The notes under the pieces were generated by a model, which saw nothing but the letters and a program-made list of their open reading frames with translations, ran no database searches and was not told the DNA's origin. A program made the translations under genes and the position numbers. 38,348 nt of DNA from Candidatus Zixiibacteriota bacterium (GTDB taxonomy: Bacteria; Zixibacteria; MSB-5A5; UBA10806). Location of the stretch: the NCBI GenBank assembly GCA_024641335.1, contig JAHEDG010000006.1, forward strand, positions 1 to 38,348, given 5' to 3'. Of this stretch, positions 1-38,348 are shown piece after piece; the first letter of the stretch is position 1, and every line of letters begins with the position of its first letter.

Positions 1-1
1 C

Positions 2-1507
2 TGGAGCGCCGATTTCAAAACCGATTCTCTCTACGCTATCGACCCGAACAGCGGCTCAGTGGTCAAATCCATGGAATCGCCATCATATCGCCCATATGGC
101 CTGGCCTGGGATGGTTCCGGTCTCTGGGTTGTCGACGCCGGCGAGAACACCCTGATCAAGCTTGACACTAAGACAGGCGTGAATGTTAAGACTATACCGT
201 CGCCTGTTGACGCTCCCACAGGACTTACCTGGGACGGTAAGGATCTCTGGCTGGCCGACGCCTCGTCGATACAGAAAATCTCCGCTGAGGACGGCACCAC
301 GATCAAGACCTTCAAAGCCCCATCGAGAAACACCACCGATCTGGCCTTCGACGGCGCTTATCTCTGGTCCGCTGACAGGGGCAGCAACCGGATCTACATG
401 ATCTATCCCGCCACCGGCGAGGTGGTCATGATTCTCGACGCCCCGGGCCCGTACGCCTGGGGCCTGGCCTTTGCCAACGGCAAGCTCTATAACTCCGATT
501 ACCAGAACGATTCGCTCTATCAGATCGTCACCGACGACGGCCGGTTCTTCTCGAAATCGAAAAGCCAGCGCCAGAATATGAATTTCACTCACGAGGTTCG
601 CAACTACGGACCCGGCATGCTGACCTCGCTCGATATCTACCTGGCCATCCCGGAGAACTCCGATCATCAGACATTGAACGGCGATCCGATGTTCTTCGCT
701 GATGTCATTCCTGAACATGTGACCGACAAATGGGGCCAGTCGTTCGCCGCGTTTCATTTCGAGGATATACCGTCGGGAGGAAGAGCCCGGGCTTCGTATT
801 ACGCCACGGCCGATCTCTACGAGACACGTTACTATATCCGGCCGGAGAAGGTCGGCGCGCTTAAGGATGTACCCAAAACTATCCGCGATAAATTTCTGGC
901 CGATAATACCAAGTTCGATATGACCAATCCGATCATCGCCGACGGAGTCAGGGAAGCGGTCGGCGCCGAGACGAATATGTACTGGAAGGCCCGACGAATC
1001 TACCGTTGGATTATAGATCATCTCTTTTACGAACGGGTCGGCGGCTGGAACGTGGCCCCGGCGGTCGTGGAACGAGGCAACGGAAGCTGTTCGGAGTACA
1101 CCTTCGTATTCATATCCATGTGCCGCGCGGCGGGAGTTCCGGCCCGCTATACCGGCGCCATCACCGTACGTGGAGACAGGGCCTCCGAGGACGACGTTTA
1201 TCATCGCTGGTGCGAGATATATCTTCCGCCCTACGGCTGGATACCGGTCGATCCGTCCGGAGGGGATACCGACTCGCCCGAGGGACAGGCCAACCGGTTC
1301 GGCTATGTTGGCAACGCTTATCTGGTGACCACCACCGGCGCCGGATCGGAGTATATCGGCTGGAACTACAACAGCGGCGAGCGATGGCAATCGACCGGCA
1401 AGTGCAAGGTGATCTCGGAATCTATCGGCGAATGGACCCCGGCCGATACGACGTCGCAAACGTCAGCAACCCCCATGCCCGGCGGGATGATGTGCAAGCC
1501 GCGGTAG
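2..1507 (+). CDS. Beta-propeller/transglutaminase-like protein (5' end outside window)
   Basis: The reading frame is open from base 2, so the true start lies upstream; the GTG at 59 is internal. The N-terminal ~180 residues are propeller blades of about 40 residues with the recurring pattern GLxWDGxxLWxxD, as in NHL/SMP-30-like proteins. A linker domain follows. A transglutaminase-like domain then carries a plausible Cys-His-Asp triad: Cys in NGSCSEY (codon at 1088-1090), His in YHRWCEI and Asp in WIPVDPS. Such domains in bacteria act as cysteine proteases or amidases, or are inactive; the substrate here is unknown. The signal peptide, if any, would be in the missing part. The protein probably works in the periplasm or at the surface, which is inference. 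Pilus minor-pilin genes follow 0.4 kb downstream on the same strand. Confidence 0.85.
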   Translation, partial: WSADFKTDSLYAIDPNSGSVVKSMESPSYRPYGLAWDGSGLWVVDAGENTLIKLDTKTGVNVKTIPSPVDAPTGLTWDGKDLWLADASSIQKISAEDGTTIKTFKAPSRNTTDLAFDGAYLWSADRGSNRIYMIYPATGEVVMILDAPGPYAWGLAFANGKLYNSDYQNDSLYQIVTDDGRFFSKSKSQRQNMNFTHEVRNYGPGMLTSLDIYLAIPENSDHQTLNGDPMFFADVIPEHVTDKWGQSFAAFHFEDIPSGGRARASYYATADLYETRYYIRPEKVGALKDVPKTIRDKFLADNTKFDMTNPIIADGVREAVGAETNMYWKARRIYRWIIDHLFYERVGGWNVAPAVVERGNGSCSEYTFVFISMCRAAGVPARYTGAITVRGDRASEDDVYHRWCEIYLPPYGWIPVDPSGGDTDSPEGQANRFGYVGNAYLVTTTGAGSEYIGWNYNSGERWQSTGKCKVISESIGEWTPADTTSQTSATPMPGGMMCKPR

Positions 1508-1899
1508 GCGGCGGGGAATCAATAGTAACGTTGACAATACCGCTTAAATCATCAGTCGGTGCCCCATCGCTTGCGGTGAGATTGTAAGACCCCGGTGTCG
1601 GCGCGACGGGATTTCCAGGCCTTCGCGATCGGATAAATTGACCCCATTTCAGGATAATAAACCCTGCTCAAAATATATACATGTCAACTCCATTATCCAT
1701 AGATATGGGGAAATCCCCATACTTTTCTATCTTACCCGGCCCAACCGCTCGACAGCCTTGCCCGAAATATCTGTTTATAACCTCTTGTAATTCAACGTGG
1801 TATATGTTTTTATCGCGGCCGGATAACATTTCGGCCGAAAGGCATAGCTATTGCTGATTTATCTATTGAAAAAATGATAAAAGAAACGGGGTGGATAAA
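1508..1899. other. Intergenic region between transglutaminase and pilV-like genes
   Basis: No convincing intact gene lies in these 392 bases. Three things are visible. First, the minus strand from about 1650 to 1508 reads open with Ig-like residues (see findings). Second, an inverted repeat ATGGGG/CCCCAT lies at 1705-1720. Third, a hairpin has CGGCCG arms separated by 10 bases, near 1817-1838. A motif TCGGATAAATTGA at 1629-1641 recurs at 5227. I looked for the conserved core of a c-di-GMP riboswitch because pilin genes follow, and did not find it. Confidence 0.5.
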
Positions 1900-2259
1900 A
1901 TGACCAGGTTACGAAAAAATACGGAAAACGGCTTTACGCTGATCGAGGTATTGGCCGGTATGCTGATCATATCATTGGGACTGGTTCTACTGCTGCCCAT
2001 GATGGTAACGTCCATGCAGGCCAATGATCTGGCCCGTGGCTCCACCGAAGCGTCCATGCTTATCAAAGACAAAATGGAGCAGTTGAAAAACACCGATTCT
2101 CCTGTCTCCGGCTCCGATACGGTCGGACTTGTAGACAGAATTTGGAGAGTTACCGCCGTCAGCAGTAACCTTATTCAGCTGGAAGTGACAATTAACTGGA
2201 CCGATCGTCATGGTTTGGATCACACGAATACGGTCACATCATATATGTCGACAAGGTAG
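1900..2259 (+). CDS. PilV-like type IV pilus minor pilin
   Basis: This small protein (119 aa) has a class III prepilin signal: a short basic leader, then the PilD cleavage context G|FTLIEV followed by about 20 hydrophobic residues. The conserved Glu at mature position 5 is present. The remainder is a short soluble domain. It resembles PilV/GspI-type minor pseudopilins, which prime assembly of type IV pili or type II secretion pseudopili at the inner membrane. I chose ATG 1900 because GGGGTGG sits 4 bases before it; GTG 1891, used by a longer frame, overlaps that ribosome-binding site. It is the first of three prepilin genes in a row (pilV-, pilW- and pilX-like), probably one operon. PilV is the best name by order and length, but it is not proven. 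Confidence 0.8.
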   Translation: MTRLRKNTENGFTLIEVLAGMLIISLGLVLLLPMMVTSMQANDLARGSTEASMLIKDKMEQLKNTDSPVSGSDTVGLVDRIWRVTAVSSNLIQLEVTINWTDRHGLDHTNTVTSYMSTR

Positions 2260-2268
2260 GTTAAGAAT

Positions 2269-3105
2269 ATGCGAAACAAAACCGGAAATAATAAGAAAGT
2301 ATCCGCCATATCAGCGGGGTTTACCATGATCGAGCTGGTAGTCGCCCTCTTTTTGGCGGGCGTGGTAACATCGGCGGCTATGGCCCTGTATATTACCCAA
2401 CACAAGCAGATGATAGTCCAGGACCAGATTTCCGATATGCAGGCGTCCATCAGGGCGTCGGCCGTGGAACTGTCGACAAAAATCCGTTTGGCGGGATATA
2501 GAGTACCCGAGGGAGTACCCAAAATCGAGGCCAGCAATACCAACCCCGATACTATAACCATCACCTACGACGCCGGCGGTCTCGAGAACGTGATCCTCGA
2601 GCATGATATGCCGCAGCCTTCGGCCGAGCTTCGCTGCGACGGACATGATATTTCCGCTTTGTTCGATGATGACTGGGTATACATCTATGATCCGGTTGCC
2701 CATAGCGGGGAATTTTTCCACGTTACGCAGGTTCAGTACGCCTCATCTCATATTCAGCATAATGATATGGCGCTTGGGAGAATCTACACTGTCGGCGCCA
2801 GGCTGATAAGGATGAATCAATTCAAATATTTTATCGATCAAACCGACCGTGATCATCCCAAACTAATGGTGCAGCGTCCCGGACGGCCGGCCGAGATATT
2901 CGCCGAGAACATAACCAGCCTTAATTTCTCCTATGTTCTGTCATCCGGCGCGGTGGTCGATGTTCCCCCGGACGACGATATGGTCCGGGAAGTAATTATA
3001 TCATTGGACGGCAGGACTGATAAAGCGGACGACGAGTTCGCAGAAGATTATCGGACTCGCTCTATAGATACCAGAGTGAAGGTTCGTAATATAGGTATGC
3101 AATAA
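2269..3105 (+). CDS. PilW-like type IV pilus minor pilin
   Basis: The 278-residue protein has a prepilin leader with cleavage at G|FTMIELVVALFLAG and Glu at mature position 5. A hydrophobic helix and a larger soluble domain follow. The early mature region has the pattern MQASIRASAVELSTKIRLAGYR, common in PilW-like proteins. The gene starts 9 bases after the pilV-like stop, so translation is likely coupled. The family role is as a minor pilin in the initiating complex at the pilus tip. Near the C-terminus a VREVIISLDGRTDKAD segment precedes RTRSIDTRVKVRNIG, typical of the final strands of PilW. Function is inferred from the prepilin signal and gene order. Confidence 0.82.
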   Translation: MRNKTGNNKKVSAISAGFTMIELVVALFLAGVVTSAAMALYITQHKQMIVQDQISDMQASIRASAVELSTKIRLAGYRVPEGVPKIEASNTNPDTITITYDAGGLENVILEHDMPQPSAELRCDGHDISALFDDDWVYIYDPVAHSGEFFHVTQVQYASSHIQHNDMALGRIYTVGARLIRMNQFKYFIDQTDRDHPKLMVQRPGRPAEIFAENITSLNFSYVLSSGAVVDVPPDDDMVREVIISLDGRTDKADDEFAEDYRTRSIDTRVKVRNIGMQ

Positions 3106-3157
3106 AGACTCTTGGCAGACTTTAGGATAGCTTTTTTGAAAAACACAGGAGGAGTAT

Positions 3158-4843
3158 ATGTGGATAGCGATAAATAGAACGAAAAATCAGGAATCCGGTA
3201 TGGTTCTGGTTGTCTGCCTGATCCTGTTGCTGATGCTGTCGCTGATAGGCATTGCCTCTATCACGACTTCAACCACCGATATGCAGGTGGCCGGCAACGA
3301 GATGCACAATACCGGCGCGTTCTACGCGGCCGAAGCCGGACTCGAGGAAGCCTCAGCCGCTGTTATCGTCAGCTATGAAGATACCGGCGCTCCTCCCAGT
3401 CCATTGCCTACGGGCCGGCGGACGTTAAACGCCTTTCAATATATTTACGGTGTAGTCGATCTCGGGCCGGCGGTCAATACCACCCTGCAATACGGCTCCT
3501 ATAAAGGATTGTACGGCGCTGTCAAATCATTTACAGTTAACTCAACCGGCGCGGATAACAATTACGAAAGCGGCGTAGCTCTGAAAATGGGGATTCAGGA
3601 CGCCCTGATACCTCTGTTCCAGTTCGCCGCCTTTTACGAAAACGATCTGGAATTATCGCCCGGAAGAGCAATGACACTGGGAGGAAGGGTTCACTCCAAC
3701 GGCAATATATACATTCAATCGGAAACCGACCTGTACATCAACTCCTTTATGACTTCTTCGGGTAACATCATTCATGGAAGCAAACCGGGTAGCGGATTGG
3801 GCGTAACCACCGGAAATGTATTCGTTATGGATAACGCCGGAACTTATCAGAATATGAAGAACGCGGATGGTACTTTCCTGGACGCCAGTTCCACCGATTG
3901 GGTCAACGGCTCTCTTTCCAGATGGGGCGGTAACGTAGAGGACGCCAATCACGGGATCACTGAATTGTACATGCCGGTCGTAACCGACGGTCCCGCTACA
4001 GATATGATAGACCGTGGAGCCGGCAATCCCGATAGCTACGAAAATAAATCGGGGCTTAAGTTTGTCGACGGCCAGGCGCTGTATCGCCAGGTCGATGGCA
4101 CCTGGCTGGATGTGACCGCGAACCTGATCTCCAGCGGAGCGATAACGTTCACAACTTTCCGGGATTCCAGGGAACAGGCCGATATCTACGCTTTGGATCT
4201 CGATATGAATATTTTATCGTCGTCCGGATATTATCCGCCCAACGGCATAATATATTCATCCCAGCCGAATGCCGGGTTGCAGCCTGCTCTGCGATTGAAA
4301 AACGGCCAGGAGCTGCCCAGAGCGCTGACGGTGGCCACCGATAATCCCCTTTACACTATCGGGGATTATAATACCATAAACAAAAAGTCAGCCTCGCTCA
4401 TAGCCGACGCGGTAACCGTGCTATCCAACAACTGGGACGATACCCGCAGCAGCCAGGGCCTCGGAAGCAGGCCGGCTACAGCCACTCAAGTTAATGCCTG
4501 CTATGTAACCGGTAATACAGAAACCGGAGACCCGGGGCATGATTATAACGGCGGATTGGAAAATCTCCCGAGATTCCTCGAGGAATGGACCGGAGTTACC
4601 TTTACCTGGAGAGGCTCCATGGCAGCCTTATGGAATTCCCGTCAGGCTATCTCGCCCTGGTCATATGGCTCATTCTATAGAGCCCCAGACAGGGATTGGG
4701 CTTACGATCCGGCTCTGGCAGATCTGTCCAACCTGCCTCCCGGAACTCCGGTAGTTAATATTGTTATGAAGACATCGTGGACGCAGAGCACAGTGGTCGA
4801 TTTCAGCCCGTTCCATGCTCAGCCGTCCGGGCCGATAAATTAA
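3158..4843 (+). CDS. PilX-like pilus assembly protein with large C-terminal region
   Basis: The ribosome-binding site AGGAGG precedes ATG 3158. The N-terminus (ESGMVLVVCLILLLMLSL followed by QVAGNEMHNTGAFYAAEAGLE) is the PilX N-terminal domain. It has no leader of the PilV/PilW type, but a similar helix and the AAEAGLEEA signature. At 561 residues it is far longer than classical PilX (about 200). Residues around 165-200 contain GGRVHSNGNIYI, a motif seen in long PilX-like proteins of environmental bacteria. The rest has no domain I recognise. It is the last gene of the pilV-pilW-pilX-like run and is followed within 35 bases by a terminator. The long tail may be a surface-exposed tip or adhesion domain; that is inference. 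Confidence 0.75.
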   Translation: MWIAINRTKNQESGMVLVVCLILLLMLSLIGIASITTSTTDMQVAGNEMHNTGAFYAAEAGLEEASAAVIVSYEDTGAPPSPLPTGRRTLNAFQYIYGVVDLGPAVNTTLQYGSYKGLYGAVKSFTVNSTGADNNYESGVALKMGIQDALIPLFQFAAFYENDLELSPGRAMTLGGRVHSNGNIYIQSETDLYINSFMTSSGNIIHGSKPGSGLGVTTGNVFVMDNAGTYQNMKNADGTFLDASSTDWVNGSLSRWGGNVEDANHGITELYMPVVTDGPATDMIDRGAGNPDSYENKSGLKFVDGQALYRQVDGTWLDVTANLISSGAITFTTFRDSREQADIYALDLDMNILSSSGYYPPNGIIYSSQPNAGLQPALRLKNGQELPRALTVATDNPLYTIGDYNTINKKSASLIADAVTVLSNNWDDTRSSQGLGSRPATATQVNACYVTGNTETGDPGHDYNGGLENLPRFLEEWTGVTFTWRGSMAALWNSRQAISPWSYGSFYRAPDRDWAYDPALADLSNLPPGTPVVNIVMKTSWTQSTVVDFSPFHAQPSGPIN

Positions 4844-4874
4844 TAATCGGTCGACATAATCAGCCTATATTCTG

Positions 4875-4905
4875 AAAGGCGGTCCCGTAAAGACCGCCTT
4901 TTTTT
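4875..4905 (+). terminator. Rho-independent terminator after the minor pilin operon
   Basis: A perfect 10-bp stem (AAAGGCGGTC/GACCGCCTTT) with a 7-base loop is followed by a T run. It lies 32 bases after the pilX-like stop and closes the operon. Confidence 0.92.
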
Positions 4906-4960
4906 CATAATTCGGGAAAATCTCTTTTCTAAAATCAAAGATAATGCTAAATTATTATCG

Positions 4961-5134
4961 ATGAGAAGAGGATCGATGCTGATAGGTCTGTTTTTTATAT
5001 GTCTCGGTATCCTGTTTATCCTCGATAATATGGGCATACTCGGCGGCAGGGTCTGGGAATTCGCCTGGCCGATATTCCTGATTCTGCTCGGATCATCGAT
5101 CATAATCAGAAGATACCGGGGAGATGATAATTAG
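4961..5134 (+). CDS. Small two-helix membrane protein (DUF5668/LiaI-LiaF-like)
   Basis: This 57-codon gene encodes two hydrophobic helices separated by a short turn: LIGLFFICLGILFILDNMGI, then a WEFAWPIFLILLG helix, then a basic and acidic tail. The patterns GxLFxLDNxG and FWPxxLIxxG are typical of the LiaI-LiaF-like transmembrane region (DUF5668). Members are small inner-membrane proteins, some linked to envelope-stress sensing. ATG 4961 gives the longest form. ATG 4976 is at least as likely, because AGAGG lies 4 bases before it and the family usually begins ML(I/L)GL. It stands alone downstream of the pilin terminator. A DUF4097 protein, a domain that often accompanies DUF5668, is encoded at 33.4-34.6 kb. 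Confidence 0.75.
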   Translation: MRRGSMLIGLFFICLGILFILDNMGILGGRVWEFAWPIFLILLGSSIIIRRYRGDDN

Positions 5135-5332
5135 AATACCTCCGCGTGTGGCGGCAATGATTCTATTGATTCTATTTCGGATCAATAAACATGTTGGTAT
5201 CAATAGCATTGCGATGAACATACCGGTCGGATAAATTGAAACTATATTCAGGTAGAATATTGTTATTATCCGCGGAGAGTAAAATCATAATCGGTCCGAA
5301 CGAATAGAGTGAAACTCATTCAAGGAAGAAAA

Positions 5333-6088
5333 ATGAATCGATCTTTTGATCTGACAATCCGTATTCTCCTGGTAATCGCGGGAGTTCTGCTATCCTGCGA
5401 TCGACGGACAGCCATTAATCGTACCCGCGATCCGATTTCCTTTGGAGCGGATGTAACCGTAATTAAAGACTATTCCACCGGAATGAACTTAGCAGATATT
5501 TCCTTTACCCGCGAAAACGCGGCCTTTTCCGACGGCATAATTACCGTGGGCGACACGGAAATTCCCAATGTCGGCGGATCCCTGTATTTTCTTCAAAGCA
5601 GCCTGTTTTCTCTTTCTACCGGGTTGAACGAGATAACCTTCGAAAGCCCCGACGATCAATACCTGCAGGCCATATCTTTCGATCTGCCAGACAGCTTCGG
5701 CGTAACCGATATCACTCCCCAAATTAATTATAACGCCGATAATGTTTTCGTACAGTGGTCCTCGTCCGGCTCCGCTACCCGGTATATCCTGGCCGTGGCT
5801 ACCTTCAACTACGGAGCGGACGGCACCGAACCGTTCAGGAAATTGCTCGCCGAACAGGATAGTTCTTACGTTATTCCCGACACTACATTCGAGAACGCTA
5901 GCGGCGATATCGTACCGGGAACCTATTATATTTATTTGATAGCTTTCAACCGGGGATTCGGCCCGTATTTCGATATTCAGTTCCCGGTTCCGGAGGGCTT
6001 GTCGCCAAGAGCCATTTCCGATCCCAACGGTTCGTTCATCTACGGTACCGTGGCGCCACTCGATTCAATTATGGTTCCGGTCATTTGA
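5333..6088 (+). CDS. Putative lipoprotein of unknown function
   Basis: The N-terminus has a basic start, a hydrophobic stretch and a lipobox ending in LLSC, so Cys22 would be lipidated and the protein anchored in the envelope. I chose ATG 5333 because AAGGAAG precedes it; an upstream in-frame GTG at 5309 would push the signal sequence inward. The mature 230 residues look beta-rich. The middle (QWSSSGSATRYILAVATFN) resembles a fibronectin type III-like strand pattern, and GTYYIYLIAFNRGFGP suggests another Ig-like fold end. I do not recognise a family. Its stop overlaps the proposed TTG start of murQ, so the two may be co-transcribed. Confidence 0.75.
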   Translation: MNRSFDLTIRILLVIAGVLLSCDRRTAINRTRDPISFGADVTVIKDYSTGMNLADISFTRENAAFSDGIITVGDTEIPNVGGSLYFLQSSLFSLSTGLNEITFESPDDQYLQAISFDLPDSFGVTDITPQINYNADNVFVQWSSSGSATRYILAVATFNYGADGTEPFRKLLAEQDSSYVIPDTTFENASGDIVPGTYYIYLIAFNRGFGPYFDIQFPVPEGLSPRAISDPNGSFIYGTVAPLDSIMVPVI

Positions 6089-7035
6089 AAACTGATCCCC
6101 GGCATAATAAAAAAGCGCGGGGTGGACGGGCGGTATTCGAGGAACTTTCGAACCTGGTAACCGAGAAAGCCAATCCGGCCACGAAAAATATTGACCGCCT
6201 GTCGACCACGGCAGTGTTACGCTTGATTAATCGCGAAGACCAGTTGATAGCCGAGGCGGTGGCCAAAGAGATAAGTTATATCTCCAAAGCGGTCGAAATG
6301 GCGGTCATGACTTTCAAAAAAAAGGGCCGGCTGTTTTATATCGGGGCCGGCACATCGGGACGGCTCGGTGTTCTGGACGCTTCAGAATGCCCGCCGACTT
6401 TCGGCACCGATCCGGATATGATAGTCGGTATTATCGCCGGAGGATACAAATCTCTGATTCGCTCCAGGGAGGGAGTCGAGGATAATACTGCCGCGGCGGC
6501 CGCGGAAATAGCGAAACATAGGATCGATAAAAAGGACCTGGTCATCGGAATCACGGCCTCAAAAAGAACTCCCTTTGTTATCGAGGGTTTGAGGCGGGCG
6601 GCCCAAACGGGGGCAAAAACAATATTTATCTGCTGCAATCCCAGAAAATATGCACCCCAGGATTTCGATCTGGCTATATGCCCGGTTCTCGGCCCGGAGG
6701 TCATCGCCGGATCCTCCAGAATGAAAGCCGGCACCGCCCAAAAGATGATCCTGAATATGATAACTACCGCCGCCATGATTAAATCCGGCCGGGTATTCGG
6801 CAACAGAATGGTCGATCTTAAGGCCACTTCGGAAAAACTCAAAGAGCGCTCCAAAAAAATAATCATGGATTTATGCGGCCTGGATTATCCCGAAGCGGAG
6901 AAAATCCTCAAATCTGCCGGGGGATCTGTCAAAACCGGCATTGTAATGACAAAAACCGGAATTTCGAAAAAGGCGGCCGAGGATCGCCTAAAAAAAGCGG
7001 AAGGCTTTGTCTACAAAGCGATTAGAAAAGTATAG
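6085..7035 (+). CDS. murQ: N-acetylmuramic acid 6-phosphate etherase
   Basis: MurQ cleaves the D-lactyl ether of MurNAc 6-phosphate to give GlcNAc 6-phosphate and lactate during cell-wall recycling. The protein has the family start (LVTEKANPATKNIDRLST), the SIS-domain signature GAGTSGRLGVLDASECPPTFG and the two catalytic acids of the family: Glu101 in ASECPP and Glu132 in GVEDN. The C-terminus has the small helical domain with the ending typical of MurQ. At 316 residues it is slightly long because of a basic N-terminal extension before LVTE. The TTG start overlaps the preceding lipoprotein stop (TTGA) and is uncertain. In the second phosphosugar-binding loop the usual ASGRTP reads ASKRTP. No MurNAc kinase or phosphotransferase gene is nearby. 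Confidence 0.93.
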   Translation: MKTDPRHNKKARGGRAVFEELSNLVTEKANPATKNIDRLSTTAVLRLINREDQLIAEAVAKEISYISKAVEMAVMTFKKKGRLFYIGAGTSGRLGVLDASECPPTFGTDPDMIVGIIAGGYKSLIRSREGVEDNTAAAAAEIAKHRIDKKDLVIGITASKRTPFVIEGLRRAAQTGAKTIFICCNPRKYAPQDFDLAICPVLGPEVIAGSSRMKAGTAQKMILNMITTAAMIKSGRVFGNRMVDLKATSEKLKERSKKIIMDLCGLDYPEAEKILKSAGGSVKTGIVMTKTGISKKAAEDRLKKAEGFVYKAIRKV

Positions 7036-7102
7036 CTTGGTAAAAAACACTTTTGATTCCCATAATTATCCCAGAACAAGCCGCGGCGGTCATGGTTCCA
7101 AT

Positions 7103-7131
7103 TTGAAAATTTCTTCTATTCCGGGCTAATT
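7103..7131 (+). promoter_or_regulatory. Candidate promoter and adjacent inverted repeat before the HEAT-repeat gene
   Basis: TTGAAA (7103-7108) and CTAATT (7126-7131) are 17 bases apart. Directly after, at 7131-7153, a 7-bp inverted repeat TTTCGGT/ACCGAAA with a 9-base loop covers the expected start of transcription. It could be an operator or a 5' hairpin. This is motif reading only. Confidence 0.35.
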
Positions 7132-7218
7132 TTCGGTCATAAGAGAACCGAAATCTATCCATATAGAGATGTTTTACTAGAAGTCATCGCCAGGCGGCGC
7201 GGTGACCAGGGGAGCGTT

Positions 7219-9000
7219 ATGCAGGAATTTATAGAAATAACTGATTCCGATCTGAACGATATTTCGGCGTCCACCAAAAATATGGTCGGGGACGTTTTTA
7301 ATCAATTATTGAAAACAACCAAAGCCAAACTGGTCTACCCGTCCTCTTCGAAACTTCCACAGCAGTTTATAGACAAGTTGTATATAGATTTTAAGGTTCT
7401 CCTCGACGAACTGGGGGACGTTCGTTTCAAAGTAGAATCCGACGGCATTCTTTATAATAATCAACCGGTTTATAAAGCCAGAAACAAAGCGGAAAACTTC
7501 GCCCATCCGTTTTTCCGGGACGGTATCCTCGAGCTTGAATTTAGAAAGGGGATTACCGAAGAGGAATTAGAGAAGTTTGTGGATATATTAACTATGATAA
7601 TGCGTTCCGCCCTGGTTGACGATGATCTGGCGACACTTTTGTGGGAAGCTGGTTTCGAGCATTTTTCATACAAACTTATGGACGATTCCATAGACTTGGA
7701 GACTTTCGAATATGGTACCGGGGCTCTCAAAACCAGCATAGATCCGTCTCCCGAAAACTATAAGAACATCTTCGATACAAGCCAGGACCTGGATTTCACC
7801 GAAGAGGATTTCGACCTCGAATCTGAAAAGAATAACCCGCAAAAACGTCCGGCCGGCTATAAAAGCCTAGTCAATAATGTCGCCGAATATATAAACAGAA
7901 TAACCGAGTATAGCGAATCCGAAAAAGCCGCCATCAATGATATTCTGGCATCCGATAATGAATTCAACTATAGAAATTACATTACTGATATAATGTTTGA
8001 ACTTCTCGGTATGGAGGATGATAACGCCGGTTATAGAGAAACCCTGGATTTGATCGGTAAGGTGCGCGACGATTTCATCAGGTCAGGCGACATGAGAAGC
8101 GCTACAGTCATTTTCAAAAGATCAATCGAACTTCATGAAGCCATCGAGCACCTAAATGACGAAAAAGCCAAAAGGCTCGGCGAATTCATACATAAATTCG
8201 GAGCCTCGGAAAAGATAAGAGTTATTGTCGACATGCTCAATACTTCCAAGGACATCGAATATGACTTGATTTCCGAATATGTCAAGCTGTTCACCTGGCA
8301 TGCTGTCGACCCGTTGATCTGGGCGCTCGGCGAACTCAACCATTATCCGGCCAGACGGGCTATCTGCCAGGGGCTCGAGGTTATCGCGGTGGATAATGTC
8401 GAGATGCTGGGCAAGGGAACTGAAAATCCCCGATGGTATGTGGTCCGCAACGTGGTCTCGGTACTGGGGAAAATCGGCAGTCCCAAGGCTCTTTCATATT
8501 TCAAGCGAACCATTACTCATTCCGATATCAGGGTGCGCAAGGAAACAGTAGTATCAGCGGCCAAAATAGGCGGCGATCAGGCCGCGGCTTTTCTAATCGA
8601 AGCGCTCAAAGACGAAAACGAGAACCTGCAAACTCTGGCATTGAGAGAGCTGGTTAAGCAAAAAGCCAACAAAGCTTTTGATTATTTGAAAGTTATGATC
8701 TCGGATAAGAATTTCAAAAATCGCCCGGTGGAGCAAATTCGTGAGATTCTCGAAGGATTCGCCAGGCTTGGCGGGCAGAACGCGTTCGAGCAGCTTAAAA
8801 ATCAGGTTACCCGCAAAACCCTGTTTCCGTCGGAAAAACAGGATCGTGTTCGGGTTTATGCTACCAGAGCGTTGGGTTATATCTCCATTCCGCAGGCGAT
8901 CCGCCTGTTGGACAAGATTTCCAAATCGCGAAACAAAAGTATGGCTGACGCCGCCAAGAGGGCTCTCTTAAGAAGAACCCGGGGAGATGACTTTGTTTAA
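7219..9000 (+). CDS. HEAT-repeat protein with N-terminal module shared with the adjacent HD-GYP protein
   Basis: The 593-residue protein has no signal peptide or membrane helix and should be cytoplasmic. Residues 20-130 form a module with the order helix, LYIDFKVLLDE, strand pair around GILYNNQPVY, then GILELEFRKGITEEELEKFVDIL. The same order is found at the start of the HD-GYP protein encoded next. A low-complexity acidic linker follows around 180-210. From about 370 to 590 there are HEAT-like helix pairs (VRNVVSVLGKIGSPKALSYFKR, VRKETVVSAAKIGGDQAAAFL and more), a protein-binding scaffold. AGGGGAG precedes ATG 7219. The stop lies inside the next gene (14-base overlap), so the two are translationally coupled. 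A regulatory scaffold working with the HD-GYP protein is inference. Confidence 0.85.
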   Translation: MQEFIEITDSDLNDISASTKNMVGDVFNQLLKTTKAKLVYPSSSKLPQQFIDKLYIDFKVLLDELGDVRFKVESDGILYNNQPVYKARNKAENFAHPFFRDGILELEFRKGITEEELEKFVDILTMIMRSALVDDDLATLLWEAGFEHFSYKLMDDSIDLETFEYGTGALKTSIDPSPENYKNIFDTSQDLDFTEEDFDLESEKNNPQKRPAGYKSLVNNVAEYINRITEYSESEKAAINDILASDNEFNYRNYITDIMFELLGMEDDNAGYRETLDLIGKVRDDFIRSGDMRSATVIFKRSIELHEAIEHLNDEKAKRLGEFIHKFGASEKIRVIVDMLNTSKDIEYDLISEYVKLFTWHAVDPLIWALGELNHYPARRAICQGLEVIAVDNVEMLGKGTENPRWYVVRNVVSVLGKIGSPKALSYFKRTITHSDIRVRKETVVSAAKIGGDQAAAFLIEALKDENENLQTLALRELVKQKANKAFDYLKVMISDKNFKNRPVEQIREILEGFARLGGQNAFEQLKNQVTRKTLFPSEKQDRVRVYATRALGYISIPQAIRLLDKISKSRNKSMADAAKRALLRRTRGDDFV

Positions 9001-10456
9001 TAATTCGATTAAAGATATAAAAGAAAAACAGGCGGTATTTGAAGCGGTTTTCGAGGAGTTGGGGCGACATTTCGTCAATTTGCTTTTCGCCGCTTTCAAG
9101 GTCGCCGGAATGTACGAAGCCAACAACAACCGTTATATCGACCAGAGCAATAAACTGCGGGCCATCATGCAGAAAATATTCGACGAAGAATCAGAATTTA
9201 CGGTAACCGCCAAAGGGGGATACCTCTTTTTATCCGATGTACGGCTGAAAGCGGATCGCGACAGCGAAGCCGCTATGACCTATTTTCTCGAACGTTGGCC
9301 AATTCTGGGAATATCAGGACTGTCTTTCAGCAAGAACCTCGATCCTCGCGAGCTGGATAAATTCGTGTTTTTCATGTCAGGCTTTGAACCGGGCGAGAAC
9401 CGGGACGAAAATCATAACGCTATCAAAGAGCGTCTTAATGATTTGAAAATCGAGAACGTCGCCACAGTCAGATATTCCCAGCAGGAAGAAGACGAGATGG
9501 ACGAGGATAGGACTCGGGCCATCAGAGTTCAGGCCAGGAAAACTTTTTTCTCGGCCTTATCTCTCGTTCAGAACACTACCGCCCAGGCCAGATTAAACGA
9601 TTCCATCAATATCGCCAAAACCAAACGGGTCGTTCAAAACCTGATCGATATAATAATCGAAGACGAATCGGCGCTTCTGGAAATGACCGCCCTGCGTAAT
9701 TTCGACGATTACACCTACGTGCATTCGGTCAATGTCTGCGTACTCTCCCTGATCTTGGGATATCATATCGGATTGGACCGCAAGAGGCTGTCTAATCTCG
9801 GAGTCGGCGCTCTTCTCCACGATATCGGCAAGACCAAACTGCCCATCGATCTGGTCAACAAGCCCGACGCCTTCAATGATTTCGACTGGGAATTGATGCG
9901 CAAACATCCGGTCTTCGGCACGAAATTCCTTTTGAAAACAAGAATCGTGGATGAGACTACGGCACGCGCCGCCTCCGCTGTTTTCGAACATCACATTACT
10001 TTCGAGGGTACCGGCTATCCGCCGCTTAGCAGCAAGCGGCGCCCCTCGTTATTCGCCAGAATTGTCTCAATAACCGATACTTACAACGCAATGGCCTCCG
10101 ACCGGGTTTATCACAAGAAAGTCACCAAGCCTGATGAAGTGATAACCAATATGGTCAACCGGGCCGGAACCTCATTCGATCCCATCCTGCTCAAGGTCTT
10201 TATTAACGCTATCGGTATTTATCCAGTCGGAATGGTAGTAGCCTTATCATCCAACCAAATCGGTATCGTGGCCCGTAATAATGCCGACGATCTTGAAAAT
10301 CCCCAGGTCAAGGTTATCGGCGATGAAAACGGGCTGATTCCGGTGGAAGACGTAAGGGTAATCGATCTTTCGAAGGAACCGGGGATCTCGGTTAAGAAAA
10401 TTATCGACGGCGATGAATACAAAATAAATAACGGCAATTATCTGGAAATCGGATAA
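8987..10456 (+). CDS. HD-GYP domain phosphohydrolase, divergent active site
   Basis: Residues 1-130 carry the same N-terminal module as the HEAT protein upstream. A linker follows, then an HD-GYP domain at about 235-415. Visible residues are His246 (YVHSVN), the HD pair 278-279 in LLHDIGK, His307 (RKHPVFG), His335-His336 and GYP at 343-345, and Asp364 (ITDTYNAMAS). HD-GYP proteins usually hydrolyse cyclic di-GMP through a di- or tri-iron centre. The family motif HHExxDGxGYP reads HHITFEGTGYP here, so the Glu after HH, a ligand in trinuclear members, is Ile, and the Asp is Glu. That suggests a binuclear site, a different substrate or a sensory role. A C-terminal beta domain (about 415-489) follows. 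No signal peptide or membrane segment is seen. Start ATG 8987 lies within the HEAT gene; GGGGAG precedes it. Confidence 0.9.
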   Translation: MTLFNNSIKDIKEKQAVFEAVFEELGRHFVNLLFAAFKVAGMYEANNNRYIDQSNKLRAIMQKIFDEESEFTVTAKGGYLFLSDVRLKADRDSEAAMTYFLERWPILGISGLSFSKNLDPRELDKFVFFMSGFEPGENRDENHNAIKERLNDLKIENVATVRYSQQEEDEMDEDRTRAIRVQARKTFFSALSLVQNTTAQARLNDSINIAKTKRVVQNLIDIIIEDESALLEMTALRNFDDYTYVHSVNVCVLSLILGYHIGLDRKRLSNLGVGALLHDIGKTKLPIDLVNKPDAFNDFDWELMRKHPVFGTKFLLKTRIVDETTARAASAVFEHHITFEGTGYPPLSSKRRPSLFARIVSITDTYNAMASDRVYHKKVTKPDEVITNMVNRAGTSFDPILLKVFINAIGIYPVGMVVALSSNQIGIVARNNADDLENPQVKVIGDENGLIPVEDVRVIDLSKEPGISVKKIIDGDEYKINNGNYLEIG

Positions 10457-10502
10457 CCGCCCGGCTTATTCGGCCCGCCCCTGGATTTTCTTTCGGATAA
10501 AG

Positions 10503-10531
10503 TTGACAAATCGCGAATTCCCTCGAATATT
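10503..10531 (+). promoter_or_regulatory. Candidate promoter of the ClC gene, near-leaderless
   Basis: TTGACA (10503-10508) and AATATT (10526-10531) are 17 bases apart. The ATG at 10540 lies only 8 bases past the -10 box, and no Shine-Dalgarno sequence is visible. The transcript may therefore begin at or next to the start codon. Confidence 0.5.
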
Positions 10532-10539
10532 ATCGTATC

Positions 10540-12339
10540 ATGAGTGTTTCGGACCTACTCGACAGGTATCTGCGTAAAGCGACAGAGAAAACCAGAATTT
10601 CTGAAAATACATATCTTATATTCCTGTCGTTTTTGGTGGGAATATCCACCGGCCTGGGAGCGGTGGCTTTCCGCTGGCTAATCCTCACTTTCAGAGATAT
10701 CTTTTTCGGCCATGGCATCGCCTGGTTGGTGCCGCTGGTGCCTATGGCCGGCGGACTCCTGGTCGGACCGATCGTTTATTTTTTCGCCACTGAGGCCAAG
10801 GGGCATGGGGTTCCCGAGGTCATGGCCGCTGTCGCTTTGAAATCAGGGGTTATTCGCCCTCGAGTAGCTGTCGCCAAATCGGTAGCTTCGGCTATCTGTA
10901 TCGGTTCCGGCGGTTCTGCGGGCCGTGAGGGGCCGATTGTTCAAATCGGCGCGGCAGTCGGTTCCACTATCGGACAGCTGTTCAAGCTTTCCGCCGACCG
11001 CGTTAAGGTCCTGGTGGGATGCGGCGCGGCGGCCGGTATCTCCGCGGTATTCAACGCTCCGATAGCCGGAGTGATTTTCGCGCTGGAAGTTATCCTCGGC
11101 GATTTCACCATAAAAACATTCTCGCCGGTTATCTTAGCCTCGGTATTATCATCGGTGGTATCCAGGGCCATTCTACGCGATTCCCCGGCCTTTATCGTCC
11201 CCGCCTATGAATTGGTTTCAGCCTGGGAAATCCCCATGTATATCGTTTTAGGAGGTCTGGCCGGAATAGTGGCGGTGATATTTACCAAAACACTCTATAA
11301 AACCGAAGACTTTTTCGATTACAAACTAAATATTCCGGGCTATCTTAAGCCGGCCCTGGGCGGATTATTGCTGGGATTTACCGGGCTTGTCGCCCTTAAG
11401 TTAAATTACACCGGATTTTTATCTCTTTCGGCTCCGGCAGTCTTTGCTGACGGTTATGAGGCGGTAAGTTCGGTATTGGGCGGCGTCGGCCTCTGGCACA
11501 CTCTACTGGCTTTAATTGTTCTTAAAATCCTGGCCACTAACCTGACTCTGGGATCTGGCAATTCCGGCGGAATCTTCGCCCCGTCGCTGTTCATGGGGGC
11601 TATGACCGGAGGCCTGTTCGGAGTCATTGTGCATTCCCTTTTCCCCACCGTTACGGCACATCCCGGAGCTTATGCCCTGGTCGGCATGGCGGCCGTGGTA
11701 GCGGGAACGACCCACGCCACTATCACTTCCATCCTGATCGTATTCGAGATGACCAAAGACTATCGTATCATGCTGGCGCTTATGGTCGCCTGCGTTTTTT
11801 CCACCCTGGTCGCTCGACGGTTCCTTAAATCGTCGATCTATTCTCTAAAACTGGAACGCAAAGGGATCAATATCAGCGGCGGCCGCGATGTTCATTTGTT
11901 GGATGTACTCAAGGTCCGAGAGGTTATGAGAACGAAATTTACAACCATCCCCCTGAACACCAATCTCGATATGATCTATCATTTCCTCGAGGAATCGAGA
12001 GAGACCACCATGCCGGTGGTGGCCGCCGATGGAAGCCTCTACGGAGTAATTTCATTTCAGGATCTGAGAACAGTGCTTACCAAGCATGACGTCGATTCGC
12101 TGATTATCGCCTCCGATATCGCCAGCCGCGATATCGTCTCGGTCACCGAAGACGAAAATCTCAATCAGGCTCTGGAGAAATTCGGACGTAGAGATTTCGA
12201 TCTTCTGCCGGTCGTCTCACATCTCAACCCGTCCAAAATACTGGGAGTTCTCTATAGACAGGATTTGATTAACTACTATAATAAACAGTTGATGAGACGC
12301 ATGGTCGGCGGAGAAGACGACCGTACTATTATCGCCTGA
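10540..12339 (+). CDS. ClC-family chloride channel/antiporter with C-terminal CBS pair
   Basis: The 599-residue protein has about ten or more membrane segments up to residue 430 and the ClC signatures GSGGSAGREGP (122-132) and GSGNSGGIFAP (338-348). The gating glutamate (Glu130) is present. The position that matches the internal proton glutamate of the E. coli antiporter appears to be Val184 (FALEVIL), which is common in ClC branches that differ in proton coupling. So whether this is an exchanger or a channel is open. Two CBS domains at about 455-515 and 525-580 likely bind adenine nucleotides and regulate transport. The gene starts 83 bases after the HD-GYP gene with its own candidate promoter, and no Shine-Dalgarno sequence is visible. 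It converges on the alpha/beta hydrolase gene with only 20 bases between stops. Confidence 0.93.
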   Translation: MSVSDLLDRYLRKATEKTRISENTYLIFLSFLVGISTGLGAVAFRWLILTFRDIFFGHGIAWLVPLVPMAGGLLVGPIVYFFATEAKGHGVPEVMAAVALKSGVIRPRVAVAKSVASAICIGSGGSAGREGPIVQIGAAVGSTIGQLFKLSADRVKVLVGCGAAAGISAVFNAPIAGVIFALEVILGDFTIKTFSPVILASVLSSVVSRAILRDSPAFIVPAYELVSAWEIPMYIVLGGLAGIVAVIFTKTLYKTEDFFDYKLNIPGYLKPALGGLLLGFTGLVALKLNYTGFLSLSAPAVFADGYEAVSSVLGGVGLWHTLLALIVLKILATNLTLGSGNSGGIFAPSLFMGAMTGGLFGVIVHSLFPTVTAHPGAYALVGMAAVVAGTTHATITSILIVFEMTKDYRIMLALMVACVFSTLVARRFLKSSIYSLKLERKGINISGGRDVHLLDVLKVREVMRTKFTTIPLNTNLDMIYHFLEESRETTMPVVAADGSLYGVISFQDLRTVLTKHDVDSLIIASDIASRDIVSVTEDENLNQALEKFGRRDFDLLPVVSHLNPSKILGVLYRQDLINYYNKQLMRRMVGGEDDRTIIA

Positions 12340-12359
12340 ATCCCGGTTTCAATTATACT

Positions 12360-13169
12360 TCACCCGGATAGAAAATCCATAATAACACTGTTAAACTCCT
12401 CGGGCTTTTCCAGGTTTACCATATGTCCGGCCCCCTCTATTACGCGCAATTCCGAGTTGGGAATTGTCCGCTGGAGATAATTCGCGCCGTCGATGAATTT
12501 GGTATCCTCCTCGCCGTTTACGATCAGGGTCTGCTGCGTTATTTCCCCCAGCCGCGAACGCCAGTCGATCAACGACGAGCTGTTTTGCCGGGCTTTCATC
12601 ATTCCAAGCAGGTAATCCGGGTTGTGACGTTCGAAAATCCTTTCCCAGACCGGCCGGGCTTGCGGATTAACCTTGAATATGCGGCTGACCAGCGGACCGC
12701 TCTCAAGACCGGTGGCCTCCGCCCAGGCGCGGGGGCCGCGCAGACGGAGAATCTCCATCTCTTTGTCATGACGTCGGCTTTCTTTTTCAGCTCTCGGACG
12801 GCCCTTTGATGGCAGTATTGACGATACCATAACCAGTCCGGTCACAATACCGGGAAGGCTGTGGGCCGCTCTGAATGCCGCCGGACCGCTCAAGGAAAAC
12901 CCCATAATCGCGACATTTTCCAACCCAAGAGATTTGATCAAACCAATGATATCGTCGGCCATAACATTGCCCGACCATTCCTGGCCGCAAGATGATTTCC
13001 CAAAACCTCGCAGATCCACAGAAAATACCGTGTTGCTTTTGGCGAATTCAGGAATTTGAAATTCCCACATAAGGCTGTTGAGAGCGTAGCCATGAAGCAT
13101 CACCAGCGGCGGACCATTACCGGTTATATCATAATGTATGGCGGCGTCGCCGGTATCGTAATACGGCAT
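12360..13169 (-). CDS. Alpha/beta hydrolase
   Basis: A 269-residue alpha/beta hydrolase fold without a signal peptide. It has the oxyanion-hole motif LHGYALNS near residue 25 and VDLRGFGKS near 51. The nucleophile is Ser92 in the elbow GFSLSG, where the last small residue is Ser instead of the usual Gly. The likely acid is Asp222 (NGEEDTKFID) and the base His249 (EGAGHMVNLEKPEEF). The overall pattern is that of esterases or C-C bond hydrolases of the BioH/MhpC type. The substrate cannot be told. Its ATG overlaps the recX stop by one base (TGATG), so it is the last gene of the recA-recX transcript. Confidence 0.88.
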   Translation of the reverse strand: MPYYDTGDAAIHYDITGNGPPLVMLHGYALNSLMWEFQIPEFAKSNTVFSVDLRGFGKSSCGQEWSGNVMADDIIGLIKSLGLENVAIMGFSLSGPAAFRAAHSLPGIVTGLVMVSSILPSKGRPRAEKESRRHDKEMEILRLRGPRAWAEATGLESGPLVSRIFKVNPQARPVWERIFERHNPDYLLGMMKARQNSSSLIDWRSRLGEITQQTLIVNGEEDTKFIDGANYLQRTIPNSELRVIEGAGHMVNLEKPEEFNSVIMDFLSG

Positions 13170-13819
13170 CAGATATCCTTCCGATCTCCCTCGATAATGT
13201 CGGCGATAACAGGACCGATAACCCCCCAGGAAAAACCTCTTCCTTTAAGGAAATTAACCAGTCTCACTTTGGCTTTCTCGTCCGGGAGATGTTTTAACGT
13301 CTTGAATTTCTTCAAAGCCAATTCCCTGATCGCCGAACCGTCGTCAAAATCGCTTAGTTCTGTTTCCATGGCCCGGGCCGCTGTTTCGCCGTCTATTCCC
13401 TTTTCCCAGAGTTTCTTTTTCAGATAGAGTCTCGATTTGGCTCCCCTGGACATTTGATACCTGATATAGGCCGCCGCGTACTTGAGATCGTCGACATAAC
13501 CGATACGCTTAAGATAGGAGATAGCCTCATCCCTCGCCAAAGACGGTCTTCTTTCGGCCGCGAGTTTTCGACTTAAATCACGCTCTGAAATCATCCTTGA
13601 TGATAATATCTGTCCGGCGCGGTATTTTAGCCAGGCCAGGTCCGCTTCACGTTTTATAACCTCTATCAGGCTATCGGTCAGGATCTCTCCGGCGCGAAGG
13701 CTGTGCCTGAAAACTATTTCCTCGTCAATTAAAAAAGGGGATTTGCCCTTGATATCAAGTTCAAACCACCCTTTTTTTCGCTTAACCGGTTCCAACCCGG
13801 CTATCTGGAATTCGGCCAT
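13169..13819 (-). CDS. recX: Regulatory protein RecX
   Basis: RecX binds RecA filaments and limits recombinase activity. The 216-residue protein has the tandem three-helix repeats of the family: AGQILSSRMISERDLSRKL, then LKRIGYVDDLKYAAAYIRYQM with SRLYLKKKLWEKGI, then a C-terminal repeat ending FLKGRGFSWGVIGPVI. The first ~55 residues form an extra N-terminal beta-rich part, as in the longer RecX forms of many non-enterobacterial species. The gene starts 21 bases after the recA stop and runs into the hydrolase gene by a one-base overlap, so expression must track recA. Ribosome-binding signals are weak, which fits coupled and lower translation. Confidence 0.93.
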   Translation of the reverse strand: MAEFQIAGLEPVKRKKGWFELDIKGKSPFLIDEEIVFRHSLRAGEILTDSLIEVIKREADLAWLKYRAGQILSSRMISERDLSRKLAAERRPSLARDEAISYLKRIGYVDDLKYAAAYIRYQMSRGAKSRLYLKKKLWEKGIDGETAARAMETELSDFDDGSAIRELALKKFKTLKHLPDEKAKVRLVNFLKGRGFSWGVIGPVIADIIEGDRKDI

Positions 13820-13840
13820 CTAAAATACGCGGATACCTGG

Positions 13841-14920
13841 TTATTTTCTGGCCTTGACTTCCGCCTTTTTCTCCTGCGCGGCTTCTTCCTTCGCCGGAGC
13901 GGGAGCCGGTGGAGTAAGCGGACCTATGCCTAACTTCTGACGAATCTGACTGTAAAGATCTCTGGTTATCTCGCGGTTTTCCAAAAGATAGGCGATGGAG
14001 TTATCCCGTCCCTGACCCAATCGTTCCTCACCGTAGGAATACCATGTACCCGATTTTTCGACTATACCGTGATTCGAGCCGATATCGATTAATTCACCCA
14101 CCCGGGAGATTCCTCGTCCGTAGACAATATCGAATTCGGCTTCCCTGAACGGCGGAGCTACCTTGTTTTTCACCACCCTTACCCTAGTTCTCGAACCCGT
14201 AATATCGCCCGCGGTTTTTAGCGTAGCGATTTTACGGATATCCATCCGAATCGATGAGTAGAATTTTAGAGCGTTGCCGCCGGGCGTGGTTTCCGGATTA
14301 CCGAACATGACCCCTATTTTCATCCTGATCTGATTGATAAAAATTACGCAGGTTTTCGATTTGGAAATGGTACCGGTCAGTTTTCTCATAGCCTGCGACA
14401 TCAAGCGAGCCTGCAAACCCATATGAGAATCTCCCATCTCCCCTTCAATTTCCGCCTTAGGCACCAACGCCGCCACCGAATCAACCACCACGATATCGAC
14501 AGCCCCCGAGCGAACCAAAGTCTCGGTTATATCCAGAGCCTGCTCGCCGGTGTCCGGCTGACTGATAAGCAGATTCTCGATATCGACACCCAGATTACGG
14601 GCATAGGATGGATCCATAGCATGCTCGGCGTCAATAAACGCCGCCACTCCGCCCTGCTTCTGGGCTTCTGCAAGGATATGAAGCGCCAGGGTCGTCTTAC
14701 CCGATGATTCCGGACCGAAAATCTCAACTACACGGCCCCGGGGAACCCCGCCTATCCCTAAAGCGATATCAAGACCGATGGAGCCGGTGGAAATCGACGG
14801 TATACTCATCTCGCCGGGATTGTCCCCCAGCCTCATTATCGCACCCTTGCCAAATTGCCGCTCTATGGATGTTATGGCGGTTTCCAGAGCCTTTTTCTTC
14901 TGATCGTTGTTGGCTGACAT
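13841..14920 (-). CDS. recA: Recombinase RecA
   Basis: RecA forms ATP-dependent filaments on single-stranded DNA for strand exchange and induces the SOS response by stimulating LexA self-cleavage. The 359-residue sequence is full length, with Walker A GPESSGKT (69-76), Walker B strand ending VVVDS (144-148), the L1/L2 region ([20 protein letters not shown] and [19 protein letters not shown]) and the interface motif FINQIR. The C-terminus is a long Pro/Ala and then Lys/Glu/Ala tail ([18 protein letters not shown]) in place of the plain acidic tail of E. coli. AAGAGGT precedes ATG 14920. A candidate promoter and a palindromic operator lie in the 170 bases between thpR and recA. Confidence 0.98.
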
Positions 14921-14963
14921 TTATACCTCTTTGCTTAATATTATTCTCAAATAACCATGAATA

Positions 14964-14992
14964 TATTTACGGCATACTGTTCAGATGTGCAA
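14964..14992 (-). promoter_or_regulatory. Candidate recA promoter
   Basis: On the minus strand TTGCAC (14992-14987) and TAAATA (14969-14964) are 17 bases apart, about 45 bases before the recA ATG. This would let recA be made independently of thpR. Confidence 0.5.
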
Positions 14993-15033
14993 GTATTTTT
15001 TTCGTAAACACCCCCGATTAAGCCAAAAAACCG

Positions 15034-15048
15034 TGACAGGAACTGTCA
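15034..15048. promoter_or_regulatory. Perfect palindrome upstream of recA, candidate SOS operator
   Basis: TGACAG and CTGTCA flank a 3-base centre in the thpR-recA gap. A TTGACT that could be a -35 box (15053-15048, minus strand) abuts it, although no good -10 is seen for that box. Position before recA suggests a LexA-type operator; the sequence shares CTGT/ACAG with the enterobacterial box but with a different spacing. Confidence 0.4.
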
Positions 15049-15090
15049 GTCAAGCTTGCCTTACATCGGGTCCGAATAGCGGAGATCGGG

Positions 15091-15651
15091 CTAAAGAGAG
15101 ATAGTTTCCAGTTTCGTGTAGCTTGGGCCCGAAGGCGACAGATCCGATTTGAAAATCACGATCTCCCCGACCTTGAAAACAGGCGATTCATAAATCGTTT
15201 TGCCTACCACCGTTGTCAGCTCGGATAGCCCTTTGGTGCTCTTTATCCGGCCTATAGTTATATGCGACGAGAATCGTTTATCGCTTCTGCCGAATTTGGC
15301 CTCGATACAGGACATCTCCACCTGCACCGCCAGCTCCTTGAGTTTTTCAGCGCCCCAGCCTGTACCGACCCATATTACCTGCGGTATCTTCAAGCTGGGA
15401 AATCCGCCCAGCGATTTTAAGGAAAGATCGAATCCGCCAAAACCATAAATATTATCCTTAATCGTCTTAATCAGGTGCGGCAACGATTCTTCCGCTATAT
15501 CGCCCAAAAAACGCAAAGTCACATGCAGATTGGCCGCTTTGACCCAGCGAACCCCGAAATCCCCGTCCCTAAAACCGCCGATTACTTTGTCCAGTTCCAT
15601 CTTGATCTCCTGCGGGAGATCGACAGCGATAAATGTACGAATGTCAGCCAT
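15091..15651 (-). CDS. thpR: RNA 2',3'-cyclic phosphodiesterase (2H superfamily)
   Basis: ThpR (LigT) opens 2',3'-cyclic phosphate ends of RNA and can join certain tRNA halves through 2'-5' links in vitro. The 186-residue protein has both catalytic HxTx motifs of the 2H fold: His43-Val-Thr45 in NLHVTLRFLG and His130-Ile-Thr132 in SSHITIGRIK, and the usual start RTFIAVDLP. It lies directly before recA on the same strand, an arrangement found in many bacteria, often with cinA upstream; cinA is not here. A promoter with its -10 box only 6 bases from the ATG suggests a leaderless transcript. Confidence 0.94.
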   Translation of the reverse strand: MADIRTFIAVDLPQEIKMELDKVIGGFRDGDFGVRWVKAANLHVTLRFLGDIAEESLPHLIKTIKDNIYGFGGFDLSLKSLGGFPSLKIPQVIWVGTGWGAEKLKELAVQVEMSCIEAKFGRSDKRFSSHITIGRIKSTKGLSELTTVVGKTIYESPVFKVGEIVIFKSDLSPSGPSYTKLETISL

Positions 15652-15657
15652 AAATTT

Positions 15658-15686
15658 ACTATATTATCATTCGACTAATAATACAA
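15658..15686 (-). promoter_or_regulatory. Candidate thpR promoter giving a leaderless mRNA
   Basis: On the minus strand TTGTAT (15686-15681), a 17-base spacer and TATAGT (15663-15658) end 6 bases before the thpR ATG. No Shine-Dalgarno sequence fits between, so transcription would start at or next to the start codon. Confidence 0.55.
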
Positions 15687-15895
15687 GGAGAAAAGAAGAA
15701 AACATGGAAAACTCCCGGGGCTGTCTTCCGATATCGCTTGAAGACAGATATTCACCCGCCGCTAACAGTAATAAAAATAGTTTATCAATAGAGATCTCCT
15801 GAAAACAAGGCTGTATTTCATGACACACAACACAACATCTGTACCGAATTATCGATACAAAAAAACCTGTGTCACGGCTATCGCGCCTATCATAG

Positions 15896-15921
15896 AAAAA
15901 GCCCCGTGAATCCGGGGCTTT
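15896..15921 (-). terminator. Rho-independent terminator after rplY
   Basis: Read on the minus strand, the stem AAAGCCCCG/CGGGGCTTT with a 6-base loop is followed by T residues, 34 bases past the rplY stop. It closes the tRNA-Gln/prs/rplY transcript. Confidence 0.88.
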
Positions 15922-15954
15922 GCCTTTCCGATATCAGTGAGAAAATAAGTTGTC

Positions 15955-16650
15955 TTATTTCTCTCCCTTGTCTTTTTCGGCTTTTCTCTCTTCGGCTTTC
16001 TTCTCGGAAATAACTTCCGGCTCGGCGCCAGTTTCGCCGCCGGCCAACGCTTCTCCCACGGCCCCTTCGGCAGTTTCGGCTTCCTTAATAATCGTCGGAG
16101 GAATAACCGATACCAGAGTTTCCGCCGGATCGCTGAGTATCTCCACTTTATCCAGAACAATATCGCGAACATGAATCGAATCATGTATCTTCAAATTGGT
16201 GACGTCCAGCGTTACCTTATCCGGGATATCGGTGGGCAGACACAAAACCATGATACTGCGGATTGTCCAGGATAGAACCCCGCCGAATGTCTTAACCCCT
16301 TCCGCGATTCCTTCGAGTTGAATAGGCACCTCGATTTTGATCTTTTCGGTCAGTGAAACATGCTGAAAATCGACATGCAGCATCTTGCCGCTTACCGGAT
16401 CTCTTTGTATCTCCTTGATCAAAGCCTTTTTCCCGGAATCCTTGCCGTCGACATTCAAGTCGATCAGAAGTTTCTCTCCGGCTGCCTGTCTCATGGTGGC
16501 GTTGAATCTTTCGTGATCCAGCTCGATGGCCATCGGTTCCTCGCCGTGGCCGTAAATTACCGCCGGCAATTTGCCCGATTGCCGCAGTTTCCTGGCCACC
16601 CCTTTGCCGATATCCTTGCGGGCGTGAACATCAATGGTTATTTCTTTCAT
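15955..16650 (-). CDS. rplY: Ribosomal protein bL25, TL5/CTC type
   Basis: bL25 binds 5S rRNA in the large subunit. This 231-residue form belongs to the long CTC/general-stress class: an N-terminal 5S-binding domain (about 1-90, ARKDIGKGVARKLRQSGKLPAVIYG), then a second beta domain (about 95-185) with LHVDFQHVSLTEKIKIEVPI. The C-terminal tail of about 40 residues is rich in Glu, Ala and Lys and is probably disordered. AGGAG precedes ATG 16650. The order prs-rplY matches many bacteria, where pth commonly follows. Here a terminator follows instead and no pth is in the window. Confidence 0.95.
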   Translation of the reverse strand: MKEITIDVHARKDIGKGVARKLRQSGKLPAVIYGHGEEPMAIELDHERFNATMRQAAGEKLLIDLNVDGKDSGKKALIKEIQRDPVSGKMLHVDFQHVSLTEKIKIEVPIQLEGIAEGVKTFGGVLSWTIRSIMVLCLPTDIPDKVTLDVTNLKIHDSIHVRDIVLDKVEILSDPAETLVSVIPPTIIKEAETAEGAVGEALAGGETGAEPEVISEKKAEERKAEKDKGEK

Positions 16651-16761
16651 TTCCTACTCCTGAAATTAAGTTAATTCCTATCCCGGTCGGTCCGGACTCG
16701 CCGCTTGTAATTTGACCGAGTCACGGATTGCCCTCAACAAATCCTTAATTCTTCTCGATAA

Positions 16762-17697
16762 TTATTCGAACAGGCTTGAAAGTGATTTCTCCTCGTGAAT
16801 CTTGTTAATCGCTTCGGCAAATATCTCCGATACCGTAAGAACCTCGACCTTGGGGCTTAAGTTCTCCGGCTTCTGAAATATCGTGTCGGAAACATAAATC
16901 TTCTCGATAGGAGAATCATCGATTCTCTTTATAGCCTCCCCCGATAAAACGGCGTGAGTACAGGCCGCCACGATCCGGTTGGCTCCTTTCGCCTTAAGAG
17001 CGACCGCCGCCTTGGTGAGAGTCCCGGCCGTATCTACCAAATCGTCACGGATCACCACGTCCCGGCCGTCGACCTCGCCGATAATATTCATAACCTCAGC
17101 CTGGTTTATATCCGGACGGCGCTTATCCACAATACTAAGGCTGAAATTCAGGGCTTTGGCGAACGCCCTGACCAGTTTTACCGAGCCGACATCAGGCGAT
17201 ACCGCCACACCGTTCTTAAAATTCAACTTACGCAAATAAGCGTTGAATACCTTCGATGAGTAAAGGTGGTCCGACGGACAGTCGAAAAAACCCTGTATCT
17301 GCGACGCGTGCAGGTCCATCAGAACGACCCTATCCACTCCGGCGTTGGTAATAAGATTGGCCACTAATTTGGCCGCGATGGCTACCCGCGGCTGATCCTT
17401 GCGGTCCTGACGGGCATAACCGTAATACGGAATAACCGCGGTGATTCTTCGGGCTGACGCTCTCCGGCAGGCGTCAACCATAATGAACAGCTCCATCAGG
17501 TTGGACGCCGGGGTATTGGTGGACTGGATAATGAAAACATCCATCCCCCTGATATTTTCGTCGATCTGAAAAAATATCTCGCCGTCGGAAAATCTCTTCA
17601 ATGTACAATTGGATACCGGCTTGCCGAGCCTGGCGGCAATCTTTTCGGACAGCGGCCAATTGGAACTTCCCGAAAACAGTTTGAGATCGTTAACCAT
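16762..17697 (-). CDS. prs: Ribose-phosphate pyrophosphokinase
   Basis: Prs makes PRPP from ribose 5-phosphate and ATP for nucleotide, His and Trp synthesis. ATG 17697 gives 311 residues, the usual family length, and begins LKLFSGSSN. An upstream frame adding 15 residues runs towards the tRNA gene and has no homology support. Visible motifs are RFSDGEIFFQIDENIRG, the ATP-binding YYGYARQDRKD, the metal/PRPP-site histidine in MDLHASQIQGFF, VSPDVGSVK and the PRPP loop RDDLVDTAGTL. In that loop Arg and Ala stand where VDDMIDTGGT is common. It lies between tRNA-Gln and rplY on one strand and is most likely co-transcribed with both. PRPP made by this enzyme is a substrate of PyrE, encoded 6 kb away. 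Confidence 0.96.
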   Translation of the reverse strand: MVNDLKLFSGSSNWPLSEKIAARLGKPVSNCTLKRFSDGEIFFQIDENIRGMDVFIIQSTNTPASNLMELFIMVDACRRASARRITAVIPYYGYARQDRKDQPRVAIAAKLVANLITNAGVDRVVLMDLHASQIQGFFDCPSDHLYSSKVFNAYLRKLNFKNGVAVSPDVGSVKLVRAFAKALNFSLSIVDKRRPDINQAEVMNIIGEVDGRDVVIRDDLVDTAGTLTKAAVALKAKGANRIVAACTHAVLSGEAIKRIDDSPIEKIYVSDTIFQKPENLSPKVEVLTVSEIFAEAINKIHEEKSLSSLFE

Positions 17698-17759
17698 CAA
17701 ATACCCCGTTTCAGTTTCGCCGGTCTCCCCGAAGACCACCAATTACAAAATCATCAAAA

Positions 17760-17831
17760 CTGGGGCGCCAGGATTCGAACCTGGGAATGCCAGCTCCAAA
17801 GGCTGGTGACTTACCGCTTGTCGACGCCCCA
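17760..17831 (-). tRNA. tRNA-Gln (anticodon TTG)
   Basis: The 72-base minus-strand sequence folds as a cloverleaf. It has a 7-bp acceptor stem TGGGGCG/CGCCCCA, a short D arm with the GCGGTAAG loop, the anticodon stem CCAGC/GCTGG with loop CTTTGGA, and the T arm CCAGG-TTCGAAT-CCTGG. The U1-A72 pair and discriminator G73 are identity elements of glutamine tRNA and agree with anticodon UUG. The CCA end is not encoded. It is the first element before prs. Confidence 0.95.
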
Positions 17832-18313
17832 AAAACCAGTGTCAAACCTTTGAAAATATTAAAATTCAGACGAAAGTCAAGATTTGAATGAATACTCGAA
17901 GCCTATTTCTCCGAACCGCTTGACTGGAATCAATGAACCAGCTCACCAACCAAAACCTCTGCCCGGCCAAATCGAAACTGTCAGGGAAACGAAAAGCGCC
18001 GATATATAGATACGATTATCTTCTTAAGTCTATATTCAGCATGAGATTCCGGACTATCTTCCGGCTCGATTTTGTCGAAAGATAAGAGATTCTCGCATAT
18101 GGCCCCAGACAATCTCCTGATCATAAGCTGCCTTGCCCGGTTAAATAATATTTACTTTGTCCCTTATTTCGATAATCTGCAGGTACGATGACCCGCGCCC
18201 GCAACGCTGCTCTTGACGAACCGCAGACGTTTTCACTTGAATATCATCGTCAAATCCATATCTTGCCAAATTATATGACGATAGGCTTGAATTAACCGGG
18301 AAGGGAGACGGCC
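17832..18313. other. Divergent intergenic region between tRNA-Gln and nfo
   Basis: This 482-base stretch is the longest gap in the window and contains no convincing gene on either strand. The left end carries the tRNA promoter. Near nfo a perfect 7-bp inverted repeat, ATCGTCA (18246-18252) and TGACGAT (18276-18282), brackets 23 bases. The middle is ordinary mixed sequence in which I see no structure. Confidence 0.5.
17853..17880 (-). promoter_or_regulatory. Candidate promoter of the tRNA-Gln/prs/rplY unit
   Basis: On the minus strand TTGACT (17880-17875) and TATTTT (17858-17853) are 16 bases apart, ending 21 bases before the first base of the tRNA. Confidence 0.4.
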
Positions 18314-19162
18314 ATGCTTCTAGGGGCGCACATGTCGATAGCCGGCGGGGCTTTTAACGCTTTCGCCCGGGGAGAACAGTTCGGCTGTAACTGTCTTCAG
18401 ATCTTCACCAAGTCATCCAACCAATGGAAAGCCAAAGAATTGACAGATGAAGATATCGAAAAATATCACTCCGAACAGAAACGGACTAAAATTGACCCGG
18501 TCATCGCCCACGATTCCTATCTTATAAATCTCGGCTCCCCCGATCCGGCCCTTATCAAAAAATCGCGGGAAGCGTTTTTAGTGGAGATGCGGCGATGCGA
18601 AAAACTGAATATCCCTTTCCTGGTAACCCATCCGGGCAGTCATATCGATAAAGGGGAGGATTGGGGAGTCGCCCGAATCGCCGAATCATTAAGCTGGCTC
18701 CACGAAAAAACCGACGGCTTCAAAGTCAAGATCGCCCTGGAAACCACTGCCGGCCAGGGTTCGAACTTAGGATATAAATTCGAACAAATAGCCTCCATGA
18801 TAGATCAGGCCGAAGCCCCCCAACGGCTGACGGTCTGCATGGATACCTGTCACATCTTCGCCGCCGGTTACGATATCACCACCGAGGACGCTTACAATCA
18901 AACGATCTCAGATTTCGACCGTATAATAGGGCTGGACAGGCTGGCGGTCATCCATCTAAATGACGCCAAAAAAGGACTGGGCTCGAGAGTCGACCGCCAT
19001 GAGCATATCGGTAAAGGGGAGATAGGCGAGCAAGCGTTCGGTTTCTTCATGCGCGATAAAAGATTCTCCAAAATCCCCAAGCTCCTGGAAACCCCCAAGG
19101 GTGACGATGGTGAAATGGACCGAGTTAACATGAGTATCTTAAGAAAGCTGGCCGAAAAATGA
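18314..19162 (+). CDS. nfo: Endonuclease IV (AP endonuclease)
   Basis: Nfo cuts DNA 5' of abasic sites and trims damaged 3' ends in base excision repair, using three zinc ions. The 282-residue TIM-barrel protein shows the metal-binding residues of the family in order: His6 (LLGAHMS), His in IAHDSYLINLGSP, His in VTHPGSH, Glu in ALETTAGQG, Asp and His in MDTCHIFAAGYD, His in VIHLNDAK, the DRHEHIGKG pair and Glu in LLETPKGDD. GGGAGACGG precedes ATG 18314. The stop overlaps the next gene start (ATGA). This makes nfo the head of an operon whose other members look like envelope proteins, an unexpected pairing. Confidence 0.97.
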   Translation: MLLGAHMSIAGGAFNAFARGEQFGCNCLQIFTKSSNQWKAKELTDEDIEKYHSEQKRTKIDPVIAHDSYLINLGSPDPALIKKSREAFLVEMRRCEKLNIPFLVTHPGSHIDKGEDWGVARIAESLSWLHEKTDGFKVKIALETTAGQGSNLGYKFEQIASMIDQAEAPQRLTVCMDTCHIFAAGYDITTEDAYNQTISDFDRIIGLDRLAVIHLNDAKKGLGSRVDRHEHIGKGEIGEQAFGFFMRDKRFSKIPKLLETPKGDDGEMDRVNMSILRKLAEK

Positions 19163-21006
19163 AAAATATATCCCGCGTTTTATTATTTCTTCTGCTTATA
19201 ACCGGGCCCGCTCATTCGCGGGTTTTAAAGCTCGGTATCGACGCCGAACTGATCGGCGAGGCTTCCATGCCGATTTTCCATGGCGAAATCTTCATACCGG
19301 TCGGAGAAAACCGGCAGATTTTCACCGGACCGTACACCCTTAAAATCGCAGCCGCTGAAAAATCCGCCGGACTTTATCAATTATCGATAGACCTTATCGG
19401 CCTGGGTCCGGATTTCAAATTTTACAGCTTCGATCTCGAACTTTCTCCAAAAGAAAATACTCTCGTTCCAAACATGCCGGTTAAAAAAGATATCAGCGCT
19501 AATTTCAAAATCGTTCTCCTTGATGATACGGGGAATGTCAATAACGGTATTTACCCTTTGGCAGATACGAGTCTCTGGAGTATTTCCCCAAGCATCCATT
19601 ACCAAACTCATTGGATCAGAGGATCCCTGATCGATTTTTTCTGGAATATGAAAATGGGGTACCTGGAGAATATCTATAACAGGTTCCGGGAGAGCTTCCA
19701 GCTTTCCGTATCCGATAGAATCGATATTTACTTTCATCCTGAACCGACCGATCAGGTTTTCATCGATCCTGAAAAAAATTACTCCATTCTCCCGTCCTCA
19801 CCGAGAATCGATCTGATTTACGGGCACTATATCGACGCTATCAGCCCAGTCCCCGGAGCGGAGCTCCTGATTTATCGTCTCTGGGGCTACGGGCCGCGAT
19901 GGATGGTAGCGGGCCTGGCCAATTATTACCTCGATAACAATCTAACCTTGCGGAATTTTAAAGACTCGCTGGATAAAAACAGGCTCATAAAAAACCTGGC
20001 TGATGAATCCTGGGTTCGAAGCGATACCGGGGCGGTTGTCTGCGGTTCCTTTGTCAACTGGCTTCTTTCCATACACAGCCAGTCGGAATTTATCAATCTT
20101 TATAAGACCTCGACATCTCTCGATTTTATCAAAATATTCCGCGATATTTACGGAATCGATTTCGATGAGGTCATCGATGATTATTTGATCTTCATGCGAA
20201 ACTATCAGCCGTCGCCGCAGGAACTCGGATACTATGCCTCGGTTTATTTCGGCCAGAATAATATAAACAGGGCGCTGCCCTACTACCGGGAACTGGCCGA
20301 AATGGACAGTGACGACAGATTGATAAACCTGAACTATCTGGCTACCTGTCTCTTCTGGCTGGGACAATACAGCCAGGCCGATTCCGTATATGATATCATG
20401 CTTCGACTGGGTGGAAGAAAGCCCGAGGTTCTCTATATGAAAGGGGATATTCAACTGGCCCTGGGACGGACGAATGACGGCAAACGGCTGTTTCTGGAAT
20501 CGTATAACGGTGGATTTGCCACCGCCGGAGTAAAACTCGTGTCCATTCTCCTGGATCAGGGAAAAATCGATTCGGCCTCTGTCTTCTCCCAAAAACTTGC
20601 CGAATCCGCCGGCCAGCTGTTGGAAAATCTAATCGAAAAAGGACGGCTCATGCGAATTCGCAATCAGCCCTGCGATTCGATCATGACACAGGCCGCCGCC
20701 CGCGCCCTTTCAAGCGGAATGCAATCTCCGGAAGATCCACGGCCTTATTTTGCCGCCGGGAAAGCCTTCGCCATTATGAAAGATTACGGCAAGGCTATGG
20801 AGAATCTCGATATCGCTTACTTTTTGGAAATCAACCCGTACTTTCAATCATCGGTTTTGCTGGAGACAGGACGGGTCCGCGATTTAACGGGTGATCGCCC
20901 CGGCGCTGAAGATTATTACCGCCGGGTGATATCGTCGCCCGGAGGACAGTATCAAAAATCGCTGGCTGAAAAATATATCCGGGCTCCCTACGCCCCGGGG
21001 AATTAA
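19159..21006 (+). CDS. Secreted TPR protein with degenerate gluzincin (peptidase MA-like) domain
   Basis: The 615-residue protein starts with a signal peptide (about 1-20, cleavage near AHS|R). After a beta-rich region (20-150), residues about 175-350 keep the layout of peptidase MA-like gluzincins: a strand with IDIYFHP, a helix at AELLIYRLWGYGPRWMVAGLANYYLDN, then GSFVNWLLSIHSQSEFINLYKT and IYGIDFDEVIDDYL. In active members the helix reads HExxH and the next reads WLxEGxAEY. Here the zinc-binding His, Glu and the third ligand are lost (GAELLIYRL, MVAGLANYY), so it should not be a zinc protease. The C-terminal ~260 residues are TPR helices for protein binding. It overlaps nfo by 4 bases and precedes a BatA-like gene. 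Confidence 0.82.
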   Translation: MKNISRVLLFLLLITGPAHSRVLKLGIDAELIGEASMPIFHGEIFIPVGENRQIFTGPYTLKIAAAEKSAGLYQLSIDLIGLGPDFKFYSFDLELSPKENTLVPNMPVKKDISANFKIVLLDDTGNVNNGIYPLADTSLWSISPSIHYQTHWIRGSLIDFFWNMKMGYLENIYNRFRESFQLSVSDRIDIYFHPEPTDQVFIDPEKNYSILPSSPRIDLIYGHYIDAISPVPGAELLIYRLWGYGPRWMVAGLANYYLDNNLTLRNFKDSLDKNRLIKNLADESWVRSDTGAVVCGSFVNWLLSIHSQSEFINLYKTSTSLDFIKIFRDIYGIDFDEVIDDYLIFMRNYQPSPQELGYYASVYFGQNNINRALPYYRELAEMDSDDRLINLNYLATCLFWLGQYSQADSVYDIMLRLGGRKPEVLYMKGDIQLALGRTNDGKRLFLESYNGGFATAGVKLVSILLDQGKIDSASVFSQKLAESAGQLLENLIEKGRLMRIRNQPCDSIMTQAAARALSSGMQSPEDPRPYFAAGKAFAIMKDYGKAMENLDIAYFLEINPYFQSSVLLETGRVRDLTGDRPGAEDYYRRVISSPGGQYQKSLAEKYIRAPYAPGN

Positions 21007-21023
21007 CTGACGACGGGATATAA

Positions 21024-23093
21024 ATGACCTTCTTAAATTCGGCTTTCCTGTTTGCCCTCTCCGCTATGTCCATACCGCTTATTATTCATTTTCTCTCCAG
21101 ACGGCGTATTAAGATCGTGGAATTTTCGTCATTGAGGTTCCTCGAGCAAATGCAAAAAAGCCGCATGAAATGGTTGAAAATAAAAGAGCTTCTGCTTCTG
21201 CTTTTACGGATGCTCATCATCGGTCTTATCGTGATGGCCTTTGCCCGTCCGACATTGAGCGGATTTTTAGGCTCGTCAAAGGCCGCCTCGTCGGTGGTAA
21301 TTATCCTCGATCGTTCCGCCTCAATGGATGCCGAAGGAGAAACCGGTAGCATATTCGACGAGGCCAAACGTCTGGCCATGCGTTTGATAGACAGCCTCGA
21401 ACCGAACGATATGGTCACCATATTGGCGTATCCGGAAAGCGGATCATCCCTGACTTTCGGTCCGGTCAATCCTGGTCCGTCGATCAAGGAGCGGTTGAGC
21501 GATATCGAATTGTCTTATCAATCAGGGAATATCGGCCAGTCGCTGAAAACCGGTCTGGAAATATTGAGCAAAAGCCCTGATCTCAATCGGGAAATTTACA
21601 TTTTCTCCGATATGCAGCAGACCGGCTGGAAAAATCTGCCGCCGGAAGTATTAACCGGAGAAACATGGAAAAATATCCACCTGTTCGGCATGATCCCCCC
21701 TCCTGCGGGCGCCGACAATATCGGAATTACAAATATCCTGATGCCGCCCCAGCTGCTGGTTCCCGGTGAGAATTTCGGCCTTGAGGTTCGTTTGGCCAAC
21801 TACGGCAAAGGAACATTGGAAAACCTGCTGGTCGGAGTGGTGGTCGACGGTGAACGCAAAGCGCAAACCTCCGCGACGCTAAGCCCCGGTCAACCGGCCG
21901 AATTGAGGTTCGCTTTCAAGATAGATTCCTCCGGCGATCATGACGGTTACGTGGAGATAGATTATGACCGTTATGGATTGGATAACAGAAGGTACTTCAG
22001 TCTGCATATCCCTGGCAGAATTAAAATCCTGGCTGTGGGACAAACTGAAAACGACCTGAAGCTTTTGGCCCTGGCGCTCGACCGAAGAGAGGCGGGTCAG
22101 ATTAATTATAAAGGGATCGGAGCCGCCGGTCTTCTGCGTGAGAATCTCGAAGATTACGATGTTTTGCTTCTTTCCGATATAAGATCGCTGGATCAGGCCC
22201 GCGATGCGGCCGTTAAGAGATATCTCGACAACGGAGGACGTCTTTTCGTCTCCCTGGGAAAACAATCCGACGATCAATACTGGGATCGTTTCCTCGTAGA
22301 AACAGCCGGGATTAACGTGGGAAAAGCCGAAGGAGGATCGGGGCAGTATATTGTCTGGGATGGTTTCGATTACGAGCATCCGATCTTCAATGTCTATTCT
22401 TCCGATAAAAACGACCGTTCCCGACCGGCGATTCCCCAAATACAACTCGGCTGGTACAGGAATATCGGCGGCGGAATAACTCTCGGCTCGAGCGCCGACG
22501 GCGCCGGTCTGCTGGTCGAATCGACCAAAAAACCGGTTATTGTCTATTCCAGCGGATTCGATTTTTATTCCGGCGATCTTCCGGCTCATTCCTTTTATCT
22601 ACCGTTCCTGGTAAGGAGTATCGAATATCTCGGCTCCCGCGACGCCGATATCGACCTTAATGGAATCGTAGGCGAGCAGTTCCAATGGAAACTCAAACAA
22701 AATATCAACGGCGATATTGTTCTCGTCTCCCCGTCCGGCGGAGTGGAGAATCTGTTCACGGTTAATACTTCCATCGGTTACGCCGTCAGATTGGCCGAGT
22801 ACGGCCCTCCCGGAATCTATTCTCTCGAATCAGGCAATAGCAAACTCGGCCTCATTGCGTTCAATGTCGATCCGGTCGAATCCGAACCGGAGACTATCTC
22901 TCCTGATAACATCACCGCCGCCCTGGGAGCGAAATTCAAGGCTATCGATCCCGATTCCGATCTTGGGATCGTTGTCAAGGAAGCCCGATTCGGTCGGGAG
23001 CTCTGGAAGGAATTCCTGATATTGGCCTTGATTCTCCTGATATTGGAATCGATTCTCGGAAAAACATCCCCACCGGCAAAGGCAGAAGGCTAA
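21024..23093 (+). CDS. BatA-like membrane protein with VWA domain
   Basis: The 689-residue protein begins with the BatA N-terminal domain: a first helix FLFALSAMSIPLIIHFLSRRR, then FSSLRFLEQMQKSRMKWLKIKELLLLLLR and a second helix ending AFARPTL. A von Willebrand A domain follows (about 90-270) with the MIDAS motif LDRSASMD. Residues about 325-430 resemble a class I glutamine amidotransferase-like fold (LAVGQTENDLKLLALAL, YDVLLLSDI, YLDNGGRLFVSLG). The C-terminus has one more membrane helix (EFLILALILLILESI). In Bacteroides, bat genes are linked to aerotolerance; here no MoxR ATPase is adjacent. It starts 17 bases after the TPR gene and ends 2 bases before the next start, so all are probably one operon. 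Confidence 0.88.
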   Translation: MTFLNSAFLFALSAMSIPLIIHFLSRRRIKIVEFSSLRFLEQMQKSRMKWLKIKELLLLLLRMLIIGLIVMAFARPTLSGFLGSSKAASSVVIILDRSASMDAEGETGSIFDEAKRLAMRLIDSLEPNDMVTILAYPESGSSLTFGPVNPGPSIKERLSDIELSYQSGNIGQSLKTGLEILSKSPDLNREIYIFSDMQQTGWKNLPPEVLTGETWKNIHLFGMIPPPAGADNIGITNILMPPQLLVPGENFGLEVRLANYGKGTLENLLVGVVVDGERKAQTSATLSPGQPAELRFAFKIDSSGDHDGYVEIDYDRYGLDNRRYFSLHIPGRIKILAVGQTENDLKLLALALDRREAGQINYKGIGAAGLLRENLEDYDVLLLSDIRSLDQARDAAVKRYLDNGGRLFVSLGKQSDDQYWDRFLVETAGINVGKAEGGSGQYIVWDGFDYEHPIFNVYSSDKNDRSRPAIPQIQLGWYRNIGGGITLGSSADGAGLLVESTKKPVIVYSSGFDFYSGDLPAHSFYLPFLVRSIEYLGSRDADIDLNGIVGEQFQWKLKQNINGDIVLVSPSGGVENLFTVNTSIGYAVRLAEYGPPGIYSLESGNSKLGLIAFNVDPVESEPETISPDNITAALGAKFKAIDPDSDLGIVVKEARFGRELWKEFLILALILLILESILGKTSPPAKAEG

Positions 23094-23095
23094 TA

Positions 23096-23458
23096 ATGAA
23101 AACCGCAGCCGCCGTGATCGTTATTTTGGTTTCATCTCTTTCCTGCGGAGGCTCCGCCCGAATTGTCAATATGACCAGGCCGGGAGGGTACGCCCTCGGT
23201 GAGCGAATCCAACTGATTTTCGCTATTGAAAATTCAAACCGGGCCCCGGACTCGATCAGGGTGAATGTCATGGAACAGAAAAACAAATATGTTTATGAAA
23301 TCTGGGCGCCCAAAGACGCGGATCGCTATTCGGTCGCGTGGGACGGCCGCAAACCTGACGGAAGCTGGCCCGCCGGAGGACGGTACCTGGTGTACGCCTT
23401 TATCGATTCAGGGAAAATCGCCCGCTCCGATACTGTTGAATTCGGGTTGACCGATTGA
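23096..23458 (+). CDS. Small lipoprotein with FlgD-like Ig fold
   Basis: The 120-residue protein has a short hydrophobic signal ending in the lipobox SLSC (Cys17). The mature part is one beta-sandwich: an early strand GYALGERIQLIFAIEN, then YEIWAPKDADRYSVAWDGRKPDGSWPAGGRYLVYAFI. The pattern WDGRxxDGxxxPxGxYxY is the FlgD Ig-like motif used as a surface or secretion-tail domain in many FCB bacteria. Here it stands alone, not as a tail. It follows the BatA-like gene with a 2-base gap, so it is likely the last gene of the nfo operon. Function is unknown; a periplasmic partner of the BatA-like protein is possible. Confidence 0.8.
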   Translation: MKTAAAVIVILVSSLSCGGSARIVNMTRPGGYALGERIQLIFAIENSNRAPDSIRVNVMEQKNKYVYEIWAPKDADRYSVAWDGRKPDGSWPAGGRYLVYAFIDSGKIARSDTVEFGLTD

Positions 23459-23500
23459 TTGAAAAAAATAAAATTAATCCGATAAACCGCTTGACCTCCT

Positions 23501-23569
23501 ATGAAGCAATATGATAAAAAACCGTTGTCAGCGGCGTTTCGAGGAGGGGGCGCCGTTGATTTTTTGTGA
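23501..23569 (+). CDS. Possible pyrE leader peptide (22 codons)
   Basis: An ATG at 23501 opens 22 codons that run through the hairpin and its T run and stop at 23567-23569, 12 bases before the pyrE ATG. A second frame from ATG 23511 (24 codons) crosses the same hairpin and ends in an ATGA overlap with pyrE. Neither has a Shine-Dalgarno sequence. A promoter TTGAAA (23459-23464)/ATAAAC (23482-23487), 17 bases apart, would start transcription close to 23501. The position is that expected for leader-coupled attenuation, but neither frame is proven to be translated. Confidence 0.3.
   Translation: MKQYDKKPLSAAFRGGGAVDFL
23528..23565 (+). terminator. Terminator-like hairpin just before pyrE (candidate attenuator)
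   Basis: TCAGCGGCG and CGCCGTTGA pair over 9 bp (one G-U), with a 14-base loop, followed directly by TTTTTT. It ends 16 bases before the pyrE ATG. It may end the nfo operon, regulate pyrE, or both. The loop contains AGGAGG, which is complementary to CCTCCT at 23495-23500, so an alternative fold is possible. Confidence 0.7.
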
Positions 23570-23581
23570 TAGGGGTATTTT

Positions 23582-24124
23582 ATGAAAGATAAGAAAAGCC
23601 GTCTGAAAGAAAAACTATTCGAAAAAGCGGTCAGGTTTGGCGATTTCACTCTCGCCTCGGGATTGAAATCGACCTATTATATCAACGGCAAAATGGCCAC
23701 GCTCGATTCCGAGGGGCTTAATATGATTTCCGAGGTTATGCTCGATATGCTTGAAAATACCGAATGTGACGCGGTCGGCGGACCGACCCTCGGCGCCGAT
23801 CCCATGGTCGGAGGCATCATCGCGCTGGCCCATAACCGCGGCCGGAAACTCACCGGCTTTATCGTCAGAAAAGAATCCAAAGACCACGGAACCAAAAATC
23901 TGATCGAGGGCCCCCTCGAACCGGGGATGAAGACTATAGTTATCGAAGACGTGGCCACTACCGGCGGTTCGGCCAAAAAAGCCATTGACGCTGTCAGGGC
24001 GTTCGGCTGCGATGTGGTCGGGGTTCTGGTGATAGTCGATCGCGATCAGGGAGCGAAAGAACTGCTTAACGAAATGGGTATTCCGTTCGAACCAATCTTC
24101 ACCAAAGCCGAGTTAGGGCTATAA
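23582..24124 (+). CDS. pyrE: Orotate phosphoribosyltransferase
   Basis: PyrE joins orotate to PRPP to form orotidine 5'-monophosphate, the fifth step of de novo pyrimidine synthesis. The 180-residue protein has the family start (FTLASGLKSTYYINGKM), the GGPTLGADPMVGGI region, the catalytic-loop lysines in FIVRKESKDHGTKNLIEG and the PRPP-binding loop IVIEDVATTGGSAKKAI. AGGGG lies before ATG 23582. The stem-loop with a T run 16 bases upstream suggests control by attenuation, as pyrE is in enterobacteria, although the exact design differs. No other pyr gene is in the window. Confidence 0.96.
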   Translation: MKDKKSRLKEKLFEKAVRFGDFTLASGLKSTYYINGKMATLDSEGLNMISEVMLDMLENTECDAVGGPTLGADPMVGGIIALAHNRGRKLTGFIVRKESKDHGTKNLIEGPLEPGMKTIVIEDVATTGGSAKKAIDAVRAFGCDVVGVLVIVDRDQGAKELLNEMGIPFEPIFTKAELGL

Positions 24125-24170
24125 ACAGGATGAGCATTCCGGCTTAATACTGCCACAGGCCAGGATCATC

Positions 24171-24965
24171 CTACATAAACGCGAACAGCCGCAAGAAATC
24201 GAAATAATCGACGCACTCATACCGCACCGTCAGCTTGTTCTCCAATCGCGCTCCGGGGTAGAACGAAAGCCTGTATGCCTTTTTGTAATCCTTGAATTCT
24301 ATGGCGATATCGAATTTCGACGGCAGTTTAAATTTGCATTTGGCCAAATCGCCGCTCAATATTCTATCCGCCTCTTCTCTGATCCGTCTGACCGCCAGTG
24401 CCGGATGAATGCTGATCGACGCCGACCCGATGCCCTCGTTGACCGCGACCGTGGCAATACCGGGATTGACCTCCTTCACCTCATCGCATAACCCCTTATC
24501 ACCGGTAACCAAGACCACAGGCACACCCACCGAGGCCGCAGCGTAGGCGTTGATTAGAAATTCCGAGGCATACCGCTCGTTGATTTTCACGCGATAGATC
24601 GACCCGGTAAATGTATGAGCTAACGGATTACTGTCCGATCCCGCGCGGGAGTGATAGCCGGTGAATATGGCGGCATCGAACGATCTATCCAAACCGAAAA
24701 CCATGGAAAACGGATGGCCGCTCCACTCCCTGATCATCTTCACCCTTTCGGGCAAATCCGCGGCTATGATATTCCGCCCCGAATCGTGAGCGTCTTTAAT
24801 ATATATCTCGTCCGCTCCTGCCTCGATGGCCCCTTCGCAAACCGCCCCCACCTCGGCGGTCATCTGTTTTTGAAATTCAGCATAATCCGGTTTATTTTTA
24901 GTAGCCTCGTCAAAATGAACAATCCCGGTGGTCCCCTCGATATCCGCGCTGATAAATATTTTCAA
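24171..24965 (-). CDS. D-aminopeptidase DppA-like (M55 family)
   Basis: M55 peptidases are zinc-dependent D-aminopeptidases that form a decamer; the B. subtilis enzyme acts on D-Ala-D-Ala and related peptides. I chose TTG 24965 because AAGGGGATGG precedes it and the product then begins LKIFISADIEGTTGI, as in DppA (264 aa). Longer frames add a basic stretch without similarity. Metal-site residues are visible: Asp8 and Glu10 in ADIEGT, His in KDAHDSG, His in GYHSRAG and Glu in NERYASEF. The middle (PFSMVFGLD, AAIFTGYHSRAG, NAYAAASVGVPVVLVTGD) follows DppA closely. It lies 35 bases after a GNAT acetyltransferase gene on the same strand. Role in cell-wall peptide use is inferred. Confidence 0.9.
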   Translation of the reverse strand: MKIFISADIEGTTGIVHFDEATKNKPDYAEFQKQMTAEVGAVCEGAIEAGADEIYIKDAHDSGRNIIAADLPERVKMIREWSGHPFSMVFGLDRSFDAAIFTGYHSRAGSDSNPLAHTFTGSIYRVKINERYASEFLINAYAAASVGVPVVLVTGDKGLCDEVKEVNPGIATVAVNEGIGSASISIHPALAVRRIREEADRILSGDLAKCKFKLPSKFDIAIEFKDYKKAYRLSFYPGARLENKLTVRYECVDYFDFLRLFAFM

Positions 24966-25000
24966 TTTCCATCCCCTTCCTTTCTGTCCGCGCCGGGTCT

Positions 25001-25783
25001 TCATTCCGGCCGGATAAATATCGATTCTTCGTACTGATGGGTCGTTTCGAACCCGAGCCCTTTGTAGCATCGTATGGCCGGCTCGTTGTCGGCTTTGACA
25101 TTTAAAGTGATCAGTTTTCCCTCGGATATTAATTCTCTCACCAGAACGCCGGTTACCGCCTTAGCCAGCCCCCTGCCTCGGTAGTCGGGATCGGTGACAA
25201 TATTCCCCAAAACCGCGATATTATATTTATCCGAATAGACATGGACGCCGCTTACCGAGACAATCTTGCCGTCCTCGATATAGCCGAAATATTTCCCGGT
25301 CTCGAGCATCCGCCGATCGAAATAATTGCCGGGATACGATTTGTCGTATAGCAGCTGGAGATCCAGGATATGACCCCGCTTGAGTCTGACAACCTCCCTT
25401 TCGGGTAAATCCGGGGACAATGCCCGCGGAATCTCCTGTTTCATTTTCAGATGATTTCCCAGATATTCCTCATTGAAATTATCGCGAAATATCGGTCTGA
25501 GCTGTTTTTGGTAATGGCAGTAGAACCTCGGCGGAAGTTCTGGTATAAGCTCGGCCAGAAGAGCGCTTATATGTTCGCTTTGTCCCAACGCTAAAACAGT
25601 CGGAACGGACACGCCGTTATATATCAATACGATTTCCTCGATTCCCCCGCCGCCGTTGATCGCGGCCGCCCATCGGCAATGTGAAAAATAGAAATCATCC
25701 AGATCCCCCAGATGGTATCCGAACAATACCGGGTCTTTCATGAAGTGATCATAAAGTGAAATTTTATCGACAATGTAATTCAT
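25001..25783 (-). CDS. GNAT-family N-acetyltransferase
   Basis: The C-terminal half (about 155-260) is a GNAT domain: KYFGYIEDGKIVSVSGVHVYS, then the acetyl-CoA loop VTDPDYRGRGLAKAVTGVL, then LNVKADNEPAIRCYKGLGFE. The N-terminal half resembles the extra domain of two-part GNAT proteins related to FR47. The acceptor substrate is unknown. I chose ATG 25783 (begins NYIVDKISLYDHF). GTG 25819, which has GGAGG 11 bases before it, would add 12 residues, and a TTG at 25843 would add 20. The gene is followed by the DppA-like gene on the same strand, so the pair may act together on small peptides or amino compounds; that is inference. Confidence 0.87.
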   Translation of the reverse strand: MNYIVDKISLYDHFMKDPVLFGYHLGDLDDFYFSHCRWAAAINGGGGIEEIVLIYNGVSVPTVLALGQSEHISALLAELIPELPPRFYCHYQKQLRPIFRDNFNEEYLGNHLKMKQEIPRALSPDLPEREVVRLKRGHILDLQLLYDKSYPGNYFDRRMLETGKYFGYIEDGKIVSVSGVHVYSDKYNIAVLGNIVTDPDYRGRGLAKAVTGVLVRELISEGKLITLNVKADNEPAIRCYKGLGFETTHQYEESIFIRPE

Positions 25784-25872
25784 TCGCTTTTCCCGACCCA
25801 ACCGTACTATTTTGATCACAATATGCCGATCCTCCGGTTCCAAGTCAATCTCTCAGTTGGACTGCTTTGCCC

Positions 25873-25901
25873 TTGACTTTCCAGCCCGGCCCCGATAGTA
25901 T
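25873..25901 (+). promoter_or_regulatory. Candidate promoter of the M48 protease gene
   Basis: TTGACT (25873-25878) and TAGTAT (25896-25901) are exactly 17 bases apart, 48 bases before ATG 25950. It is one of the best matches to the sigma-70 consensus in the window. Confidence 0.65.
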
Positions 25902-25949
25902 TTTGTAGTGAATTCGCTTCGGTCTTTTGGAACTTATTCAGGGGGAGAT

Positions 25950-26756
25950 ATGAAAAACAAAATCGCCGTTCGGTTTATTGCGGTAATTGCCGTCTTATTA
26001 TTGATCGCCTGCGCCACCGCGCCTATCACCGGACGGCGTCAGCTGACCTTGATCCCCGCTTCCGAACTCAATGGCATGAGTTTTCAGCAGTATTCGCAAT
26101 TCCTGTCCGAACACAAGTTAAGCGATAACGTCGCCGAAACGGAGATGGTCAAACGGATAGGAAGCCGTATCCAGGGTGCGGTGGAACAGTATTTCGCTGA
26201 TCATGGTATGTCTGGCAGCCTCGCGGGATACAGCTGGGAATTCAATCTGGTGATCGATTCCCAGATTAACGCCTGGTGCATGCCCGGCGGGAAAGTAGTG
26301 GTCTATACAGGCATCTTGCCGGTAACCCAAAACGAAGCCGGACTGGCGGTGGTCATGGGCCATGAGATTGCCCATGCGGTCGCTAATCACGGCAACGAAC
26401 GGATGAGTCAGGGGCTTCTAACCCAGCTCGGAGGTATCGCTCTCGCCGAAGCGTTGAAGAGCAAAAAGGAGGAAACCCGCAACCTCTTCATGACAGCTTA
26501 TGGAGTCGGGGCGACAGTGGGCCTATTGCTTCCCTACAGCCGTACTCATGAGTCGGAGGCCGATCATCTGGGATTGATATTTATGGCAATGGCCGGTTAC
26601 AATCCCAACGAGGCGGTCTCGTTCTGGGAGAGAATGGCGGCCGGAAAGAAAGGCGCTCCGCCGGAGTTCTTGAGCACTCACCCGTCCGACGAAACCCGCA
26701 TAAGAAAAATCAAGGATGAGATCCCCGAGGCGATGGGGTATTATAAGCCGTTATAA
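25950..26756 (+). CDS. M48-family zinc metalloprotease, lipoprotein
   Basis: ATG 25950 has GGGGGAG before it and starts a lipoprotein signal (KNKIAVRFIAVIAVLLLIAC, Cys21). The upstream in-frame codon at 25908 would bury this signal. The mature protein is an M48 peptidase like LoiP/YcaL/BepA without the TPR half. It has HEIAH at 138-142, the third zinc ligand in THESEADHLG and the substrate-side motif INAWCMPGGKVVVYTGIL. The family degrades misfolded outer-membrane proteins and assists their quality control in the periplasm. Length is 268 aa. It has its own promoter and converges on the SET-domain gene. Confidence 0.95.
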   Translation: MKNKIAVRFIAVIAVLLLIACATAPITGRRQLTLIPASELNGMSFQQYSQFLSEHKLSDNVAETEMVKRIGSRIQGAVEQYFADHGMSGSLAGYSWEFNLVIDSQINAWCMPGGKVVVYTGILPVTQNEAGLAVVMGHEIAHAVANHGNERMSQGLLTQLGGIALAEALKSKKEETRNLFMTAYGVGATVGLLLPYSRTHESEADHLGLIFMAMAGYNPNEAVSFWERMAAGKKGAPPEFLSTHPSDETRIRKIKDEIPEAMGYYKPL

Positions 26757-26757
26757 T

Positions 26758-26779
26758 AGCCGATTTCAGCCGGCTTTCT
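26758..26779 (+). terminator. Weak hairpin after the M48 protease gene
   Basis: AGCCG (26758-26762) and CGGCT (26771-26775) form a short stem followed by TTCTAT, one base past the stop codon. It could be a weak terminator between the converging genes. Confidence 0.3.
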
Positions 26780-26818
26780 ATAATAGTATTCAGAAAATAA
26801 GGGTCGGCAGGGATCTCT

Positions 26819-27361
26819 TCAATTTCTGGAATCGAGTATCAAACCGCGTCGGGCGTTCTTTATCATAGCCGACTGTTTCAGTTTTCTGCGGAGCCTCGGC
26901 CAGTGATCCTCGGCTAATATATACCCGATACATTTGGGCGATCCGCACTTGCAGGGATGATCAGCCCAGGATTCGAAATCGTAGCCGTAATTATACGATA
27001 TCTCATCGCCTTTCCTGATATCCTTGATAGCGATAATCCAGATTCGTCCCCGGATGATATCGGTTTCGCTGTTGGGATCGCAGGAATGGTTGATATACTT
27101 AGCCGTATTCCACGATACATCGCCGTCTATGTCATGACGTTTATTAAGAGTGAAAATGTAGACAATACCCTTCTTGCCGTTGCCGTTCTCCGCCCTTTCC
27201 CAGGCCGCCTGGTAGCGGCGATCCGATTCCTTCTTGGTTATCCTATCGCCGATATATTCGATGATTCTGGTTCCGCTCGGAATATCGGTCTTGGCGAATA
27301 CGCCGGTGCCGTGGATGCGGGATTTTCTGACTACGATGTAAGGGGAAATTGTAATTTTCAT
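26819..27361 (-). CDS. SET-domain protein with post-SET zinc motif
   Basis: SET domains transfer methyl groups from S-adenosylmethionine to protein lysines. The 180-residue protein is almost only the domain: an opening IHGTGVFAKTDIPSGTRIIEYIG, the core motif NHSCDPN (91-97), then IRKGDEISYNYGYD with the catalytic-site tyrosines and a post-SET segment with Cys137, Cys139 and Cys144. With Cys94 of NHSC these would hold one zinc ion, as in eukaryotic enzymes. A basic tail follows (WPRLRRKLKQ). No signal peptide is seen. It stands as a single gene, convergent with the M48 protease and divergent from the helicase-nuclease. The substrate in a bacterium is unknown; chromatin-like or ribosomal proteins are options, not evidence. 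Confidence 0.92.
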   Translation of the reverse strand: MKITISPYIVVRKSRIHGTGVFAKTDIPSGTRIIEYIGDRITKKESDRRYQAAWERAENGNGKKGIVYIFTLNKRHDIDGDVSWNTAKYINHSCDPNSETDIIRGRIWIIAIKDIRKGDEISYNYGYDFESWADHPCKCGSPKCIGYILAEDHWPRLRRKLKQSAMIKNARRGLILDSRN

Positions 27362-27560
27362 TTTTTAAGCCGTTCTTCTCACTCAGACAAATGTTAACCG
27401 TTGATCTTTCATTAGCTTAACTTAGCCCTATAGAACCATGATCGATCAGAATATAACGAAAAACTACAAAAAAACAAGGTCCAAATATAGATTTGGCCGC
27501 TTTCCGCTGTTTATTCGAATAGGCCCGTAGATTTGTGTCGGCCACTCGGCGCGACGCACA

Positions 27561-30500
27561 TTGGATTTTCGAATCATCCCCATTGACCGAAATCTCACTC
27601 TATCGTATCTTGAAATTATCGTGGAGCTTTCAAAATCTCAAAGACAGGCGGTCGAATATATCGCCGGCCCTCAAATAATCCTGGCCGGAGCCGGTTCGGG
27701 CAAGACACGGGTTATCGTGGCTAAAACGCGTTACCTGATAGAACAAAAAGGGTATCGGCCTGATTCGCTGCTGATAATCACTTACTCTCGAAAAACCCAG
27801 GAGGAGTTGGAAGAACGCATGTCGGCTCTGGGGAAATCCGCCCCGGAGATAAAAACATTCCACGCCCTCGGCCTTGATATCATCAGCGAATTCGGCGCCA
27901 GGCTGGGGATAGCCGGCGATATCGAGATGGCCGGCGGCTTCCGCATTAAGCGGGTCCTCAAAAACGCTATCGCCGAATTGAGAGAATCGATACTGCTCTC
28001 CGGAAACCGCTCCGAACAGGTTTATGGAGATCTGGATCGCTTTATCAGCCGGGCCAAAGACGAACTGGCCGGCCCCGATGAGATCATCGCCAAAGCGGAA
28101 GAGGCGTTAAAATCGATTCCGGTCGGAAGCGATGATGACGATGAGATTATCAGAAAAGACAGATGGATCAAGACACTGGAAGCGGGACGGATCTATAAAT
28201 CATACGAGCGGATCAAGGCCGAAAACGGCAATCTTATCGATTACGGCGATATGATTTTTCTCGCCCACCGCCTGCTTTCCGCCGACAAGCTCGCTGGAGC
28301 GTCGATTAGGCAAAGGGTAAAATATATTCTGGTGGATGAATTCCAGGACTCCAATTTCGCCCAGGTAGAGCTTTTGCATCATTTGGCGGGCAGTCATACC
28401 GGTATCACAGTGGTCGGCGACGACGACCAGGCGATCTATCGTTTTCGAGGCGCCAGCTTCGGGTCGTTCAAGCTTTTCCTGAAACTTTTCCCCGGAACCA
28501 AAGCCTTCAGCCTCGAAGAAAACTATCGTTCCTCTGGCAATATTGTCCGCGTGGCCCAATCGGTGATAGAGACCGATCCCAAGGCCCGGTTCGATTCCAA
28601 TAAAAAAATGACTCCGGTTTCCGATCCGGGAGAAAAGGTGATTGCGCGATTCTGTCCCGACGATGTAACCGAGGCGGAATCCGCGGCAGCCGAGATAGAA
28701 CGGCTTCTATCATTCGATCAATACGGGAAGCCCCGCTCGATCGCCGTGCTTTTCAGAGGCCGACGGCATAAAAATATCCTCGAGAACATTCTCCGTCGCC
28801 GCGGAATAAAATTCCATTACGACAGGAAAACCGAAGAAACATCGTCGCGCCCCGCCCGCTTGTTAATGGCATTTTACGGGTTGACGGTCGATAGCGGACG
28901 TAAAGAACTATTGATACTGATAATTCGCCACCTGCTCCCCCAACTCGATCCCGGCCTGGAACGCGAGATAGGCTATCGGCTCAGCCGTGTGAGCGACGAT
29001 CCATTTGAAATTCTGCTTTCGATGAAAAGCGATCTCGATGATAAGACGGCGGAAAGCCTTTCCGCCATGATAGGTCTATTGATCGATTTCAGAGCGATGA
29101 AGGAGGGTAAAGATCCTGTTTGTCTTCTCGAGCGGATTATCTCCAGGGCGGGAATATTGTCGTCGGTTATAGTCGACGGCCGCATAAACGACAGGCAGGC
29201 TCTCGCCGAGATAGCCGGAATCCTCAAAGCTGCCGATTCATTCGGACAGGAAAGCGATTCGGGGTCCCACTCCGATTTTTTGGAATACCTGGATTGGCAA
29301 AAAGGGGCCGGGGATAATGGCAATGATTCCTCCGCCGAGCATATTGAGACGCCCGTGATACTCCAGACCGTGCATGCTTCCAAGGGGCTGGAGTACCCGG
29401 CGGTATTCGTCATCGGCCTGACCAACAGGAAATTCCCGTCTCCGGACAGGGGACCGGCTGTCGATTTCCCGCCGGAGCTTTATAAAGACGAGCTTCCGCC
29501 GGGGGATTTTCACATACAGGAGGAACGCCGTCTTTTCTATGTGGCCATGACCAGGGCCAAAGAAAGGCTCTATCTCTACGGCGTAAAGAAAAAAGGCGTG
29601 AAAATATCTAAGTTCGTAGATGAGCTTTTGGGTACGGAGATTTTCGAGCAGGCGGGTTTAAAAGAGGAAATTGCCGAATCCGGCGTCTCGATTGAAAAGC
29701 TGATCGGACCGGAGATGGCGATAGATCTGCCAAAGGCGATTATTCTGCCAATAACCGATCAGCCGAACCGGACTCCGGTGATATCAGACGGTTTGCATTC
29801 GCTCTGGAAAGCCATAAGTTCCCGGATCGAATCCGCTGAAGATTTTGAGAAGGAGAAAACGGAATTCCGCCGGAATATCGAGTCGGCGGTTTCAACGTTG
29901 TATAAAAAAATAGATGAGGATATTTACAATCCTCACCCGGTTTCTTCGGGGTATCAAGTCACCAGTCTGTCGTATTCCGATCTGGGCGCGTTCGATACCT
30001 GTCCCTTGCAGTTTTATTACAGGAAAGCTCTCAATATGCCGTCGCCATCGAGACCTATTATGACTTTCGGCTCGATACTGCATTCCGTTTTGGAGACCGC
30101 CGCCCGGCTTTTAATGACCGGCGGAGATATAACTCTCGATAATTTGAAAAGCGATTTTCAATCGCGCTGGGGCAGAGTGCGGCTCGACGATCCCGACCAG
30201 AAAGATCGTATGGGCCAAACCGCTACTGAACTTTTGGAGTACTTCATGGACGCTCAATCGAAACTGGGCGGACAACCGATGGAGCTCGAACAGAAATTCG
30301 CTCTGGAGTTAGGCGGAATCAAACTAACCGGCCGGATAGACAGGGTGGATAAATCGCCCGTCGGCCTGGAGATAATCGATTACAAAACCGGCCGGATGGA
30401 CAAGAAAGCGCTCAAGGACGATCTTCAGCTTCCCATTTACTCTCTGGCCTGCAAGGAGCTTTACGGCGAATATCCCATAAGACTTATGTATATGTTTCTG

Positions 30501-30671
30501 AAAAGCAAAGAGGTTTTCGAAAAATCGTTCGATCCCGAGGGTATGGACGAAATCGAAAATATCATTGTTGATAAAATAGAAAAGATAAAATCATCCGATT
30601 TCACGGCCACTCCCGGCTTCCAATGCGGGAATTGCGGGTATAATCAAATCTGCCCGGCGTCCAGCCCCTGA
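27561..30671 (+). CDS. UvrD-family helicase fused to RecB-like Fe-S nuclease
   Basis: The 1036-residue protein has a full superfamily 1A helicase: Q-motif SKSQRQAVEY, Walker A AGAGSGKT (42-49), ITYSRKTQEEL, Walker B VDEFQDSN, GDDDQAIYRFRGA, ENYRSS, QTVHASKGLEY and VAMTRAKERLYLYG. From about residue 800 a PD-(D/E)XK nuclease of the RecB/Cas4 type follows, with FDTCPLQFYY, GRIDRVD, EIIDYKTG and a C-terminal cluster Cys1022, Cys1025, Cys1031. With the Cys of FDTCPLQ these can hold a 4Fe-4S cluster as in AddB. The product should unwind and cut DNA in repair or end processing. The start is uncertain: TTG 27561 is the longest, and GTG 27621 just before the Q-motif is also possible. No AddB or RecC partner is adjacent. 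Its 3' end overlaps tag by 28 bases. Confidence 0.92.
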   Translation: MDFRIIPIDRNLTLSYLEIIVELSKSQRQAVEYIAGPQIILAGAGSGKTRVIVAKTRYLIEQKGYRPDSLLIITYSRKTQEELEERMSALGKSAPEIKTFHALGLDIISEFGARLGIAGDIEMAGGFRIKRVLKNAIAELRESILLSGNRSEQVYGDLDRFISRAKDELAGPDEIIAKAEEALKSIPVGSDDDDEIIRKDRWIKTLEAGRIYKSYERIKAENGNLIDYGDMIFLAHRLLSADKLAGASIRQRVKYILVDEFQDSNFAQVELLHHLAGSHTGITVVGDDDQAIYRFRGASFGSFKLFLKLFPGTKAFSLEENYRSSGNIVRVAQSVIETDPKARFDSNKKMTPVSDPGEKVIARFCPDDVTEAESAAAEIERLLSFDQYGKPRSIAVLFRGRRHKNILENILRRRGIKFHYDRKTEETSSRPARLLMAFYGLTVDSGRKELLILIIRHLLPQLDPGLEREIGYRLSRVSDDPFEILLSMKSDLDDKTAESLSAMIGLLIDFRAMKEGKDPVCLLERIISRAGILSSVIVDGRINDRQALAEIAGILKAADSFGQESDSGSHSDFLEYLDWQKGAGDNGNDSSAEHIETPVILQTVHASKGLEYPAVFVIGLTNRKFPSPDRGPAVDFPPELYKDELPPGDFHIQEERRLFYVAMTRAKERLYLYGVKKKGVKISKFVDELLGTEIFEQAGLKEEIAESGVSIEKLIGPEMAIDLPKAIILPITDQPNRTPVISDGLHSLWKAISSRIESAEDFEKEKTEFRRNIESAVSTLYKKIDEDIYNPHPVSSGYQVTSLSYSDLGAFDTCPLQFYYRKALNMPSPSRPIMTFGSILHSVLETAARLLMTGGDITLDNLKSDFQSRWGRVRLDDPDQKDRMGQTATELLEYFMDAQSKLGGQPMELEQKFALELGGIKLTGRIDRVDKSPVGLEIIDYKTGRMDKKALKDDLQLPIYSLACKELYGEYPIRLMYMFLKSKEVFEKSFDPEGMDEIENIIVDKIEKIKSSDFTATPGFQCGNCGYNQICPASSP

Positions 30672-31249
30672 GGCCGTGATCTCTTATTCCCCACCTCACG
30701 GTATCTGAAACATGTTACCAGATGATCGTTGACCATGCCCGCCGCCTGCATGAACGCGTAGCAGATGGTCGAACCTGCAAATTTAAACCCTCGTTGTTTG
30801 AGTTCCTTACTCATAGCGTCCGATTCCGGGCTGGTCGGATTTACATCGGCGTGTGATTTCCATTTATTGACAATCGGCCTGCCATCGACAAATCCCCAGA
30901 TGAATTTATCGAACGATCCGAATTCTCTTACCAAGTCAAGAAACATTTTAGCGTTGACCACAGTCGATTCGATTTTCAGTCTGTTTCTGATTATCCCGGG
31001 ATCGGCGATGAGTCCGGTTATTTTTTTCTGGCCATACTTCGCGATCTTCACCGGGTCGAAATTATCGAACGCCTGACGGAAGCTCTCCCGCTTTTTCAGG
31101 ATAATCGACCAACTGAGCCCGGCCTGGAACGCGTCCAGGACTAGAAATTCGAACAGCTTTCTGTCGTCATGAAGAGGCGTTCCCCATTCGGTATCGTGGT
31201 ATTCGATCATCAGCTCGTCATTGCCCGGCCAGAGACAGCGAGTTTTCAT
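30644..31249 (-). CDS. tag: DNA-3-methyladenine glycosylase I
   Basis: Tag removes 3-methyladenine from alkylated DNA, the first step of base excision repair. The 201-residue protein has the family start RCLWPGNDELMIEYHDTEWG, the helix-hairpin core (LFEFLVLDAFQAGLSWSIILKKRE) and FKFAGSTICYAFMQAAGMVNDH. The zinc-ligand pattern is visible: Cys near the N-terminus, His in YHDTEWG, and His and Cys in NDHLVTC. The C-terminus overlaps the helicase-nuclease gene on the other strand by 28 bases. GGAGATC precedes ATG 31249, and a promoter lies in a palindrome shared with the divergent flavin-binding protein gene. The AP sites it makes would be cut by Nfo, encoded elsewhere in the window. Confidence 0.96.
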   Translation of the reverse strand: MKTRCLWPGNDELMIEYHDTEWGTPLHDDRKLFEFLVLDAFQAGLSWSIILKKRESFRQAFDNFDPVKIAKYGQKKITGLIADPGIIRNRLKIESTVVNAKMFLDLVREFGSFDKFIWGFVDGRPIVNKWKSHADVNPTSPESDAMSKELKQRGFKFAGSTICYAFMQAAGMVNDHLVTCFRYREVGNKRSRPQGLDAGQI

Positions 31250-31295
31250 ATCCGATCTCCTGTTGTTTAAAAAGTGTTAAAATAATCGCGCCGTA

Positions 31296-31324
31296 AAAGT
31301 AGGGAACGATTGACTATTAGTCAA
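31296..31324 (-). promoter_or_regulatory. Candidate tag promoter
   Basis: On the minus strand TTGACT (31324-31319) and TACTTT (31301-31296) are 17 bases apart. The -35 box is one arm of a perfect palindrome shared with the opposite promoter. Confidence 0.5.
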
Positions 31325-31337
31325 GGTTTGATAGATT
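31310..31337 (+). promoter_or_regulatory. Candidate promoter of the PPOX-fold gene
   Basis: TTGACT (31310-31315) and TAGATT (31332-31337) are 16 bases apart. Its -35 box faces the -35 box of the tag promoter across three bases. Confidence 0.45.
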
Positions 31338-31376
31338 AGCTTCGAGCTTCCATTAAGTAATAGACAGGATCGAGTC

Positions 31377-31958
31377 ATGATTGACGATGGCAATTCAGAA
31401 GATTACACACAAATACGAAGACGGGGCCGGGCGGTATCCGACGATGTCTGGATCAAGGCTTTCCTCAACCGGGCCGCTCACGGAACATTGGCCACCGCCG
31501 ACAACAACCGGCCGTTTCTCAATTTTCTCACTTTTTTCTATGACGAAAACGAAAATTCCATCTATTTCCATACGGCGGGGAAAGGACAAACCCGGATCAA
31601 CATCGAAAACAATCCCAAAGTCTGTTTCGGCATCGCCGAGATAGGACGATTCTACCCCGGCGAGACCGCTATGGAGTTTTCCAATGAGTACTCCAGCGTA
31701 ATGGTCTACGGACACGCGGAGATTATCGCCGACAGGCATCAGGCCGGAGAAGCTCTGCAAAAGCTTTTGGATAAATATTTCCCTCATCTGAGGCCCGGCC
31801 GGGACTATAGAGCCATAACAGACCGCGAGACCGCGATAACATCGGTTTACCGGCTGAAAATCGAGCAATGGATCGGCAAGGAAAACAGCCAGCCGGACGA
31901 TAAACCCGGGGCGTTTTCTTTTGAGGATATGAACAAGCCGGCGCCGGAAGATAAATGA
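31377..31958 (+). CDS. PPOX/NimA-type flavin-binding protein
   Basis: The 193-residue protein has the split-barrel fold of the pyridoxamine 5'-phosphate oxidase family: an opening helix, HGTLATADNNRPFLNFLTFFYDENENSIYFHTAGKGQTRINIENNPKVCFGI, then SVMVYGHAEII and a C-terminal helix with a strand ending VYRLKIEQWIGK. This order is that of NimA-like proteins and related flavin- or heme-binding oxidoreductases. The real reaction cannot be told; true PdxH has extra residues not seen here. The tail (QPDDKPGAFSFEDMNKPAP) is probably unstructured. It starts divergently from tag and is followed after 54 bases by a symporter gene on the same strand. Confidence 0.88.
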   Translation: MIDDGNSEDYTQIRRRGRAVSDDVWIKAFLNRAAHGTLATADNNRPFLNFLTFFYDENENSIYFHTAGKGQTRINIENNPKVCFGIAEIGRFYPGETAMEFSNEYSSVMVYGHAEIIADRHQAGEALQKLLDKYFPHLRPGRDYRAITDRETAITSVYRLKIEQWIGKENSQPDDKPGAFSFEDMNKPAPEDK

Positions 31959-32012
31959 CGTCCATCCCTTCGCGATTGACAGCCGTCCGCAAAAACCCCT
32001 ATTGAGTTATCT

Positions 32013-33410
32013 ATGATCTATTTCTGGGTGATAATTTCTTATCTCGTATTGCTGATAGCTGTCGGCGCGTATCGCAGTAATCTGGTAAAAACTCAGGACG
32101 ATTTCATGGTCGCCGGGCGAAAGCTCTCAACCGGAGTTTTGGTAGGCACCCTGCTGGCCACCTGGATAGGCTCCGGCTCGATCATAGCCGGAGCGGGACT
32201 GGCCTACGAAAAAGGATTCCCGGCCTTATGGTTCGACGCCGGCGTCTGGGCGGCTATTATCATCCTTTACCTGATCGCCGGACGGGTTCGGGCTTTCGCT
32301 CAATATACCGTGCCCGATATTCTGGAAGCCCGATACAATCATTACGCCAGGATCCTCGGTACGATAGTCACTGTAATCGCCTACACCGCCATCGTCAGCT
32401 ATCAGTTCCGGGCCGGAGGGATGGTATTGAATCTGGTTACAGGCATCTCGGTCGATCAGGGAATTATAATTACGGCTGTATTTGTTATCGGCTATACGGT
32501 ACTGGCCGGGTTGATCTCAGTTGTATACACCGACGTGGTCAACGGTATCATCATGGTAATCGGGTTATTCATCTCTCTGCCCTTTCTTTTGAAAACCGCG
32601 GGCGGATGGGAAAATATAGCCTCGATCCTTCCCGCTGCTCATTTTCAGCCCCTGGGGAATATGACCCTTATGGAGGCGTTGGGCTATTCTCTTCCCACCA
32701 TGCTTCTGCTTTTGGGAGAATCGGGAATGTACCAGCGTTTCTTCTCGGCTAAGGATGAAAAAACGGCGAAAAAATCGGTTGTCGGATGGATCGCCGGCAC
32801 TATCGTTATAGAGACATTGATCGTGATTCTGGCGGTGATCGGAAGCGCCGTATTTGCGGATATATCGCCGGAGATGGTTATCCTGCACTCGGTGAAATTC
32901 GGCCTGCCCCTGGCTGTGGGATGTCTCTGCCTGGCCGCCATAGTCGCGGTGATAGTCTCAACAGCCGATTCGTTCCTGCTGGTGCCGTCGACCAATATCA
33001 TCAGAGATATTTACCAGAGGTTTATCAATCCCGACGCTTCCCAGAAGAAAATCGTGCTTTATTCGAGGATCTCTGTTGTTCTGTTGGGAGTATTCGCCTT
33101 TATACAGGTTCGCTTTTTTACCCGCGTATTGGAGATGGCCCTCTACGCCTACACCATGTACGGCGTGGGAATCACTCCGGCAGTATTGGCGGCGTTTCTC
33201 TGGAAACGGGCCAACGCCTATGGCGGAGTATCGTCGATAGCGGGCGGGATGATAGCGACATTGATATGGGAGATCGGAAGCCAGCCGTTCGGAATCCCCA
33301 CAGTTTACCCGGCGCTGGCGGTCTCATTGTTCGGATTAATCGTTATAAGTCTTATAACAAAAAAGCCGCCCGAAGAGAAGTGGCGGCCTTTTTATAAACC
33401 TAAAACTTAG
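32013..33410 (+). CDS. Sodium:solute symporter (SSS family)
   Basis: The 465-residue protein is hydrophobic throughout, with about 13 membrane helices. It carries the SSS hallmarks: the early FMVAGRKLSTGVLVGTLLATWIGSGSIIAGAG, then ARYNHYARILGTIV and GYTVLAGLISVVYTDVVNGIIM. Farther on VIVSTADSFLLVPSTNIIRDIYQRF gives the Ser/Thr-rich segment associated with sodium binding. The substrate is not clear; proline, pantothenate and sugars are all possible in this family. It may be co-transcribed with the flavin-binding protein gene. A two-way terminator lies inside its last codons. Confidence 0.92.
   Translation: MIYFWVIISYLVLLIAVGAYRSNLVKTQDDFMVAGRKLSTGVLVGTLLATWIGSGSIIAGAGLAYEKGFPALWFDAGVWAAIIILYLIAGRVRAFAQYTVPDILEARYNHYARILGTIVTVIAYTAIVSYQFRAGGMVLNLVTGISVDQGIIITAVFVIGYTVLAGLISVVYTDVVNGIIMVIGLFISLPFLLKTAGGWENIASILPAAHFQPLGNMTLMEALGYSLPTMLLLLGESGMYQRFFSAKDEKTAKKSVVGWIAGTIVIETLIVILAVIGSAVFADISPEMVILHSVKFGLPLAVGCLCLAAIVAVIVSTADSFLLVPSTNIIRDIYQRFINPDASQKKIVLYSRISVVLLGVFAFIQVRFFTRVLEMALYAYTMYGVGITPAVLAAFLWKRANAYGGVSSIAGGMIATLIWEIGSQPFGIPTVYPALAVSLFGLIVISLITKKPPEEKWRPFYKPKT
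33359..33393. terminator. Bidirectional terminator inside the end of the symporter gene
   Basis: GCCGCC (33365-33370) and GGCGGC (33382-33387) enclose 11 bases. A run of six A before it and CTTTTT after it make it a terminator on both strands. It serves the symporter gene on the plus strand and the DUF4097 gene, whose stop is about 35 bases away, on the minus strand. Confidence 0.75.
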
Positions 33411-33421
33411 TTTTTGACGAA

Positions 33422-34612
33422 TCAACTTCCCTTTTTAATTATGATGTCGCCGTTGATCGTACTTATCTTAATTTTATTTCCGCCTCCGGCCACCGATCCG
33501 GTACCGTAAATAAATTTCCGCTTAGTCCCCCGGCCGCTCTCCCATTCCCTGGTTCTCTCGATCTTTATATCAAAATCGCTTTTGATATCGTAGTCCCGGG
33601 ACGCGTTGCGGGTGTATGCCAATTCGATATCGAAATCCATGGAAAGGCCGTTGGGGACGGTTAAGAAAACATCGCCGGATTTGGAGATCAGCTCTACATC
33701 GTGACGCCCCGCTTTCGGATTGCCGGTCATATTAACTGAAATATCTCCACCCATCGTGGTCGCGCTCACCCAACCGTCGATATCATCAATGGTGATTTTG
33801 CCTCCCATGGTTCGAGCTTTGACATGCTGTTTCGCGGATAGGACCCTGATACTTCCCCCCTTGGTATCGAGATCCGCCCCGGAGGGCGCCTCGTCGATAT
33901 TAATTCCTCCGCCCATTGTTTCGACACGCACCTCGTCGCCTGAACCGGTTTTCGAATCGGAACGTCCGGTTACATTTCTATAAGTGACACTTCCTCCCAT
34001 AGTCGAACCCTTGATATCGCCTTCGACATCTTCTATCAAAATACTTCCGCCCATCGTACTGACTTCGCCGTTGGCCTTGCTGTCTGTCACCATGATCCCG
34101 CCGCCCATAGTGCTAAGATCGATGCGTCCCTCGACCTTTCTAACCTCTATACTGCCCCCCATGGTTTTGAAATCGATATCCCCTTTGATATCCTGAAAAT
34201 CAATCCCTCCGCCGCCGGTTTTACCGTTTATTTCCCCCTCGACTTTTTCGATCTCGACCGAACCCCCACCCGATTCTATATCAATATCGAATTTCGCGGG
34301 GACTTTAATATAGAATTCGAGACTGCCTCCGCTCTTTCCCCATCTGTGCTTATCTTCGGAATGAATTTTTATATTCGACGAGCCGGCGTCGAAATCGAAA
34401 TCGTAATCTTCGGCATCAGCCCGGTCGATATCGATCTTGACCGACACCTTATTCTCGTTCCATGAGGTGATATAAACAGCCCCGCCTGTTTCCAGATCGA
34501 GAATCAGTTTGTTCCCGGGAGCTATGCTGAATTCCTTCTTAACCGTATCTCCGGCCAATACCGGGATGGCCAAACCTATGGCCAGTACGATAGCCGTTAT
34601 GATATTTTTCAT
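33422..34612 (-). CDS. Secreted DUF4097-like beta-solenoid protein
   Basis: A signal peptide (KNIITAIVLAIGLAIPVLAG, cleavage near Ala20) is followed by a 375-residue protein of short repeats of about 19-21 residues. Seven carry TMGG (for example KTMGGSIEV, STMGGGIMV, RTMGGKITI), and two more read TGGGGI and TKGGSI. This is the repeat of DUF4097, expected to form a right-handed beta-solenoid; here the conserved TMGG marks one corner of every coil. Family members are often found with LiaI/LiaF-like or anti-sigma factor genes; a DUF5668-like protein is encoded at 5 kb but not adjacent. AAGGAG precedes ATG 34612. Location is periplasmic or surface; the function is unknown. Confidence 0.88.
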   Translation of the reverse strand: MKNIITAIVLAIGLAIPVLAGDTVKKEFSIAPGNKLILDLETGGAVYITSWNENKVSVKIDIDRADAEDYDFDFDAGSSNIKIHSEDKHRWGKSGGSLEFYIKVPAKFDIDIESGGGSVEIEKVEGEINGKTGGGGIDFQDIKGDIDFKTMGGSIEVRKVEGRIDLSTMGGGIMVTDSKANGEVSTMGGSILIEDVEGDIKGSTMGGSVTYRNVTGRSDSKTGSGDEVRVETMGGGINIDEAPSGADLDTKGGSIRVLSAKQHVKARTMGGKITIDDIDGWVSATTMGGDISVNMTGNPKAGRHDVELISKSGDVFLTVPNGLSMDFDIELAYTRNASRDYDIKSDFDIKIERTREWESGRGTKRKFIYGTGSVAGGGNKIKISTINGDIIIKKGS

Positions 34613-34758
34613 GCCCGACTCCTTCCTGAAATAACAGATCCGTTTTCAAAACAACGCCGCGCCGATTCGAAGATGTCCTCTCTCTACAATACGGAATCAT
34701 GCCGAAAAAGTTTTCTCGAATTTCTGGAGAAAAGTCGACAGGCCGGAGGCCGGCGAAA

Positions 34759-36045
34759 TTACAATCCCGTTTTCAAAATAACCGGGGATTTCAATTTTTC
34801 TTCCGGAAATATAGAGCCGTCATCGTTAAAAGAGCCCCACTGGCTGTTGGCGATATAATAAAAACTCCCGTCTGCTATCACTCCCAGAGTCGGTTCATCG
34901 AAATTCGGATTGTTCATCTCTAGTATTTCAGACTTCACAACCATATCGGAATTATCGCTTAGGAACAGTCTGCTAACTCTATGCGGGACTATGCCGTTAT
35001 AAATCGCTATCAGGCTGCTATTATAAAAATACAGGCCGTCGATTCCTGAAAGCGTAATATCTTCCGAATGCCCCAATTTCGAAATCGCTTTACTGCTGAT
35101 ATCTACTATGTAAATGCCGTCTCTGTAAGCGGCTATATAAAGACGAGATCCTTCGCCGCTTACGGCAATCCCTCCGGGAGCGTATATCGATCCGGGCGGA
35201 GTCAAAAGCTCCAGTTTATCCGTTAGAGGCGAGATAGAGTAAACGGCATGAATCCCGGTATCGGTAATATATATATTCCCGTCTTCAGCGATAACCAGAT
35301 CGTTGAGATTATGCGGATCGGGATTACCGGAAAGAATGTACTTTTTTAAAAGCCTGCCGGTGTTAAGATCATATTTGAAAATCCCTGAACTTCCGGCGTC
35401 CGTTCCCGAATAATCGATTCCCTGCGGCAACGCCGCCGCGCAGGCCCAAAGAGTTTTCCTGGTACTATCGATCTTAATCGCCAATACCGACCAGATACCG
35501 TCCTGCCCGGAAGAAATAAAATCGATCGCCTTTCCCGTTTTATCGATTTTGACAATCTTGCGCAGATGCACACTGGAAACGTAAAATGAGCCGAAGCCAG
35601 GATCGAACGCTATTCCCTCGGTGAGCAGGTCTTTCCGGTCCAGCCTGAACGCTATCTGGCTATTTTCTACCGGTCTATGGATTTTTTCGAATACCGCCGA
35701 TAGATTTCTGAATTCGTCGGTATCACGGATATTATCAAAGTCGCTGTCGCCGGCGACCCCGTAATCGACTCCAATATCGGCCAGTTTCTCAAGGTAAAAA
35801 AACGCCTTGGTCTTTTGCCCGGCTAAAGAATAGAAACAGGCCAGGTTATACATAGTACCGGGCCGTTCCGGGCCTAATTCCAACGCTTTCTCCATATAGT
35901 CGGCCGCTTTTGAAAAATCTTTCGCCTGGTATGATTCCCCGGCCTTGCGAGAATAGTACCGGATATCCCGCGGATGATTTTCCTGAGAGTATGAAACTCC
36001 CGTCTCGAATATTATCAGAACGATAAAAATAAATCTCGAAATCAT
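34759..36045 (-). CDS. Secreted TPR plus SMP-30/NHL-like propeller protein
   Basis: The 428-residue protein has a signal peptide (ISRFIFIVLIIFETGVSYS). Residues 25-125 contain TPR helices (YYSRKAGESYQAKDFSKAADYMEKALELGP and the next) ending in GVDYGVAGDSDFDNIRDTDEFRNL, a tail often seen after TPRs. Residues 135-425 form a beta-propeller like SMP-30/gluconolactonase: EGIAFDPGFGSFYVSSVHLRKIVKID, LNDLVIAEDGNIYITDTGIHAVYSI and GGIAVSGEGSRLYIAAYRDGIYIVDI. The fold binds metals or sugars in enzymes, but here it may only bind protein. It lies 147 bases before the DUF4097 gene on the same strand. The substrate is unknown. Confidence 0.85.
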   Translation of the reverse strand: MISRFIFIVLIIFETGVSYSQENHPRDIRYYSRKAGESYQAKDFSKAADYMEKALELGPERPGTMYNLACFYSLAGQKTKAFFYLEKLADIGVDYGVAGDSDFDNIRDTDEFRNLSAVFEKIHRPVENSQIAFRLDRKDLLTEGIAFDPGFGSFYVSSVHLRKIVKIDKTGKAIDFISSGQDGIWSVLAIKIDSTRKTLWACAAALPQGIDYSGTDAGSSGIFKYDLNTGRLLKKYILSGNPDPHNLNDLVIAEDGNIYITDTGIHAVYSISPLTDKLELLTPPGSIYAPGGIAVSGEGSRLYIAAYRDGIYIVDISSKAISKLGHSEDITLSGIDGLYFYNSSLIAIYNGIVPHRVSRLFLSDNSDMVVKSEILEMNNPNFDEPTLGVIADGSFYYIANSQWGSFNDDGSIFPEEKLKSPVILKTGL

Positions 36046-36186
36046 CGAATTCCTCCGCTCCGCGTTTTCAGGTCCATTCTTAATACTGCGAACCCACCGG
36101 CAGACCGATCAACCCGCGGACAAGCCGATAGACTGTCAACCATAATACGAAAATTCGGTAGAATATGTTTCTTTGGGAAAACGAGC

Positions 36187-37083
36187 TTATCCGAAAGTAA
36201 CTATGAACGCCCCGGCTATGCCGATCATAATCCCGGCCAGACGACGCGGCGTTATCGGCTCTTTCAGGAAAAGCGCCGCGAATACAAATATAAAAATATT
36301 GCTCGTCTGATTCAACGCCGCCGCTATCGAGGCCTGGGTGAATTTCATGCCGGCCAGCCAGAGTATCATGGCCGCATAGGCACCGAGAAACGATCCGGAC
36401 AGCGTAAACTGCCATCCCCGGAGGGTCATGGGAGGCGATAGAATCTTTCTTCGTCCCGGATGAAAAAGAAGAACTATCAATAAGACCACTATACCTCCCG
36501 CCAGACGGAGTTCCGTCAGAAGCATCAGGGGAGAACGGTCCAGAAGCGGCTTTATGATGATAATTCCTACGGCCATGGTTCCCATGGCGATAGCGCCATA
36601 GAGTATGCCTGATAGCAGATTCCGTCCTGTTATTCCAACCTTCTCTTCGGTACGCGATATGGTCAGAACAGCCGAAATAATTACGATCACCCCAACTATC
36701 TGAAGTACGCTCAGTTTTTCCCCCAGCCAAAAGTAGGCCAGAATGATTATCGACGGGCTGTAAAGACAATCCACAATCGCGGTAAGTCCCGCGCCCAGAA
36801 GATTAAGGCTCTTGAAAAACAACGTATCGGCAATCCCTATTCCCAACGCTCCGCTGACCAATAGAAGAAAAATCTCACCCGAAGTAAACTGTCCGGTAAA
36901 ATTTTCCCCGAAAAGATAAATGGTCGGAATTAGCAATACAAAACCCAGAAGATTTTTAAAGAGATTAAGGGCGATAGGATGGACGTTTTCACCGCTCTTC
37001 TTGAAAAAGATCACGGAGACAGCCCAAATCAGCGCGGTTACAAGGGCAAATATATGTCCGAGGTAGGGAAAATCTGGAGTCAT
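36187..37083 (-). CDS. EamA/DMT-family transporter
   Basis: The protein has about ten membrane helices in two EamA halves (about 1-135 and 160-298). Hallmarks are FALVTALIWAVSVIFFKKSGENVHPIALNLFKN, then a helix ending LGEKLSVLQIVGVIVIISAVL, and in the second half FAALFLKEPITPRRLAGIMIGIAGAF. I chose ATG 37083, since the frame from 37149 would add 22 basic residues in front of the first helix. Such carriers export amino acids, nucleotides or other metabolites; the substrate here cannot be told. It stands alone between the TonB receptor and the TPR/propeller gene, on the same strand. Confidence 0.9.
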   Translation of the reverse strand: MTPDFPYLGHIFALVTALIWAVSVIFFKKSGENVHPIALNLFKNLLGFVLLIPTIYLFGENFTGQFTSGEIFLLLVSGALGIGIADTLFFKSLNLLGAGLTAIVDCLYSPSIIILAYFWLGEKLSVLQIVGVIVIISAVLTISRTEEKVGITGRNLLSGILYGAIAMGTMAVGIIIIKPLLDRSPLMLLTELRLAGGIVVLLIVLLFHPGRRKILSPPMTLRGWQFTLSGSFLGAYAAMILWLAGMKFTQASIAAALNQTSNIFIFVFAALFLKEPITPRRLAGIMIGIAGAFIVTFG

Positions 37084-37274
37084 CGTATCCAATCGTCTGA
37101 GCTTAAGAACGCTTTGAGCCCGAAACCGTCGGTTAAAGCCGCCAACCAAAGGTTTGCTCCGGTAACAGATCGGATAAAAGTAACATGCCTTCGCTTCCTG
37201 GACAAGCGATTAATAATGGCTTTTTCCGTGTTGATCAGGAGCCGGCCGTTAATAACCGGCCCCGTCAGATTATT

Positions 37275-38348
37275 TTAAAAGAAGGTGCCGACCGAAAGAT
37301 ATATATTCCGCCCGGCCGATGGCAGATTGGCGCGGCTCAAATGCTCGTAATATTCTCTATCGAATATGTTTTCTATCCCGCTGTAAATGTGCAGATGGCT
37401 GAATCCGGTATAACCGGCTCGCAGATCGAATACCTCGAAAGCCGGGGTCCGATCCTCCCCGGATAATATCGATACCCTGTTCTGACGAGCCGCGAAATGC
37501 CCGTCGAACTGAGCCCAGATGCCATTTTGAACGCTCGAGTACTTTACTCCCAAAGTCGCGTCAAGAGGCGGAATCTCCGGAAGTGGATCGCCGTTGCCAT
37601 TGTTCTTACCGGTTATATATGACATATTCCCTAAAATCCGAAAACCCCATCCAACCGAGGCTCTCCAGTTACCCTCCACTCCTCTGATCTCGGCCTGCCC
37701 CAGATTTTCATAAGCCATTACTCCGGCCGCTCCCATCGTATGGGGCATGACCCCGGGTACTATCCTGCCGACAATAAAATTATCGATCAGATTGCGATAG
37801 CCGGAAATTTCCATCCCGAATCGATCATAATCTACATTCAGCAAAAGCTCGAGATTCAGATCAGTTTCGATTTCCAACCGCGGATCGCCTAAATACTCGT
37901 AATTGTCGAAGCGGTTCAGATAATAGAAAGAATAATATTCCGAAAACTCCGGGATTCTCGATCCTCTGGCTATGGATGCTCCTCCCGAAAAATGATCGTT
38001 GAACCGATAAGTCGACGAAAAGCTGGCCCCGATAGATACAGCGCTATTCGCCTGATCCGCGGTAATACCCCGGTAATTCAGAAGCTCTTGGGGGACCTTC
38101 TCGGCCGAGGCCCTGGAAAAATCGGCTCTCAATCCGGCTGTAAAAAGCAAATCGGTAAAGGCAAAACTCTGACACTCCGCGTATATCCCCAAATCGCTGA
38201 TAGATGCCTCAGGCCAGAGAACCGAGGTCATCGGCATTCCTCCCGTCATCTTCATACTCTTCTCCGCCTCACCATAAGACCGATAATAATCTATCCCCGC
38301 CTTTAGGAGCCTGTCGGAGAATATAAAATCGGAACCGATATTTCCTCC
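37275..38348 (-). CDS. TonB-dependent receptor, C-terminal part (5' end outside window)
   Basis: The frame is open to the right window edge, so the ATG at 38255 is internal and the plug domain is missing. The visible ~357 residues are outer-membrane barrel strands of a TonB-dependent receptor: FSSTYRFNDHFSGGASIARGSRIPEFSEYY, then alternating strands, and VFDLRAGYTGFSHLHIYSGIENIFDREYYEHLSRANLPSAGRNIYLSVGTFF. The NIFDREY motif and a final aromatic residue (the BAM signal) are typical. Members import iron-siderophores, cobalamin or other metals and sugars with energy from TonB. The ligand cannot be read from this part. Confidence 0.9.
   Translation of the reverse strand, partial: GGNIGSDFIFSDRLLKAGIDYYRSYGEAEKSMKMTGGMPMTSVLWPEASISDLGIYAECQSFAFTDLLFTAGLRADFSRASAEKVPQELLNYRGITADQANSAVSIGASFSSTYRFNDHFSGGASIARGSRIPEFSEYYSFYYLNRFDNYEYLGDPRLEIETDLNLELLLNVDYDRFGMEISGYRNLIDNFIVGRIVPGVMPHTMGAAGVMAYENLGQAEIRGVEGNWRASVGWGFRILGNMSYITGKNNGNGDPLPEIPPLDATLGVKYSSVQNGIWAQFDGHFAARQNRVSILSGEDRTPAFEVFDLRAGYTGFSHLHIYSGIENIFDREYYEHLSRANLPSAGRNIYLSVGTFF

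Follow-up and report, generated by a model that had tools for sequence, protein, structure and literature searches.

The pyrE locus and its upstream region

The window analysed here, the whole stretch of 38,348 nucleotides from a Candidatus Zixiibacteriota bacterium (contig JAHEDG010000006.1), carries the orotate phosphoribosyltransferase gene pyrE, identified by a profile search in which the protein scored 152 bits against a TIGR00336 cut-off of 106.8. The reading frame 5' of pyrE (23096-23458) lies on the same strand, ends 68 bases before a terminator-like hairpin and has no Pfam match above cut-off. No second terminator-like site was found by the terminator scan on the + strand between this frame and pyrE. 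From 5' to 3' the region contains a -35 box, a -10 box, the hairpin, a run of six T's, a ribosome site and the pyrE start codon (ATG at 23582), with the coordinates given in Table 1. About 6 kb from pyrE, at 16762-17742 on the - strand, the window also has a gene for ribose-phosphate diphosphokinase (NF002320, above cut-off), the enzyme that makes the PyrE substrate PRPP, and beside it a tRNA gene (17760-17831, - strand).

Table 1. Features at the pyrE locus, in coordinates of the window
Feature	Position	Strand	Remarks
-35 box TTGACC	23491..23496	+	most likely pyrE promoter; aligns with CTTGACA of G001 and G003
Probable -10 box TAAAAA	23515..23520	+	18-base spacer; weak, 4 of 6 positions
Terminator-like hairpin	23527..23560	+	arms 23527-23540 and 23547-23560, loop GAGGAG 23541-23546; terminator scan and folding
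AGGAGG in hairpin loop	23542..23547	+	common to all four pyrE hairpins
T6 run	23560..23565	+	16 bases separate its end from the pyrE ATG
Probable pyrE ribosome site AGGGG	23571..23575	+	read from the sequence; outside the hairpin
pyrE, orotate phosphoribosyltransferase	23582..24124	+	TIGR00336 above cut-off; PF00156

The terminator scan reports the hairpin as 14 pairs closing a 6-base loop and followed by T's. Folded with RNAfold, 23488-23600 reached -34 kcal/mol, whereas shuffled sequences averaged -24.25 (sd 3.26, z -2.99); none of 200 shuffles folded as low. An earlier note on this DNA had described a hairpin with a six-T run shortly before pyrE and had read it as a possible leader-coupled attenuator; the hairpin and its T run are present as described. 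Release of RNA polymerase at the U-run is the function predicted for such a structure.

Occurrence and conservation of the element

Thirty loci of the class were oriented and compared around pyrE. The genome of the window (G000) is one of nine genomes of its order, eight of which have a PyrE match, and the element lies before pyrE in four of these eight: G000, G001, G003 and G008. G001 and G003 belong to the same family, and G008, whose assembly has 9% contamination, to another family of the order. The layout common to all four is a CTTGAC promoter box, a hairpin with an AGGAGG loop, six or seven T's (T6 in G001 and in G003, T7 in G008), a ribosome site and pyrE. All four hairpins have the G+C-rich stem with a T run directly after it that marks intrinsic terminators, and their terminator scores, computed with a formula from the literature, are all positive (20.2, 13.2, 3.8 and 25.9). 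Conservation in relatives, a check that the earlier note had named, was thus found in three genomes. What sequence and conservation show directly is a promoter box followed by the hairpin with its loop and then by the U-run, in this arrangement.

The element is absent before pyrE in the other four genomes of the order. In G002 hardly any space separates the upstream frame from pyrE; in G006 a T6 run precedes the gene but the fold is only weak; G007 has nothing like the element. G005 (locus L013) has strong hairpins (-27.2 kcal/mol) at the predicted pyrE RNA start with no T run after them; these lie some 90 bases 5' of the pyrE match and represent a different leader in a sister family. Outside the order, 22 loci of the class were searched over the 130 bases that precede the match, and none had AGGAGG with T5 following within 20 bases.

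Identity in the hairpin core is 23/30 between G000 and G001, 24/30 between G000 and G003 and 30/31 between G001 and G003, and exceeds the background at four-fold sites of pyrE (35/72, 30/73 and 49/81) with P of 0.0016, 1.6e-5 and 3.6e-6 in the same order; these values are rough, as sites were treated as independent. The stretch from the T run to the ATG is not conserved in the three pairs of these genomes (8/19, 5/16 and 7/16). Over hairpin and T run, G003 differs from G001 at one of 35 positions. When the three sequences were aligned, 27 of 27 cells paired, with one two-sided and two one-sided changes, and the covariation was matched by 169 of 500 shuffles. Covariation alone is weak, and G008 is the stronger point: its stem letters are largely different, while the place, the GAGGAGG loop and the T7 run are kept. 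The PyrE of G008 is 53% identical to that of the window, and the pyrE four-fold sites of the two genomes are identical at 12 of 47.

Control sequences were used to ask how often such features arise elsewhere. Of 62 control terminator-like hairpins, taken from 750,802 bases at other loci, 0 had AGGAGG in or next to the loop, and of 155 control promoter-like sites 0 had a terminator stem within the following 20 nt; the control set excluded the four hairpin loci as well as any locus retrieved by a pattern or model search, and some of its loci may overlap. None of 29 terminators in 400,000 bases of G001 has an AGGAGG loop, and the one among seven in the window is the pyrE hairpin. A pattern of TTGAC, 30-55 bases, AGGAGG, 8-20 bases and T6 had matches in 33 of the 132 genomes of the class. 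Among genomes with a determined pyrE position, it matched there in G000, G001, G003 and G008. Matches away from pyrE were treated as noise because the same pattern run backward matched in 14 genomes. A tighter pattern had a single match in each of G000, G001 and G003, in every case at pyrE, and was absent from G002 and G004.

A covariance model built from three sequences scored its own three at 48.7-56.8 bits, far above the rest, and the G008 pyrE hairpin at 22.9 bits. In the class search 66 of 129 genomes had a hit at E up to 1, with hits elsewhere reaching 30.7 bits; the G008 pyrE hairpin was not among the matches listed, in a search that scored 54 of the 111 candidates of that genome. The model was not used as evidence for G008, since hits elsewhere reach comparable or higher scores.

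Predicted RNA start and the leader-peptide reading

Across the class, 19 of 29 loci (one of the 30 was dropped as too short) have, no more than 160 bases from the start of the pyrE match, a TTGAC box that is followed at 16-18 bases by a -10 box; for control windows taken from the same loci the figure is 18 of 1274. Two boxes of the window follow this rule, TTGACC at 23447 and TTGACC at 23491. The RNA start was placed from the second, because it aligns with the boxes of G001 and G003 and its distance to the hairpin equals that in G008; both G001 and G003 have TAGAAT at the spacing of the TAAAAA of the window. By the usual distance from the -10 box, the pyrE RNA is predicted to start at about 23525-23528 (near 23527), at the foot of the hairpin. 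Identity of the span from -35 to -10 is 26/28 between G001 and G003, which is conserved. It is 17/28 between G000 and G003, where the support is weak (P 0.029), and 17/28 between G000 and G001, where conservation is not clear (P 0.14); both P values are rough, with sites treated as independent. A consensus scan of 22800-24600 gave one sigma-70-like site, TTGACC at 23447 with a TAAAAT ending at 23474, a number not above that in shuffles (mean 1.8).

In enterobacteria, the pyrBI and pyrE attenuators sense UTP through a translated leader, and the earlier note had transferred this scheme to the window, with a ribosome on a leader frame breaking the hairpin when UTP is scarce. The sequence elements it had pointed to exist: a 22-codon frame from the ATG at 23501 that stops just past the T run, a 24-codon frame from the ATG at 23511 that overlaps the pyrE ATG as ATGA, CCTCCT at 23495-23500 and TTGACC at 23491. 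The way in which they had been connected fares less well. The promoter proposed at 23459-23487, which the leader-coupled reading needs, shows no excess conservation (14/27, 11/26 and 14/26 in three genome pairs), and the TTGACC at 23491, which had been set aside as a competing promoter, is the box aligned in relatives and most likely the pyrE promoter. The predicted start near 23527 lies past both ATGs and so downstream of 23511, the outcome that the note itself had named as refuting its reading. The alternative fold of CCTCCT with AGGAGG also finds little support: G001, G003 and G008 have no CCTCC within the 110 bases that precede pyrE, and in the longer RNA that the note's promoter would give the forced fold reaches -25.6 kcal/mol versus -31.2 for the terminator, 5.6 kcal/mol worse.

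The frames themselves have not been kept. The 22-codon frame of G000 and a 23-codon frame of G001 both cross the hairpin and end shortly after the T run, and LSAA occurs in both, which favours a leader. However, the loops of the two genomes differ in length by one base, which shifts the crossing frame, and the G001 frame, too, has its starts ahead of the predicted RNA start. In G003 the hairpin is kept, and no frame enters it from upstream: the stretch from TTGAC to the hairpin has no start codon whose frame runs through the hairpin, and one TTG lies inside the loop. Judged by the predicted starts, the one candidate for a frame translated within the RNA up to or across the terminator is in G008 (L012), where an ATG at about the predicted start opens a frame that runs through the terminator into pyrE, in frame. 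This ATG is a possible leaderless start. A pyrBI-like leader frame was also sought before pyrR in the order and rejected, as frames crossing the terminator occur at 3 of 7 leaders versus 2.56 expected in shuffles; frames of G008 and G005 whose start is no more than 8 nt from the predicted +1 were left out of this count, and a looser count gives 5 of 7. At other pyrR leaders of the class crossing frames occur at 7 of 7 versus 5.37 expected (one of eight was dropped for lack of a TTGAC). Crossing frames carry little weight as evidence, since at pyrR leaders of the order they occur at the rate of shuffles. Overall, the attenuator part of the earlier proposal stays plausible because a terminator-like hairpin lies between promoter and pyrE and is conserved in three relatives, while coupling to a translated leader is highly improbable.

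The pyrE element as a proposed terminator at the RNA 5' end

The reading that we favour, at about even confidence, is an attenuator that consists of the terminator only, placed at the 5' end of the RNA. RNA would start near 23527 from the TTGACC at 23491 and the -10 box near 23515, and the hairpin would be transcribed first. The hairpin and its U-run, about 40 nt in all, would release RNA polymerase before pyrE, unless a factor reading the conserved AGGAGG loop weakened or stabilised the hairpin. The attenuator would then determine the share of initiated transcripts that reach pyrE. We infer the start site, termination, regulation and the role of a trans factor as regulator, the last because no RNA upstream of the hairpin could form an antiterminator. 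Counting against this reading are the presence of the element in only 4 of 8 order genomes and at 0 of 22 class loci outside the order, the weak -10 box of the window and the promoter span, whose conservation from G000 to G001 is not clear.

The same hairpin might instead be an unregulated terminator with a meaningless loop, stopping read-through from an upstream operon or damping pyrE by a fixed fraction. The frame that ends 68 bases before it on the same strand, with no other + strand terminator-like site listed between, is consistent with such a role, as is the near abutment of pyrE to its upstream frame in G002, which has no element. A terminator of this kind would, however, also stop the transcripts of the pyrE promoter, which lies before the hairpin, and it leaves unexplained why AGGAGG is kept in four of four hairpins despite the changed stem of G008 and occurs in none of the control terminators. 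We consider it rather unlikely. A 5'-end hairpin could also protect the pyrE mRNA from decay or tune its translation, the T run being incidental. The hairpin begins at or a few bases from the predicted RNA end, and the hairpins of G005 at the predicted pyrE 5' end, which have no T run, would fit this role. A stability hairpin needs no T's, yet six or seven follow the stem in four of four genomes, and the pyrE ribosome site is outside the hairpin; this explanation is judged unlikely. Start-site switching of the pyrC/pyrD type was considered and rejected, as the hairpin does not include the ribosome site of pyrE.

Among known systems, the terminator-only attenuator resembles rimP-leader in operation. 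PMC2965389 describes rimP-leader as a conserved terminator without antiterminator before rimP-nusA-infB, for which a protein reader has been proposed. Both have a conserved terminator hairpin and U-run before the gene and no visible antiterminator, and the likeness that no antiterminator is possible holds if RNA starts near 23527, the predicted start. The differences lie in the gene and in the conserved part, which here is the AGGAGG loop, the stem signature GGGc...gCCC of rimP being absent; in B. subtilis the rimP leader spans about 180 nt, whereas here RNA is predicted to start at the hairpin. The pyrE element would thus work like rimP-leader but is not a member of it. With the enterobacterial pyrBI and pyrE attenuators it shares a terminator hairpin with T run shortly before a pyrimidine gene; it differs from them in having no conserved translated leader in the predicted RNA, the upstream frame ending well before the hairpin. 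No pyrE leader of such a kind was found in the literature searched, which mostly did not extend to subscription papers.

Candidates for the trans factor are RNA-binding proteins, for example CsrA, and a 30S subunit that would read AGGAGG. CsrA is encoded in nine of nine order genomes. As in CsrA/RsmE sites, GGA is placed in the loop of a hairpin, in the window a hexaloop; in the folds of the window and of G001 it is at least partly in that loop. The loop motif given in PMC7652899 is ANGGAN, and its A is missing in all four hairpins, the letter two before GGA being G, C, G and G in G000, G001, G003 and G008, so that a full CsrA site was rejected. Hairpins from CsrA SELEX mostly have at most 4 contiguous pairs, whereas the pyrE hairpins have 9-14.

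PyrR is the other candidate. In Bacillus it stabilises its anti-antiterminator, and by analogy PyrR with UMP could bind the pyrE hairpin directly and stabilise it. PyrR is above cut-off in 7 of 9 order genomes, including all four that have the element, and in G000 pyrR heads pyrR-pyrB-pyrC. The element shares with the PyrR-binding attenuator (RF00515) a pyrimidine gene and a purine-rich loop with GAG, and its GAGGAG-G resembles the GAGAGG of the ARUCCAGAGAGGYU consensus in PMC7430163. Unlike RF00515, it is a single hairpin with no antiterminator, no UCC arm and no purine bulge. It has no Rfam match even at E 10, and RF00515 in particular gave none at the window hairpin or in L001, L002, L003 and L012 at E up to 10. 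Searches of 20 pyrR loci at E up to 5 found RF00515 at 0 of 7 loci of the order versus 8 of 13 in other families of the class, none above the gathering score; weak genome-wide hits in the order lie away from pyrR. Of T18, H22, R27, R146 and K152, which we take to be the RNA-contacting residues of B. subtilis PyrR, H22 differs in 5 of the 7 proteins from the order versus 0 of 13 others, while T18 and R27 vary outside the order too. These results suggest that RNA control by PyrR has changed in the order. The missing site matches and the drifted residues argue against PyrR at pyrE, a candidate less likely than CsrA or the 30S subunit, and direct binding of the hairpin by PyrR with UMP appears very unlikely.

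A broader and distinctly doubtful proposal is that the order lost canonical PyrR-RNA control, and that at pyrE a 5' terminator with a Shine-Dalgarno-like loop is instead read directly by a general RNA binder, either free 30S subunits or CsrA, so that read-through would track translation capacity or carbon status and not UMP via PyrR. If it terminates and is regulated, the element would be an attenuator of a pyrimidine gene without leader peptide, riboswitch or recognisable PyrR site, in a group whose PyrR, the usual regulator, apparently no longer has its canonical RNA target. With a length of about 40 nt it would be a very small model for studying the switching of a terminator that has no antiterminator. 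In genomes of the order a terminator with T6-9 and without a PyrR-site match also lies before pyrR-pyrB-pyrC (G000:C32:10459-16000, 612-791; L075, L076-L081).
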